This document shows positions 1 through 48,834 of a stretch of 48,834 bases of DNA, in pieces. Location: IMG/VR virus record IMGVR_UViG_3300045885_000249, positions 1 to 48,834 of that record; one strand, written 5' to 3'. A program made the translations under genes and the position numbers. The notes below the pieces were generated by a model that was not told the origin of the DNA, searched no databases, and saw only the letters and a program-made list of their open reading frames with translations. Positions within the stretch are counted from its first letter, which is position 1, and each line of letters opens with the position of its first letter. Source of the stretch: a virus.

Positions 1-8
1 GTGTCGAG

Positions 9-146
9 CTAAGTCCTTGATTTATAAGGAACTACCCCGCCCCTAAGTCCTTGATTTTATTACAGTTCCTGTTTTGTCTTATGCATCAATAGGTTATAAC
101 TGACCTAGGCGATGATAAGTTATTGATTTTTCTAGACTACCTAGGC
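9..146 (-). promoter_or_regulatory. Left-end noncoding region with repeated operator-like motif
   Basis: No gene is visible in the first 136 bases. On the minus strand the motif AAATCAAnnACTTAG occurs at 9-23 and 43-57 (nn = GG), with a close relative ending in T at 115-129 (nn = TA). ACCTAGGC occurs at 103-110 and 139-146. Both motifs recur near 19.25-19.41 kb, where AAATCAATAACTTAG stands upstream of a strong promoter. I infer a regulatory or end/packaging role. The region lies between the HNH gene and, across the window ends, the ParB and terminase genes, where a cos site would be expected. No cos site can be recognised directly. Confidence 0.45.
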
Positions 147-412
147 CAGCCATCGGCGTCGGAACCACGTAATGGCAGACCGTCTTCGAGCCGTTTCTTG
201 TCGCCGGAGTGGCAGCCGGCGCAGAGCGATTGAAGTTCGCCGAACCAGAATTTGTTGCGATCTCCGCGATGCGGTTGGACGTGATCCGCGACCGTCGCCG
301 CCGTATAGATTTCCTGCGCGAGACACATTACACACAGTGGATGGTGCGCGAGCTGCGACAGTCGCCGCTTTCTCCACCGGGTGTCGTTGTACCAAGAACT
401 ATACTGACCCAT
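137..412 (-). CDS. HNH endonuclease
   Basis: A 91-residue HNH nuclease. Visible features are an N-terminal W-x-K-x-R segment, a first Cys pair (CVMC), the DHVQPHRG segment carrying the HNH histidines, and a second Cys pair with the last His (CAGCHSGDKK). Small HNH proteins next to cos and terminase assist genome packaging in many HK97-like phages. Here the gene is last in the leftward fibre operon. If the window ends join, it is immediately upstream of ParB, TAGT and terminase. The start at 412 is chosen because GAGGGA lies 9 nt upstream and the overlap with the preceding gene is small; a start at 469 would overlap by 71 bp. A homing-type HNH is possible, but the position favours packaging. 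Confidence 0.85.
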   Translation of the reverse strand: MGQYSSWYNDTRWRKRRLSQLAHHPLCVMCLAQEIYTAATVADHVQPHRGDRNKFWFGELQSLCAGCHSGDKKRLEDGLPLRGSDADGWPR

Positions 413-677
413 CGACGCGGTTCCCTCGGAGATCGAAGATGCCTTCAGGCTCGTCGTCTTCGACTTCATCGACTTCGGTCAGTGCTGTAATCAGATCGCT
501 CTGCTTCAGAATTAGTCGCGCCATCAGTATGCTGTTCCGTTCTACGTTTTCCGATAGCTTGACTACCGCTACGCTTAAGAACTTCAGTTGCTCGATCACG
601 AGCGATGCGGCTCCACTTTCTGAGCCACGCTCGTCTTCGTTCGCATCCTCGGCACGGCATTCGCCTTCCCCGTTCAC
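399..677 (-). CDS. Small acidic, probably helical protein
   Basis: A 92-residue protein of unrecognised family. Its middle (about residues 25-70) is a continuous run of leucine, isoleucine and valine heptads with few prolines, suggesting a helical or coiled-coil segment. The ends are acidic (E-rich N-terminus, EVEDDEPEG near the C-terminus). No signal peptide or catalytic motif is visible. It is coupled to the upstream exported protein by an ATGA overlap and overlaps the start of the HNH gene by 14 bp. The context suggests a late, virion-assembly or packaging accessory role. Confidence 0.6.
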   Translation of the reverse strand: MNGEGECRAEDANEDERGSESGAASLVIEQLKFLSVAVVKLSENVERNSILMARLILKQSDLITALTEVDEVEDDEPEGIFDLRGNRVDGSV

Positions 678-1015
678 AGTGGTACTCGCTTTAGACTCGT
701 CGGCGGTTTCGGCTTTACGGATAGCGTGATTGAGTTCGATTTATTCGATTCCTTGCCATTGATGTCGGTCGCGGTGGCATAGCACGCTTGTGCGCCGGTT
801 AGTTCGACGGTCGCGGTCGCGGGTACTGGAGGAACAGAGGCGACGAGTACAGGAGTAGCACCGCAGTAGACTTTAATGGTGGATATATCCGAAGTCATTA
901 GCGGCGAGCCGTCCGTGTACTGCGTCGGGTTAGTCCACGAGAGTTGATAGACGGCGGCGTGTGCCGATACGGATACCATCAGCACGAGCAGTACACCAAC
1001 GATTATCTTGGTCAT
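674..1015 (-). CDS. Small exported protein with Fn3-like beta domain
   Basis: A 113-residue protein starting with a clear signal peptide (MTKII, hydrophobic core, then SAHA/A for signal peptidase I). The mature part resembles a fibronectin-type-III or Ig-like beta sandwich: a LSWTNPT strand, alternating strands, and YATATDINGKES near the end. It contains two cysteines that could form a disulfide in the periplasm. The start at 1015 is supported by GAGGAAGA upstream. Comparable small Fn3-like exported proteins occur in phage tail-fibre and lysis regions, but I do not recognise a specific function. Confidence 0.65.
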   Translation of the reverse strand: MTKIIVGVLLVLMVSVSAHAAVYQLSWTNPTQYTDGSPLMTSDISTIKVYCGATPVLVASVPPVPATATVELTGAQACYATATDINGKESNKSNSITLSVKPKPPTSLKRVPL

Positions 1016-1029
1016 AGCTCTTCCTCGCG

Positions 1030-2598
1030 TTAGGAGATCCACTCTATCCATTCGATAGGCTCGATCCAACCGATGCCATTACCGCCTTCGCCCGGCTGTG
1101 GTAACGTTCCCTCATCATACCCTGCAACTGTCGATGGCTGTGCCTGCAATGCACCGCTGCCCGTTATGATGCGTTTCGCTACGCCTGCGACCGTCGATGC
1201 CTGTGGCATGACGTTCCCGAATCCGTTAATCGACCGCTCGGACTCTCCCGCGACCGTCGATGCCTGTGCAGCCAGCACACCACTGCCGGTGACGACGCCG
1301 CTGGCGTTCCCCGTACCGCTAACCGTGGACGATTGCGAAACCGCCGCGCCGCTACCGCTGACGTGACGGGACGCTACACCAGCGACCGTCGCCGACTGTG
1401 CTGTTGGTGTGCCGCTTCCCGTAACCGTCCGCTGACCGGTTCCGGAAACCGTACTGGCCTGCGCCTGTAGTGCGCCGTTGCCGATGACTTCGTTGTCTTC
1501 GGTAACGGTCCCGGTTCCGGCTACCGTCGATGCCTGTGAAGCTGCGGTACCGCTGCCGGTGATCTCCCGCTCCGCCGTCCCGGCGACCGTAGCTGCCTGT
1601 GAGACGGCAGCGCCGCTACCGGTGACGTGGCGTTCCGCCGTCCCGGCGACCGTGGCGTCACCCGCCTGTAGGGAGCCGGAGCCGGTATGTTCTTGGAATT
1701 CGCTTACATCGCCGGAGCCGGCGACCGTGGCTGCCTGTGCGGTCGGGGTGCCGGTTCCGGTGACGGCTCTTTCCGCCGTTCCTGCGGCCGTCGCGTGCTG
1801 CGCAGCCGGCGAGCCGGAACCAGTGACGTGACGTTCCGCCGTGCCCGCGACCGTGCTGCTTTGTGCCGTCGGTGTGCCTGATCCTGTAACACCCCGCGTC
1901 GCTGTACCACTCGCCGTCGATGACTGCGCCGTCGGCGTACCGGAACCGGTGACGCCGGTCGCCGGTAGTAACTCGACCGTATAGAGTTCATACGGTCCGT
2001 TACCGGTCTGCGTGAACTGTGCGTTCGGCGTGTTCGAGCTTGCGCCCGGACTACTTTCCTCCGCGAATCCGACCGTGCCCCAGTTCGAGCCGGCGGTCGT
2101 ATTGACCGTGACGATAGTTCCCGAGCCGGAAAAGTACGAACTGACCGCCACGCTGTCGCCGAAACACAAGCGCAGGATTTTAGAGTTCGCACTTTCCGCC
2201 GTAATAACCGGGGCGGCATTCGTGTTCGTACTGCTCCCGGTCGTCGGCGTTAACGTCTGCGAGCCGAACGGTGAAGCCGTCGCCTTCATGCCGCTGTAGC
2301 GGATAACGGTGGCGTTGTAGGATTCCGCGCCGCTATCGTGCGTCGCCTGATAGCTCGCCGGTTCGCTCGACCCGAACCGATACGCGGCCCAACACGCCGC
2401 CGAACCACTCGCCACCTGTCCGGGCGCGAAAATCTGCGTCCAACCGGACGGCGGCGTGAAGCTCGTCGGGACGCTATCGACGCAGATCATCATCAGGTAT
2501 AGATCGCCGTTCGGCCGCGTCGCCGGCATGTTAACGGTAATAGTCCCGCTAACCTCGTTGCCGCTGCTGTTCGTGTTACTTTCGCGAACGATTGCCAT
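1030..2598 (-). CDS. Repeat-rich tail fibre protein
   Basis: A 522-residue protein, probably a receptor-binding or decorating fibre. Residues 1 to about 215 form a beta-rich head domain (PPSGWTQI, CWAAYRF, VIRYSG and similar motifs common in phage tail proteins). Residues 220-500 contain about 13 degenerate repeats of 19-24 residues with core VTGSGTPTAQ-STVAGTAERH, predicting an elongated beta shaft. The C-terminus ends in GWIEPIEWIEWIS. A similar Trp-Ile-rich tail ends the glycine-rich fibre encoded at 3335-4537. It lies in the leftward fibre cluster downstream of the tailspike. Its receptor is unknown. Confidence 0.75.
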   Translation of the reverse strand: MAIVRESNTNSSGNEVSGTITVNMPATRPNGDLYLMMICVDSVPTSFTPPSGWTQIFAPGQVASGSAACWAAYRFGSSEPASYQATHDSGAESYNATVIRYSGMKATASPFGSQTLTPTTGSSTNTNAAPVITAESANSKILRLCFGDSVAVSSYFSGSGTIVTVNTTAGSNWGTVGFAEESSPGASSNTPNAQFTQTGNGPYELYTVELLPATGVTGSGTPTAQSSTASGTATRGVTGSGTPTAQSSTVAGTAERHVTGSGSPAAQHATAAGTAERAVTGTGTPTAQAATVAGSGDVSEFQEHTGSGSLQAGDATVAGTAERHVTGSGAAVSQAATVAGTAEREITGSGTAASQASTVAGTGTVTEDNEVIGNGALQAQASTVSGTGQRTVTGSGTPTAQSATVAGVASRHVSGSGAAVSQSSTVSGTGNASGVVTGSGVLAAQASTVAGESERSINGFGNVMPQASTVAGVAKRIITGSGALQAQPSTVAGYDEGTLPQPGEGGNGIGWIEPIEWIEWIS

Positions 2599-2601
2599 CG
2601 A

Positions 2602-2700
2602 TCAGCCTTCCGCGTATCGTGCGCCGCTGGCGGTAATCAGGAGTCGGGCGGAGATTACCCGGAGGTGCGGCCCGTCCCGATACCGCACAACTTCTTCCAC
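2602..2700 (-). CDS. Possible 32-residue protein
   Basis: A GTG-initiated reading frame of 33 codons fills almost all of the 109-bp gap between two fibre genes. It has a normal-looking sequence (VRYRDGPHLRVISARLL in its middle) and overlaps neither neighbour. A second GTG 12 bases further on is preceded by GGTGGAAG and may be the true start. It may be a genuine small protein or a remnant of a fibre gene. No family is recognised. Confidence 0.35.
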   Translation of the reverse strand: MEEVVRYRDGPHLRVISARLLITASGARYAEG

Positions 2701-2707
2701 CCCTATC

Positions 2708-3163
2708 TCAAGGCGGGGCGCCGTACGTCAGCGACGACATACTGACGGTATCGCCAGCGCCGACGGTCGTAGACGACAGGTTGATGTCCGAAGACGACGT
2801 GGCGACCGCACCAAGAAATATCGAGTTGCCGTTGCTGTCCTTGGTGACGAACTTGGTCACGGTTCCGCCGGTCGCGCTTGAGTCCGCCGTGATCGCGCTC
2901 GCAGTTGCAGTACCGCTCGAAGCTGCACCAAACGCCGGATCGCTGAACGTGAGCGTTGCTACCTCTGCACTGCCCGCGGTCTGAAACTCTAATGTTCCTG
3001 CCGCGGCGCCGCCATCGATGGCATCGACCACGAGGTCGGCGATCGCGTTCCGGATTGTGGTTGAGTGCGTGACCGCGTAAACGAGACCTGAAAGTACATC
3101 GCGAACGCGCTCGAAGTCGGGTAAAGAAACCGGCCTATGCGCCGGCAGTGCGATTGCGGTCAT
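2708..3163 (-). CDS. Tail fibre-associated protein
   Basis: A 151-residue protein with no signal peptide. The N-terminal 45 residues are mixed helical (RPVSLPDFERVRDVL, then a segment similar to N-termini of short phage fibre proteins). From about residue 50 it is Ala/Thr/Ser/Gly-rich with alternating beta strands and several short A-T-A-S stretches. The start at 3163 has a near-perfect GGAGG site. It sits between two fibre genes and is probably a minor fibre or fibre-attachment protein; the exact role is not recognisable. Confidence 0.6.
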   Translation of the reverse strand: MTAIALPAHRPVSLPDFERVRDVLSGLVYAVTHSTTIRNAIADLVVDAIDGGAAAGTLEFQTAGSAEVATLTFSDPAFGAASSGTATASAITADSSATGGTVTKFVTKDSNGNSIFLGAVATSSSDINLSSTTVGAGDTVSMSSLTYGAPP

Positions 3164-3347
3164 TGCTGTCCTCCAACGTGACCTTGCTGTGAAGTTTGAA
3201 TTTCTTAACGCTGCCATCTTTGCAGCTTTTGATTTCGCCTTCGCCCCGGACTTCTCCGCCGTAGGCTTTTAGCGCGGATGATAATCCGCGACGACGCAGC
3301 GCGCCGAGAAACGCCGCCTGCTCCAGCCATCGTCTTATTCGATCCAT
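3135..3347 (-). CDS. Small basic protein of fibre cluster
   Basis: A 70-residue protein: a basic amphipathic N-terminus (MDRIRRWLEQ) followed by a charged segment with two lysine-rich strands. It overlaps the upstream glycine-rich fibre by 13 bp and the downstream gene by 29 bp, which suits translational coupling. The start at 3347 has GGTGGAT upstream; an earlier start at 3380 would overlap more and lacks such a site. Function unknown. Confidence 0.5.
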   Translation of the reverse strand: MDRIRRWLEQAAFLGALRRRGLSSALKAYGGEVRGEGEIKSCKDGSVKKFKLHSKVTLEDSNDRNRTAGA

Positions 3348-4537
3348 GTTATCCACCGCGCGTTCTCGATCCATCCCCATCCGCCGGTATCATCCATTGG
3401 CGGCGTCGGCTCCAGTTGTATGACGTAGCCGCTCGCGTTCGACTCGCCGACGTTGTTCTGGACGAAAAGGTAGAGGTTTGTAAAGTCCGGAAACATCGAG
3501 CGTGTAATAGTTATGTCGATGCTCGTTGCGCTCCACGCCGTGACCGGCTGCGTGACTGCGCTCGCGTCGTTGATATTGTTCGTCGGCGAGAGTTTCACGA
3601 ATCCCGCGCCTTGCGCCGCGATGAAATTCGTGCCGGTGATCGTCCCGGTTTCGCCGTCTAAAAACAGTTCGTCTTCCGCGTCAGTGATCGTCGGGAGGAG
3701 TATCGGATAGCTGAGAATGACAATGCCGGAACCGCCATTACTGCTGCCCACGCTATTGTTGCCACGCACGCCGCCGCCGCCGCCGCCGCGATTGGCTACG
3801 CCGTCATTCTTGCTGGTCCCGTCCTTGGTACCAGCGCCCGCGCCCGTTCCACCGGCTGCGCCGACTGTGCCAACATTCGATCCGCCGCCGCCGCCTGCGC
3901 CGTAGGTGACGGCCGATCCGGTGATACTTGACGAAACGCCCGCGCCTCCGGCCCCAGAGACTGAATTCGCGCCATTAGCACCGGCCGCACCCGCGCCGCC
4001 GCCGCCGCCGGTTCCCCGATTCGCGGCTGTGGTATGACCGAATCCGTTGCCGCCTGAAAACCCGCCACCGGTTGAGGTTCCGCCGGCCGGATTATTGCCC
4101 GTGCTTGTTTGCGCGTTACCGCCGCCGCCGGAACCGCCATCGACGGCATTACCGCCGGCATTGCCGAAATTACCGCCGCTATTACCGCCGCCGCCGCTGA
4201 TTATTCCGTTCCATGTAGTTTGATTGCCGACACCGCCGGCACCTGATGCACCGGCCGCTATGCCAGCGCCGCCGGCACCGATCACAACCGGATAGGTTCC
4301 GACTGCGACGTTCAGCGTGCCCGGTTTTACACCTCCGCCGCCAGCGCCGGCAGTAATGTTGTTATTAGATGCCGTGTTATGCCCGGTGCCACCGCCGCCG
4401 CCAACGACCAGATAGTTCACCGCGCCAGCAGGCGACGCGCCGAGACTCGTGACAATAAAATCCGTCGAACTGTCGAATGTATGAATGCGATTGCCGCCGG
4501 ACGTTGTGATCGTGCCGCCGGTCGCCTGAATGGTCAC
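3335..4537 (-). CDS. Glycine-rich tail adhesin
   Basis: A 400-residue protein. After about 75 residues of beta-rich sequence, residues 75-290 are dominated by GG, GGG and GGGGG runs separated by 3-10 residues, as in glycine-rich phage adhesins that fold as bundles of polyglycine-II helices. Residues 295-380 look like an IPT/TIG-type Ig domain (TITDAEDELF, TGTNF). The C-terminus is GWGWIENARWITWIE, like the end of the 522-residue fibre. The start at GTG 4537 gives a GTGA overlap with the upstream gene, the coupling style used throughout; an upstream start at 4579 is less likely. It probably contacts the host receptor at the tail tip. Confidence 0.75.
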   Translation of the reverse strand: MTIQATGGTITTSGGNRIHTFDSSTDFIVTSLGASPAGAVNYLVVGGGGGTGHNTASNNNITAGAGGGGVKPGTLNVAVGTYPVVIGAGGAGIAAGASGAGGVGNQTTWNGIISGGGGNSGGNFGNAGGNAVDGGSGGGGNAQTSTGNNPAGGTSTGGGFSGGNGFGHTTAANRGTGGGGGAGAAGANGANSVSGAGGAGVSSSITGSAVTYGAGGGGGSNVGTVGAAGGTGAGAGTKDGTSKNDGVANRGGGGGGVRGNNSVGSSNGGSGIVILSYPILLPTITDAEDELFLDGETGTITGTNFIAAQGAGFVKLSPTNNINDASAVTQPVTAWSATSIDITITRSMFPDFTNLYLFVQNNVGESNASGYVIQLEPTPPMDDTGGWGWIENARWITWIE

Positions 4538-5043
4538 TTGATTATTCCGGCCGGTTGATCGAGCGGCGCGAGATGCCATCCCGGCGGATACGCGGCCGGT
4601 GTCCAGACATTCGCGTCAATCAGACTGACGTAGTGCTGCGCCTCCCACGTAATCTTTTCGCCTTTCAAGTACGCATCGTGTGCGCCGGTTGGCTGTATGA
4701 ACTCCGGCCACTCGACACCGTATTCGCGCCAGCCAGAGACTCCCGGTTCCCACACATTCGCCGCCACCATCGAATGCCACGCGCGACCGTTGTGCCAGAT
4801 CCACGCGCCTTGCGGGTACGCATCTTCGGAACCGACCGGCTGCACCCACTCGTGAACAAACTGCGGCGGCGAACATTCCTCCGAATCGTACATATCAACC
4901 CCCGCATATGCTTTGATTCGACCGTCAATCTCAGTCTCTTTCCAGTCTCCGCCGAGTCGGTCCGGCGGCCATTCCTCAACCTCACAGACGATCACGCGAA
5001 TTACTTTCTTGTTCTTGCCGATCTCGGCGAAGTATCTGGCCAC
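4534..5043 (-). CDS. Tail protein with two chitin-binding-like modules
   Basis: A 169-residue protein. Residues 1-45 form a small domain seen in phage tail proteins (RYFAEIGKNKKVIRVIVCE). Two tandem carbohydrate-binding modules of the CBM5/12 type follow, each with the pattern (F/W)-x-QP-x-G-x-xDAY-x-x-G, an aromatic strand, then a V-W-x-P turn: about residues 62-105 and 112-155. Such modules bind chitin, GlcNAc-containing or related glycans. The gene is one base downstream of the tailspike gene. I infer binding to host surface polysaccharide, perhaps as a spike partner. Confidence 0.75.
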   Translation of the reverse strand: MARYFAEIGKNKKVIRVIVCEVEEWPPDRLGGDWKETEIDGRIKAYAGVDMYDSEECSPPQFVHEWVQPVGSEDAYPQGAWIWHNGRAWHSMVAANVWEPGVSGWREYGVEWPEFIQPTGAHDAYLKGEKITWEAQHYVSLIDANVWTPAAYPPGWHLAPLDQPAGIIK

Positions 5044-5044
5044 G

Positions 5045-6973
5045 CTACGACTCCTGATTGATACCTAGCAGCGCTTCGCCCGCTTCGCTCATCGCGTGTT
5101 CGATGTTGTCGATAGCGATAGCGTGATTCGTGGAATTACTCGCGAGCAGCGCGACGTTCTCGGTCAGTGCACCGATGGCTGCCATCTGTTCGGCCACGAC
5201 GGTTTCCAGATTGGCAATGCGTTCTTCGTGATCTTCGCAGCACTCGCTTTCGTCGCTGTCGGAAGATACGAACGGACCGAGCGGTAAGCTATTCGCGTAA
5301 GGTGTCCCGTTGAAGTCCGCTCCATCCGGCACGCTCATCGTGTAGTTCGGCGGCGCGGACAACTCGCTTGTCGGGATCGGCGACGTGAGCGCAATCGTCG
5401 GCTTTATCATCGACATCACTTTAGCGCGGAACGCGAGCACCTGCTCTTCGCTCATGTGCCCGTTCTCGTCCGTCTCCATCAGCACCGACAGATCGGGATA
5501 CGCAGCGATTTCAACTTCCATACCGCCAACGACACACTCGGTAGCAAACATCGTCGGCGGTTCTTCGTCGAAGTAGTTACCGCGAAACACGTCCGTGAAC
5601 TGCGGATCGTTCCTGTCGGAAACAGGTACATCGCCGATGTGCGCGCACGCCCACACTCTAGGCGGGTTTTCCGTATTCAAGTTGTACGAAGCCGGAACTC
5701 CTGCGTGCACTTGCCAGTGCGCTTCGACCGGATTGATCGATACGCAGTTCATGAAGTACACGCCGGCGGAGTGCGGTTCACCTTCGAACAATGCGCCGGC
5801 TTTCGTCGCGGCCTGAGACTGAAGGCCGAAGGACTTCGCGAAGCCGATGCTGATGCAATGTTCGATCAGCGAGTCGTGTGTCTGATACCTCTGGAAGTCT
5901 TCCGGTTGGTTGTACGTGCCTTCCCAATCGAACGAACTGGAATGCACTTCATCTTGGATCTCGAAGCCCACTGAGCCGCGACCGTGATCGCCGCTTGTGA
6001 AGTCTTTGAACTTCTCGCGATCCGTGCGAATTGCAACACAACGAAGCAAGCCCATATTCGGCGTTCGGTCGTCGTAATATCCGTATTTGCCTTGGTCCAC
6101 GATGAAGCCATCGATGCAGCCGCAAGTGTTGTTGCCACTGTTGCTGTTCGCCGCTTCGCTTGACCATCCATCCCATATCACCGGATCGTCATACCAGATA
6201 TTCGTTCCCGTATCGGGATCACCTTGCGTGCCTTTCACTGCAAGTGCGGCTTGTCTGTTCTCCTCAGTGTTGAGATATCGGAACTCCGTGCCGGTGAAAC
6301 ACATACGCGGGCGGCGCAGGATCGCGTCATATACGCCAGCCAAGTGAATGCTCTGGTTCATGCTGCCTTCGCCAAGGCAGTTTTCCATCAGTAAGCCGTG
6401 CGCGCGTCCACCGGGAGTCTGCGTAAATTTCCAGTGTCGTCCGCCGCTCCATCGGCACGCGATGTCGCGCACCCAAAGCATCAGCAGATAGTCTACGTTT
6501 TTGTAGAAGTTCCACAGGCCCTCATACGAACCTTCCTTGAATCTTCCGTCCGGCAACTTATTCGGCGTCGGAACGAGCGCGAGCAGTTCGGCGTTCGTCG
6601 CACTACCGTACGGATCGAAGGTTGCCGCGCCTTGGATCGATGGTCTGGCTAGCCCGCCCAAGCCTTCAACTGGCAGGCCGTTCTCCATATGATACGCGCC
6701 GATGAAAAACGGATTTCCTTCCGCACCGACCATTCGAGTGTTGCGGATTTTTTCGGTAAGTACCGCCGTCGTCCCGGCTTTCAGTAGCAGTTGATCGCCG
6801 GTCGCGAACTTCGCCGCGTTGATATCCGCTGCGGTACGTAGTGCTTTCTCCGGAGATTCGCCTGTTGGATTTCCGGTACTCGTCGGATCGAAGAACCAAG
6901 TATTGCCTTGCGCGAATGGATCCACGTCGAACATGGCTGCAACTTTTTGATAACCGGCCGGCGTTTCTCGCAT
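5045..6973 (-). CDS. Tailspike, right-handed beta-helix type
   Basis: A 642-residue protein. The N-terminus contains GNTWFFDPTSTGNPTGESPEKAL, cut here to its key part: a wide-spaced Asn/Gly-rich opening typical of pectate-lyase-like phage spikes. The body (about 90-520) has repeated short strands with Asn, Gly and His turns (NCLGEG, HDSLIEHCISIG, NCVSINP), suggesting a parallel beta-helix. Residues 575-642 form a Leu/Ala heptad segment (ERIANLETVVAEQ) that probably trimerises. Spikes like this often cleave or bind surface polysaccharide. The catalytic residues cannot be assigned. The ribosome site before 6973 is weak, and a downstream Met at 6934 is possible. It is the first gene after the 7006-7039 terminator. 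Confidence 0.75.
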   Translation of the reverse strand: MRETPAGYQKVAAMFDVDPFAQGNTWFFDPTSTGNPTGESPEKALRTAADINAAKFATGDQLLLKAGTTAVLTEKIRNTRMVGAEGNPFFIGAYHMENGLPVEGLGGLARPSIQGAATFDPYGSATNAELLALVPTPNKLPDGRFKEGSYEGLWNFYKNVDYLLMLWVRDIACRWSGGRHWKFTQTPGGRAHGLLMENCLGEGSMNQSIHLAGVYDAILRRPRMCFTGTEFRYLNTEENRQAALAVKGTQGDPDTGTNIWYDDPVIWDGWSSEAANSNSGNNTCGCIDGFIVDQGKYGYYDDRTPNMGLLRCVAIRTDREKFKDFTSGDHGRGSVGFEIQDEVHSSSFDWEGTYNQPEDFQRYQTHDSLIEHCISIGFAKSFGLQSQAATKAGALFEGEPHSAGVYFMNCVSINPVEAHWQVHAGVPASYNLNTENPPRVWACAHIGDVPVSDRNDPQFTDVFRGNYFDEEPPTMFATECVVGGMEVEIAAYPDLSVLMETDENGHMSEEQVLAFRAKVMSMIKPTIALTSPIPTSELSAPPNYTMSVPDGADFNGTPYANSLPLGPFVSSDSDESECCEDHEERIANLETVVAEQMAAIGALTENVALLASNSTNHAIAIDNIEHAMSEAGEALLGINQES

Positions 6974-7005
6974 ACGTTTTACTCGAAGAAGTAAGTGGAC
7001 GAAAA

Positions 7006-7039
7006 AAAACGGCCTACCGTGGGAGCAGTAGGCCGTTTT
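7006..7039 (-). terminator. Strong terminator before tailspike (tR'-like)
   Basis: Perfect 12-bp inverted repeat AAAACGGCCTAC / GTAGGCCGTTTT (7006-7017 and 7028-7039) with a 10-nt loop. On the minus strand the stem runs into a T-run of eight (7002-7009). It would stop leftward transcripts before the tailspike gene unless antitermination occurs. Confidence 0.88.
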
Positions 7040-7178
7040 CCGGAGCAGTCACCGCTTCGGGGAAGAATCGGTGAACGATGCAGCAGTTGGCATGGTGAGA
7101 CTGGGAGACAACCGCGCGTTTCTTACAGAGACACGTGTCCTGCAAAATCTCCCGCCGGCGAACCGACGAGGCACGCGG

Positions 7179-7208
7179 AGTCTAGCGCGGCGACTTCCAG
7201 ACCGTCAA
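7179..7208 (-). promoter_or_regulatory. Candidate late promoter (pR'-like)
   Basis: On the minus strand TTGACG (7208-7203) and TAGACT (7184-7179) are separated by 18 nt, close to a sigma70 promoter. Transcription would start near 7172, produce a leader of about 130 nt and meet the 7006-7039 terminator. With the Q-like gene ending at 7223 this copies the lambda pR'-tR' layout. The rest of 6974-7222 contains no gene that I can see. Confidence 0.45.
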
Positions 7209-7222
7209 GCCGTAGCCGGTTC

Positions 7223-7630
7223 TTACCGGTCCGTCAGCCGGTCGGCAACCGCTTCCTCCGCCGCTTCGGCCCACTGCCTGTACGTGGATTTGGCAAGCCT
7301 AAGGCAGTTCGCGGCGATCCGGTCCGGCTGGTTCCAGAGGTAGCGACGCACCAGCGTCTCCCGCATCCATTGAGGCAGGCTCGCGACGATTCGGTCAACC
7401 TCCAAGATCGACGAGCCGATCACTGGCATCGGCTTCCGCGCCGTCTTCGACTCGCGACCGTTCGCGCTCGGCTCGCGTAGCCGCGAACGTCGTACGCCGC
7501 GTGCCAGCCGATCCTCGCGCCGTACGTGCTCGATCATCGTCTGTATCGTGGATACGCTCGGATAGTTCAGCCGCTCGGATTCTCCACGACACGCCTTGCC
7601 CCACTCGTTCAGTCGATCAGCGACAGACAT
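7223..7630 (-). CDS. Putative Q-like late regulator
   Basis: A 135-residue basic protein. Its C-terminal half (SILEVDRIVASLPQW onward) resembles sigma-region-4-like helix-turn-helix domains of phage late regulators: a helix of LPQWMRETLVRRYL type, then a turn and a recognition-type helix (LAKSTYRQW). The N-terminal half is Arg-rich. It is last in the leftward early operon, directly before a candidate promoter and terminator, the position of Q-type antiterminators. Family assignment rests on this pattern and position; it could instead be another small DNA-binding regulator. No strong ribosome site is seen before 7630. Confidence 0.6.
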   Translation of the reverse strand: MSVADRLNEWGKACRGESERLNYPSVSTIQTMIEHVRREDRLARGVRRSRLREPSANGRESKTARKPMPVIGSSILEVDRIVASLPQWMRETLVRRYLWNQPDRIAANCLRLAKSTYRQWAEAAEEAVADRLTDR

Positions 7631-7663
7631 AGCAACACAACGATATACGCGCGAAGATCATCG

Positions 7664-7879
7664 TCATTCATCGCTTTTAACTGACACGGGGAATTTCGAA
7701 TATTGTTCCAGCGCATCGAGTAACGCGCCGCTGAGCGCCGCGCAGACTGCCGCGACGATCAGCGTGTCGTTACTGCCTTTATTGCCTTCCGTAGCCTGCG
7801 CGAGTTTACGCGCATTGATCGACGTATCGAGTAACGAGCGCGATACGCATAGCCAGAACTTTCGGTCTAGCGTCGTCAC
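7664..7879 (-). CDS. Small membrane protein, possible holin partner
   Basis: A 71-residue protein starting at GTG 7879, which overlaps the stop of the upstream gene as GTGA. One hydrophobic segment (LIVAAVCAALSGALL, about residues 41-56) could span the membrane, and the N-terminal third is basic. It follows a two-segment membrane protein and a lipoprotein gene lies nearby, so a lysis role is plausible but inferred from context only. Confidence 0.5.
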   Translation of the reverse strand: MTTLDRKFWLCVSRSLLDTSINARKLAQATEGNKGSNDTLIVAAVCAALSGALLDALEQYSKFPVSVKSDE

Positions 7880-8043
7880 GGCGCGGCGAATACAGACGGG
7901 ATCATAAGCGAAGCGGCGAGCAAGGCGAGACCTAGCCACCCTAGATGAACGCGCGCCGGTTTTACCCAACCGAATGCCTGTATCGCCATAAAGACGACGG
8001 CGAGTATTTGTAGAATTACGACAAATAATTCAGTGCCACTCAT
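7876..8043 (-). CDS. Two-segment small membrane protein, possible holin
   Basis: A 55-residue protein with two hydrophobic segments, about residues 5-24 (LFVVILQILAVVFMA) and 34-52 (LGWLGLALLAASLMI), separated by a basic turn (WVKPARVH). Size and topology fit a small class II-type holin or a generic phage membrane protein. The start is set by the ATGA overlap with the upstream stop at 8040, and its own stop forms GTGA with the next gene. Confidence 0.65.
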   Translation of the reverse strand: MSGTELFVVILQILAVVFMAIQAFGWVKPARVHLGWLGLALLAASLMIPSVFAAP

Positions 8044-8261
8044 TTCGATTCTCCCGGTTCTTTGTCAACGACTGCCCAATCCAGTTGCAAGTGCGCATCG
8101 CCTTCCGCATCTTCGCGTACTGGTATCCCGAACTCGCACGGACATACGAAACGATTGTCCGGCATAACGTAAATGTGCTTATACATCGGCGCGCCGCACA
8201 CACACTTTTTGAACGGATCATCGAACCAGTCGGCGACGTTCAATTCGCCGTCGCGGTTCAT
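8040..8261 (-). CDS. Small zinc-ribbon-like protein
   Basis: A 73-residue acidic protein with two Cys pairs, CVCGAP and FVCPCEFG, about 20 residues apart, suggesting a single zinc-binding knuckle. The C-terminal half is acidic and ends DKEPGESK. The start overlaps the upstream lipoprotein gene stop as ATGA. No enzyme motif is seen; function unknown. Confidence 0.6.
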   Translation of the reverse strand: MNRDGELNVADWFDDPFKKCVCGAPMYKHIYVMPDNRFVCPCEFGIPVREDAEGDAHLQLDWAVVDKEPGESK

Positions 8262-8446
8262 TTTTGTACGTCCTTCGGTACGCACTGGTGGTCCGTAATT
8301 TTTCCGAGATAGCCGTTGCGAATCCAATACACGGCGAGTCCGTACGACTCGCATTCGGTTACGGCGTCCGTGACTTGTTCCGGCGAATACGGCACCAACG
8401 GCGAGGAACAGCCGAATAAGACGACGCACAGCAGGAGTCGCGTCAT
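8258..8446 (-). CDS. Small lipoprotein, possibly Rz1-like
   Basis: A 62-residue protein with a short signal sequence and lipobox (VVLFGCSSP), so Cys12 or nearby would be lipidated. The mature part is about 50 residues with two further cysteines. It lies two genes upstream of the small membrane proteins. Phage lipoproteins of this size can be outer-membrane spanin subunits or superinfection-exclusion proteins; it is not proline-rich, so Rz1 identity is uncertain. Coupled by ATGA overlaps on both sides. Confidence 0.6.
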   Translation of the reverse strand: MTRLLLCVVLFGCSSPLVPYSPEQVTDAVTECESYGLAVYWIRNGYLGKITDHQCVPKDVQK

Positions 8447-8793
8447 AGCTCTACTACCTGAATCCCCATCGCCAGTAGTATCGCGTCCTTCAGCTTATAC
8501 GCCGGCGTCTTAGTCGCCGGTGATTTCGTATCCTCCACCACCATCGTCCCGTTCTCGATATAGCGGAAGTCTGCGCGATAGCGCGCGTGCCTGCCACTCC
8601 GGTAGACGATAGGCACACCGGCTATAGTCAGCTTAATCGTCGGCTGTATTTCCAGCTTAGAGATCGCGCCAGCCTTTTCGAGCAGTAGCAGTTCCGAATA
8701 CCGTTTTGCTTCCTTCGCGGAGTCGAAGCGAATGCCATCGACCGTGGTGCGGCGCGCGCCGTATTTGTTCTGTCGTCGCCGTGGGTAAATCAT
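8443..8793 (-). CDS. DUF1064-family nuclease-like protein
   Basis: A 116-residue protein matching DUF1064 proteins of phage replication regions. It opens with NKYGARRT and has the FDSAKEAKRYSEL helix, a basic strand (YRADFRYIENG) and the VVEDTKS strand, in which D and K fit a reduced PD-(D/E)XK nuclease core (Asp in RADF, E-D-x-K). These proteins are thought to act as endonucleases or junction resolvases in phage DNA metabolism. The start at 8793 is set by ATGA overlap with the upstream stop. Confidence 0.8.
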   Translation of the reverse strand: MIYPRRRQNKYGARRTTVDGIRFDSAKEAKRYSELLLLEKAGAISKLEIQPTIKLTIAGVPIVYRSGRHARYRADFRYIENGTMVVEDTKSPATKTPAYKLKDAILLAMGIQVVEL

Positions 8794-9116
8794 TCGCACG
8801 CCACCCATACGACAGCGGTACGTCCGCTGCGCGTCTTTCGTTTCCGGCTCGAATCTCGCACCAGTCCTTTCTCGACAAGCTCGATTCGACGCGGCCGCTG
8901 TGTGCTCGGATTCATTTCCAGAAAGTCCTGCAACTCTTCGTCGGTCATACCATCGCTTCCACGGATCGCCCGAAGTATATCGCCGCGTAGCGTCGCCGCA
9001 GACGATTCGATCTGAACCGCTGCGCTGATACTGGTGTCGCTGTGCTTCTGATATTTCGTAACCCGCTCCGTGACCGGTCCGAACATATCGACCTGTTCCC
9101 CGCGTTTAATGCTCAT
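8790..9116 (-). CDS. Winged-helix DNA-binding protein
   Basis: A 108-residue protein. Residues 30-108 form a winged helix: LRGDILRAI, TDEELQDFL, a STQRPRRIELVEKGLV recognition region, and a wing (KRKTRSGRTAVVW). The same domain is common in phage replication operons and is a likely DNA-binding regulator or replication accessory. The start at 9116 overlaps the upstream stop as ATGA; the longer reading frame upstream overlaps another gene and was rejected. Confidence 0.75.
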   Translation of the reverse strand: MSIKRGEQVDMFGPVTERVTKYQKHSDTSISAAVQIESSAATLRGDILRAIRGSDGMTDEELQDFLEMNPSTQRPRRIELVEKGLVRDSSRKRKTRSGRTAVVWVACE

Positions 9117-9382
9117 CCAATGCCCATCCTTTTCTGTATAAGCTCGCGCGCGTCGCGCCGCTCGTCGTCGCGCTTCCCGACATCCATCCCGTTCGCCATC
9201 TTCGTTAGTTCCCGGTGAAGTTCCCACGCCCAATTCGCCGTCGGCGCGTTGCCTTCCCAATCCTCCACCAGCGCGTTCTTATACTCCACCAGCGTCTTCA
9301 TCGTTTCGGAATCGACGCCGGCTATATCGGTTAACACGCGCAGCAATACACGGTTCGCGACGGACGTACACCGATCCGTCAT
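9113..9382 (-). CDS. Unknown replication-operon protein
   Basis: An 89-residue, mostly helical protein with no recognised domain. The N-terminal half is leucine/valine-rich (ANRVLLRVLTDIAGV), and the C-terminal end is strongly charged (KRDDERRDARELIQKR). It sits between the P-like loader and the winged-helix gene with ATGA overlaps at both ends, so it is surely translated with them. Confidence 0.65.
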   Translation of the reverse strand: MTDRCTSVANRVLLRVLTDIAGVDSETMKTLVEYKNALVEDWEGNAPTANWAWELHRELTKMANGMDVGKRDDERRDARELIQKRMGIG

Positions 9383-9882
9383 GGCGATACCTTGTCGTGG
9401 TAATCCGGCGGCGGTTCCGGTAGCGCAAATTCAACGTCGGCGAGATCGCGCGCTGTCAATCGGCGCGCCTTCGCGTTACACGCTCGGCACTCGCCGATTA
9501 CCATACCCGCGACCTGCCCGTTCAGATGGCCGCGCGCATCGCGCCACTGTGATCCGAACCACCAACGCGGCGCGACTTCCTGATGCGGACATAGCGCGAG
9601 GCGCTGCGCCGCATCTTCAAGCCGCTCAATTAGCGAACCAACGCCGTGATCCTTTCGCGCCGGTATCGCCGCCTGAAACTGCGGCAGCGTCGGCGGGAAG
9701 TCCAAGTGCTTCATCCGTATCTCGGTCATTGCCGCTTGCAATCGCTCGTCGTCGGTGCGGTCGATAATCTCGCACCAGTCTTCCGGCGGCGTCTTCCCGA
9801 ACTGTTCCCCGATCCGCGCGCCGTAGTAGTCCGTCAGCCGTTTCCAGATTCGGTTCGCGCGATAGCTCGCTCGCTTCGTCAT
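9379..9882 (-). CDS. Replication protein P-like, possible helicase loader
   Basis: A 167-residue protein. The N-terminal half resembles lambda P-type proteins: R-x-W-x-x-L-x-x-x-Y-G near the start, W-C-E-I, and a LDFPPTLPQFQAA segment like the P-family motif that precedes the core. The C-terminal half has a CPHQ...CRAC zinc-knuckle-like region. P proteins recruit the host DnaB helicase to the phage origin. The gene follows an O-like initiator with ATGA overlap, the same order as lambda O-P. Identification is moderate and based on pattern plus order. Confidence 0.65.
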   Translation of the reverse strand: MTKRASYRANRIWKRLTDYYGARIGEQFGKTPPEDWCEIIDRTDDERLQAAMTEIRMKHLDFPPTLPQFQAAIPARKDHGVGSLIERLEDAAQRLALCPHQEVAPRWWFGSQWRDARGHLNGQVAGMVIGECRACNAKARRLTARDLADVEFALPEPPPDYHDKVSP

Positions 9883-10649
9883 TCGCCTAGTGCCTCCATC
9901 ATTTCGTCATAGCGAGTCTTCCGTGACTTTCCTCCGCCGTTCCTATCGCCTACCGGGAACAATCCTTGCCAGCCGTTCGCAATCGTCTGCTCCACTACCG
10001 CCGCTTGATCCTCGCCGAACTTCGCCAGCTTCCGCATCGCGGCCCGTACCGATGGTGGCTTCAACGGTTTCTTGATTCCCCGGCGATAGACCTCCCATTC
10101 GTGCCACGCTTTCAAGTCCAGTCCTTCGGGGAACTCGACCGGCGCGTCAGCGCCATCTTTTTCTTTTTTCTTTTTGTTTGAGTTTGAGTTTGAGTTTGAG
10201 TTTGAGGGGTCGGTCAGCGGCGGTTCCCGGCGGTTCCCGGCGGTCTCCGGCGGTCGGTCGTCGTTCGGTATCCGGCCGGCCATCCGGTCGCGATTCTTGC
10301 CTGATTCGACTTCCTTCGCGTTCTTCGCAGCCAGCCGCGCTTTCTCCCGGTAGTAACCGTGATTCACGATCCGCCAGCCCCAATCGCGGTGGGTATCGAG
10401 TAAGACGAGCCGCCGGCCTTCGTCTATCTGCGACCGGCTGTGCGCGTCCGGTTCGCAGAAGCGCGTCATACAGGCTCTCACTTCCGGTTCCGGCAAGCCG
10501 GTAATCCGCGCGATGTAATCCTGCGTGACATCGACTTCGCCGCGCGCGTCAGATAGCGACAGGACGATTGGCCAGAGTCCGATGTCCGGCCATCGTCCAC
10601 ATAGCGTCCCTCTCGTCAGCGAGTCGAATAGTGGCGTATATCCGCTCAT
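9879..10649 (-). CDS. Replication initiator O-like protein
   Basis: A 256-residue protein. Residues 1-100 look like a winged-helix replication domain (LWPIVLSLSDARGEVDVT, EVRACMTRF, then a wing and a GWRIVNHGYYREKAR helix). A low-complexity linker follows (about 120-165) with Pro/Arg and a (Ser-Asn)5-Lys4 run encoded by short tandem repeats. Residues 165-256 form a second, helical domain (AWHEWEVYRRGIKKPL, then a Trp-containing NGWQGLFP segment) seen in phage DnaD/O-type proteins. It probably binds the origin and recruits the P-like protein. Upstream coupling is by ATGA. Confidence 0.75.
   Translation of the reverse strand: MSGYTPLFDSLTRGTLCGRWPDIGLWPIVLSLSDARGEVDVTQDYIARITGLPEPEVRACMTRFCEPDAHSRSQIDEGRRLVLLDTHRDWGWRIVNHGYYREKARLAAKNAKEVESGKNRDRMAGRIPNDDRPPETAGNRREPPLTDPSNSNSNSNSNKKKKEKDGADAPVEFPEGLDLKAWHEWEVYRRGIKKPLKPPSVRAAMRKLAKFGEDQAAVVEQTIANGWQGLFPVGDRNGGGKSRKTRYDEMMEALGE
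10177..10260. repeat. Two adjacent short tandem repeats inside the O-like gene
   Basis: Plus strand has five exact copies of TTTGAG at 10177-10206, encoding Ser-Asn pairs on the minus strand. Just after it, a 10-bp unit (CGGTTCCCGG-like) is repeated about three and a half times at 10221-10257. The 10-bp unit is not a multiple of three, so a copy-number change would shift the O-like reading frame. A 6-bp change would only alter linker length. Confidence 0.9.
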
Positions 10650-11074
10650 GCACTCGCCTCCATCGGACCGAACCGGGATTCACGGTACGCTTCGAGCGCA
10701 TCGGAGTGCGCGGTTTTAGCGGATGCTTCCGCGCGAAGACGGCGCACGTTAAATATCAGATCGGCGTTGGTCAGATGCTCCAGAACTTTGTAGACCGGCT
10801 CCGCGCCGGACTCGTGCGCTATCGGATAGCGGCGTTGAAGATGCGGAAAGAGTTCGTGCTGTTCGCTATCTTCGACCGTTCGCCGGCATAAGGCGCGCGC
10901 GAGTTGGCGTAATTCCAGATGCGCAGCGACATAGACGAGTCGCGGCGATACGTTCTCCGGATCGAGTTCGTGCATCGTTTCCGTAGCGAGCCATGCGGGA
11001 CTAATCTGAATGTCATTCTTCCGACGTTCGAACACTACCGACAGCACCTGTTGAAGTTCTTTTTCTTCCTTCAT
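10646..11074 (-). CDS. Conserved phage replication-region protein, function unknown
   Basis: A 142-residue protein of a type frequent beside phage O-like genes: ISPAWLATETMHELDP, then VYVAAHLELRQLARALCR, a HELFPHLQRRYP segment, and a YKVLEHLTNADLIFNVRRLR helix. No catalytic site is evident. The Leu/Arg-rich helices suggest a protein- or DNA-binding helical fold. Coupled by ATGA to both neighbours. I recognise the family pattern but no assigned function. Confidence 0.65.
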   Translation of the reverse strand: MKEEKELQQVLSVVFERRKNDIQISPAWLATETMHELDPENVSPRLVYVAAHLELRQLARALCRRTVEDSEQHELFPHLQRRYPIAHESGAEPVYKVLEHLTNADLIFNVRRLRAEASAKTAHSDALEAYRESRFGPMEASA

Positions 11075-11718
11075 TTCGGTCTCCGCTTAGTAAAGCCGGC
11101 CAGCCATTTCGATACGCCGCCGGCGAGTCGTGTAACGTCGGCTTGCATTGCGTCGGTCATTTCCGCGAGTAATGCAGCCGGCTCCAGTTCCAGTAGTCCG
11201 TCGCGCTCGAAGTCGCGTAGCCGTCCCCATAGCCACAGCGCTTTCGGGTCCATCGGTTTTTTCTTCGGCTTCGGCTTGTTCTTCTTGAGGATACCGCTAG
11301 TGCTCGGCTTCTTCGGCGCGGCCAGCGCCGCTTCGAACTCGGCGTCAGGTACGTCGGCGAGTTGCTGCCACTTCGATGCCTGATCCTTGGAGATACCGAG
11401 TTGCTTGAGGGTTGACGCGGTCGATGGACTCGACCGCGTACCGCGCTCCGTGCCCGGCTCGCGCGCGCCTTTCGCCTTTTCAAGTTTCTTAAGTAACTGT
11501 CCACCCTTTCGCTCGCCGCGCAATCGAATCTCGCAGGCCTGTCGCTCGGCTTCCGTATTCATCGCCTGCTTGAAATACATTTCGAGCGCGAGTGCTTTAT
11601 CGCGTATTGATTTAACTTCATCGACTTTATACGCCGCCGAGATCGCGCGGCACATCTCGTCATACTTGATTAGCGTCGTCGCCGGTTCTTTCTTTCGTAC
11701 TGCCTTGCTCGTCGTCAT
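11071..11718 (-). CDS. Phage protein with DUF3102-like N-terminus
   Basis: A 215-residue protein. Residues 15-85 (a helical region with RDKALALEMYFKQA and RLRGERKGGQLL) resemble the N-terminal domain of phage proteins often found with or fused to methyltransferases. A Lys/Pro linker (about 140-155) precedes a C-terminal helical segment ending in GFTKRRPK. The middle SKWQQLADVPDAEFE looks like a helix-turn-helix used in ParB-like phage proteins. Probably DNA-binding; no methylase motif is present. Coupled by ATGA on both sides. Confidence 0.55.
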   Translation of the reverse strand: MTTSKAVRKKEPATTLIKYDEMCRAISAAYKVDEVKSIRDKALALEMYFKQAMNTEAERQACEIRLRGERKGGQLLKKLEKAKGAREPGTERGTRSSPSTASTLKQLGISKDQASKWQQLADVPDAEFEAALAAPKKPSTSGILKKNKPKPKKKPMDPKALWLWGRLRDFERDGLLELEPAALLAEMTDAMQADVTRLAGGVSKWLAGFTKRRPK

Positions 11719-12002
11719 CGTAATCCCTCAGTGAATCGCACACGCACCATCGGATCGTGTACGGTGTTACGGTTCGGGAGATACGCCAGCGTGATCGCGC
11801 CGGCATCGTGTAATTGGTGAAGGCTTTCGAGAACCGTGGCGAGCGGTTTCTGGACGCGCTTCGCGATAAGTTCCGGCGAATAGGAAAGCCACGCGCGGCC
11901 GGCGAGAACTTCACGACCGAAGTTGCGGTCAAGTAAATGTTCGGCGCGATACTTCAGGAAGCCAATAACGGCTTCGCCATCAGCGTCGATTTTTTTCGCC
12001 AT
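11715..12002 (-). CDS. Small winged-helix regulator
   Basis: A 95-residue protein with a MarR-like or IclR-like winged-helix pattern: SPELIAKRVQKPLATVLESL (helix-turn-helix) followed by a GAITLAYLP wing strand. It is the first gene after the Cro-like repressor in the leftward operon and may regulate it or assist replication. No ligand domain is present. Confidence 0.65.
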   Translation of the reverse strand: MAKKIDADGEAVIGFLKYRAEHLLDRNFGREVLAGRAWLSYSPELIAKRVQKPLATVLESLHQLHDAGAITLAYLPNRNTVHDPMVRVRFTEGLR

Positions 12003-12127
12003 TGAACTTCCCCGAAGAAAGGCCGGACCGCGCCGCCGACGCGACGTGCGCAGGTCCGCTCGTCGTCAAACGTTGGACGGCACATCGAATCACTGAGGGT
12101 GGCGACGCGATCCGGCTGGTTCAAAGT
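12003..12127. other. Short noncoding gap between Cro-like and winged-helix genes
   Basis: 125 bases without a convincing reading frame, promoter or terminator. Possibly a leader with regulatory structure (like a nut region) before the early leftward operon, but nothing specific is visible. Confidence 0.4.
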
Positions 12128-12445
12128 CTACTCCTGCCCGGTATCTTTTGAAGGCCAATATCCGTTTTCCTCCGGCGGCCAATAGTCCGGTCGAATATCG
12201 GATAGGGTCAACCATAAGTCCGGCTCGGTCGGAAAGAGTTCGCGCGTCAGATCGACCATCTGCCGTGCGCGGTCCGCGCTCGCGAGGATATTGCCAGTGG
12301 ACATATGCAGCAGCACGTTAGTCGAGATATTCATGGCGGCGCAGAACTTATCCCGGCGCGGTACGCCGAGCCGGCGCACGAAACGCCACAGTGGCAGATG
12401 CTTCAAGTCTTCCGGCTTGCGTCGCGGTTTCTTCTTGCGTCCCAT
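12128..12445 (-). CDS. Cro/YdaS-like repressor
   Basis: A 105-residue protein. After a basic N-terminus (MGRKKKPRRK), residues about 18-85 fit YdaS/Cro-type helix-turn-helix proteins: DKFCAAMNISTNVLLHMSTG, then ASADRARQMVDLTRELF, ending in the characteristic SDIRPDYWP motif seen in this family. The start at 12445 has GGAG 8 nt upstream, better than the earlier Met at 12475. It stands at the divergent junction of the leftward replication operon and the rightward recombination operon, so it likely controls both. Confidence 0.75.
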   Translation of the reverse strand: MGRKKKPRRKPEDLKHLPLWRFVRRLGVPRRDKFCAAMNISTNVLLHMSTGNILASADRARQMVDLTRELFPTEPDLWLTLSDIRPDYWPPEENGYWPSKDTGQE

Positions 12446-12587
12446 ACGCTCGGCTCCGTCGTTCGGTCCGTTCATAATAATAGACTTATGGCCGGCGTGG
12501 TAGTAGCTTCGAACGAGTGGGACGTGCAGCAAATGCCGGAAAAATAGCCTAAATGCGCTTCTGTATAAATAACTTCGGGGAAAGAAA
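12446..12587. promoter_or_regulatory. Divergent control region
   Basis: 142 bases between the leftward repressor gene and the rightward recombination operon. A TATAAA at 12564-12569 could be a rightward -10 box, but its -35 is weak. On the minus strand TATTAT near 12474-12479 could be a leftward -10. Operators for the Cro-like protein are expected here, but no clear inverted repeat stands out. Confidence 0.4.
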
Positions 12588-12740
12588 ATGCGAAAACCAA
12601 TCATCACTTCTATCGAGACAGTAACGCCTTCACTCGCCGCGCGCTATTTCGCCGAGCGCGCCGTGAACCGGTTTGCGAGTAACGAAGTTATGCCGCGACT
12701 CGATCCAGACCAGCTGCCCCGGAGCGATACCGATGAGTGA
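12588..12740 (+). CDS. Small leader protein of recombination operon
   Basis: A 50-residue protein starting after GGGGAAAG. It has a charged, mostly helical sequence with no recognised domain. Its stop overlaps the ATG of the exonuclease gene, typical of translational coupling, which supports real translation. It is the first gene of the rightward operon; function unknown. Confidence 0.55.
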   Translation: MRKPIITSIETVTPSLAARYFAERAVNRFASNEVMPRLDPDQLPRSDTDE

Positions 12741-13527
12741 AGGATTACAGCCGGGACGACAAGTGTTAACCGCCGACGAGTACCACGCGGATCGTAGCGC
12801 GGTATCGAAAGGGTGGCTGGATAAAATCGAGCGATCAGCCGCGCATCTGAAAGCGTGGTTAGACGGTTACGCGAAACCGGCGACGCCGACACAGGCACTC
12901 GGCAAGCTGACGCACGTCGCCGTACTGGAGCCGGACTTACTGACGGCGCAGTTCATTACCAAGCCGACGGAGATCAACCGGCGCACGAAAGTCGGTCGCG
13001 AAGAGTACGCCGCGTGGGAGATCGAGAACGCACATAAGACGATTATCACCGACGACCAGATGGCGGTCGCGCTCGCGGTCCGCGACTCGGTAAATAGGCA
13101 CAAGGCGGCGCGCGCGTTACTCGGTGACGGCTCGCCGGAAGAAACGATGGTATGGCGGAACGGCGAAACCGGCGAACTATGTAAAGCACGCGCCGATTGG
13201 TTAAGCCGCATCGCGATAGTCGATGCGAAGACGACGCACGACGCGCGGCCGGCGGAGTTCGCGAAGTCTATCGTGAACTATCGGTATGACGTACAGACGG
13301 GTCACTATCTCGAAGGATTCCAGCACGATCTGTTCGCGTGGATTGCCGTCGAAGTGGAACCGCCCTATGCCGTCGCCGTATACGTCGCCGACGCCGTTAT
13401 CCGTCAGCGCGGACTCGAAGCGCGCGACCGGAATTTGAGAACATACGCCGAGTGTAAAGCGAAGAACGAGTGGCCTGCCTATCCCGACGTGGTAACGACT
13501 ATCGAACTCCCGAGGTGGGCGCGATGA
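12733..13527 (+). CDS. RecE-like PD-(D/E)XK exonuclease
   Basis: A 264-residue protein of the phage exodeoxyribonuclease VIII-like family (PDDEXK-like, DUF3799 type). Visible core: GKLTHVAVLEP (about 57-67, His/Glu), RADW (153-156), IVDAKTT with Asp164 and Lys166, and the Q-x-x-x-Y motif (Gln188, Tyr192). It would resect double-stranded ends to give single strands for the annealase encoded two genes downstream. The start at 12733 has GGAG upstream and overlaps the previous stop; the longer frame from 12673 was rejected. The pairing with Bet makes a RecE/Bet-type recombination module. Confidence 0.88.
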   Translation: MSEGLQPGRQVLTADEYHADRSAVSKGWLDKIERSAAHLKAWLDGYAKPATPTQALGKLTHVAVLEPDLLTAQFITKPTEINRRTKVGREEYAAWEIENAHKTIITDDQMAVALAVRDSVNRHKAARALLGDGSPEETMVWRNGETGELCKARADWLSRIAIVDAKTTHDARPAEFAKSIVNYRYDVQTGHYLEGFQHDLFAWIAVEVEPPYAVAVYVADAVIRQRGLEARDRNLRTYAECKAKNEWPAYPDVVTTIELPRWAR

Positions 13528-13736
13528 CTCCGGATGAGAAAGTATTCTGGCGCGGCGTTGCGGATTCTTTTAACCGGATGCGCGACGAGATAACTGTGGA
13601 ATGCGCGAAGATAAAATCTAACCAAACGAACCGCGCGTATGCTCAGCAAGTCGCGTTGATTTTTTCCGGCCTATCGGTCGCGATCTTGGAAGGCTTAAAA
13701 GCAGTCGAAACTACAACACGGAGAACAGAACAATGA
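13524..13736 (+). CDS. Small protein between exonuclease and annealase
   Basis: A 70-residue protein, start ATG overlapping the exonuclease stop and its own stop overlapping the annealase start (both ATGA). The sequence is amphipathic helical (KVFWRGVADSFNRM, QQVALIFSGLSVAIL). No family is recognised; because it is locked between the two recombination genes it may be an accessory of that module. Confidence 0.65.
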   Translation: MTPDEKVFWRGVADSFNRMRDEITVECAKIKSNQTNRAYAQQVALIFSGLSVAILEGLKAVETTTRRTEQ

Positions 13737-14497
13737 ATAAGGCAGCAGAAGCTACAGAGGTAGCGGTACGAACGGACCGGAAGGTAACGCTGGTCGGAAC
13801 GATGGCAAGCAAGCTCGGTATCGAGCCAGCGAACTTAATGAAGACACTGAAGGCGACGGCGTTCAAGCCGCCGAAGATAGACGGTAAATATCAGGAAGTA
13901 ACCGACGAGCAAATGATGGCGCTACTGATCGTCGCGAACGAACACGGGCTGAATCCTTTTACGCGCGAAATCTTCGCCTTTCCCGACAAGCACAACGGCA
14001 TCGTGCCGGTCGTCTCGGTCGATGGGTGGATTCGGATTATCAACGACCATCCGCAATTTAACGGCGTGAAGTTCGAACTCGACTGGACCGAAGGTAACGA
14101 GTCGTGTACTTGCACGATCTGGCGAAAGGATCGTGACCACCCTATCGTCGTCACGGAATACCTCGCGGAGTGCTATCGCAACGTTGGCGCGTGGCTTACA
14201 CACAAGCGCCGGTTCCTTCGGCATAAGTCTCTCATTCAATGCGCGCGCGTCGCGTTCGGCTTCGCCGGTATCTATGACCCTGACGAAGCGCAGCGTATTC
14301 GCGAAGGCGAGATCATCGACATTACGCCGGACGCGCCGAAGAACGAAGCCGAGACACTGAATATACAACTCGGACTCTCGACTACGTATGACGACGGCAG
14401 TGCGCCAGTCGGTCCGGATGGTGGTCGCGGTTCGCTCGGTACGAAGCCGACGACGCGCGAGCCGGGCGAAGACGACGACGAAGACGGCAACGCGTGA
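13733..14497 (+). CDS. bet: Bet/RecT-family single-strand annealing protein
   Basis: A 254-residue recombinase of the lambda Bet-like RecT family. Conserved blocks are visible: the AFKPP-containing start of the core, EQMMALLIVANEHGLNPFTREI, VVSVDGWIRIINDHPQFNG, a Cys-containing TCTIWRKDRDHP strand, and the FLRHKSLIQCARVAFGF helix. It binds single-stranded DNA and anneals complementary strands, acting with the RecE-like exonuclease. The C-terminus (about 200-254) is an acidic linker. Coupled by ATGA upstream and GTGA downstream. Confidence 0.92.
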   Translation: MNKAAEATEVAVRTDRKVTLVGTMASKLGIEPANLMKTLKATAFKPPKIDGKYQEVTDEQMMALLIVANEHGLNPFTREIFAFPDKHNGIVPVVSVDGWIRIINDHPQFNGVKFELDWTEGNESCTCTIWRKDRDHPIVVTEYLAECYRNVGAWLTHKRRFLRHKSLIQCARVAFGFAGIYDPDEAQRIREGEIIDITPDAPKNEAETLNIQLGLSTTYDDGSAPVGPDGGRGSLGTKPTTREPGEDDDEDGNA

Positions 14498-14700
14498 GTG
14501 CGTGGGATCGGTTACGGCATCCGCTACGACGACTGCCGACGTTGAAAGAACATAACGAACAACGGAAGAACGCCGGCGTGCTATGCGATAGGTGTAGCAC
14601 ACAGATGATAAACCGCAACGCCGGCGGATACGTAACGGATCGGAAGCTGGGCCACAACGTGGAGTGTCCGTACTGCGGACACTCCGGAGTAAAGCTATGA
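14494..14700 (+). CDS. Small zinc-ribbon protein
   Basis: A 68-residue protein starting at GTG with a GTGA overlap. Two CxxC pairs (CDRC and CPYC, about 27 residues apart) make a zinc ribbon, and the flanks are basic. Such proteins in phage recombination operons are often nucleic-acid binding. Exact role unknown. Confidence 0.7.
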   Translation: MSAWDRLRHPLRRLPTLKEHNEQRKNAGVLCDRCSTQMINRNAGGYVTDRKLGHNVECPYCGHSGVKL

Positions 14701-15053
14701 AAACTGAAGAACTTATTTTTGACCAATCGAAGTGGCCGAAAGAAACCGAGATCACGCTGCCGACCGTCGTTGACTTCGGATCACTATGGCAGACGCACGA
14801 GGATCAGATGGCGGCGATCTTCGCCGAATCACTCGTCAACAATCCGCCGGTCGCGCATCTATATCTAATCGGTAATCGGCTATGGGTTGACCTGCATCTA
14901 TGGGAAGTCGGCGACGATAGCGTGAGCTATCGCTTCGACTTATTACATGAGGTAACGGACTACGTGGAGCTTTACGGCGACGACGATCAAATTACGGCGG
15001 CGCTTAGAAACCTAGCGAACGAGTTACTGAAACTCGCCGACGATCCAACTTGA
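14697..15053 (+). CDS. Unknown acidic protein
   Basis: A 118-residue acidic protein, start overlapping the previous stop (ATGA). It has alternating beta strands (HLYLIGNRLWVDLHLWEV) and a C-terminal helix (ITAALRNLANELLKLADD). No family is recognised. The placement suggests an early accessory protein. Confidence 0.65.
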   Translation: MKTEELIFDQSKWPKETEITLPTVVDFGSLWQTHEDQMAAIFAESLVNNPPVAHLYLIGNRLWVDLHLWEVGDDSVSYRFDLLHEVTDYVELYGDDDQITAALRNLANELLKLADDPT

Positions 15054-15064
15054 GGGAGAAAACT

Positions 15065-15592
15065 ATGAAAGACGTGAAAGAGTATCGAACCGTTGATAAG
15101 AGTTCGTGGGGAGGTGGACCGTGGGAGAACGAGCCGGACAAGATTCAGTGGACCGACGGGGAAACCGGACTGCCGTGTCTTGCCGTCCGTCAGCCGGAAT
15201 GGGGACACTGGTGCGGTTACGTCGGCGTGTCGTCTTCGCATCCGTGGCACCGGAAGGACTACGGCGCGTGTGCTCTTGCGACGAAGTGTAAAGACGATTA
15301 CTGCCAGCATTCGCCGGGATATATCCTAGAAGCGCACGGCGGGATCACGTACGCAAATGAATGCGCAGACGGTCCGGAAGAGCGCGCCGTTTGTCACGTA
15401 CCGAAGGAAGGCGAGCCGGACGACATCTGGTGGTTCGGCTTCGACTGCGCACACTACGGCGATGTACTGCCGGGACGCGCGGCCGATCCGGTGTACAAAG
15501 CGATGAACGACTGTGGCATGTATCGGTCACTGCGCTACGTTCAGGCGAACTGCGCCCGGATCGCTGAAAAGTTGGTGGAGGTAGCGAAGTGA
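15065..15592 (+). CDS. Conserved phage protein of unknown function
   Basis: A 175-residue protein of a type often found in tailed phages: VDKSSWGGGPW, IQWTDGETGLPCLAVRQ, WCGYVGV, a HGGITYA block, CHVP and WWFGFDCAH, ending in a helical tail. The Cys, His and Trp pattern suggests a compact metal-binding or disulfide-free domain, but no function is assigned to the family as far as I know. The start at 15065 is supported by GAGGGAGA. Confidence 0.75.
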   Translation: MKDVKEYRTVDKSSWGGGPWENEPDKIQWTDGETGLPCLAVRQPEWGHWCGYVGVSSSHPWHRKDYGACALATKCKDDYCQHSPGYILEAHGGITYANECADGPEERAVCHVPKEGEPDDIWWFGFDCAHYGDVLPGRAADPVYKAMNDCGMYRSLRYVQANCARIAEKLVEVAK

Positions 15593-15623
15593 GCGCCGGC
15601 GATCTCGACACAAGGTGGGCAAA

Positions 15624-15845
15624 ATGAAAATCGTCATTGCGCTTCTTATCGCAATCGTCTTCATGCTCGCGATGTTGGCGTGGACAGTTGCTATGTATTT
15701 CAAAATCAAGTCGGATGTTGAAGCCATGCGCATCATGCGCATGATGCACAAACTTAGTGTGGATGCCCCTACTAAGTCACAAGTGGAGAGATGGCAACGC
15801 GTGAGCGCGTGGGACAGACATTGTTTTCCGTCTGACGAGGACTGA
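15624..15845 (+). CDS. Small single-pass membrane protein
   Basis: A 73-residue protein with an N-terminal hydrophobic segment (about residues 3-25: IVIALLIAIVFMLAMLAW) followed by a charged, Met-rich helix and a tail. Probably inserted in the inner membrane with the C-terminus outside or inside unclear. A 12-codon GTG frame (15589-15627) links it to the preceding gene through GTGA and ATGA overlaps, hinting at coupling. Function unknown. Confidence 0.6.
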   Translation: MKIVIALLIAIVFMLAMLAWTVAMYFKIKSDVEAMRIMRMMHKLSVDAPTKSQVERWQRVSAWDRHCFPSDED

Positions 15846-15914
15846 AAGTCATGAACACTATGTTCGTTATTGATGAGATGAGATGATTAAGTACACACAA
15901 GTGGGAGAACCGAA

Positions 15915-16727
15915 ATGAACGCAGTAACTGAGGGGAATCTGGACGGACTCGAAAGTATCCAGAAGCTTACGAAGGATCTGAAGCGCAGCGCCGTAACTCT
16001 AGGACGAACTGAAGCGCGGTTCCTAGTCGATGCCTACTACACGATGCAGAAGCAACGTATTCGAGCCGGTAATCAAGTCGGCGCGCTCGCGAAGTCAGGC
16101 GAGCCGCACGAGATCATCGACTGGTTCCTCGCGCAGAACGAGACGCTGGAGAACCAAGTGAAGAACGCACTCGCCGCGTACGCACAGGGCGATCCCGTCG
16201 GGCAGTGGATGCTATCGGTGCGTGGTATCGGTCCGGTGCTTTCCGCCGGACTGCTCGCGCATATCGACATAACGAAGTGCCCGACCGTCGGACACATATG
16301 GTCGTTCGCAGGACTGGACCCGACGCGCGAATGGAAGAAAGGCGAGAAGCGTCCGTGGAACGGCTCACTCAAAACATTGTCGTGGAAGATCGGCGAGTCA
16401 TTCGTAAAAACCAAAGGACATGAAGAAGGATACTATGGCGCGCTATACGATCAGCGCAAAGAGTACGAGCAGACGAAGAATGCGGCAGGAGAATACAAGG
16501 AACAAGCCGCTGAAATTCTCAAGCGCACGCCGAGTCACAAGCAGGCAGCAACGTACAAAGATGGCAAGCTGCCGGACGGCCACATTCACGCGCGGGCCAA
16601 GCGCTACGCCGTCAAGCAATTTTATTCCGACCTGCATGCATTTTGGTATCGGCACGAGTTCGGAACTGAACCGCCGTTGCCCTACCCGATTGCGATTCTC
16701 GGACACGCGCATCTGAGGAAGCCGTGA
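15915..16727 (+). CDS. tasA: TIGR-associated Tas protein (standalone Nop/IS110-C-terminal domain)
   Basis: A 270-residue protein. Residues 9-95 form a long amphipathic helical coil. Residues 98-135 contain the helix-hairpin-helix block SVRGIGPVLSAGLLAHIDI plus FAGLDP. Residues 221-245 carry HIHARAKRYAVKQF, and it ends LGHAHLRKP. This is the C-terminal Transposase_20-like half of IS110 proteins, which in IS110 and in box C/D Nop proteins holds guide RNA. The N-terminal DEDD/RuvC-like catalytic domain of IS110 is absent, so it is not a transposase by itself. Its 3' end abuts an array of about 36-nt units. The combination fits the standalone-Nop class of TIGR-Tas systems, an RNA-guided DNA-binding protein without a nuclease. 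SD GGGAGA precedes the start. Nuclease activity would need a partner or an unseen site. Confidence 0.82.
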   Translation: MNAVTEGNLDGLESIQKLTKDLKRSAVTLGRTEARFLVDAYYTMQKQRIRAGNQVGALAKSGEPHEIIDWFLAQNETLENQVKNALAAYAQGDPVGQWMLSVRGIGPVLSAGLLAHIDITKCPTVGHIWSFAGLDPTREWKKGEKRPWNGSLKTLSWKIGESFVKTKGHEEGYYGALYDQRKEYEQTKNAAGEYKEQAAEILKRTPSHKQAATYKDGKLPDGHIHARAKRYAVKQFYSDLHAFWYRHEFGTEPPLPYPIAILGHAHLRKP

Positions 16728-17706
16728 TAAAAGGCCATCCGCTACGAAAGACACATAGCGCACGAGCGAGTCATGCCGTCAGAAAGTCACACACGAAAAG
16801 AACGAGCCAGCAAGCTGACAAGGAAACACATATAGGGGCACGTCCGGTCTAAATTGCAGCGAGTCACTTTCATGATTCAGAGGAACGAGTCAGCATCAAC
16901 GAGAAAACCAAACCTTATGAGCGAGCCATCGTGACAGGAAAGCACCAATGAAGTTGTGCGAGTCTGGCGTGTAGAGAGGACCAGCGAGTTCGAACGAGTC
17001 AAAAAAGCAAAAGCGAGCCATATAGTGTGAGAGCAACAACGGTAACGGAGCGAGTCACTCAAAGGGACAGCATCATCCAATGCGAACGAGTCATGCTGTG
17101 CGAGAGAATCACACTGCTCGAACGAGTCGAGTCATAGCACGAGGAGCGTACCAATAGGGACCGAACGAGTCACAGTATCAGACAGCAACAAAGTACCCGA
17201 ACGAGTCAGCAAGCTAAGCGCACCACAAAGCGAGAACGAGTCATTCAGTTCGAATGCACCATCAAATGAGAACGAGTCAGGAAGCAGAGCGCACCATATA
17301 GCGCGAACGAGTCAACAAGAGTGAACGCAACAATCAATGCGAACGAGTCATATGCCAAGACAGCAACAAAAGTCCCGAGCGAGTCATTCGGATGATTGCA
17401 ACAAGGAACCGAACGAGTCAGAAAATCGGACAGAAACACCAAGCCAGAGCGAGCCAAAGGGAATGACAGCAACGAGAGGAAGGTGCGAGCCATAGTATGC
17501 GAGAGAACCTTCACAGGTGAGCGAGCCAAGCTCAGGGATAGATCCAATTCGGTTGTGCGAGTCATTTAATGTGAGAGCACCGTCTATGTGGAACGAGCCA
17601 GTTATGTGTGACAGCAACAAACAATGAGAGCGAGTCATTAGGAGAGACAGTACCATCCCAACAGAGCGAGCCATAGAAGCCGAAAGACTCACGGATGCTA
17701 GAGCGC
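16728..17706 (+). repeat. TIGR array (tandem interspaced guide RNA array)
   Basis: Edge repeat GARCGAGYCA (10 nt) starts at 16764, 16800, 16857, 16883, 16919, 16956, 16992, 17011, 17048, 17084, 17120, 17163, 17199, 17234, 17270, 17305, 17341, 17377, 17411, 17447, 17483, 17519, 17555, 17591, 17628 and 17664: 26 copies, ten of them exactly GAACGAGTCA. Between them an 8-nt spacer, a loop repeat near GACAGCAMCA (10 nt) and another 8-nt spacer make 36 nt, for example 17163 (cagtatca / aagtaccc) and 17048 (ctcaaagg / tccaatgc). Most periods are 34-37; exceptions are 57, 26, 19 and 43. A degenerate first edge (16728-16737) directly follows the tas stop. Not CRISPR: repeats are too short and of two kinds. 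Expected processing is into 36-nt tigRNAs carrying two spacers. No gene is seen in this stretch. Confidence 0.88.
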
Positions 17707-17733
17707 CTTTTTCAAACGAAGTGGGAGAGAACA

Positions 17734-18498
17734 ATGAACGGGAAATTCACCCTCGCAGTTATCGCAGTATTCACCATCGCGATGGTTATGTGGTGCAGCC
17801 GGGCGCCGGACGAAGTTCTGAACTTGGAACCGGAGACGGAAACGGAACCAGCGGCGATGTCACCGGCACCAGATCCGGCGCCGGCGAAACTCGACGTGAG
17901 CCGACTGTACGATGTGGGATATGAAGCCGATCCGGTCGTGATCGAACTCGCGGCGAGATACGGACAGACGCCGGCCTGCTTCCTCGCCATCGAACGGAAC
18001 AACCAACCGGGCGCCGAACCGGTCACGCCTATCGAAGCGTGCGAGAAACCGGAAGCCACCGAGCCGGGACTAAATACGTCGCTGTATGAGCAATACTCCA
18101 ACGATGAACTCGCCGCCTACGCGGTTCACTCGGCGGAAGCATCGCTCACGCTCGCGCGCCGCATCGAAGACGCCGAGCAGAGCGGCGAATACTTCGAGCG
18201 CGCCGCCGCTCTCAGCGGAACGGTGGAGCCACTGAAAGAGTGGCTGTCGGATCGCTACGACGGTGGGCTAGTCGTCGATGCCGATGGACTCGACATCAAC
18301 AAGGCGCAAGTCGGTTACGAGATCGCGCTGACGCTGGCGAAGTTCGGACAGACCGGCGGCGCGGTGGACAGTTTCGAATCCGCACTGGCGCAGGCCGGCG
18401 TCGAACTAGCGCCGATCCGCGAGCGAGCGGACGCGAGATATACGCGGCTGATCGAACTTCACCAGAGTGCGACCGGCGCAGAGTGGGGTGGCGTATGA
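17734..18498 (+). CDS. Exported acidic protein with helical repeats
   Basis: A 254-residue protein. Residues 1-24 are a membrane anchor or uncleaved signal (LAVIAVFTIAMVMW). A Pro/Glu/Ala linker (about 30-55) follows. The rest is helical with two similar segments (EYFERAAALSG and AVDSFESALAQAG) recalling TPR/Sel1-type helices. It is likely anchored at the cytoplasmic membrane with a periplasmic domain. GTGGGAGA precedes the start. Its position just downstream of the array may be incidental. Family unknown. Confidence 0.65.
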   Translation: MNGKFTLAVIAVFTIAMVMWCSRAPDEVLNLEPETETEPAAMSPAPDPAPAKLDVSRLYDVGYEADPVVIELAARYGQTPACFLAIERNNQPGAEPVTPIEACEKPEATEPGLNTSLYEQYSNDELAAYAVHSAEASLTLARRIEDAEQSGEYFERAAALSGTVEPLKEWLSDRYDGGLVVDADGLDINKAQVGYEIALTLAKFGQTGGAVDSFESALAQAGVELAPIRERADARYTRLIELHQSATGAEWGGV

Positions 18499-19184
18499 AG
18501 ACACTGATAGTTTTCTTCGCGCTACTCGTCGCAGAGTTCGTGTACGCCGGCTGTGGTCCGCAACTGAGCGGTATCCCCGCGACTTCGACCAGCGAGGACA
18601 GCCTGAACTTACTTCAACCGTGGCAGCCGTGTCCCGGTTGTCGCGAGCTAAACAAGTTCACGCAGGACTACGCGAACGATGCGTGGAACTACATTCGCTT
18701 CGGCGACGGTAAGACGGTTTACAACACTTACTTCGGCACACTCGGACTTCCCGGTCCGACATCGAAAATGACGGTGCGTACGTGTAACAGTCTCGGTCAA
18801 TGTGCGGCGACTCTCGTTACGACCAAGTTCAATGTCGTCGGTCCTAACGTCTGGGGAATCTCGGTCACGAAGCGTACCAGTATCGACTCGTGGACGCTGA
18901 CGACGGCAAAGCCGGACGGAACGTCACACACAACGGTTCATCTTCCGGAGATCGTGAAGACGACGCCGCAGAGCGTACCGGCGACGCCGACTGACGATGG
19001 CTATACCGCCGGCGTCGATTGTCTGAACAACAACGGAACTCCGCGCAGCGGTACGAGCGGTAGCGGCGGCAGCGGCGGTACGTCCGGCGAACCGGAACCG
19101 ACCGCGCCGCGTGACGACCGCGACTGCGGCATCAGCTATATCGACGACGGCGGACGCCGGGAAGAACGGCGGACCTGTACCTAG
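18495..19184 (+). CDS. Secreted protein of unknown family
   Basis: A 229-residue protein with a signal peptide (LIVFFALLVAEFVYA/G). A cysteine two residues after the cleavage site may be a disulfide partner rather than a lipidation site. It has further Cys pairs (CPGC, CNSLGQC) and a C-terminal Gly/Ser linker and acidic tail. The central region is beta-rich. Coupled to the previous gene by ATGA. Likely periplasmic or outer-surface; a superinfection-exclusion role is possible but only inferred. Confidence 0.65.
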   Translation: MKTLIVFFALLVAEFVYAGCGPQLSGIPATSTSEDSLNLLQPWQPCPGCRELNKFTQDYANDAWNYIRFGDGKTVYNTYFGTLGLPGPTSKMTVRTCNSLGQCAATLVTTKFNVVGPNVWGISVTKRTSIDSWTLTTAKPDGTSHTTVHLPEIVKTTPQSVPATPTDDGYTAGVDCLNNNGTPRSGTSGSGGSGGTSGEPEPTAPRDDRDCGISYIDDGGRREERRTCT

Positions 19185-19192
19185 TCGAACCG

Positions 19193-19227
19193 GCGGCGTA
19201 GCCGGTTCCCGTACCGCGCTACGCCGC
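19193..19227 (+). terminator. Possible terminator hairpin after the recombination/TIGR operon
   Basis: A perfect 10-bp inverted repeat GCGGCGTAGC / GCTACGCCGC (19193-19202, 19218-19227) with a 15-nt loop, 9 bases after the last stop. The following T tract is interrupted, so termination may be partial. Confidence 0.5.
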
Positions 19228-19398
19228 GCCTTCCCGGATTACCCTTTTACCTAGGCTCGCCCGAGCCGGCCGAACGTCCTGCGCAATCCTACGCGCTAGC
19301 GTGTAAACGGCTTAACCAATCAAGCACTTAGCAGCGGCTTTCCCGGTCCGGTTTTGCGACCGAGTTCTCACTTTTTAAACTGTCTGTTTCGGCCTTTA

Positions 19399-19413
19399 AA
19401 ATCAATAACTTAG
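19399..19413 (+). promoter_or_regulatory. Operator-like motif shared with the left end
   Basis: AAATCAATAACTTAG matches the motif at 9-23, 43-57 and 115-129 (opposite strand). ACCTAGGC also recurs at 19249-19256. The motif ends 37 nt before the -10 box of the promoter below. Across the joined window ends the equivalent distance to TATAAA at 48811-48816 is 26 nt, one helical turn less. Confidence 0.45.
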
Positions 19414-19428
19414 AAGCGAATAAAGTTG

Positions 19429-19456
19429 TTTACACGGTAGCGCATGTGTATATAAT
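19429..19456 (+). promoter_or_regulatory. Strong sigma70-type promoter of early operon
   Basis: TTTACA (19429-19434), 16-nt spacer, perfect TATAAT (19451-19456). It faces the small-protein operon starting at 19729. The operator-like motif at 19399 lies just upstream. Confidence 0.75.
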
Positions 19457-19728
19457 GAGTTCCCATAGGCAGGCGGCACGGCGACCGCTCCGGACCGGGA
19501 CCGGACAGAGATCGAAAATCCCCGAGGTAGGCGACTAAACCAACCCGCACCCTCAGACCCCGCGAAACCGAGCGGGTAGGCGTAAAGCGAAACACGAAGC
19601 GGAAAACCGGTCCTACAAAATAAGAACCGGAACGAACGAAAAAAAATCTAGTGATCGACTTAAAGCGCGTTCGAAGTCGGAGCGCGCTTTGTGAGGATTC
19701 ACTTTTCACTAAACTGAGGAAGACGGCA
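19457..19728 (+). other. Untranslated leader of early operon
   Basis: About 270 bases between promoter and first start codon with no convincing gene. It contains several CCGG-flanked short inverted repeats and a hairpin AAAGCGCG / CGCGCTTT (19662-19669, 19683-19690) just before the first gene. The hairpin resembles the recurrent ones further downstream. A structured leader with attenuation or RNA-processing function is possible. Confidence 0.5.
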
Positions 19729-19920
19729 ATGAAAGTACCAACCGATTGGATGGACGATAACGACACCCGCGAGTTATTCGCGGCGCTACTAGAAGCGGCC
19801 GAGGACGCAGGGCTGGATCTCCGCGCCGACGAGAGTGAAGGCGACTATCGCGAGAACGGCACGGTGGACGTACGGCTCAACGGTCGCACGTTCCGGCTCG
19901 ATCTTTCGGAACTCTGCTAA
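19729..19920 (+). CDS. Small acidic early protein
   Basis: A 63-residue acidic protein, first gene of the early operon, start preceded by CTGAGGAAGAC. It has a helix (TRELFAALLEAAEDAG) followed by two strands (TVDVRLNGRTFRLDL). No family is recognised; early acidic proteins often inhibit host enzymes, but this is inference. Confidence 0.6.
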   Translation: MKVPTDWMDDNDTRELFAALLEAAEDAGLDLRADESEGDYRENGTVDVRLNGRTFRLDLSELC

Positions 19921-19933
19921 AGGGGAGATCGTA

Positions 19934-20239
19934 ATGACGAGACAGACACGGATCGAATACGAGTGGGACATAGAAACCTACGACGAGCACGGCGACATTA
20001 TCGACCACGACCACAGCGATAGGTGTCCCGGCCAGCCGCGCGTCGGCAAGCTCGTTCTCGTTCGGAACGTTTTCGAAGGCGAGCGCGAATACTTCGAAGA
20101 TACGGCAGACCTGAAAGATCGCGCGTGGGCCTACGTCGGCATAGACGGCAAATTACCGGCGACGTTCGACGACGGTGAGAAAGTTCCGAAGCGGTTCCAT
20201 AAGGAACTCGCCGCGCTTATCGCAACGAAGTCCGAGTGA
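19934..20239 (+). CDS. Small early protein
   Basis: A 101-residue charged protein with AGGGGAGA before the start. Its N-terminus is His/Asp-rich (DEHGDIIDHDHSDR), which could bind metal; the remainder is mixed alpha/beta. No family recognised. It is followed by a conserved intergenic hairpin. Confidence 0.6.
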   Translation: MTRQTRIEYEWDIETYDEHGDIIDHDHSDRCPGQPRVGKLVLVRNVFEGEREYFEDTADLKDRAWAYVGIDGKLPATFDDGEKVPKRFHKELAALIATKSE

Positions 20240-20246
20240 TCGGCTC

Positions 20247-20273
20247 AAGCGAACTGGTGACAGCAGTTCGCTT
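20247..20273 (+). terminator. Recurrent intergenic hairpin
   Basis: AAGCGAACTG / CAGTTCGCTT with a 7-nt loop, preceded by CTCA and followed by TTCACTGAGG. Virtually identical to the one at 21620. Weak T tract here, so attenuator or processing site rather than a complete terminator. Confidence 0.65.
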
Positions 20274-20306
20274 CCTGACGATTCATTCTTCACTGAGGAA
20301 ATTACG

Positions 20307-20564
20307 ATGCAACACGAAGCAGCAATACAGGACGTACGTCGCGCCATCCGACTCCGGATGAAAGTCTCTATCTGGCTTGACTATCCGGTCGAGACTCTAC
20401 GGTGGGGCAAGATAATCCATATCAACTCGGTCCGCCGAGTTCCGACGATTCACGACGACGGTCGCGTCACGGTTACGTTTCGCGGGACCGTCCGCGAGAT
20501 CGAGTCGCACGAAAACGTACTAATAAACGGCCGGACTTATTACACATTCCGCTTCGCCGACTAA
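20307..20564 (+). CDS. Small basic early protein
   Basis: An 85-residue basic protein, start preceded by ACTGAGGAAAT. Rich in short beta strands (RVTVTFRGTVREI, TYYTFRFAD) and Arg, suggesting a small barrel that may bind nucleic acid. Family not recognised. Confidence 0.6.
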   Translation: MQHEAAIQDVRRAIRLRMKVSIWLDYPVETLRWGKIIHINSVRRVPTIHDDGRVTVTFRGTVREIESHENVLINGRTYYTFRFAD

Positions 20565-20595
20565 CCGACGAAGCAACAACTGAGGAGAAACGCAA

Positions 20596-21609
20596 ATGGA
20601 CATCGACTTTAAGGACTTAGAAGAGTGGGAGAACGTCGCGGCGCGACCGACCGGAACGCAACACAGCGTCGCCATCGGCGGCGTCGAAGTTCCCGGCTTT
20701 ACCGAGACGTGCAAGAAGTGCCACGGAACCGGCACGTTTACTTCCTATAGCGGGCGTCCCGTCGGCTCGTGCTTCACCTGTAAAGGAACCGGCAAGCTGC
20801 AATTCAAGACGGCTCCGGAAGCGCGCGCGAAGGCGAAGACGAAAGCGGCCGAACGGAAAGCGGCGACGACGGCGACGAACGCCGCCGCCTTCGGCGAGTT
20901 CCTTCGTGCGAATCCGGCGGTCAAGGATTGGCTCGGTGCGAACGGCGAGCGGAACGACTTCGCCCGGTCGATGATCGCGGCCGGTGCCAAGTACGGCTAC
21001 CTAACCGACAATCAAGTGGCGGCGATCCTGCGCGGCGTCGCACGCGACGGCGAGAACGAAGTCGCGTGGCGCGCGGAACCGGCTAACGCCGAACTCGCCG
21101 CGTGGCTCGATAGCGAAACGACGAATGGGAACGAGTTCGCCGCCAGCTTACTCGCCGGCGTAAAGCGGTACGGGAAACTGACGCCGAATCAGGAAGCGGC
21201 GGTGCGCCGGAATATCGAGCACGGCGCGACGACGAGCGCGAAGGCGGAAGCGAAGCCGAGTGACTTGGACGTTAGTTCGCTCAAGGGTTACTACGCGGTG
21301 CCGCAAGGCGAGACGCGCCTCAAGGTACGGGTTAAGCATCCGGGTAAGGATAGCCGGCACCACGGCTGGACGTTCGTAGACGACGGCGCGGCGTACGGGC
21401 ACCGTCAGAACTACGGCAGGCAAGCGCCGGGTGGTAAGTACGCCGGAAAGATTCAAGACGAACTCCGCGCGATACTCGCCGATCCGAAGGCGGCGCAAAT
21501 CGCGTACGGAAAGCTGACCGGATCGTGCGGCGTCTGCGGCCGGATACTCGAAGACGCCGACAGCATCGCCGCGGGTATCGGCCCGGTCTGCGCCGGCAAG
21601 TATCGGTAG
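20596..21609 (+). CDS. Zinc-finger early protein with duplicated helical domain
   Basis: A 337-residue protein. Residues 38-70 have DnaJ-like CxxCxGxG repeats (CKKCHGTG, CFTCKGTG). A Lys/Ala linker follows. Two homologous helical segments come next (about 97-150 and 160-210: AVKDWL...YGYLTDNQ and ELAAWL...YGKLTPNQ). A beta region (about 228-300) precedes a C-terminal DUF6011-like zinc knob (CGVCGR, GIGPVCAGKY). Probably nucleic-acid or protein binding. The start follows GAGGAGA. Confidence 0.7.
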   Translation: MDIDFKDLEEWENVAARPTGTQHSVAIGGVEVPGFTETCKKCHGTGTFTSYSGRPVGSCFTCKGTGKLQFKTAPEARAKAKTKAAERKAATTATNAAAFGEFLRANPAVKDWLGANGERNDFARSMIAAGAKYGYLTDNQVAAILRGVARDGENEVAWRAEPANAELAAWLDSETTNGNEFAASLLAGVKRYGKLTPNQEAAVRRNIEHGATTSAKAEAKPSDLDVSSLKGYYAVPQGETRLKVRVKHPGKDSRHHGWTFVDDGAAYGHRQNYGRQAPGGKYAGKIQDELRAILADPKAAQIAYGKLTGSCGVCGRILEDADSIAAGIGPVCAGKYR

Positions 21610-21619
21610 GCGGTAACTC

Positions 21620-21649
21620 AAGCGAACTGGTGACAGCAGTTCGCTTTTT
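21620..21649 (+). terminator. Recurrent intergenic hairpin with T-run
   Basis: AAGCGAACTG / CAGTTCGCTT, 7-nt loop, then TTTTT (21645-21649). Same core as at 20247. Possible partial terminator between early genes. Confidence 0.7.
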
Positions 21650-21676
21650 GGTACTAACAACTGAGGAAAGACGGAA

Positions 21677-21883
21677 ATGACGAGAAAATCTGCAATGACT
21701 CGCGAGGCTTTAATCGCGGCCGGCGTTCGTAACCTGAAAGAGTTCGGGTATACGAAAGTCAATAGCGAAAACATCCTGACCGACTACGTATTCGCACCGC
21801 TGTTCCGGTCGATGCTGGTTGAGCACGAAACTTCCGAAGCACTCGCGCTAGTGCGAGAGATCGACGGGAGTAAGACGGAATGA
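21677..21883 (+). CDS. Small early protein
   Basis: A 68-residue helical protein with a basic N-terminus and a Leu/Val-rich C-terminal helix (EALALVREID). Start follows ACTGAGGAAAG. Unknown family; overlaps the next gene by ATGA. Confidence 0.55.
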   Translation: MTRKSAMTREALIAAGVRNLKEFGYTKVNSENILTDYVFAPLFRSMLVEHETSEALALVREIDGSKTE

Positions 21884-22155
21884 CGCGAACCATCTACGAG
21901 GCACAGTGGTACGGCGAAGACTCGATTGACCCGGAGTTAGCTAACTTCGATCCAACGCAGATATCGAGATCACAGCACGACTCGCTAGACGACGCGAAGC
22001 GCGCGGCGTTCAAAGGCGCGAGTCGCCACATGATCCAAGGCATCTGCTACGTGAAGACTCTCGTACTAGATAACGACGGGCTGGTAACTAGCCGGACATT
22101 CCTAGTTAACGAGTGCTGGCGAAATAAGTGGTCCGGCTGGAAGGCCAGCGAGTAA
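21880..22155 (+). CDS. Small early protein
   Basis: A 91-residue protein coupled by ATGA to the previous gene. It has an acidic N-terminal half and a Trp-rich end (CWRNKWSGWKASE). No recognised family. It is followed by another recurrent hairpin. Confidence 0.55.
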   Translation: MTRTIYEAQWYGEDSIDPELANFDPTQISRSQHDSLDDAKRAAFKGASRHMIQGICYVKTLVLDNDGLVTSRTFLVNECWRNKWSGWKASE

Positions 22156-22162
22156 ATAACTC

Positions 22163-22186
22163 AGGCGCGGTCAGAGCGCGCCTTTT
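22163..22186 (+). terminator. Recurrent intergenic hairpin
   Basis: AGGCGCG / CGCGCCT with a 7-nt loop, then TTTT. Preceded by AACTC and followed by ATTTCACTCAACTGAGG, the same frame as in the other copies. Confidence 0.7.
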
Positions 22187-22216
22187 GATATTTCACTCAA
22201 CTGAGGGAGTAAGGCA

Positions 22217-22498
22217 ATGAACATTCTTACGGTACATCACGCGCTCGTCGGCGAGCGGTTCGACGTGACCGTGTTCGCGAACGGCGCGGCGTATTTTAAG
22301 GTGCTCGTCGAAGACGCGCTGCACGGCGTCGTCGTCTACAAGCGGGAGTTTGCGAACGAGATCGAGGCGACGGCGTACGCACTCGCCGCGCTCGATCAGT
22401 TCAACCGGGTCTCGTTCTCCGCGACGGCGCAGCTATTCGCTATCGCGGCAAAATACGACGCGACGCTGGCGGCGAAACTCGTTAGCACCATCCACTGA
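22217..22498 (+). CDS. Small early protein
   Basis: A 93-residue protein: beta-rich N-terminus (RFDVTVFANGAAYFKVL) and Ala-rich C-terminal helices (AIAAKYDATLAAKL). Start after ACTGAGGGAGT. No family recognised. Confidence 0.6.
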   Translation: MNILTVHHALVGERFDVTVFANGAAYFKVLVEDALHGVVVYKREFANEIEATAYALAALDQFNRVSFSATAQLFAIAAKYDATLAAKLVSTIH

Positions 22499-22508
22499 GG
22501 GAAACGCG

Positions 22509-22706
22509 ATGAAAGACTTTGGCGTTTGGTGCCGCGTATCCGGCGGCGTAACCGGTCCGCGCGAAGCGTGGCTAAAGGAAGACGGTCAGCAATGGACCGG
22601 TTCTCAAGAGGAAGCCGAGAACAAGGCAACGGAACTTAATTCATATATGGGCCGTGGCACGGTTTTCGGTTTCGCGACTTTCAACTATCAGGCTCGACAA
22701 CTTTAA
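22509..22706 (+). CDS. Small early protein
   Basis: A 65-residue protein with WCRVSGG...GWLK-type beta strands and a helix (EEAENKATELNSY). The pattern resembles small phage proteins with a WxxxG strand-turn, but I do not assign a function. Start preceded by TGAGGGAAACG. Confidence 0.55.
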   Translation: MKDFGVWCRVSGGVTGPREAWLKEDGQQWTGSQEEAENKATELNSYMGRGTVFGFATFNYQARQL

Positions 22707-22721
22707 CTTGAGGGAATCGCA

Positions 22722-22952
22722 ATGTTTATCGTAGTGCGCACGAACGTCCGGAAGATCGAACCGAACCATATCACGGCGGAAGCGAGCGAATTAGAGTGGC
22801 CGGTTGGCTACGTTCCGCATTCGGTTCCGACGACACTCGGAAACGGATTCAACTTTTTACTCCGCGAGACTCGCCGGCACGACGGCGAAATACAGAGCTG
22901 GCACTACACGCAACTCTTTAGCGGACTCCGGCTAACCGTTTTCAACGACTGA
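22722..22952 (+). CDS. Small early protein
   Basis: A 76-residue beta-rich protein; start follows TTGAGGGAATCG. Contains YVPHSVPTTLG and a Trp/His-rich C-terminal part. Unknown function. Confidence 0.55.
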   Translation: MFIVVRTNVRKIEPNHITAEASELEWPVGYVPHSVPTTLGNGFNFLLRETRRHDGEIQSWHYTQLFSGLRLTVFND

Positions 22953-22962
22953 GGGAAAGACA

Positions 22963-23004
22963 ATGGCAACTATTCGACTCGGCGATCTCGGCGAACGAGA
23001 ATAA
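22963..23004 (+). CDS. Possible 13-residue peptide or leader
   Basis: ATG with a strong GAGGGAAAG site followed by 13 codons (MATIRLGDLGERE) and TAA. It could be a leader peptide before the next hairpin, a relic of a longer gene, or chance. Confidence 0.35.
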   Translation: MATIRLGDLGERE

Positions 23005-23021
23005 ACACGAGGCGATAACTC

Positions 23022-23050
23022 AAGTGCGTGGTCGGAGCCGCGCACTTTTT
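23022..23050 (+). terminator. Recurrent intergenic hairpin with T-run
   Basis: AAGTGCG / CGCACTT (23022-23028, 23041-23047) followed by TTTTT. Preceded by ATAACTC as in the other copies. Confidence 0.65.
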
Positions 23051-23112
23051 GGTATCGCAAGGAAGACTCTCGCCGCAGGGACGCGGCATTACCTAACGCT
23101 GAGGAAACGAAA

Positions 23113-24255
23113 ATGAAAGCTGGAATGAGACTGGAAGAGTTGTTAAACAACGTAATGGTGTCGAGCCGACGGAAGCACGACCTGTTGGTGCCAACGAAGG
23201 AAGCGGTGAGGATGGTCGAAATGTCGGACTATCCGAACGGCGTCGCGCTCGTCGTCTTAAAGGAAGGCGACGCCACGCTTCACCGATTCTCGATCACGAA
23301 GAACTGCCACCAGCAAATCTCGGACAAGCTCGGCATCCCGTGGAAGTATTACGACAGACTGCTCGCCGATCACCGCGACTTGGTTATCACCCAAGTCAAC
23401 GCGCTCTTCGAGCGGGAGCCGTCAATCCAACTACTACGGACCGACGACGGCAAGGCACGCGCGTTTCTCTCGGACCGCTTCAACCGGCTCGACAACGACG
23501 CACTTCTGGAACAGATTCTTCCGCCGATAGTAAAGGGCGAAATTCAAAGCAAGCTGCTTTCGTCCAACGTCAGCGACGATTACATGCACCTGAAGATTCT
23601 GTTCACCGATCCGCGACTGGCAATGGATCTCGGCGACGCACCACACGGTCGCGGTCGCGACATCGTTCATCCCGGTGCCGCGATAGATAACAGCGAAACC
23701 GGACGCGGGAAGATGAAGGTGCGCGGCTTCCTTTATCGCCGCTACTGCGAGAACGGGTGCGTATTCGGATCAGAGTCCGTCTTCGACTACACGCGAACGC
23801 ATCTCGGTCCGAAGCTGAACGTGATCGAAGGAAGCTGCTATGAAGTCTTCAGCGACGAGACCATCCGCAAGCAGAACGAGTTGATTATCTGCGAAGCCAC
23901 CGACGCGATGAAGGCGCTGTCGAAACCGGAGAACGTCGCGAAGATGCGTGACGCTCTCGTCGCCGCGAAGAACGACACGCCGGTCACGGATGCGTTCGCC
24001 GCGGTCACGCAGCTCGCGAGGGAGCTGCCGATCAGGGACAGCGAGAAGCAATCCATTCTGGAATCGTTTCTTCAGGACGGAGACTTCACGCGGTGGGGAA
24101 TGCTGAACGCGGTTACGTCGGTCGCGAACTCGGACGCGGTAACTTACGACAGGGCGTGCGAGTTGGAAGAGATCGGCGGCGAGATCATCGACCTGAATAG
24201 CAGCCAGTGGCAGCGCATCGCGACCGCCACATTGCGGGAGAAGATCGCGGCATAA
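23113..24255 (+). CDS. DUF932 phage protein
   Basis: A 380-residue protein of the DUF932 phage/plasmid family. Recognisable blocks are LGIPWKYYDRLL, LRTDDGKARAFLSDRFNRLDN, IVHPGAAIDNSETGRG, and the central VRGFLYRRYCENGCVF. The family is abundant in tailed phages and plasmids. Its function is not settled; it may bind DNA or act in host takeover. The start follows CTGAGGAAACG. Confidence 0.85.
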   Translation: MKAGMRLEELLNNVMVSSRRKHDLLVPTKEAVRMVEMSDYPNGVALVVLKEGDATLHRFSITKNCHQQISDKLGIPWKYYDRLLADHRDLVITQVNALFEREPSIQLLRTDDGKARAFLSDRFNRLDNDALLEQILPPIVKGEIQSKLLSSNVSDDYMHLKILFTDPRLAMDLGDAPHGRGRDIVHPGAAIDNSETGRGKMKVRGFLYRRYCENGCVFGSESVFDYTRTHLGPKLNVIEGSCYEVFSDETIRKQNELIICEATDAMKALSKPENVAKMRDALVAAKNDTPVTDAFAAVTQLARELPIRDSEKQSILESFLQDGDFTRWGMLNAVTSVANSDAVTYDRACELEEIGGEIIDLNSSQWQRIATATLREKIAA

Positions 24256-24271
24256 CAAGAGGGAATAGCTC

Positions 24272-24300
24272 AGGCGCGGCGGTGAGAGCGGCGCGCCTTT
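24272..24300 (+). terminator. Recurrent intergenic hairpin
   Basis: AGGCGCG / CGCGCCT with a longer loop (about 13 nt), then TTTT-GATATTTCACT. Same arrangement as the 22163 copy. Confidence 0.65.
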
Positions 24301-24330
24301 TGATATTTCACTCCACTGAGGGAAACGACA

Positions 24331-24543
24331 ATGACAGAGGAAAAGATCAAACGCGCGAAGTTCACGGTGGAACTTCACGCGACGTTCGAGAGCGGACAAG
24401 TATTGATAGTGTGCGAAACCATAGACGCATTCACGTTCACGATAGCGGCGCAGAAAGTAGAGAGATCACTGCGATCACGAGGCTACAAGAACGTGTCGGC
24501 GTTTCGCGTTACACGATGGAAGCCAACTGAGGGAGAACAATAA
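24331..24543 (+). CDS. Small early protein
   Basis: A 70-residue basic protein with alternating strands (FTVELHATFESGQVLIV). Start follows ACTGAGGGAAACG; its stop overlaps the next start (TAATG). Unknown function. Confidence 0.55.
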   Translation: MTEEKIKRAKFTVELHATFESGQVLIVCETIDAFTFTIAAQKVERSLRSRGYKNVSAFRVTRWKPTEGEQ

Positions 24544-25190
24544 TGCACTTCGAAAATACTGCGATGTTAAAGAACATCGCTGCGCGACTTCGCGAGAAAG
24601 ATCAGCGGTTCACCACAGAGTCTACCGAGTGGAGAAAGATGCTGGTAAAGCACGACGGCACCGTGGTCGCGTATATAGCAGAGACTCGCGCGCGGATTAA
24701 CTCGTACCAGTCTACCCACGGCGGCTGGCGCGTTCACCGTCCGGACTACACACGGCCCGGTGGTTATCAGGTGACCTCGGCGCCGAGCGAGTATCGGTAT
24801 TGGGGTGGACGGAACTTCAAGACAGACGAGTCCGTTATCAGCGCCGTCGTCGGCGCGGTGGCGCATAAGGTAACGGAGCGCGAGCAGACGCTGTATATGC
24901 TGCGAGCACAATACACTACGAAGGAACGCGAACTGCGCGCGGCGCGCACCGCACTCCGCGCGATAATTACGCAATGTAATGACGGCGAATTACTACAGCT
25001 CGCCGGCGACGTTCAGAATATATACGCCGCAACGCCGCGCGCCAAAGCGATCCACGATGCGTCACGCGAGTTCGTCCACGCAATGCATATACACGAACGG
25101 GCCGCGCTCGCTATCCGCGACTTTATAAACGACGACGACGGGCTGGCGGCCGAACTAGACAAGGCCAGACAGCGGGAGCTATCGCAATGA
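24543..25190 (+). CDS. Early protein, coiled-coil
   Basis: A 215-residue protein with a helical N-terminus, a Tyr/Gly-rich central region (about 55-90) and long charged helices thereafter (EREQTLYMLRAQY, ERELRAARTALRAI), suggesting a coiled coil. Overlaps the next gene by ATGA. No family recognised. Confidence 0.6.
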   Translation: MHFENTAMLKNIAARLREKDQRFTTESTEWRKMLVKHDGTVVAYIAETRARINSYQSTHGGWRVHRPDYTRPGGYQVTSAPSEYRYWGGRNFKTDESVISAVVGAVAHKVTEREQTLYMLRAQYTTKERELRAARTALRAIITQCNDGELLQLAGDVQNIYAATPRAKAIHDASREFVHAMHIHERAALAIRDFINDDDGLAAELDKARQRELSQ

Positions 25191-25687
25191 GAAACGACGA
25201 CATACCGATTCACCCGGAGCGCGGCCTTGATCCTCACCTGCTAGTCTGCCAGCGGTGCGGAGAATCGACCGGCGTGACGGTCGGCGAACTCCGCAAGGCG
25301 CAAATGAAGAAGCCGGGTGACAAGAAACCTACGTGGCTGTATGCACCACGCTCACAGACACGTAAGGCGGAAGCCGAAGCGGAAGCCGACGGCTATAGAG
25401 TCGGCGCGTGGATAGCGGTACAGGAAGCCGAGCGCGTGCCAGATCCTTTCCCGTGCCAAAGCTGTGCCGCCGAGTTACAGATGTTCGAAGCTATCGTGGC
25501 TGCTGGCGGCGTTCACTTCCGCTGCGCGACGTGTCACTTCACTGGCGTCCTTCGCGGAGAGTCGCCGTATGCACAAGCGGTCCGAAGATCGGCCGGTATA
25601 GAAGCGCCGGAACCGTGCGGTGTCGAGTTCGAAAACTGCGCGGATCACACACCATCCACTGAGGGAAACGATAATGCGAAAGAATAA
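25187..25687 (+). CDS. Early protein with zinc ribbons
   Basis: A 166-residue protein with three Cys pairs: CQRCGE (about 21-25), CQSC (about 86-89) and CATC (about 111-114), plus a Cys near the end. An E/A-rich repeat (KAEAEAEADGY) separates the first from the others. Likely zinc-binding, perhaps nucleic-acid binding. Unknown family; coupled to its neighbours by overlaps. Confidence 0.65.
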   Translation: MRNDDIPIHPERGLDPHLLVCQRCGESTGVTVGELRKAQMKKPGDKKPTWLYAPRSQTRKAEAEAEADGYRVGAWIAVQEAERVPDPFPCQSCAAELQMFEAIVAAGGVHFRCATCHFTGVLRGESPYAQAVRRSAGIEAPEPCGVEFENCADHTPSTEGNDNAKE

Positions 25688-26051
25688 CGGAACGAACCGA
25701 ACGACGAACGTGAGACGCCGGAAGAACTACGACACGGTGGCAGTATGGCCGGGCACATATCTCGGCGAGCTTTCCGCCGCCGACTTCGTGAACTGGATGA
25801 AGACGGAAGGCGGAACGCGCGCGCAGTTCTTAGAAGTGATCGAGACTGCGCCGGAGCGACTGCTCAACGGGCACGCGGTACTTGGCACCGGCGGACGGAC
25901 AGACCTGTTCTTCGCCGTCCATAACGACGACGTTCCGCGCTTCGCGATATGGCGATTGCAGTACGGGATTCGTTGGTTAACCGACGTTCTGAACGCCGAG
26001 AACTACCGTCACACGATCTATCCCGAGCGCGTACTGATGTACACGAGGTAA
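25674..26051 (+). CDS. Early protein
   Basis: A 125-residue protein with a very basic N-terminus (RKNNGTNRTTNVRRRK) followed by a mixed alpha/beta domain (WPGTYLGELSAADFVNWM). The start at 25674 follows CTGAGGGAAACG. Not recognised. Confidence 0.6.
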   Translation: MRKNNGTNRTTNVRRRKNYDTVAVWPGTYLGELSAADFVNWMKTEGGTRAQFLEVIETAPERLLNGHAVLGTGGRTDLFFAVHNDDVPRFAIWRLQYGIRWLTDVLNAENYRHTIYPERVLMYTR

Positions 26052-26057
26052 CTGGTC

Positions 26058-26303
26058 ATGAAGAAAAAAGCGAAACGGAAACCCGCGAAGAAAGCGCGGA
26101 AGGAAAGGCCGAAGCGGACGACTATCGCGAGCAAGCTGGCGGATATGCGGAAGAAAGTCCTCCACGATTGTCTTCAGTGCGGCAAGCGATTTTCCGGTAT
26201 TAAGGTGGCCAAGTTCTGCTCGGATTCTTGCCGGCAGAAAGCGAAGTATCAGCGGAAGATCGCCGCCGCGAAAAAGGAAGTTCAACCGGAAACGCCGCTA
26301 TGA
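26058..26303 (+). CDS. Small basic zinc-finger protein
   Basis: An 81-residue protein: a Lys/Arg-rich N-terminal third, then a zinc finger CLQCGKRFS...KFCSDSCRQKAKY similar to small DNA- or RNA-binding fingers. Likely nucleic-acid binding. Confidence 0.7.
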   Translation: MKKKAKRKPAKKARKERPKRTTIASKLADMRKKVLHDCLQCGKRFSGIKVAKFCSDSCRQKAKYQRKIAAAKKEVQPETPL

Positions 26304-26500
26304 GTTGGGTATACCGGGAAACTGAACGCGGTCTCTATACGGTCGGATACTATCGGCCGGACGGAGAATTTGAAACCGACTCGGATTACGGTACGCGGGA
26401 AGACGCCGCACGACGAGTATCGTACTTGAACGGCGGACTTCACCCGCTCGCGTCGCAGGCGATGTTCGTCGTCGGACCGTCGGGAGAACCGAATCGATAG
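26300..26500 (+). CDS. Small early protein, last of operon
   Basis: A 66-residue protein (SWVYRETERGLYTVGYYRPDG, shown in part) with a pattern common to small phage proteins (W-Y-x-E, YTVGYY-x-x-x-G, E-A-x-x-R-V-x-x-LNGG). Coupled by ATGA. It is followed 6 bases later by the operon terminator. Confidence 0.65.
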   Translation: MSWVYRETERGLYTVGYYRPDGEFETDSDYGTREDAARRVSYLNGGLHPLASQAMFVVGPSGEPNR

Positions 26501-26506
26501 CCGATT

Positions 26507-26543
26507 AACCCGCAGTCGCTACGGCGGCTGCGGGTTTTTTTTT
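26507..26543 (+). terminator. Strong terminator of early operon
   Basis: AACCCGCAG / CTGCGGGTT (26507-26515, 26528-26536) followed by nine Ts (26535-26543). It lies between convergent operons: the rightward early genes end here and the leftward virion operon ends at 26519, so the hairpin also overlaps the last codons of the final leftward gene. Confidence 0.92.
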
Positions 26544-26737
26544 GTCTGCTCGTCCTGTGTGCATTCCGCCGGCGTATCGGTACGCTGGCGCGTACTCGCG
26601 TCGTCGGCTTCGCACGTCGGTCGATTACACCCGATGATCGCGACGCAATAGCCGGTCCGGTTGTTCTCGTCGTCGTCGTCGTAATCGACGGCGCAGCCAA
26701 CGAGACACAGCAGGAGCACAGCATACAAAGCGTTCAC
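26519..26737 (-). CDS. Small lipoprotein, last gene of virion operon
   Basis: A 72-residue protein starting at GTG (GTGA overlap with the upstream stop). The signal ends in LCLVGC, a lipobox. The mature part is an acidic Asp-rich stretch with several Cys. Its C-terminus is encoded inside the convergent terminator. Possibly a superinfection-exclusion lipoprotein or spanin; not certain. Confidence 0.6.
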   Translation of the reverse strand: MNALYAVLLLCLVGCAVDYDDDDENNRTGYCVAIIGCNRPTCEADDASTRQRTDTPAECTQDEQTKKNPQPP

Positions 26738-29172
26738 GTCGTCGCAATGCTCAGCCAGTTATTACTGACGGTCGGTTGAGGCACCCACGTCGTACCATTG
26801 GCGCTTAACCACACGGCGGTATCGGACGACGCATTTCGCAGCGCGACATACTTTCCCGAACTCGCTTTCATAACCCTACGGAATCCGAAACTACCGCCGC
26901 CGACAACGTTCGTCCACGTTACGCCGTCCGCGCTTCGGGATACACCTAAAGTGTGCGCGACATAAATAAAATTATTCGTCGAATCGGCGTACATGTAAAA
27001 CGTTGACGATGATGCGAACGTTCCCGGCCCCACCAGTTGCGTCCAATCCGCGTTGTCTCCTTCGGCGCTGAAGTAAACGCCGCCGAATCCGAGCACCGCA
27101 ACAAAGCCTCCCAGCCAAGGAGCGTAGGCAACGCAATCCATCGGTTCGCTTCCCGTATCGGTTTCGTGCACGCCAGTCCATGTGTCTCCCTCATCGACCG
27201 ATGTCATGTAGTTGTTGTCCGCCGAGTAGGCGCCACCGGCCAACAAGATGCCATTGCCATAGGCGAATTGCTTAGTCTGAAAATTACTTGTGAGTCCGGT
27301 CGTTGACCGTACCGTAAAGGACGCGCCGTTATCATCCGAGGTTAAGAAATTATCCTGTGACAGCGATCCGCCGGCATTGACACCGACCACCATGCGGCCC
27401 GACGGTAACGTCCATATTCGTTGAAATGTTCTGTTGCCCGTCGTCGGTTCGGTTACGTCCGCCCAAGTCGTACCGTATGTCGTGCTGCGCATGATACGCA
27501 TTGACGCGGTTGTACCATCCGCGACCGCCACAAATACGCCGCCGCCGTAGGTTACGTCGATCCAGTTGCTGGTATTCGATGCGCTTCGACCAGTCCACAA
27601 TGTTCCATCGGGACTTGATTGCACGCGGTTCGTTCCGCCAGACGCAACACACACCATCTGCGAGGGTTCAGTCGGTTCGGGAATCTCCGGGTCAGGCTGC
27701 GATTCAAAATCCAAATCTCCCGTCGCCGTACGCGTTACGTAATCAAATGGTCCATCCCAAACGTCGTCGTCTTCCTGAACCATCGTCAGGTTGATACCTT
27801 TGCCTTCCTTATCCAACGTCCACTCGGTAACGAAATACTTAGCATCGACAAACCCGAGTTCGGCGATGCTAATAAGAACTGTCGTGCCCGTCTGTACTCG
27901 GAAGCACGACCAGTTTCCTTGGAACGTTAGGACGCGTTGGAGCCGCGATTGCCGCAGCTTGATGATCGCGTTGCGCTGCGCTTCATAAGAATCGTTACAG
28001 GCATTCTGATCGAGCGTTTGATATTTAACTTCGTTGTCGGCAGTCTCGTATCCAGAGTCACGCTGCTCGGGATATGGATTCGCTGTGTAGTTGCGCGTCG
28101 GATCAACGAACTTGCCGCGCACTCTGTTGTAGCGATTCTCGCTCGGCGTCGATGCCTGCAACTGTATCGAGCCTGCGAGATTCGCTTCAGTTAACGTTAC
28201 CGTCGCAGGCATCGCCGCGCCTGCCCACATTCGCCACTGTCCCTGAGTAAAGATACAGCGACCGAGCATAGAGTTGACGATGATCTCGCGAATATCCTGA
28301 CGCGGCTGGTCCGCATAGAAAGTGAAGTTGCACGTATATCGTTTCTGCGATGTTTCGTCGGAGCCGTCTGGAACCGTCTCCAGTTCGTCGCAGACATCGG
28401 CGGCCGCTTCTACCAAGTCCCAATCAATACGGTCCGCTACTTCGCCGTAACCGACATCGAACCAGCGCAGGAAGTCGGCGAGGATTAGCGCCGGATTGTC
28501 GGACCACTCCCACGTATCCGGATCATCAATATCATGCCCCACTTCCCGAGGATCATAGATTTTGTTGCCCTTAACTATCGCGCGAATGTTCTGCGGCACT
28601 CCTGCTTCGAAGGCTTCGCTGCCTTCGGTCAGTGTCATCTTGGTATAGAGCAGCGCCCAACCTTTCCCTTGATGCGCGCTCGTCCAATTACCGGCGAACG
28701 CCGAAACGAGTTCTGCGATGGCGGTCTGACTCTGCGTTCCGGTACGCGTGTCGATCTCTACTACGTCGGCGAATAAGCCACCCGTCACCGGACCGGAATC
28801 GCTCGCGATGTCGACGCCGATCATAATCGTCGTGTCGTCAATACGGAAACCGACAAAGCTGTCGATCTCGCGACCGGTTAATGCGATGAGCCGGTGCAGA
28901 TCGTTGTTATCGGTGCCGGCGGTATTCGCGAAGAGTAGCGGACCAGACAGCATATCTTCGCCGTATACGAACGCTTGCGGTTGAACGCTCGACCGAATGG
29001 TGAGCAGTTTATCGGTGGCAGCTTGTGTCAGGTCGATCTTCGGCGCGAGTGCTTTGGAGATAAGCGACAGGATCGCAATGCGCGCAAGGTTGACGGCAAC
29101 CACATACGCGAGTGACGCGCCGGCTCCCGCGCCGACGAAGAGCGCCGCTATGAATCCAAGTGCCGGTCCCAC
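26734..29172 (-). CDS. Central tail-tip protein with C-terminal Asp-box propeller
   Basis: A protein of about 812 residues. The N-terminal hydrophobic segment and the subsequent region (DLHRLIALTGREIDSFVGF, a FRWFDVGYGEVADRIDW stretch, a NSMLGRCIF block) match phage tail-tip hub proteins (lambda J / gp13-type). From about residue 520, seven Asp-box-like repeats (S-x-D-G-x-x-W: SSPDGTLW, STTYGTTW, TSDDNGASF, TSVDEGDTW, SAEGDNADW, RSADGVTW, LSANGTTW) predict a seven-bladed sialidase-like propeller. It would bind host glycans. The start is uncertain between GTG 29172, GTG 29178 and TTG 29190; 29172 follows GAGGGG with correct spacing. Confidence 0.78.
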   Translation of the reverse strand: MGPALGFIAALFVGAGAGASLAYVVAVNLARIAILSLISKALAPKIDLTQAATDKLLTIRSSVQPQAFVYGEDMLSGPLLFANTAGTDNNDLHRLIALTGREIDSFVGFRIDDTTIMIGVDIASDSGPVTGGLFADVVEIDTRTGTQSQTAIAELVSAFAGNWTSAHQGKGWALLYTKMTLTEGSEAFEAGVPQNIRAIVKGNKIYDPREVGHDIDDPDTWEWSDNPALILADFLRWFDVGYGEVADRIDWDLVEAAADVCDELETVPDGSDETSQKRYTCNFTFYADQPRQDIREIIVNSMLGRCIFTQGQWRMWAGAAMPATVTLTEANLAGSIQLQASTPSENRYNRVRGKFVDPTRNYTANPYPEQRDSGYETADNEVKYQTLDQNACNDSYEAQRNAIIKLRQSRLQRVLTFQGNWSCFRVQTGTTVLISIAELGFVDAKYFVTEWTLDKEGKGINLTMVQEDDDVWDGPFDYVTRTATGDLDFESQPDPEIPEPTEPSQMVCVASGGTNRVQSSPDGTLWTGRSASNTSNWIDVTYGGGVFVAVADGTTASMRIMRSTTYGTTWADVTEPTTGNRTFQRIWTLPSGRMVVGVNAGGSLSQDNFLTSDDNGASFTVRSTTGLTSNFQTKQFAYGNGILLAGGAYSADNNYMTSVDEGDTWTGVHETDTGSEPMDCVAYAPWLGGFVAVLGFGGVYFSAEGDNADWTQLVGPGTFASSSTFYMYADSTNNFIYVAHTLGVSRSADGVTWTNVVGGGSFGFRRVMKASSGKYVALRNASSDTAVWLSANGTTWVPQPTVSNNWLSIATT

Positions 29173-29537
29173 TTCCACCCCTCTGCACAACTATCGAAGC
29201 CAACACGGTACACCGTGCTCCTATACTTCACGGCGATATATGTCGTCATTACCAGACCGACGAAGCCATCCGGAAAGTACGCGATGTCGCCCGGCTCCAG
29301 TTCGCTACGCGCGACTGGCTCGCCGAGTACCTTGGAGAATGCGTCGCGCAAGCCGCCGTCTTCCCGTAGTTGATTGACCGCGCTGCGCCGGCAGTCGTAC
29401 CGAAGGCAGCGCCGGAAGTCCTTCCCCCAACCAATACGTATAGCTTCGATCACGAAGCGTACGCAATCGAATCCGCCGAGCACCGAATCACGCGACGCCG
29501 ATTCATCGAAGAACGTACGCAACGCGGCGGTATTCAC
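29148..29537 (-). CDS. DUF6950-type tail protein (NlpC/P60-related)
   Basis: A 129-residue protein: FDCVRFV near the N-terminus gives a catalytic-type Cys, and RSELEPGDIAYF is the block common in tail proteins of this class. No clear catalytic His follows, so peptidase activity is uncertain. These proteins take the position of lambda K in tail-tip operons. The start overlaps the upstream gene as ATGA. Confidence 0.7.
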   Translation of the reverse strand: MNTAALRTFFDESASRDSVLGGFDCVRFVIEAIRIGWGKDFRRCLRYDCRRSAVNQLREDGGLRDAFSKVLGEPVARSELEPGDIAYFPDGFVGLVMTTYIAVKYRSTVYRVGFDSCAEGWKWDRHLDS

Positions 29538-30169
29538 GAACGCGGAACCGAATAGTTAAAGAGCGGACGCCCGCTGCCACCTTGTACATTTCCTCCACCC
29601 CATCGCAGTACAAGATCGACCATGCGGTACACGTATTCGGCGACGAGATCACCGGAGTTAGCAGCCTGCTTATCTTCGTCGGTGAACCGCAGGTCGGCAC
29701 GCCCGCGACCGTTCGTGCCACGCGACTCGCAGATCAACGTTAGCTCGCCGGTATTCTGTCCGAGCGAAATGACGACGTGATCCATATAGCCGGACCAGAC
29801 TATGACAGGATCATCCAGTAATTCGCCTTGCTCGTCGTCGAAACCAAACATTAGTTCGATATCGCGCCGGTGGTAATCGTCGGTGGTCGCGTCGGCGATC
29901 ATATCCGGATCGACGCCGGTAAGAGAGATGGATACAGACTCCGGTGCGCTGCTGATCGTTTCCTTAATATCGCCGGTAATTCCGCCGAACGCACCAATGC
30001 CCAAATACGTCTCGGCACCATAGATCGGGTGGACCGCTTCACGCGGTCCGATCTCGGTATGGAATCTCTTCACGCCAGAGGAAAAATCCATGCGAGCAAA
30101 AAGGATCGGCCGAACGACGGCGGAGTTCAACGCGTTAACGTTGTCGGTCGATATATCGCGGATCGCCAT
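29534..30169 (-). CDS. Tail-tip assembly protein (DUF2163-like)
   Basis: A 211-residue protein with beta-rich sequence (VVRPILFARMDFSSG, YLGIGAFGGITGDI, SISLTGVDPDMI). It resembles minor tail proteins that follow the lambda M position, often called DUF2163 or DUF1833 type. Likely part of the baseplate-like tip. Confidence 0.65.
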   Translation of the reverse strand: MAIRDISTDNVNALNSAVVRPILFARMDFSSGVKRFHTEIGPREAVHPIYGAETYLGIGAFGGITGDIKETISSAPESVSISLTGVDPDMIADATTDDYHRRDIELMFGFDDEQGELLDDPVIVWSGYMDHVVISLGQNTGELTLICESRGTNGRGRADLRFTDEDKQAANSGDLVAEYVYRMVDLVLRWGGGNVQGGSGRPLFNYSVPRS

Positions 30170-30172
30170 ATA

Positions 30173-30811
30173 CTATGCCTGCGTTGCAAATACATCTTCG
30201 ATCATATCGAAGGTGAAGTTACTGATCGGTCCCGAGACGTTTGGACGCGACTGCCACGGCGCTTCCGGATTCGCCAATAAGAAAATACCTTGCGGCTCGT
30301 TCGCGCCACCAGCGATATATATCGCCGCATTATCCGCCGGCGATTCGCGTAAGCGCGGGACGAACTCAAGACTCACGGTGCCACCGCCGCTACTATTCGC
30401 CGGCGCGGTCGCCATCTTTAACTCCGGTTCGCCGTTAACGATTACCGAAAAATAATCGCCGTATTCAATCCAGCCGGTAACGCCGGCCGAAGCGCCGTCG
30501 ATGTTCAGCGTGTAACCGGTCTGCCCGCCACCGGCTACGACCGGCGTCCCGCCATATAGTCCGCGCGCCGGATTATCGAAGACCGTTACGCGCAAGCGAT
30601 TCGCCTGTCCGCGTTGGTGTGCGATTAACGACATCAACTGTGCACGCGTCTCTCCGCTCGCGTTATCGTACTGATAAATGAAATGCCACTTGAGTCCTTG
30701 ACGGTCGAGAGTCTGTGCGCTACCGATCAGCGGCGATGCGTACAGCGCCGTATTTCCGATCAGTGAAATAGTTGCGTTGGAGGGACAGACCGCGAGCGAA
30801 TACGCTGTCAT
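30173..30811 (-). CDS. Minor tail protein
   Basis: A 212-residue beta-rich protein immediately downstream of the tape measure (ATGA overlap). The W-rich core (GLKWHFIYQYDN) and RLRVTVFDNPARG suggest the distal tail/tip hub (lambda M-like or a Dit analogue). No enzymatic motif. Position makes it a tail-tip structural protein. Confidence 0.65.
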   Translation of the reverse strand: MTAYSLAVCPSNATISLIGNTALYASPLIGSAQTLDRQGLKWHFIYQYDNASGETRAQLMSLIAHQRGQANRLRVTVFDNPARGLYGGTPVVAGGGQTGYTLNIDGASAGVTGWIEYGDYFSVIVNGEPELKMATAPANSSGGGTVSLEFVPRLRESPADNAAIYIAGGANEPQGIFLLANPEAPWQSRPNVSGPISNFTFDMIEDVFATQA

Positions 30812-33800
30812 TGATAGGCACCACGCCGAATCTCTTGTATGAACTCGGACTTCATTTTGCGATTGTTGTCGTCAAGAATCCGCGTCATTTCCGCCGGTCC
30901 GAGATTCGAGCCGGAGATGTAATTATTCTGCACGATGGTGACTCCCGCTGCGGCGTTCGGCGTCGCCATACCTCCCGGCGCAAACAACTCCGGTCCGCGC
31001 TCGCCGACTAGGTACGTCATACCACCAGCGACTGAACCGCCCATCGCGCGCGCGCCGGCGAACAGACCGCCGACGAAACGAAACAAACCACCGGCATCGG
31101 AAGAACCGCTCAGCTTGGTGTTAGGGATGATGGTGCCCGATACCGATGGCTTGAATAATTCCGGTCCACGCTCGCCGACGATGTACGTATTGTTCGCCGC
31201 GACGAAACCGCCGTCTGCGCGGAACATATTGTTGACGTATGAAAGCGCCGACGACGAGGCGCCGCCCATCTTGCGGAACAAGTTCGTAATGTACTCGATG
31301 ATGCTCAACTGCGAGTTCGCAATACTGGTATTGGCGCTGGACACGTCGCCGTCCCGGATGACGTTACTGATCCAGTCCGTAATCGACGAAGACGACGCGC
31401 TGCTAGTACGCGATATATCGCCGGCGTTGCGCATATCGTTGGTGATCGAGTCGAAGACAGTATGCAGGGAACTCGCCACGCTATGGCTGACATCGCCGCC
31501 GACGAGTTGTGAATAGCTCGATACGATGTCTCCGGTGGTCCGGTCGCCGGCGCGGAATAGGGTACTGATGATGTCGGCGACGGTCAGCGAAGTCGATGTA
31601 GTCGCGGCGTCGCCGCCGAATACATTACTGACGTAGCTACTGCTGCTGCTTCGATCTCCGGCGATTAGATTCCGAATGACGCTGCTGGCAAACGTATTGG
31701 TTGCCGCGTCGAACGCGCTCTGCTGCGAACTCGAAATGACGTTGCCACTGACCGACGACGTGAAGACATCGCCAGCGACTTCGTTCTGCGTCCGGTAATC
31801 GTCGCGGCGATCCGAGCGAAACAGGTTGCTGATGTACTCGAAGAACTGTACGCCGCTACGCACCACTTCTGCATTAGAGATAATGTCTCCGGATACCGCC
31901 GGCTTGAATACCTCCGGACCGCTCGCGCCGACGACGCGCGTACTAGACGATGCGTATGAATCTCCGCCGCATAATAGATTGCTCACTAAATCTACAAACT
32001 CGACACCACTGGTCAGTTGCGAATTGGCAATACGCGAGTCGCCGCCGCGAATACTCGTGTTCTCGCTACGGAACAAATTGTTCACGTAGTCGATTAGCTT
32101 GGTGTTGTTCCGGACTTGCGAAAATATATTGCGCGCGCCGGCCGGCGCGAATAGTTCCGGACCACGTTCGCCAACCACGTACGTTTTCCCGCCGGCAACC
32201 GGTCCGCCTTCTGCTCGGAAAAAATCTAACAGGTCGCCGAATAAACCACCGCCGGAACCGATACCACCCGCACCGAATAAGCCTTTGAGAATATCCGCCG
32301 CGAGTGCTTCGGCGATCATATCGGCGATCAGTTGTTTGAAAGAATCTAGGATGCCATCGAAGCCTTCATCAAATCCGGACTTCAATCCGTCGGCGAGAAT
32401 ATCCTGTACGTTCTCCGTCGCGCGTACCGCGAACGCGTTCATTTCACGCGTCGCTTGCTCAAATGTTTTCTTCGCGTCTTCCGCACCTTTCAGCCACTCC
32501 GCTTCGTTGATCTCGTTCTTGCGAAGCAGGTCGCTAAGTCGCACCATTTCCTGAACGAACTGCTGGTGCGGCGTCAGACTATCCTGAACGACTTGCGCCG
32601 CATCGGCCGCGTCCTTCGCCATCGCTTGTTCTAGTTCGGCAGATGATTTTTCTACCAGCTTCACGGCTTCCAATGCCCGCGCTGACGCGAGGTATCTAGC
32701 CGTCAACGCATCGGCCGAATCTCCGGTAGCGTCGAACGTCGCCGCGAGATCACCCGTTTGGATTCGGTACTTTTCCAGCGCCACGCCAGATAGAAAATAG
32801 GACGCCGCCTGATCGTCAATCGCTTTCGTCATATCTTGGATTGACTTCATCGCTTCGGCCGGATCAATACGGCCTGCTGCGGCTTCCCGCAATGCTTCGA
32901 CGCGCGCCGTCAGTTCCGGCAGTCGCGTTGCATACCTTTCCGCTTCCTCACCACCGGCCTTGATTTTTTCCGCGAGTTCGCCGTGCGCTACGCTATACGC
33001 GACAACTTCGGCTTCGCTCTTTCCGAACGTCGCAATCTGTTGCTCTAGCGCAGTCTCCATTTGCTTGAGCGATTCCAGCGCGGCGGTTCTTTCTGGAATG
33101 ACACCTTCTGGTGTACCTCCCCGTACGGCGCGCGCTGCTTTCTCGCGAAGTTCTTCGATTGCTTCGTGTCGTCGTTTCAATTCATAGATGGTGCCGCCCG
33201 GTTTATTCGCGGCGAGCCACGCGTCGTGCCCGAGCATCGAGGCTTGTTCAATCGCGAATACCAGATGCTTTCTATACTCGGCGAGTGCCGCGACTTGCCT
33301 TTCAGACTCCGCTTTTATTTCGTCCGAAGTTGGTGCGCCGGCGAATAATTTGTCAGCGGTCGCGACGCCGTACGTTTGTTCGAACGCTGCCTTTTGCGCA
33401 TCGGCTAATTTACTGATGCCTTCCGCGCCTTCCTCCGCTCCGTCGCCGAGCCCGCTCAATGCTTTTTGATATTTGGCAAAATCGAATGTCGCAAACTCTT
33501 TACCGAGCGCGGCGAGATCACCGTGGTACTCTTCCAAGACTCGGTTCGCTTCGCCAAAATCAAGCGTGGCCATTTCCTTGACGAAGACCGCAATTGCGCC
33601 TGCGGTTTGTTGCAATACTTCCGCGATAGTACCGATGGTGAAAAACAGTATGCGCGTACCATCGATGAGCGCGCCGACCATAATCCCGATTGTATCGCCC
33701 CAATTTGAAACCGCGTCTTGAGACTTTTCGAGTTGTGGATCAAGGTCAGACTTGAAAGTCTCGACCAGCGCGTTCAGCGCCGGCAGCAAGGACGCGGTGA

Positions 33801-34509
33801 ATTGATAGGCGAGTCCGACAGAGACTTGTTTTAGGTCGTTCAGGCTGTCGTTAAATTGATCCGCTGCGGCTGCGGTTTCCTGAGAGATAGTCAGGCCGAG
33901 TTCTTCGGCACGCGCCATCAGTTCGGCGATACCGGCCGCGCCTTCGTTCAGGAACGGAATCAGTTGCTCACCGCTCTTTCCGAATATCCTCAGAGCGAGC
34001 GCGACCTTGGCGGGACCGTCCGCCATCTGCGAAAATTTCTCAGCGGTTTCGAGTAGTAGCTGCTCGGTACTTTTAAGTTGCTTATTCGCGTCGAATATAT
34101 CGACGCCGAGTGCAGCGAACGCGTCGGCGGAACCGGCGACGCCGGACGCCGCAGCGACCGCGTTCCGCGCGAGCTTGGTCATACCGTTCGCGATGCCATC
34201 GAGATCGGTGCCCGTCTGCTGTGCCGCGTAACTCAACTGCGACAGACTCTCGGCGGAGATACCGGTTTGCTTGGACAGGTCGTTGATCTCGTCGGCGGTA
34301 TTGATCGACTGCTTCGTGATAACCGCCAGTCCGCTCGCCGCAGCTATCGTTAACTTCGCAAATAAGTCGCCGGCTTTCTTCAGCGCGCGTTCCATTTCCT
34401 TGGAACTCTTATCGGTCGCGCGCGCGGCCGCATCCATGCCCTTGATAAAGCCACCGACTTTCGCGATGAGATCGAGCGTCAGCGAGCCGATGCTTTTAGT
34501 CGAAGCCAT
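30808..34509 (-). CDS. Tape measure protein
   Basis: A 1233-residue protein. The N-terminal half is long helical coils with many Ala/Glu/Lys heptads and two Gly/Ala hydrophobic stretches. The C-terminal third contains four copies of a YVVGERGPELF-type motif (common in tape measures) and about ten degenerate units of the form hydrophobic-x-x-N-hydrophobic-F-R-x-x-D. Tape measures set tail length and take part in DNA injection. By the usual scaling of about 0.15 nm per residue it predicts a tail near 185 nm; this is inference. Overlaps the T frame by one base. Confidence 0.92.
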   Translation of the reverse strand: MASTKSIGSLTLDLIAKVGGFIKGMDAAARATDKSSKEMERALKKAGDLFAKLTIAAASGLAVITKQSINTADEINDLSKQTGISAESLSQLSYAAQQTGTDLDGIANGMTKLARNAVAAASGVAGSADAFAALGVDIFDANKQLKSTEQLLLETAEKFSQMADGPAKVALALRIFGKSGEQLIPFLNEGAAGIAELMARAEELGLTISQETAAAADQFNDSLNDLKQVSVGLAYQFTASLLPALNALVETFKSDLDPQLEKSQDAVSNWGDTIGIMVGALIDGTRILFFTIGTIAEVLQQTAGAIAVFVKEMATLDFGEANRVLEEYHGDLAALGKEFATFDFAKYQKALSGLGDGAEEGAEGISKLADAQKAAFEQTYGVATADKLFAGAPTSDEIKAESERQVAALAEYRKHLVFAIEQASMLGHDAWLAANKPGGTIYELKRRHEAIEELREKAARAVRGGTPEGVIPERTAALESLKQMETALEQQIATFGKSEAEVVAYSVAHGELAEKIKAGGEEAERYATRLPELTARVEALREAAAGRIDPAEAMKSIQDMTKAIDDQAASYFLSGVALEKYRIQTGDLAATFDATGDSADALTARYLASARALEAVKLVEKSSAELEQAMAKDAADAAQVVQDSLTPHQQFVQEMVRLSDLLRKNEINEAEWLKGAEDAKKTFEQATREMNAFAVRATENVQDILADGLKSGFDEGFDGILDSFKQLIADMIAEALAADILKGLFGAGGIGSGGGLFGDLLDFFRAEGGPVAGGKTYVVGERGPELFAPAGARNIFSQVRNNTKLIDYVNNLFRSENTSIRGGDSRIANSQLTSGVEFVDLVSNLLCGGDSYASSSTRVVGASGPEVFKPAVSGDIISNAEVVRSGVQFFEYISNLFRSDRRDDYRTQNEVAGDVFTSSVSGNVISSSQQSAFDAATNTFASSVIRNLIAGDRSSSSSYVSNVFGGDAATTSTSLTVADIISTLFRAGDRTTGDIVSSYSQLVGGDVSHSVASSLHTVFDSITNDMRNAGDISRTSSASSSSITDWISNVIRDGDVSSANTSIANSQLSIIEYITNLFRKMGGASSSALSYVNNMFRADGGFVAANNTYIVGERGPELFKPSVSGTIIPNTKLSGSSDAGGLFRFVGGLFAGARAMGGSVAGGMTYLVGERGPELFAPGGMATPNAAAGVTIVQNNYISGSNLGPAEMTRILDDNNRKMKSEFIQEIRRGAYQ

Positions 34510-34805
34510 CAGTGTTTACTCCCGCGACGAACGGCTGACAATAATTGCATTACTTGCTCCACGGATGCCGGCGATTCTTCCTCCACCGGTTCCTTCGGCC
34601 ACGGCATAAGGTATTCACGTACACGCGCATCGCGCTTCAGGAACGGCGCGACCGCGCGCGCGACGGCGGCGTCCAAACGTAGCAATGGATTCACCGGTCC
34701 ATAGATACGTTCGAACGCCAGCCAGTTGCTGAACTCCGCAAACGTCATTCGCTCGCGGAGTTCGCCGACAGTTATCCCGCCGAGCGCAAGTGCGAGTTCG
34801 TGCAA
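34509..34805 (-). CDS. Tail assembly chaperone, T domain (frameshift product)
   Basis: A 98-residue frame matching the lambda T / HK97 gp15-type domain: LALALGGITVGELRERM and FSNWLAFERIYGP. It begins in the track at TTG, but the frame is open up to the slippery site at 34826, so it is most likely made as a -1 frameshift extension of the G protein (112 + 105 = 217 residues). Stops at 34509, then the tape measure starts. G and GT chaperones coat the tape measure during tail assembly. Confidence 0.85.
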   Translation of the reverse strand: MHELALALGGITVGELRERMTFAEFSNWLAFERIYGPVNPLLRLDAAVARAVAPFLKRDARVREYLMPWPKEPVEEESPASVEQVMQLLSAVRRGSKH

Positions 34806-34822
34806 CTTACGCTCGGCGGGAA

Positions 34823-35161
34823 TCAGTTTTTTGCTTCGGCCAAGTTATTTACAACCTTGATCGCTTCGACCATCGCAGCGGCGATAGCCGGATGTAGCCG
34901 GTCGGCATCCTCATACGTCAGAGTCTCTTCGCCCTGTTCGCCGAGTCGAATACACCCGGCGATCATACGTGCGACGCGTCCGGTATCACTACCATTCATT
35001 TTGTCCGCACGGAAGATTCGCTCTTGATCGCCGATGCTGATACGCCGCACGAAAATTTCTGCGGTCATTTCTTCATCGCCGATCCGGAACGTAATGGTCT
35101 GCACTACTGGCACGTCCGATACCAGTCCGCCTTTTTCTCGTAGTTCATTGATCGTGAGCAT
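34823..35161 (-). CDS. Tail assembly chaperone, G protein
   Basis: A 112-residue protein of the lambda G / phage TAC type: RIGDEEMTAEIFVRRISIGDQ, then a helical C-terminal region (AAAMVEAIKVVNNL). It ends at the slippery heptamer. It binds the tape measure during tail assembly. Confidence 0.82.
   Translation of the reverse strand: MLTINELREKGGLVSDVPVVQTITFRIGDEEMTAEIFVRRISIGDQERIFRADKMNGSDTGRVARMIAGCIRLGEQGEETLTYEDADRLHPAIAAAMVEAIKVVNNLAEAKN
34826..34832 (-). other. Programmed -1 frameshift site (A AAA AAC)
   Basis: On the minus strand the last codons of the G frame read GCA AAA AAC TGA. A AAA AAC is the canonical X XXY YYZ heptamer. Slipping by -1 gives AAA AAA CTG, which enters the T frame without a stop. 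Same arrangement as the G/GT pairs of lambda-type and HK97-type phages. Confidence 0.9.
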
Positions 35162-35644
35162 TTAGCTTACCTTGGGAATCCACAACGGGAACTCGGAAAC
35201 CTGAATATTGATGGTCGATGTAACCTGCGTATTCTGTGCGAACGCAAATGGGAAGTTCGCAATAAAGCCTTCGAACGTAATCCACGTCCGCGTTGACGGC
35301 AACGTGAAAGTGTACTCGCCTTCCGAGTCGAGGCCACCGGAAGTTGGCGGTATGCCTGTACCATCCGACCAACCGATAGCCCACTCAAGGTTTCCTGCTG
35401 CCTCTCGGTACAGTTCGTGCAGCCGCAGGTGCGTTGCGTCTTGCGGGTCTGCGTATATGCCGAACGATGCCGTACCCGGCTCGCCGAGTCCCGGCTCATA
35501 GGCGCGCGCCTGATCGCGTAGGCAGGTGACTTCGTTCTGCGTGATCGTCACTTCCAGACCGGTGATTTCGGTTACGCAACCGACATCGAGTACATTCCCG
35601 TTATCCGGATCAATGACGTATAGTTCTGTGCCTTGCGTTTTCAT
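35162..35644 (-). CDS. Major tail tube protein
   Basis: A 160-residue protein located directly upstream of the chaperones. Beta-rich (LEVTITQNEVTCL, YTFTLPSTRTWITFEGFI, VTSTINIQVSEFPLW). Length and position fit the tube protein of siphoviruses that hexamerises along the tail. Confidence 0.8.
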   Translation of the reverse strand: MKTQGTELYVIDPDNGNVLDVGCVTEITGLEVTITQNEVTCLRDQARAYEPGLGEPGTASFGIYADPQDATHLRLHELYREAAGNLEWAIGWSDGTGIPPTSGGLDSEGEYTFTLPSTRTWITFEGFIANFPFAFAQNTQVTSTINIQVSEFPLWIPKVS

Positions 35645-35655
35645 TAGTTCCCTCT

Positions 35656-36021
35656 CTATCGAGTAGTCATAAATTCAACTGTGAAGCTGTATCGAAACAG
35701 GCCCGTTGGTACGTCCTTGAATTCACCATTCCATGATACGACATAGCAGTCGTCTTCTATCGCGTCGCGAATAACTTCCGCGACGCCGCGCGCTGCGCTG
35801 GCAGTCTTCGCATACGCATCTACTTGAATGCCCCACCGGTCGAGTAGCGGCCGCTGGTTCAGATGGTTGTCCGGCTCGCCGTACATCGTCTGCCATACGG
35901 CATACGGTCGAGTCTCGTTTTGCGGCGCTTCGCCGAACGGCCAGAAGCGTACCGGATCATCGCCGAGAACCGCAACGAGCGGCGGATATGCCGCGCAGAT
36001 TTGAAAGATCGGTGCGAACAT
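35656..36021 (-). CDS. Tail terminator/completion protein (DUF3168, gpU-like)
   Basis: A 121-residue protein: YPPLVAVLGDDPVRFWPFGEAP and a C-terminal strand pair (FRYSFTVEFMTT) match DUF3168 tail completion proteins. It caps the tail tube and joins to the head. Follows the HK97 gp10-like gene. Confidence 0.8.
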   Translation of the reverse strand: MFAPIFQICAAYPPLVAVLGDDPVRFWPFGEAPQNETRPYAVWQTMYGEPDNHLNQRPLLDRWGIQVDAYAKTASAARGVAEVIRDAIEDDCYVVSWNGEFKDVPTGLFRYSFTVEFMTTR

Positions 36022-36545
36022 TACTCCACGCTCTTTTCAATTTCGGCCCAGATCACGGCGATGAATTTTTTCGTCGCCGGATCGATACTCTGGACCATCG
36101 CCTTCTGCATAAATCCCTTGCCCTGAATCTTACTGGTGCCGAACTCCAGAAACCGCCAGTAAAATGTGTCACCACCCGGCGCACCCGTTAGTCCTTCAAC
36201 CGATCTCTTGCCCCGGCCTTTAATCTTTTTCGTCAGGCCCTGCTTCTTCGGCGACTTCGCACCACCGCGTATGCCGACGCGAAACGCCGCACCACCAACC
36301 TTCCGCGATGTATGCGGCGCGAACTGCACCGCCACGTTCTTCGGAATACTTTCTGGTGTCGTTTCATCATCGAGCGGACGAACGCCGGCGGCGACCGCTT
36401 TGCGAATAATCCCCGCGCCACTACGCGCCGCTTTCTTGGTCGCGTTCTTCTGTATATCGGACTTCAGTTTTGCCAACTTATCGAGAACATCGTCTACGCC
36501 TTGCAGTTGCGTTTCGAGTCGCGCATCAGTTTGAAACTTCGCCAC
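36021..36545 (-). CDS. HK97 gp10-like tail completion protein
   Basis: A 174-residue protein with the gp10-type layout: LKSDIQKNATKKAARSGAGIIR near the N-terminus, a basic loop, and YWRFLEFGTSKIQGKGFM near the end, the family hallmark (FLEFGT-x-x-x-x-x-x-FM). Joins neck and tail. A sugar-transfer gene overlaps its start by 20 bp upstream. Confidence 0.85.
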   Translation of the reverse strand: MAKFQTDARLETQLQGVDDVLDKLAKLKSDIQKNATKKAARSGAGIIRKAVAAGVRPLDDETTPESIPKNVAVQFAPHTSRKVGGAAFRVGIRGGAKSPKKQGLTKKIKGRGKRSVEGLTGAPGGDTFYWRFLEFGTSKIQGKGFMQKAMVQSIDPATKKFIAVIWAEIEKSVE

Positions 36546-37332
36546 GTTCTTCGCTCCGGAGTTCGTTCACGATACCAACCAGCGCGTCACCGTTTTCTAT
36601 CTCGCGCATACTCCACTGTTTCCACGCGAGCATATGCGCCCATAAGACTCGCCATCCGGAGTAGCACGCGCCGCCGACTTCCCGCGCCGCGACCGGCCAC
36701 GCCATTCCGCCTTCGTCTGTAACGACGGTATGTCGTCCGGCTAATATCGCATCCACGCCAGTATTCGAATTAAACGTGATTACCGTCCGCGCGCGCGCCA
36801 GCGCGTCCGAGAGCGAGCCGTTTAATGTTTTACAACCGGGAACGTTCTGCTGCTTCTTGTTGATCTTCAGTGCCATCGGGTGCGGACGAAACATCACCGG
36901 CAGGCCGTAACGTTCGGCCGCTTCGAGCGCGCGCGCAACGTACCACTTGTGCATATTCTGTCCGTGAATCGACATATCGCCGGGCACCTGTCCGATCAGC
37001 AGCGCGTAGTCGCCGCTATCCGGCGACCAGTCGCGCAGTACACCACCGATCTTTCGAAAGCGCACACCATCATCGTCCGGATATACGGGGAACGTCGCAC
37101 GCCCGTTTAGCCCATCCCACCCGATGGAGGTATATTGGAAACGGTCGCCGATGTAGCCACGCTCCAGTACCAGCGCGCGCCGGCCCATCGCTTTTACTTT
37201 GCTGCCGTACCGCCATCCCCAACAGACAGTTACGTTCTCGCCGAGATCGAGCGCATTATGCTTCGCGAGTCCTTCACGGATCGCGCGACCGGCGTGCTGC
37301 TGGTGCGCGCCGTTACTCAAATGGAATTGCAT
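36526..37332 (-). CDS. GT-B-type glycosyltransferase-like protein (capsule family)
   Basis: A 268-residue protein from Met at 37332. C-terminal half contains RPHPMALK, then LSDALARARTVITFNSNTGVDAILAGRHTVV, the donor-binding pattern of capsule-type (KpsS/WcbO-like) transferases. N-terminal half has Trp/Gly motifs (CWGWRYGS). The start is uncertain: an upstream region overlaps the methyltransferase by about 90 bp. Together with the next two upstream genes it makes a sugar/methyl-transfer cassette set between head closure and tail-completion genes. Acceptor unknown. Confidence 0.65.
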   Translation of the reverse strand: MQFHLSNGAHQQHAGRAIREGLAKHNALDLGENVTVCWGWRYGSKVKAMGRRALVLERGYIGDRFQYTSIGWDGLNGRATFPVYPDDDGVRFRKIGGVLRDWSPDSGDYALLIGQVPGDMSIHGQNMHKWYVARALEAAERYGLPVMFRPHPMALKINKKQQNVPGCKTLNGSLSDALARARTVITFNSNTGVDAILAGRHTVVTDEGGMAWPVAAREVGGACYSGWRVLWAHMLAWKQWSMREIENGDALVGIVNELRSEERGEVSN

Positions 37333-37892
37333 ACCACACCAATCCCCATTCGTGAGTTCGGCTCGATGAACTCCCGGCACTCGTTCTGTCGCCGCAGCTT
37401 CTTCCAAAGGATCGGAACTTCAACCGGCGTCCGCGTCGCCTTGAACTCCTGACCGGTTCCCGCGATGTCATGGAATGCCACGAGCGGCGCGAAGTCTTTG
37501 TACAATTCCCAATCGCGCGTTACGCCGGCGAGTGAATGATCGCCGTCGATGAATACCGCATCGAATGGTCCGAAGCCGGCGAGTAACCGCTGCGTACTCT
37601 CGGTCTGCGAGTTCGCGAATACGATGGAGGTGTCGTAACCGCGCTTCAGTAAATCCTGACACGCCAGCTTCAGATGCTTCGATGACTTCGGCGTTCCCCA
37701 TAGCGCACCGGGAAGATCGACGGCTACACCGAAACTCCCGGCCGGTAACTGCGTCATAATGTGGTGGAATGTATCGCCGTGCCGCGCACCGATTTCCAGA
37801 TAGCGTCGAACGTCGCGCTGCTTAAGCAATCCAACCAATAGGCTTAACTCCGCTTCGTTTTGGCTTGCGGGCCTGCCCGAAAATGTGCGCAA
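37317..37892 (-). CDS. Class I SAM-dependent methyltransferase
   Basis: A 191-residue protein. Motif I YLEIGARHGDTFHHI, then VAVDLPG (acidic end of beta 2) and DAVFIDGDHSLAGVTRDWEL (post-motif, as in Methyltransf_24/FkbM-like enzymes). TTG start at 37892 with GGAGAAAG upstream. It lacks DNA methyltransferase motifs, so the substrate is more likely a sugar or lipid. Member of the three-gene cassette between the neck genes. Confidence 0.75.
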   Translation of the reverse strand: MRTFSGRPASQNEAELSLLVGLLKQRDVRRYLEIGARHGDTFHHIMTQLPAGSFGVAVDLPGALWGTPKSSKHLKLACQDLLKRGYDTSIVFANSQTESTQRLLAGFGPFDAVFIDGDHSLAGVTRDWELYKDFAPLVAFHDIAGTGQEFKATRTPVEVPILWKKLRRQNECREFIEPNSRMGIGVVCNSI

Positions 37893-38397
37893 TTTCTTTC
37901 TCCGTTGCGAAGCGAAAGCACGTCAGCGACGAGCCGCGCGTGCAGTTGATAACTTCCACGTGTTGACGGTTCGCGCGCTCCCAGTCTTGATACTCGCTCA
38001 TATGGTGAGCGCGTTTATCCGGCTTGGTATTCGCACAGCCGTTAGTGTACTGACCGAAAAAATGCGTGCCGTGCATATCGAAGCCGTGCAGGAAAATTCG
38101 CTTCGCGCCGGATCGCTTCGCCATCTCCAGTGCGAATACTCCGGAGTTCACGACGGCCATCCGCACGCGCGTAATTCCCGGCGCGCCACAGATCGTGAAC
38201 TTGTGTCCGGCGAAGTTCTTCGCCGCTGACTCGTTCCGCCAGAACTTCGAATCAGTCGAACAAAGGAACCGCGCGTCAGGCGCGAGCCGGTACGCACTCG
38301 TCACAACGCCGAGCAAAGGACGCGGTAACTTATCTGCGAGCTGCTGACTCGCGCTCGGTCCCGGCGCGAGCAGATGCCAGTCGGCTTCCTCGCGCAT
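37822..38397 (-). CDS. Rossmann-type glycosyltransferase-like protein (GT42/DUF115-like)
   Basis: A 191-residue protein. LLAPGPSASQQLADKL has the G-x-G-S loop of GT42/DUF115-type folds; NSGVFALEMAKRSGAKRIFLHGFDMHG matches the second conserved block of that class. It resembles sialyltransferase-like and MptE-like proteins of phage surface modification. Its start (TGATG) overlaps the head-closure stop by one base, and its stop overlaps the methyltransferase start. Substrate unknown. Confidence 0.6.
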   Translation of the reverse strand: MREEADWHLLAPGPSASQQLADKLPRPLLGVVTSAYRLAPDARFLCSTDSKFWRNESAAKNFAGHKFTICGAPGITRVRMAVVNSGVFALEMAKRSGAKRIFLHGFDMHGTHFFGQYTNGCANTKPDKRAHHMSEYQDWERANRQHVEVINCTRGSSLTCFRFATEKEIAHIFGQARKPKRSGVKPIGWIA

Positions 38398-38741
38398 CAC
38401 TGGTCGAGCCGGACACCTTCGCCGCACATCAGCGTCAGGTGTTCCGTACCGGATTCGGCGTCTGGTAAAACCGCGTGAATCGCATACCACTTGCCGCGAT
38501 ACACCACACGACAACTCGCGTCCACGTCGTCGCGGTAACGGATCGTGAGCCGGTTCCGGACTTCCGACTGCGCAGCGGACGCGGCGATGTACTCGTTGCC
38601 CGACTGAGGATTGATAGCGGCCCACGCATAGGCGACGAGTAACCAGTCACGGATTTCCTCGCCAGTCTCTACATTCTGAACTACCGTCGGCGACTCGATA
38701 GTGACGTAATGGCGGAGATCGCCGGCGAAGACGGCGGGCAC
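38397..38741 (-). CDS. Head closure protein
   Basis: A 114-residue protein with the SPP1 gp16-type pattern: GDLRHYVTIESPT, then WAAINPQSGNEYIAA, RLTIRYRDDVDASCRVVYRGKWYAIHAV. It closes the connector after DNA packaging. First neck gene after the head-tail connector. Confidence 0.82.
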   Translation of the reverse strand: MPAVFAGDLRHYVTIESPTVVQNVETGEEIRDWLLVAYAWAAINPQSGNEYIAASAAQSEVRNRLTIRYRDDVDASCRVVYRGKWYAIHAVLPDAESGTEHLTLMCGEGVRLDQ

Positions 38742-38742
38742 G

Positions 38743-39153
38743 TCAGCTTACCGTCGGCTGGCGCAACGCTTGTAGAATACTCGTCGCGCCCTTGCCAAGA
38801 ATGTATCCCCACCCGGATTCACTCGGCATATCCGCCGAGCCTTCGCCGCCGCGATTCCGGTTGCGATATTCCAACTCGTGAAGTACCGCACCCATCACTA
38901 CCGGATGAACCGTCAGATCACCATTCGAATCGATGGCATTAACCGGATCGCCATTGGAGTCGGTCACGATATCGCCGTTCGAATCGAGCATCAGTTGGTA
39001 CAGCCGCCAGTCTTCCTTCAGCCATAACGCGACGGCTTGCGACACGACCGGAATCCATATGGTCAGCCACTCGTCGTCGGGACCACCACTGCTATCGGCG
39101 AAGAACCGCGAGTGAGCGCGACACTCGGCGACCGTGACGAGATTCGGCGTCAT
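38743..39153 (-). CDS. Head-tail connector protein (gp6-like)
   Basis: A 136-residue protein with helical DnaB/gp6 pattern ([38 protein letters not shown]). It starts at 39153 (ATGA overlap). It fits the HK97 gp6 adaptor below the portal. Three Asp-Ser-Asn-Gly-Asp repeats (about 75-95) are unusual and might be a calcium-binding loop. Confidence 0.75.
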
Positions 39154-40040
39154 GACAATTTCACCGGCGCGGCCGGCGCGTCGTCTTCGCGCGCTGGTGT
39201 ATTCGCATCGCGTCCGCGACGCGCGGCCATCGTCCACGCATTACGGTTCGCATAGCACGGCTTCAGATCGGTGTCATACTTCGCGATCCATAGCGATCCG
39301 TCCGCCGTCCACGCGTCTCCCGCCTTTGCCTTCCGTCCGGCTTGCCAAAAACCGCGATGAATGACGACCGGCAGGTGAAAGGTAAACTCGCGTTTCATCT
39401 TTCCGGATTCGAACTTCAGCGTCACGCCGCGCTCGCCGTCGTAAGTCGCAGAGAAGTCCGAGAGATCGAAGCCGTCAGCGCCGACGACGAGACCGACACT
39501 CCGCAGTTCTCCGTTCGATAGCGTGAGGCATAGCTGCCCGGTCTGGTCGATGAACGCGCCGGCTAGTCCAAATCCGGGATCGCCTTTCACGCCCGGTACG
39601 CCGGCCGGACCGACCGGACCGGGATCGCCGTCACGGCCAGCCATGCCCGGTGCACCGGCCGGTCCCGGTTCACCCCGTGGTCCCGGCTCGCCGGCGACTC
39701 CCGGCTCGCCCTGCGGGCCTACAGGGCCAGCTATGCCGCGCTCGCCGGCCGGTCCCGGTTCACCCCGTGGTCCCGGCTCGCCGGCGACTCCCGGCTCGCC
39801 CTGCGGGCCTACAGGAAGGCATACGCCGTCCAAGACTTCGGCCACGACTTCCCGCATCAGGGCCGGCTCGGACCGGAGCGCCGCCACGATGTCTTCGTGG
39901 CTAATGGTCGCCGGGACCGCCGGCGGTTGCGGGATCGCCGCCTGCCTTTCGAGTTCGGCGATGCGTTCTCGCAGCGGCTTGACTGCGGCTGCGATAGTCC
40001 GGCCAACTTCCGCGCCGAACTTATCCGGATCAAAGTTCAT
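39150..40040 (-). CDS. Collagen-like virion protein
   Basis: A 296-residue protein. Residues 1-75 are helical ([18 protein letters not shown]). About residues 76-155 form G-x-y triplets ([13 protein letters not shown]) with a 90-bp duplication. The C-terminal domain ([30 protein letters not shown]) recurs in collagen-like phage proteins near portal genes. A trimeric triple helix on the virion is likely. It lies between portal and connector genes; the start overlaps the portal gene end by 11 bp. Confidence 0.8.
39655..39815. repeat. 90-bp tandem duplication in collagen-like gene
   Basis: 39655-39725 and 39745-39815 are identical over 71 bp with a 90-bp offset, which keeps frame (30 residues). 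A recent expansion of the Gly-x-y stretch. Confidence 0.85.
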
Positions 40041-41448
40041 ATTCCAACTCCCGCATCATTGCCAATCTGGCTCGCTCTGTTTGAATATGCCGTACCGCTT
40101 CGGCAATCTCTTCGCCGTCGTTTTCGTCTTCCGATGGTGGTGGCTCGTCGTCGGTGGGAACCGCGTCCAGATCGGTACGCTCTGCCAACATTCCCAACGG
40201 ATAGTCCTGATGCTGTCCCCAAATATCGTCGCCGCCGCCAGTACCACCGAGTCCGAATTTGCGCCGCGCTTCGTTCGGCGTCTTGATCTTTCCGTTCACC
40301 AGTTTCGTTTCTACGTCGGCACGCTTGCCTTCGTCCATTCTCCACAGCGGTTCCAGATCGACTTCGACGCCGAGCGGCAGCTTGATATACAAGCCTTCGT
40401 CTAACAGGTTTTCCATTGACTCGATCATCGGCTGTAAACAATCGCCGTGATATTCGACGTTCACCAAGTCCGGCGTCCATCCCGCCGGCGGATTACCGAT
40501 GCCGATTTTGTACGGCTTAATCCGGAAGGCTTGGCAGATTTGTTCGTCCGAGTATTTCATCTGCTCGACCATCTGCGAGTCGGCTGCTTTAACCGCGAAC
40601 GCGGTGAACTTCATATCCGCGCCGATTACCGCGACCTTGCCCGCGTTCGCGCCGGTGAAGTTCGTATCCCAATACGACTTCAGCGCGGCGGCGTCCGCGT
40701 CGGATAGACCGGCTGGCGCGGTAAGGATGCCACCCGGCGCGGCACCGTTACCGAAGAACTGCGCGGAGTTCCTCAGGATGCGAAGATTCTTGACCGCCGG
40801 CCAGTACGCCGCGCATACCGGAGGTACGCCGATTAAAGGATGATGAAATGTGTTCGCGCGGTCGTGAATGATCTCGCTCGCCGGGATCATTATGTTGCCC
40901 GACTCGCGGAAGATTACCGAGTCGTTGGTGGAGAGAATCGGCGGCAGATTCCACCACGACGACGATGCCCACGAGTCGTTACCCCACACTTCATAGAATA
41001 CGTCGCCGGAATCGGAAACCGCCGGACGTACACGCGACGGATCGAGTACGAACAGCGACGTGACGACGCCGCGATTGTCACGCTGCTTGAGGACGTACGT
41101 ATTGCCGTGCTGCTGCTTCGACAGTATCCACGTCTCGCGGAATTGCTGCGCCGTCTGGTAGTAGTTCGGCTTGCGTAAAACCGGCGTATAAGACGCGTTG
41201 GTTTCCGGTCGCCAGATACCACCATCGCTCAATCGCACCAACATAAACGGGAGTTTTGCGATGTCCTGCGCCGGCGCGATTACACACGCGAACAATGTCG
41301 GGTAGCACGACAGGTCTGAGTACAACTCTTCCTGATTGTGCTGCCACGCGCCCGACCACGGCTCCAGAATGCGATGCCATCCGTGCGAAAAATCCGGCAC
41401 GGCATTAATCGCTTTCCGGCGCGTGATCTCGAAACCGAAAATTTGCAT
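40030..41448 (-). CDS. Portal protein (HK97 family)
   Basis: A 472-residue protein. HK97-type portal blocks: [68 protein letters not shown], and a C-terminal basic/acidic tail. It forms the dodecameric ring for DNA entry. Upstream is a basic/Pro-rich small protein and the capsid gene. Confidence 0.92.
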
Positions 41449-41450
41449 AG

Positions 41451-41813
41451 TTAGTCCTCAGACTTCATATCACGTCGTTTGTACTTCCGCTTGGTTCTCG
41501 GTTTCTTATTACCGTCTTCGGCCTGCTGATCGCGTCGTGTGTATTTGCGTTTTGGCTTTTCCACTTTTCCTTCGCCTTTCGCTTCGGCTTCGCTCGCCTG
41601 TCCCGGCAGCGGGAAAAATGTCGGACTTTCCAACGGCGGTTCCGGTGCCGGCGTCGCAGCTGGTGCGGATAACGGCATCGCCGATACTGGCGGCGCAACG
41701 TCGGCGGTTCCGACGCGCCTTATCAATCCCATTTTTTCCAGCGGAATTACAAACCGTTCGTTCATAAACCTACGCCGCCCACCACGCGTGTATTCGATCT
41801 CTACTTTGCTCAT
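41451..41813 (-). CDS. Basic Pro-rich protein between capsid and portal
   Basis: A 120-residue protein: a folded N-terminal half (VEIEYTRGGRRRF, then VIPLEKMGLI), an Ala/Pro linker, and a C-terminal pair of basic repeats (KPKRKYTRRD and TKRKYKRRD), AT-hook-like. It may bind DNA or the capsid interior. Family unknown. Confidence 0.6.
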   Translation of the reverse strand: MSKVEIEYTRGGRRRFMNERFVIPLEKMGLIRRVGTADVAPPVSAMPLSAPAATPAPEPPLESPTFFPLPGQASEAEAKGEGKVEKPKRKYTRRDQQAEDGNKKPRTKRKYKRRDMKSED

Positions 41814-41825
41814 CTCATGCCCCTG

Positions 41826-41887
41826 AAAAAAGAGTGTCCCGGCTACGGTTTCCGTTCAGAATTTTCGTCTGACCGTAACCGAGACAC
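41826..41887 (-). terminator. Terminator after capsid gene
   Basis: On the minus strand, GTGTCTCGGTTACGGT pairs (with two wobble positions) with ACCGTAGCCGGGACAC (arms 41872-41887 and 41834-41849), followed by TCTTTTTT. It separates the capsid gene from portal and downstream genes and would lower their expression. Confidence 0.88.
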
Positions 41888-41906
41888 CCACACGGAGATC
41901 GGCGTT

Positions 41907-43313
41907 TTAGCTTGCTTCACCCCACGTTACACCCTCGATGTACTGCACCGAATCGGTACGGCGCAGCGCCCAATTGATCGCACGCTCCGCGCGGAAGCCG
42001 ACGCTGTTGGTCTGCCACAGAGATACCATTGTGGTTTCCGCTACTGCACCGGATGGCGCACTTGCATTCGTCGGCGCGTTGTCCATCTCCAACGATGCTT
42101 CGGTGGATACGGATACGTCCACGCCGCCTTCGTCGCCGAGATAGATGTCGCTGGCATTCGCGAGGATTACCAGCGCGCCTTCGGTATCGATGACCGCGTA
42201 TTCGCTCACGATCACTGGCAGGCCGAAGAGCATACCGCCGCTCATGCCGATGCCCGGAAACTCGGTCTGACCGAGCGGATTCTGCATCAGCGAAAGCGCG
42301 AGCGCGGTAGTAGCCGACATAATCCATACGCCGGAACTCGGCGGATTGTTCGCCGCGATAAACGCACCGAAGAGCGTACGAATGTCGGCACGAACATCTT
42401 CCGCGTCGGAACCAGCCGACGGGATTGGTGTTGCTGCGTTGGTGATCGACGCCGGCGACACGTTCGAAACCGCCGCCTTACCCGGATCGATGAAGTCGAT
42501 ATCGAGCCGTTCACGCAGCGCCGCCGCGAGTTCGTCACGGATCAACGCGTCTGCCGCCATACGCGAGTCGCGTAGCAGTTCCATCGTAGTAACTGCGATA
42601 TTCGCAACCTTAAGCGGCGTCAGCGTCGTTCGCGAATAGCTCCACGAGGTAAGTGGCTTGGCTTTGCCTTCGCCTACCCAGTAGCCGGAACCGGCGGAAG
42701 CCTGCGTGACGAGTGGCACGTTGAACGGTACGCGTCGAAGTCCCGGCACACCACCCGCGCCGAACTTCCCGAGAATCGTTTGCGGGCGCAGCCATTCCAC
42801 GAAGTCCGCGAACGGTCCACCCTCGGTGACGAGGTATCCGGCCCACGCGTCGTCGATGGTATTCGCCGCCGGCACCGCCGCCTTCGGCGTAAGTAACGCG
42901 TGCAGCCGCTCGTCGTCGGGATAGAGATTCTTAGCGATTACTCGCGCCGGCTCGTGGTCGATATACGCGAGTCCTTTGCAGCGCGCGTACCGAGCGAACG
43001 CAATGCCCGGCTCCAATTTCACCGGCACTTTCTTGAGTTGCAACACGCTAACGTTCGAACCGCTCGCGTGTCCCGGCGGATTCTGTTGCTGTACCGGTTT
43101 CGCGGCTGCCGCTTCTACTGCATACATCTTTTTCCAGCGTGCCACGTCGCCTTCCAGCGCGCCGATCTCTTTATTCAGCGTATCGACTTCCGCTGACTCG
43201 GCTTCATCGGTGGAGCGGTTTTCACTCGCCGATAATTCCATGATAGTCCGCACCGCTTTCTGCTTGTCGGCGATAGTCGCCTCCAGCTTCGCGATGTGCT
43301 CTGCGATATTCAT
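41907..43313 (-). CDS. Major capsid protein (HK97 fold)
   Basis: A 468-residue protein. The N-terminal delta-type coiled coil (about 1-75) is followed by HK97-fold blocks: LVTEGGPFADFVEWLRP, GYWVGEGKAKPLTSWSY, ELLRDSRMAADALIRDELAAAL, ITSS-like GVWIMSATTALAL and the C-terminal LGDEGGVDVSVS. The start at 43313 follows AAGGA; the longer frame to 43421 is unlikely. Protease just upstream probably removes the delta domain. Flanked by a methyltransferase upstream. Confidence 0.92.
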   Translation of the reverse strand: MNIAEHIAKLEATIADKQKAVRTIMELSASENRSTDEAESAEVDTLNKEIGALEGDVARWKKMYAVEAAAAKPVQQQNPPGHASGSNVSVLQLKKVPVKLEPGIAFARYARCKGLAYIDHEPARVIAKNLYPDDERLHALLTPKAAVPAANTIDDAWAGYLVTEGGPFADFVEWLRPQTILGKFGAGGVPGLRRVPFNVPLVTQASAGSGYWVGEGKAKPLTSWSYSRTTLTPLKVANIAVTTMELLRDSRMAADALIRDELAAALRERLDIDFIDPGKAAVSNVSPASITNAATPIPSAGSDAEDVRADIRTLFGAFIAANNPPSSGVWIMSATTALALSLMQNPLGQTEFPGIGMSGGMLFGLPVIVSEYAVIDTEGALVILANASDIYLGDEGGVDVSVSTEASLEMDNAPTNASAPSGAVAETTMVSLWQTNSVGFRAERAINWALRRTDSVQYIEGVTWGEAS

Positions 43314-43377
43314 TGAAGTGTAATCCTTCGTTGCTATGTTGAATTCCGCTTGCGCGGTCCGCAGCGCGGTAGCCTGT

Positions 43378-44163
43378 TCACAGGCAGATTGCTGCTTCGC
43401 AAAAAAAGTAGCGGCGCGCACGCCGGACTAACCGTATCCATATGGCGGGACGGTTATTCCAAATCTTCGTTACCAATTTCCTATAGCCAAGACGACGCAT
43501 CATCTTGTTAAAGTTCAAACTAGTTTCTTTTGCGGAGTACCAGCGCGCGCGATAAGAAAATTTTTTGAAGTGACCGATGGAGTAACTGTTATATCCGTTC
43601 GCAACTATCAACATCCGTGGACGATTATCGGTCAGAACTTCCTCCGCGTGTTCCAGCGAGTTCTCGATATGTTCAAAGTATTCGCTAGCCACCATCAGAT
43701 CGACGTGCTTTATGCCGGTCGAAGACGGCACCATTTCAAAGCGGGATTCCGCGACCGTATGACAGACTTCGTATTGCCAGCCGGGCAGATTAGTACCCAC
43801 GACTCTCGCCGCCGGAAACATTTCCGCGAGCGCGGCGGTAGTAAAACCGAAACCGCAACCGAGATCGACGACCGAATGTACAGGACCAAGTACATCAGCC
43901 AAGCTGCGGTAGCCGTCCAGCGCCTTCGGATTCTGGATGGCCTTTACAGCTTTGCTCGAATACAGTATCCAGCAAGTCCACAGATCGCATACATAGTACG
44001 GATCGGAATACACCGTGTAATCCGGAACGCCGCCGGATAGCGACGCATACCACCGCTTCTGAAGCCTCTCAATCTGATTACCGTCGCGCGCTGCACCTTT
44101 CGTACGGATTACCCGCAGTTGATCCGCAATAGAATCCGTCGCTATCGCTACGTCAATCTCCAT
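43378..44163 (-). CDS. Class I SAM-dependent methyltransferase, between protease and capsid
   Basis: A 261-residue protein from Met at 44163. The helical N-terminal third is followed by motif I SVVDLGCGFGFTTA, an acidic VVGTNLPG turn, and DLMVASEYFEHIE (motif IV-like in Methyltransf_23/DUF-type sugar or lipid methylases). C-terminal basic region. An upstream frame to 44250 runs through a terminator hairpin, so a start there is unlikely. The region around 43500-43570 has more A/T than neighbours, suggesting a later acquisition. Substrate unknown. Confidence 0.7.
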   Translation of the reverse strand: MEIDVAIATDSIADQLRVIRTKGAARDGNQIERLQKRWYASLSGGVPDYTVYSDPYYVCDLWTCWILYSSKAVKAIQNPKALDGYRSLADVLGPVHSVVDLGCGFGFTTAALAEMFPAARVVGTNLPGWQYEVCHTVAESRFEMVPSSTGIKHVDLMVASEYFEHIENSLEHAEEVLTDNRPRMLIVANGYNSYSIGHFKKFSYRARWYSAKETSLNFNKMMRRLGYRKLVTKIWNNRPAIWIRLVRRARRYFFCEAAICL

Positions 44164-44218
44164 GTACTTGCGGCACTCGTTCAATAGCCAACGCAGATCG
44201 ACCGCAGTAGTACGACGT

Positions 44219-44250
44219 AAAAAAGGTGCCGGCGCAGCGCACGCCGGCAC
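44219..44250 (-). terminator. Terminator after protease gene
   Basis: Minus strand GTGCCGGCG / CGCCGGCAC (44250-44242, 44234-44226) with a 7-nt loop then CCTTTTTT. Perfect hairpin 17 bases after the protease stop; expected to cut leftward transcription into the methyltransferase. Confidence 0.88.
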
Positions 44251-44266
44251 AAGCTTCGCGACGATG

Positions 44267-44806
44267 TTATTTGCTCAGTCTGACCGCGCCGTTCGGCAGA
44301 CGCACGGATTCAATCTCGACAAGGCGAATCGCGCCACGATCCTTCGCGGCGTACGCTTTAATGCTGGTGATCGTCGCGTCTTCGTTCGCGGGAATCGTCA
44401 CCAGCGACAACTCCAATACTTCGGTTTCGAGAAAGTGTAAACCGCCGTTATCCATCAGCGCGTACTCGATGGAGCGAAAGCCAATCGAGACGCCGCGCAC
44501 CAGCTTCGCCTTCACCGACTGCCACGCCATATCGAGTCGGTTCTTCAAGTCTCCCGGCTCGTCTATTTGGGCAATTTCGGCTTCGAAGTTGATGCCTTTC
44601 TTCGTCGGCTTTTCAAAGTGCGCGAAGCCGACAGGCTCGTCGGCGCGGTGCTGCCAGAGCAACGGCGTCGGATTCTTGAACGTAACGCCGAGCGGTTCGA
44701 TGATGTCACCCATACGGTCCGGCGTCGGCGTCGTCGCGACGCCACGCAGCGTGCGCGAGGCTTCGTCCACCGATTTGATGGTCAGTACCGAAAACATCTT
44801 GTTCAT
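44267..44806 (-). CDS. Prohead protease (HK97 family)
   Basis: A 179-residue protein of the U35/HK97 protease type: GVATTPTPDRMGDII, TPLLWQHRADEPVGFA (catalytic-type His), KAKLVRGVSIGFRSIEY (Ser region), ELSLVTIPANEDA. It processes the prohead and capsid delta domain. One base downstream of the large terminase. Confidence 0.9.
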   Translation of the reverse strand: MNKMFSVLTIKSVDEASRTLRGVATTPTPDRMGDIIEPLGVTFKNPTPLLWQHRADEPVGFAHFEKPTKKGINFEAEIAQIDEPGDLKNRLDMAWQSVKAKLVRGVSIGFRSIEYALMDNGGLHFLETEVLELSLVTIPANEDATITSIKAYAAKDRGAIRLVEIESVRLPNGAVRLSK

Positions 44807-44807
44807 T

Positions 44808-46712
44808 TCATCCTCCCAACGCGAATAGCTTTAACGGCTTCCGTTCAAGGTTGATCGAGTTCGCGCAGCCTATCGCCATCACGACCGCTACAGCGGCGTC
44901 GATCTTGTTAATAGATTTATTCTTCGCCAGCCAACCGTTTTCCCACTTGTCCGTTTCTTTTACCGCCGACATCATCGCGGAGATCAGGACGGGATTACGG
45001 CGGAAGCGCACACGGCCTTCATAAATCGCTTCCTCGGTAAGCCGCAGCGAACCGGGGAACCATAAGCCTTCAACGTGGACACCCGCGCGCGTCGCGGCCA
45101 GTTCCATTTCCGGCGTCGGCTTCGCCTTTCGTACACCACCTTGCGGATGCTCTACGAACGGCAGCGAAAGGCCGAGCGCGTGCACGTCTTCCTCGAAGCG
45201 CCGGAACGCATAGCGGTCGTACCCGACCATACTGATGCGAAAGTTCCGGTCATATTCCACCAGCGTCTGTGCGACGTGGCGGTATGAGATTGTTTCTCCC
45301 GGCGGCGCGTGTAAGTGCCCCTGCTCTACCCACAACGGATATGGAATCTTGTCGTGTTCCGCGCGCGCGTGAATCGTATCGCGCGGCGTCCACGCTTCTA
45401 CCCACACGTCGAACGTCGGCTTGCGCAGAATGACTTTCTCGCCGTCCTTGTTGATACATTCCACTTCGACTTCGCCGGTCTTCACCGCCGCGCCAAGCGC
45501 GGTAAGATCGCGGACCTGCGAGAGATCGAGCGCGAGCGCAATCGGCTGCCCGTGATATAGCTTCGGCTCGAAGTCGTGTACCAGCGGCTCCAATGTTTCG
45601 CGCGAGAGCCACGCCGACGCTGCATCAGTCCACGTACAGAAGTGAAGCCGTAAAATGTTGTTCTGCTTGCTCGGAATGTTCTTAGCCTGCGCGACGACGC
45701 CGGCCAGATACTCTTCGGTGATCGTCACGCCGAGCAACGGGTTGGCCTTCGGCCAGACTGCCGGATCATTCAACGGATCATCGCCGGGAATCTTCACGCC
45801 GTTTTCGACGCGCGGACCATCTAGCGCGCATACATAGCTGAACGTTGAATCGTCCATTACCTGACCGAGATACGTCAGGTCATTCGGCGCGTCCGGATTT
45901 CCCGCCGCGACTTTCACGGCCCACTCGTGTTCGGCGTAGCAGACCGAGTTCCGGTCGCTACCGCTGTTCGTAATCATCACCAGTAGCGGCTGACGCCGGA
46001 ACTTGAAACCGCGCTCCAGCATTTCCACTACGCCGCCGTCCGGATGCTCGTGAAGTTCATCGACCAGCGCCATATGCGGTCGCGGTCCGCTTCCCGTCTT
46101 CCGCGTTTCACGTGAAACAGGGCGGAAAAATGAACCAGTTGCATGATATGCCAGATTGTAGACGCGGCCTTCACCACCGCTGCGCGTTAGCCGGCTATCC
46201 AAGTCCGGCGACTGCGCCACCATCTTTACGGCGTCTCGGAACAGAATGCCCGCCTGATCCTTCGTCGCGCCGGCGGAGTAAATCTCCGCACCCGGCTCGT
46301 CGTCTACCATCAGCCCGTACAAGCCGATGCCGCCTGCGAGCGGCGACTTGCCGTTGCCTTTGCCCATTTCGATATACGCGCGCCGGAAGCGGCGAAAGCC
46401 GTCCGGCCGATACCAGCCGAAGAGCGAACCGATAATAAAATCTTGAGACGGCTCCGACTTGAACGGGAGTCCTTCGAACTGCCCGTCTGACAGGTGTAAC
46501 TTCGATTCGAAAAATAAAATAGCGCGCTCGGCTTTATCTGCGCGCCAGCGAAGTTCGCGCCGCTGTCTATCGTCCAGATGCCGCTGACACGCGTTACGCA
46601 CATGCGGTCCGGCGATAATCTCGCCATCGACTACCTTGAATGCGTACGTGGTCGTGCGATCAGTTGAAGAACGGGTCTGCTGCTTTTCCGCGTTTCGTTT
46701 TCGTCGTCCCAC
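44808..46712 (-). CDS. terL: Terminase large subunit
   Basis: A 634-residue protein, GTG start. Walker A MGKGNGKSPL (about 116-125), Walker B MALVDE (214-219), a coupling SGSD-containing MITNSGS motif (about 246), and nuclease-domain acids (ALALDLSQVRD, and MVGYDRYAF). HK97-type packaging motor and genome cutter. Overlaps the small subunit by 53 bp if GTG 46712 is the start; no better start is visible. Confidence 0.95.
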   Translation of the reverse strand: MGRRKRNAEKQQTRSSTDRTTTYAFKVVDGEIIAGPHVRNACQRHLDDRQRRELRWRADKAERAILFFESKLHLSDGQFEGLPFKSEPSQDFIIGSLFGWYRPDGFRRFRRAYIEMGKGNGKSPLAGGIGLYGLMVDDEPGAEIYSAGATKDQAGILFRDAVKMVAQSPDLDSRLTRSGGEGRVYNLAYHATGSFFRPVSRETRKTGSGPRPHMALVDELHEHPDGGVVEMLERGFKFRRQPLLVMITNSGSDRNSVCYAEHEWAVKVAAGNPDAPNDLTYLGQVMDDSTFSYVCALDGPRVENGVKIPGDDPLNDPAVWPKANPLLGVTITEEYLAGVVAQAKNIPSKQNNILRLHFCTWTDAASAWLSRETLEPLVHDFEPKLYHGQPIALALDLSQVRDLTALGAAVKTGEVEVECINKDGEKVILRKPTFDVWVEAWTPRDTIHARAEHDKIPYPLWVEQGHLHAPPGETISYRHVAQTLVEYDRNFRISMVGYDRYAFRRFEEDVHALGLSLPFVEHPQGGVRKAKPTPEMELAATRAGVHVEGLWFPGSLRLTEEAIYEGRVRFRRNPVLISAMMSAVKETDKWENGWLAKNKSINKIDAAVAVVMAIGCANSINLERKPLKLFALGG

Positions 46713-47133
46713 TCGCCGAGTCCATCAGTTGAATCTTCGACCGCGACGCCGGCGTGAATCCAAGATGATCCGCCGCGCGCAGCATGATGACGGCCTGCCG
46801 GTTGATAATCGACAGAAACGGATTCTGCATTGGCTCGCCTTTTACCGGCGACTTAATCACTAGTCCAAATTTTTCCACCTGCTCCGTCGCGTTCCGATGC
46901 AGACTCTGCGCTACTACCCATACGATCAGCACCGAGCGGTCTAACTTTTTCAGAAGTCCCGCCGGCGCGTGACGGACCGCGTAACGGTAGCCGGCTCTTT
47001 GTTCCGTCGTTAGCCACGATGGTGCGTCTCTCAGGTCGCCTTCCGGAATTGGTTCATTCCGGTTCAGCTTCCGGTGTCCCCGATTGCCTTCGATAATCTT
47101 GAGGTGTGTCGGTTTCGGTTTTGGACCGGGCAT
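46660..47133 (-). CDS. terS: Terminase small subunit (P27 family)
   Basis: A 157-residue protein: PGPKPKPTHLKIIEGNRGHR at the start (P27 hallmark), then helical helix-turn-helix-like region, ending NPFFN-type tail. It recognises the packaging site and activates the large subunit. Confidence 0.9.
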   Translation of the reverse strand: MPGPKPKPTHLKIIEGNRGHRKLNRNEPIPEGDLRDAPSWLTTEQRAGYRYAVRHAPAGLLKKLDRSVLIVWVVAQSLHRNATEQVEKFGLVIKSPVKGEPMQNPFLSIINRQAVIMLRAADHLGFTPASRSKIQLMDSASGTTKTKRGKAADPFFN

Positions 47134-47135
47134 CT

Positions 47136-47984
47136 CTACGCCGCCTTTTTATACTCGTCGGAAAGGATCACCGGGACGGTATACCGCCACCGGACTTTAT
47201 GGTGAATCCTCGCATACGTGCTAGGCATAACGCTAATCCTGACCGACGACGGCTGATACATTACCGAGTAAAACGACTTCACGAACGTCCCGCGATCCTC
47301 ATAGATGCCGGACATTCCGCCGTCGTTCGTCTGCGTCTGCATCTGTTGCAGCGCGACGTTCGGAATAGTCAGGAACACGCCGCCGCGCGAGCCGAGATTG
47401 GTGTAGGTGTTCACGTCTTCGTTGATCCGGCCGAAGAACTGGAACGGCCTGTCTACCGAACAGATCAGGCTATTCATACATTTCCGTTTCGGCTTCGTCC
47501 AGTTCCCGTCGCGCCCACCAAGGAAGTCGCCGCCTTGCGCCATCGCGAGAGATAACGCGGGAGTGGCTTCGTAGTATTCGAGCATCGCCGTGAAAACCGC
47601 GTCCAAATTTCGAATATCTTTCTTGTGGATATACTCGCCGTGCCCGTTTCGTTTGTGGCGAAAATCCACATAGTCGTCGTCAAGCTGTACGAAGTATTTG
47701 AAGCCTAGTTCCTTCGCGATTTCGAAACACGCATTGCGCGCATAGATAATTGCCCGCCGATCATTGAAGTTGTCGCCTTCGTCTATCTGCTCCGCGATCC
47801 GTTTCTTGTCGAAGATATATACGAGTTCCCCGAACCGTTCCCGATATTCCGGCTCGGTTTCGTCTTCGTCGTCTATGACAATACGCACCGCTCCGGTATA
47901 ACCGGACTTCATCAGCGTGTCGTACGTATAGACGCGATCCGCGCGCGCGTGCGTAAGGACGAATGCCACGAAGTCAGTCCTCAT
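47136..47984 (-). CDS. TET-associated-type glycosyltransferase (TAGT)
   Basis: A 282-residue GT-A-like enzyme. Motifs include VLTHARADRVYTYDTLMKSGY, IVIDDEDE, a RNACFEIAKELGFKYFVQLDDDY with the metal-binding DDD, and LAMAQGGDFLGG. This fits the TAGT family, which in phages glycosylates oxidised or hypermodified bases alongside TET-like dioxygenases. The start at 47984 overlaps the ParB-like gene by 11 bp. No TET-like dioxygenase is visible in this window, so the acceptor is unclear; alternatives are a virion or host-surface glycan. Confidence 0.82.
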   Translation of the reverse strand: MRTDFVAFVLTHARADRVYTYDTLMKSGYTGAVRIVIDDEDETEPEYRERFGELVYIFDKKRIAEQIDEGDNFNDRRAIIYARNACFEIAKELGFKYFVQLDDDYVDFRHKRNGHGEYIHKKDIRNLDAVFTAMLEYYEATPALSLAMAQGGDFLGGRDGNWTKPKRKCMNSLICSVDRPFQFFGRINEDVNTYTNLGSRGGVFLTIPNVALQQMQTQTNDGGMSGIYEDRGTFVKSFYSVMYQPSSVRISVMPSTYARIHHKVRWRYTVPVILSDEYKKAA

Positions 47985-48795
47985 CTGGCGTCGCCTCACT
48001 ATCGCCGTAGGAGTCGGTGTAAATGTTCTCGATCTTTTTCGACATTTCCACGTAGCCATACTCAATAGCTTTATCGAAGTCGATAATCACCAGCGCGGAC
48101 TCTTCCATCAGCGCCTGCATTTCCGCCGTCGCGTGACAGTAGTATTCCGCAATCTGGTGGTAATCGAAGACGGTATGCCGCGCCGCCGCCAATCGCATGA
48201 ACTCTTTCTCTTCCTCGCTAATCGACGCCGCGTCAATCTTCGCGCTTAACTCGTTAGTGCGTACCCTATCCACCAACGCGTATAGCTCCGGACGTTCACC
48301 CGTCGGCTCGTATACGACAGAATCCGTCTTCTGACTGTACTCCGGATCATTGTCACCAAAGAGTGACGACAGTTCGTTCGGCGCGAAGCCTATAGTATTC
48401 ATATCGAATTTCAGATCACGCAACTCGCCTAACTCCAAGGCGAGCATTTCCGAATCCCATTCGGCGTTCATCGCGATTTTATTATCCGCGATGATATACG
48501 CGCGCTTCTGCGCATCGGTCCATCCGTGGGCCGTCATACACGGCACCTCCGTCAGTCCTAGCTGTCTCGCCGCGAGTACCCGACCGTGACCCGCGATGAT
48601 CGTACCGTCTTCGTCCACGAGAACCGGCGTCGTCCACCCCCACTCCCGCATCGAACCGGCAATCTGCGCAATCTGTGCTTCCGAATGCAGTCGCGCGTTC
48701 CTCGCGTACGGAATAAGCAATTCAATGCTTCGTCGTTCGACTCGATCCGCCGGCCACTCCGGTTCCGCCTTCGTCTTCGTCGCCTTTCGCTTCAT
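47974..48795 (-). CDS. ParB-like protein
   Basis: A 273-residue protein. Residues 20-105 form the ParB N-terminal fold (ELLIPYARNARLHSEAQ, VLVDEDGTIIAGHGRVLAARQLG) including the GHGR turn. The rest is a phage-specific domain with YHQIAEYYCHAT and LVIIDFDKAIEYGY. It may bind DNA and help packaging or modification. Start at 48795 follows AGGGAT. Adjacent TAGT gene and terminase suggest a role linked to genome modification or packaging. No methyltransferase domain is fused. Confidence 0.8.
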   Translation of the reverse strand: MKRKATKTKAEPEWPADRVERRSIELLIPYARNARLHSEAQIAQIAGSMREWGWTTPVLVDEDGTIIAGHGRVLAARQLGLTEVPCMTAHGWTDAQKRAYIIADNKIAMNAEWDSEMLALELGELRDLKFDMNTIGFAPNELSSLFGDNDPEYSQKTDSVVYEPTGERPELYALVDRVRTNELSAKIDAASISEEEKEFMRLAAARHTVFDYHQIAEYYCHATAEMQALMEESALVIIDFDKAIEYGYVEMSKKIENIYTDSYGDSEATPDED

Positions 48796-48810
48796 TCGCA
48801 AATCCCTATT

Positions 48811-48816
48811 TTTATA
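48811..48816 (-). promoter_or_regulatory. Possible promoter box before ParB-like gene
   Basis: Minus strand TATAAA just upstream of the ParB-like start. The -35 would lie across the window ends: TCGACA sits 19 nt upstream if the ends join. Weak evidence, but the operator-like motif at 9-23 would then be directly upstream. Confidence 0.35.
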
Positions 48817-48834
48817 GTGTTTGCATAACACACA

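What the first reader, a model, noticed from the sequence alone, without database searches (positions are those of the whole stretch)
15915..17706. A TIGR-Tas-like RNA-guided system in a phage genome
Seen: a 270-residue protein equal to the C-terminal (guide-RNA-binding) half of IS110 transposases, with no N-terminal DEDD domain, whose stop codon is followed at once by about 26 units of 36 nt. Known: TIGR-Tas systems consist of a Nop-domain protein plus an array processed into 36-nt RNAs with two spacers, found in phages and related parasites. Inference: this is a Tas protein of the standalone class (no HNH or RuvC part) and its array. It would be annotated as a transposase by routine pipelines. 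Its biological role is open: silencing of competing phages or host loci by DNA binding, or recruitment of another enzyme.
Basis: partly seen in the sequence, partly recalled or inferred. Interest (0 to 1): 0.97.

Follow-up and report, generated by a model that had tools for sequence, protein, structure and literature searches.

The report
Phage TIGR-TasA locus with guide array
This phage carries a nuclease-free TIGR-Tas system: a small RNA-binding protein and about 26 paired mini-guides that should steer it to 16-bp DNA targets. It is a new member of a family first described in 2025, and comparison with its relatives shows that the guide pairs are swapped between related phages while the framework around them stays fixed.

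Summary
Window 15915-16727 encodes a 270-aa Nop-domain protein without a nuclease domain, and a dual-repeat array of about 26 units of 36 nt starts at its stop codon and ends near 17710. It is a TIGR-TasA locus. NCBIfam TIGR_Tas_endo scores 223 bits (cutoff 100), IS110 only 25 of 140. The closest solved structures are TasH and TasR by sequence and fold; IS110 transposases come behind. Array anatomy (10-nt edge, 8-nt spacer, 10-nt loop, 8-nt spacer) matches the TasH system of Salicola phage CGphi29. Of 97 related loci, 95 have such arrays. In 87 arrays the 3' half of each edge repeat covaries with the 5' half of the NEXT edge (z about 23-25), not with its own (z about 0): the evolutionary imprint of a 36-nt guide RNA with paired ends. 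Spacers change 4-10 times faster than repeats, and both spacers of a unit change together (p=3e-8). The window's spacers have no target in its own phage above the control. The kind is known (Faure et al. 2025); this is a new member. The biological role is unproven; blocking competing DNA without cutting is my best guess.

The parts
15915..16727 (+). tasA: 270-aa nuclease-free Nop-domain Tas protein
   Evidence: NF052498 TIGR-Tas 223 bits; PDB matches TasH/TasR; AlphaFold2 pLDDT 85, Foldseek top hits TasH/TasR
16728..17710 (+). TIGR dual-repeat array, about 26 units of 36 nt (edge 10, spacer A 8, loop 10, spacer B 8)
   Evidence: unit parse; profile score 380 versus at most 18 in shuffled loci
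16728..16737 (+). truncated first edge repeat (TAAAAGGCCA) adjoining the tasA stop codon
   Evidence: agrees with the published array anatomy
16836..16882 (+). degenerate or truncated units
17011..17700 (+). most regular stretch of the array
17701..17712 (+). truncated last edge GAGCG followed by CCTTTTT (array end; only a weak terminator-like hairpin)
12673..13527 (+). exonuclease VIII / PD-(D/E)XK, same strand, upstream early gene
   Evidence: PF12684 9e-26; phrog_412 3e-69
13733..14497 (+). RecT/Bet-like ssDNA annealing protein, same strand upstream
   Evidence: PF03837 2e-23; phrog_252 5e-70

Best explanation
This is a phage-borne TIGR-TasA system. tasA and the array are probably transcribed together. 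The transcript is cut once in each edge repeat into 36-nt tigRNAs, whose two ends pair (edge positions 7-8 with positions 4-3 of the next edge) and whose loop closes by its own 3-8 pair. A TasA dimer holds one tigRNA. Spacers A and B pair with opposite, adjacent DNA strands (8+8 bp, no PAM) and bend the DNA. With no nuclease domain, TasA binds without cutting and most likely blocks transcription or replication of competing mobile DNA; the guide repertoire is renewed as spacer pairs inside a fixed framework. Shown here: homology, predicted fold, array anatomy, pairing covariation, pairwise spacer turnover in relatives, and no self-targets above control. Taken from Faure et al. 2025: processing, dimer, dual-strand targeting, bending. 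Inferred: interference with competitors (about 50%). The confidence given is for the identity and molecular mechanism.
For: NF052498 equivalog match, 223 bits against cutoff 100, while the IS110 model scores 25 of 140. phmmer: TasH 7e-13, TasR 6e-12; profile: TasR 1e-23, TasH 2e-14, IS621 only 5e-5. AlphaFold2 pLDDT 85; Foldseek top 11 hits all TasH/TasR. Array anatomy, very like SpTIGR. 461 relatives in IMG/VR; arrays beside 95 of 97 loci tested. Mature-end covariation z 23-25 for the next edge, about 0 for the same edge; loop 3-8 z 10.9. In the window, 0 A-C mismatches in 18 joins, 2.5 expected, p=0.012. Spacers diverge 10-16%, repeats 1.6-2.6%, both spacers replaced together, p=3e-8. No self-targets above control.
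Against: No RNA or binding data for this phage. No natural target was found for any unit tested. Faure et al. saw no phage or conjugation defence even with nuclease-bearing TasR in E. coli. Several units of the window's array are truncated or degenerate, so part of the array may be decaying.
Confidence: 0.85

Rival explanations
1. TIGR-TasA used for regulating the phage's own genes: tigRNAs guide TasA to sites in the phage genome.
For: TasA could act as a repressor; tasA lies among early genes.
Against: Among 304 units from 15 loci (the window and 14 relatives), matches to their own DNA in target geometry do not exceed the control with reassigned spacers: 1 versus 1 unit at one mismatch, 25 versus 37 at two or fewer. 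Spacer pairs turn over fast, unlike conserved regulatory guides.
Confidence: 0.1
2. TIGR-TasA used as an RNA-guided DNA-bending helper for recombination, integration or replication (suggested by Faure et al. for integrases).
For: In the window tasA follows exonuclease VIII and RecT genes; the relatives in mycobacteriophages sit beside a Cas4-like exonuclease gene; some relatives lie near ParB-like genes.
Against: No neighbour family found is shared by more than 7 of 83 loci. Many varied guides are not needed for one attachment or origin site. Exact target searches for 3 of 7 guides in the 4-Mb Halomonas genome carrying a relative found nothing.
Confidence: 0.15
3. Remnant of an IS110 element that kept the bridge-RNA-binding half; the repeats are unrelated.
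For: PF02371 hit; PHROGs label 'transposase'.
Against: 461 conserved viral relatives, array in 95 of 97 loci, Tas structures far ahead of IS110, IS110 model far below cutoff, covariation in the array.
Confidence: 0.01
4. The array is a tandem repeat or CRISPR-like array with no functional link to the protein.
For: Adjacency alone would not prove a link.
Against: Co-occurrence in 95 of 97 loci, upstream and/or downstream of tas; edge and loop end-motifs covary between loci (r=0.89), as expected from binding one symmetric dimer.
Confidence: 0.01

Closest known systems
TIGR-TasH of Salicola phage CGphi29 (SpTIGR; PDB 9w04, 21kl)
   Same: Phage-borne; Nop domain homologous over residues 91-266; nearly the same edge repeat (AAGCGAGCCA against GAGCGAG[T/C]CA), 8-nt spacers, 36-nt units, array downstream
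   Different: SpTasH has an N-terminal HNH nuclease; the window's protein has none. SpTIGR ends in a clear terminator, the window only in a weak one.
TIGR-TasA (solo Nop domain, e.g. FpTasA of Flavonifractor plautii), Faure et al. 2025, PMC12045711
   Same: Domain architecture, dual-repeat array, 36-nt unit length, phage or provirus setting
   Different: FpTIGR has 9-nt spacers; this family has 8. The array is longer (about 26 units against the usual 5-15).
TIGR-TasR (TaTasR, PDB 9mty)
   Same: Nop domain and coiled coil; guide architecture; profile E 1e-23
   Different: No RuvC domain; different repeat sequences
IS110-family transposase (IS621, PDB 8wt6)
   Same: Distant homology of the RNA-binding half (E 5e-5)
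   Different: No DEDD domain and below the IS110 model cutoff; a guide array in place of a single bridge RNA
Stem-loop TIGR arrays of Fromanvirus mycobacteriophages and Gordonia phage Morrissey (read here)
   Same: TasA beside paired-spacer units; spacer pairs differ between phages in conserved stem slots
   Different: Stem-loops instead of edge repeats, 9-nt spacers, about 5 units

Membership tests
TIGR-Tas (TasA class) | Nop-domain protein of the Tas clade rather than IS110 | tested here: met
   NF052498 223 bits against cutoff 100; IS110 25 of 140; Foldseek top 11 are TasH/TasR; PDB profile search
TIGR-Tas (TasA class) | No N-terminal HNH or RuvC domain | tested here: met
   270 aa; only Nop/IS110 C-terminal and Tas models hit; the model is all helical, starting at residue 9
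TIGR-Tas (TasA class) | Adjacent array: edge, spacer A, loop, spacer B with 8-12-nt repeats and spacers of about 8-9 nt | tested here: met
TIGR-Tas (TasA class) | Box motifs shared and covarying between edge and loop | tested here: met
   G-ending fraction of edge against loop r=0.89 across loci; both repeats start GA and end CA in the window
TIGR-Tas (TasA class) | Array processed into 36-nt tigRNAs cut inside edge repeats | tested here: inconclusive
   Indirect support: covariation of edge n (positions 7, 8) with edge n+1 (positions 4, 3), z 23-25 in 87 arrays, window p=0.012. No RNA data.
TIGR-Tas (TasA class) | Truncated first and last edge, terminator after the array | tested here: inconclusive
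   Truncated edges present; no confident terminator, only a weak hairpin before TTTTT
TIGR-Tas (TasA class) | tigRNA-guided DNA binding on both strands | not testable with these tools
   needs biochemistry
IS110 transposase | DEDD domain plus C-terminal domain; passes family model | tested here: not met
   NF033542 25.2 bits against cutoff 140; no DEDD part

The most novel reading that the evidence does not exclude
TIGR arrays renew their guides by in-place, paired spacer replacement: both short spacers of a unit are swapped while the unit's own repeats, order and neighbours stay. This would be a diversification mode unlike CRISPR leader-end acquisition, seen in dual-repeat arrays and apparently also in stem-loop arrays of cultured mycobacteriophages. 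Exchange of whole units by recombination between arrays is the plain alternative that I could not exclude.
Probability: 0.4. Interest if true: 0.82.

Novelty: new member of a known kind. Interest (0 to 1): 0.45.

Why it matters
TasA is the most common Tas type and its function is unknown. This locus adds a clean phage example and, through its relatives, evolutionary evidence that the 36-nt RNA is the selected unit and that guide pairs turn over quickly, as expected in a conflict between mobile elements. The search also showed that about 76 sequenced mycobacteriophages, nearly all of the laboratory host M. smegmatis mc2 155, carry a TasA; the six read here have stem-loop arrays. That makes the open questions (targets, guide renewal, role of nuclease-free Tas) testable in a cultured system.

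Tried and rejected
Self-targets: 304 units from 15 loci against their own DNA (whole contigs for most, only the fetched stretch for five), four strand orders, gaps 0-2: no excess over the control. Cross-targets: 1,112 units against 1.31 Mb of related phage DNA: 2 units with exact hits in every order, the chance level. Host targets: three of seven guides of the Halomonas prophage relative against its 4-Mb genome, no exact hit; all seven against its 301-kb contig, nothing better than 2 mismatches except one GC-rich guide with 1 mismatch, taken as chance. Two guides conserved in five related phages scanned in IMG/VR: 34 and 35 contigs against 24 for a control order, no clear enrichment. Four mycobacteriophage guides against 50,697 phage records: no mycobacteriophage hit (only uninterrupted matches of about 17 nt or more can be seen). 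A/B spacer covariation: none. Rfam: no match. PADLOC: no match. No near-identical phage was found for the window itself, so spacer turnover could be shown only in relatives. An earlier self-training array parser sometimes ran away on shuffled sequence and was replaced by fixed profiles.

Full report
OBSERVATION. The 270-aa ORF lies at 15915-16727 on the plus strand. From the base after its stop codon to about 17710 the sequence is an array of 36-nt units. A unit is edge (GA[A/G]CGAG[T/C]CA), 8-nt spacer A, loop (GA[C/G]AGnnnCA), 8-nt spacer B. About 26 units are present; four or five are truncated or irregular. With fixed repeat profiles the array scores 380, against a maximum of 18 in 30 shuffled loci.

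WHAT THE PROTEIN IS. Pfam gives only PF02371 (E 6.4e-5) and PHROGs 'transposase'. The curated NCBIfam model NF052498, TIGR-Tas, matches with 223 bits (cutoff 100), while the IS110 model reaches 25 of 140. Among solved structures the best sequence matches are TasH of Salicola phage CGphi29 and TasR. An AlphaFold2 model (mean pLDDT 85) gives TasH and TasR as the first eleven Foldseek matches, with IS621 and ISCro4 transposases next. There is no nuclease domain, so it belongs to the TasA class of Faure et al. 2025 (PMC12045711). The NCBIfam title says 'endonuclease', which overstates what a nuclease-free member can do.

WHAT THE ARRAY IS. The published TIGR array is edge, spacer A, loop, spacer B, with spacers mostly of 9 nt (8 in SpTIGR), beginning and ending with truncated edges. 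The window fits, and its repeats closely resemble those of the CGphi29 TasH locus. A profile scan of IMG/VR found 461 relatives; of 97 loci examined, 95 have such arrays upstream and/or downstream of tas.

A TEST OF THE 36-NT UNIT WITHOUT RNA DATA. In the TasR structure the ends of one tigRNA, which come from two neighbouring edge repeats, pair with each other (legend to Fig. 6 of the paper). I tested this in 87 arrays with 1,687 edges by permuting within arrays. Position 8 of edge n pairs with position 3 of edge n+1 in 91% of cases (80% expected, z=23), and position 7 with position 4 of the next edge in 92% (80% expected, z=25). The same positions within one edge show no excess (z=0.3 and -0.5). 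The loop's own 3-8 pair covaries (z=10.9) but not with the next loop (z=1.2). In the window alone, no A-C mismatch occurs in 18 joins where 2.5 are expected (p=0.012). This is what a 36-nt RNA running from mid-edge to mid-edge should leave behind. The pairing itself was known; here it shows that the TasA arrays are under selection for it.

HOW THE GUIDES EVOLVE. Two phage contigs (L009, L014) have tas genes 99% identical and arrays with the same units in the same order, yet in several units both spacers differ while the repeats, including rare unit-specific variants such as GAAAGAGCCC, are unchanged. Over 20 pairs of related loci, in units flanked by conserved units, spacers A and B differ at 16% and 10% of positions, edges and loops at 1.6% and 2.6%. 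Spacers were both kept in 68 units, both replaced in 11, and only one replaced in 8 (Fisher p=3e-8; the pairs of loci are not all independent, so the p value is too small). Whole units are also gained, lost and duplicated. In mycobacteriophages with nearly identical TasA, conserved stem-loop slots likewise hold different spacer pairs.

TARGETS. None found. Own DNA of 15 loci, a 1.31-Mb pool of related phage DNA, the Halomonas host of one relative, two IMG/VR pattern scans and the phage collection gave nothing clearly above control. With 16-nt composite targets, large collections are saturated by chance matches, so only small, well-chosen search spaces are informative. The target order I used first (spacer B, then the reverse complement of A) is my derivation from the reported 8-nt 3' overhangs; other orders were run as well.

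CONTEXT. The window is a linear IMG/VR record of 48.8 kb of a tailed phage with terminase, portal, major head, tape-measure and tail-fibre genes. tasA lies in the early region after exonuclease VIII and RecT genes. Across relatives the neighbours include replication and recombination genes of changing kinds, in 7 loci a ParB-like gene (my reading of the sequence), and no partner found is shared by more than 7 of 83 loci. This favours a self-contained system.

VERDICT. A TIGR-TasA locus, new member of a known kind. The role is unproven: I consider binding-only interference with competing mobile DNA most likely, because guides are many, renewed quickly in relatives, and not detectably aimed at the phage itself. 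The finding's extra value lies in the comparative results and in the cultured mycobacteriophage relatives that open the question to experiment.

Noticed in passing
L249 (2626-2953), L250 (2606-2937), L251, L252, L253, L254: Fromanvirus mycobacteriophages: About 76 Mycobacterium phages carry a TasA annotated 'transposase' or 'hypothetical protein', near a Cas4-like exonuclease gene; the six read here have stem-loop TIGR units (CCA-9nt-CG-loop-CCA-9nt-CG) before it, whose spacer pairs differ between phages in conserved stem slots.
   Followed up: partly
L021:2454-3683 (Gordonia phage Morrissey): TasA (gp42) with at least six stem-loop TIGR units of CCA-9nt-CG-NNNN-CCA-9nt-CG form on both sides of the gene.
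   Followed up: partly
L020:3751-4120 (Microcystis phage Mvi-JY20): TasA-like gene followed by a dual-repeat TIGR array (ATGCGAGCC / TACGAAACCC) that ends in a hairpin with a T run.
   Followed up: no
L009:5844-6775 against L014:733-1592: Homologous TIGR arrays beside 99%-identical tas genes in which several units have both spacers replaced while their repeats are kept.
   Followed up: yes
L002:6105-6231: Duplicated stretch within the TIGR array: spacer B GAACAGCC and its flanking repeats occur twice with different spacers A.
   Followed up: no
window 37822-38625 and 47136-48065, minus strand: PHROGs matches to an alpha-2,3-sialyltransferase and a beta-glucosyl-HMC-alpha-glucosyltransferase among or beside the structural genes.
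   Followed up: no
window 39635-39815: Two 90-bp tandem copies (94% matches) of a G+C-rich repeat that looks like a collagen-type Gly-Pro coding repeat on the minus strand.
   Followed up: no
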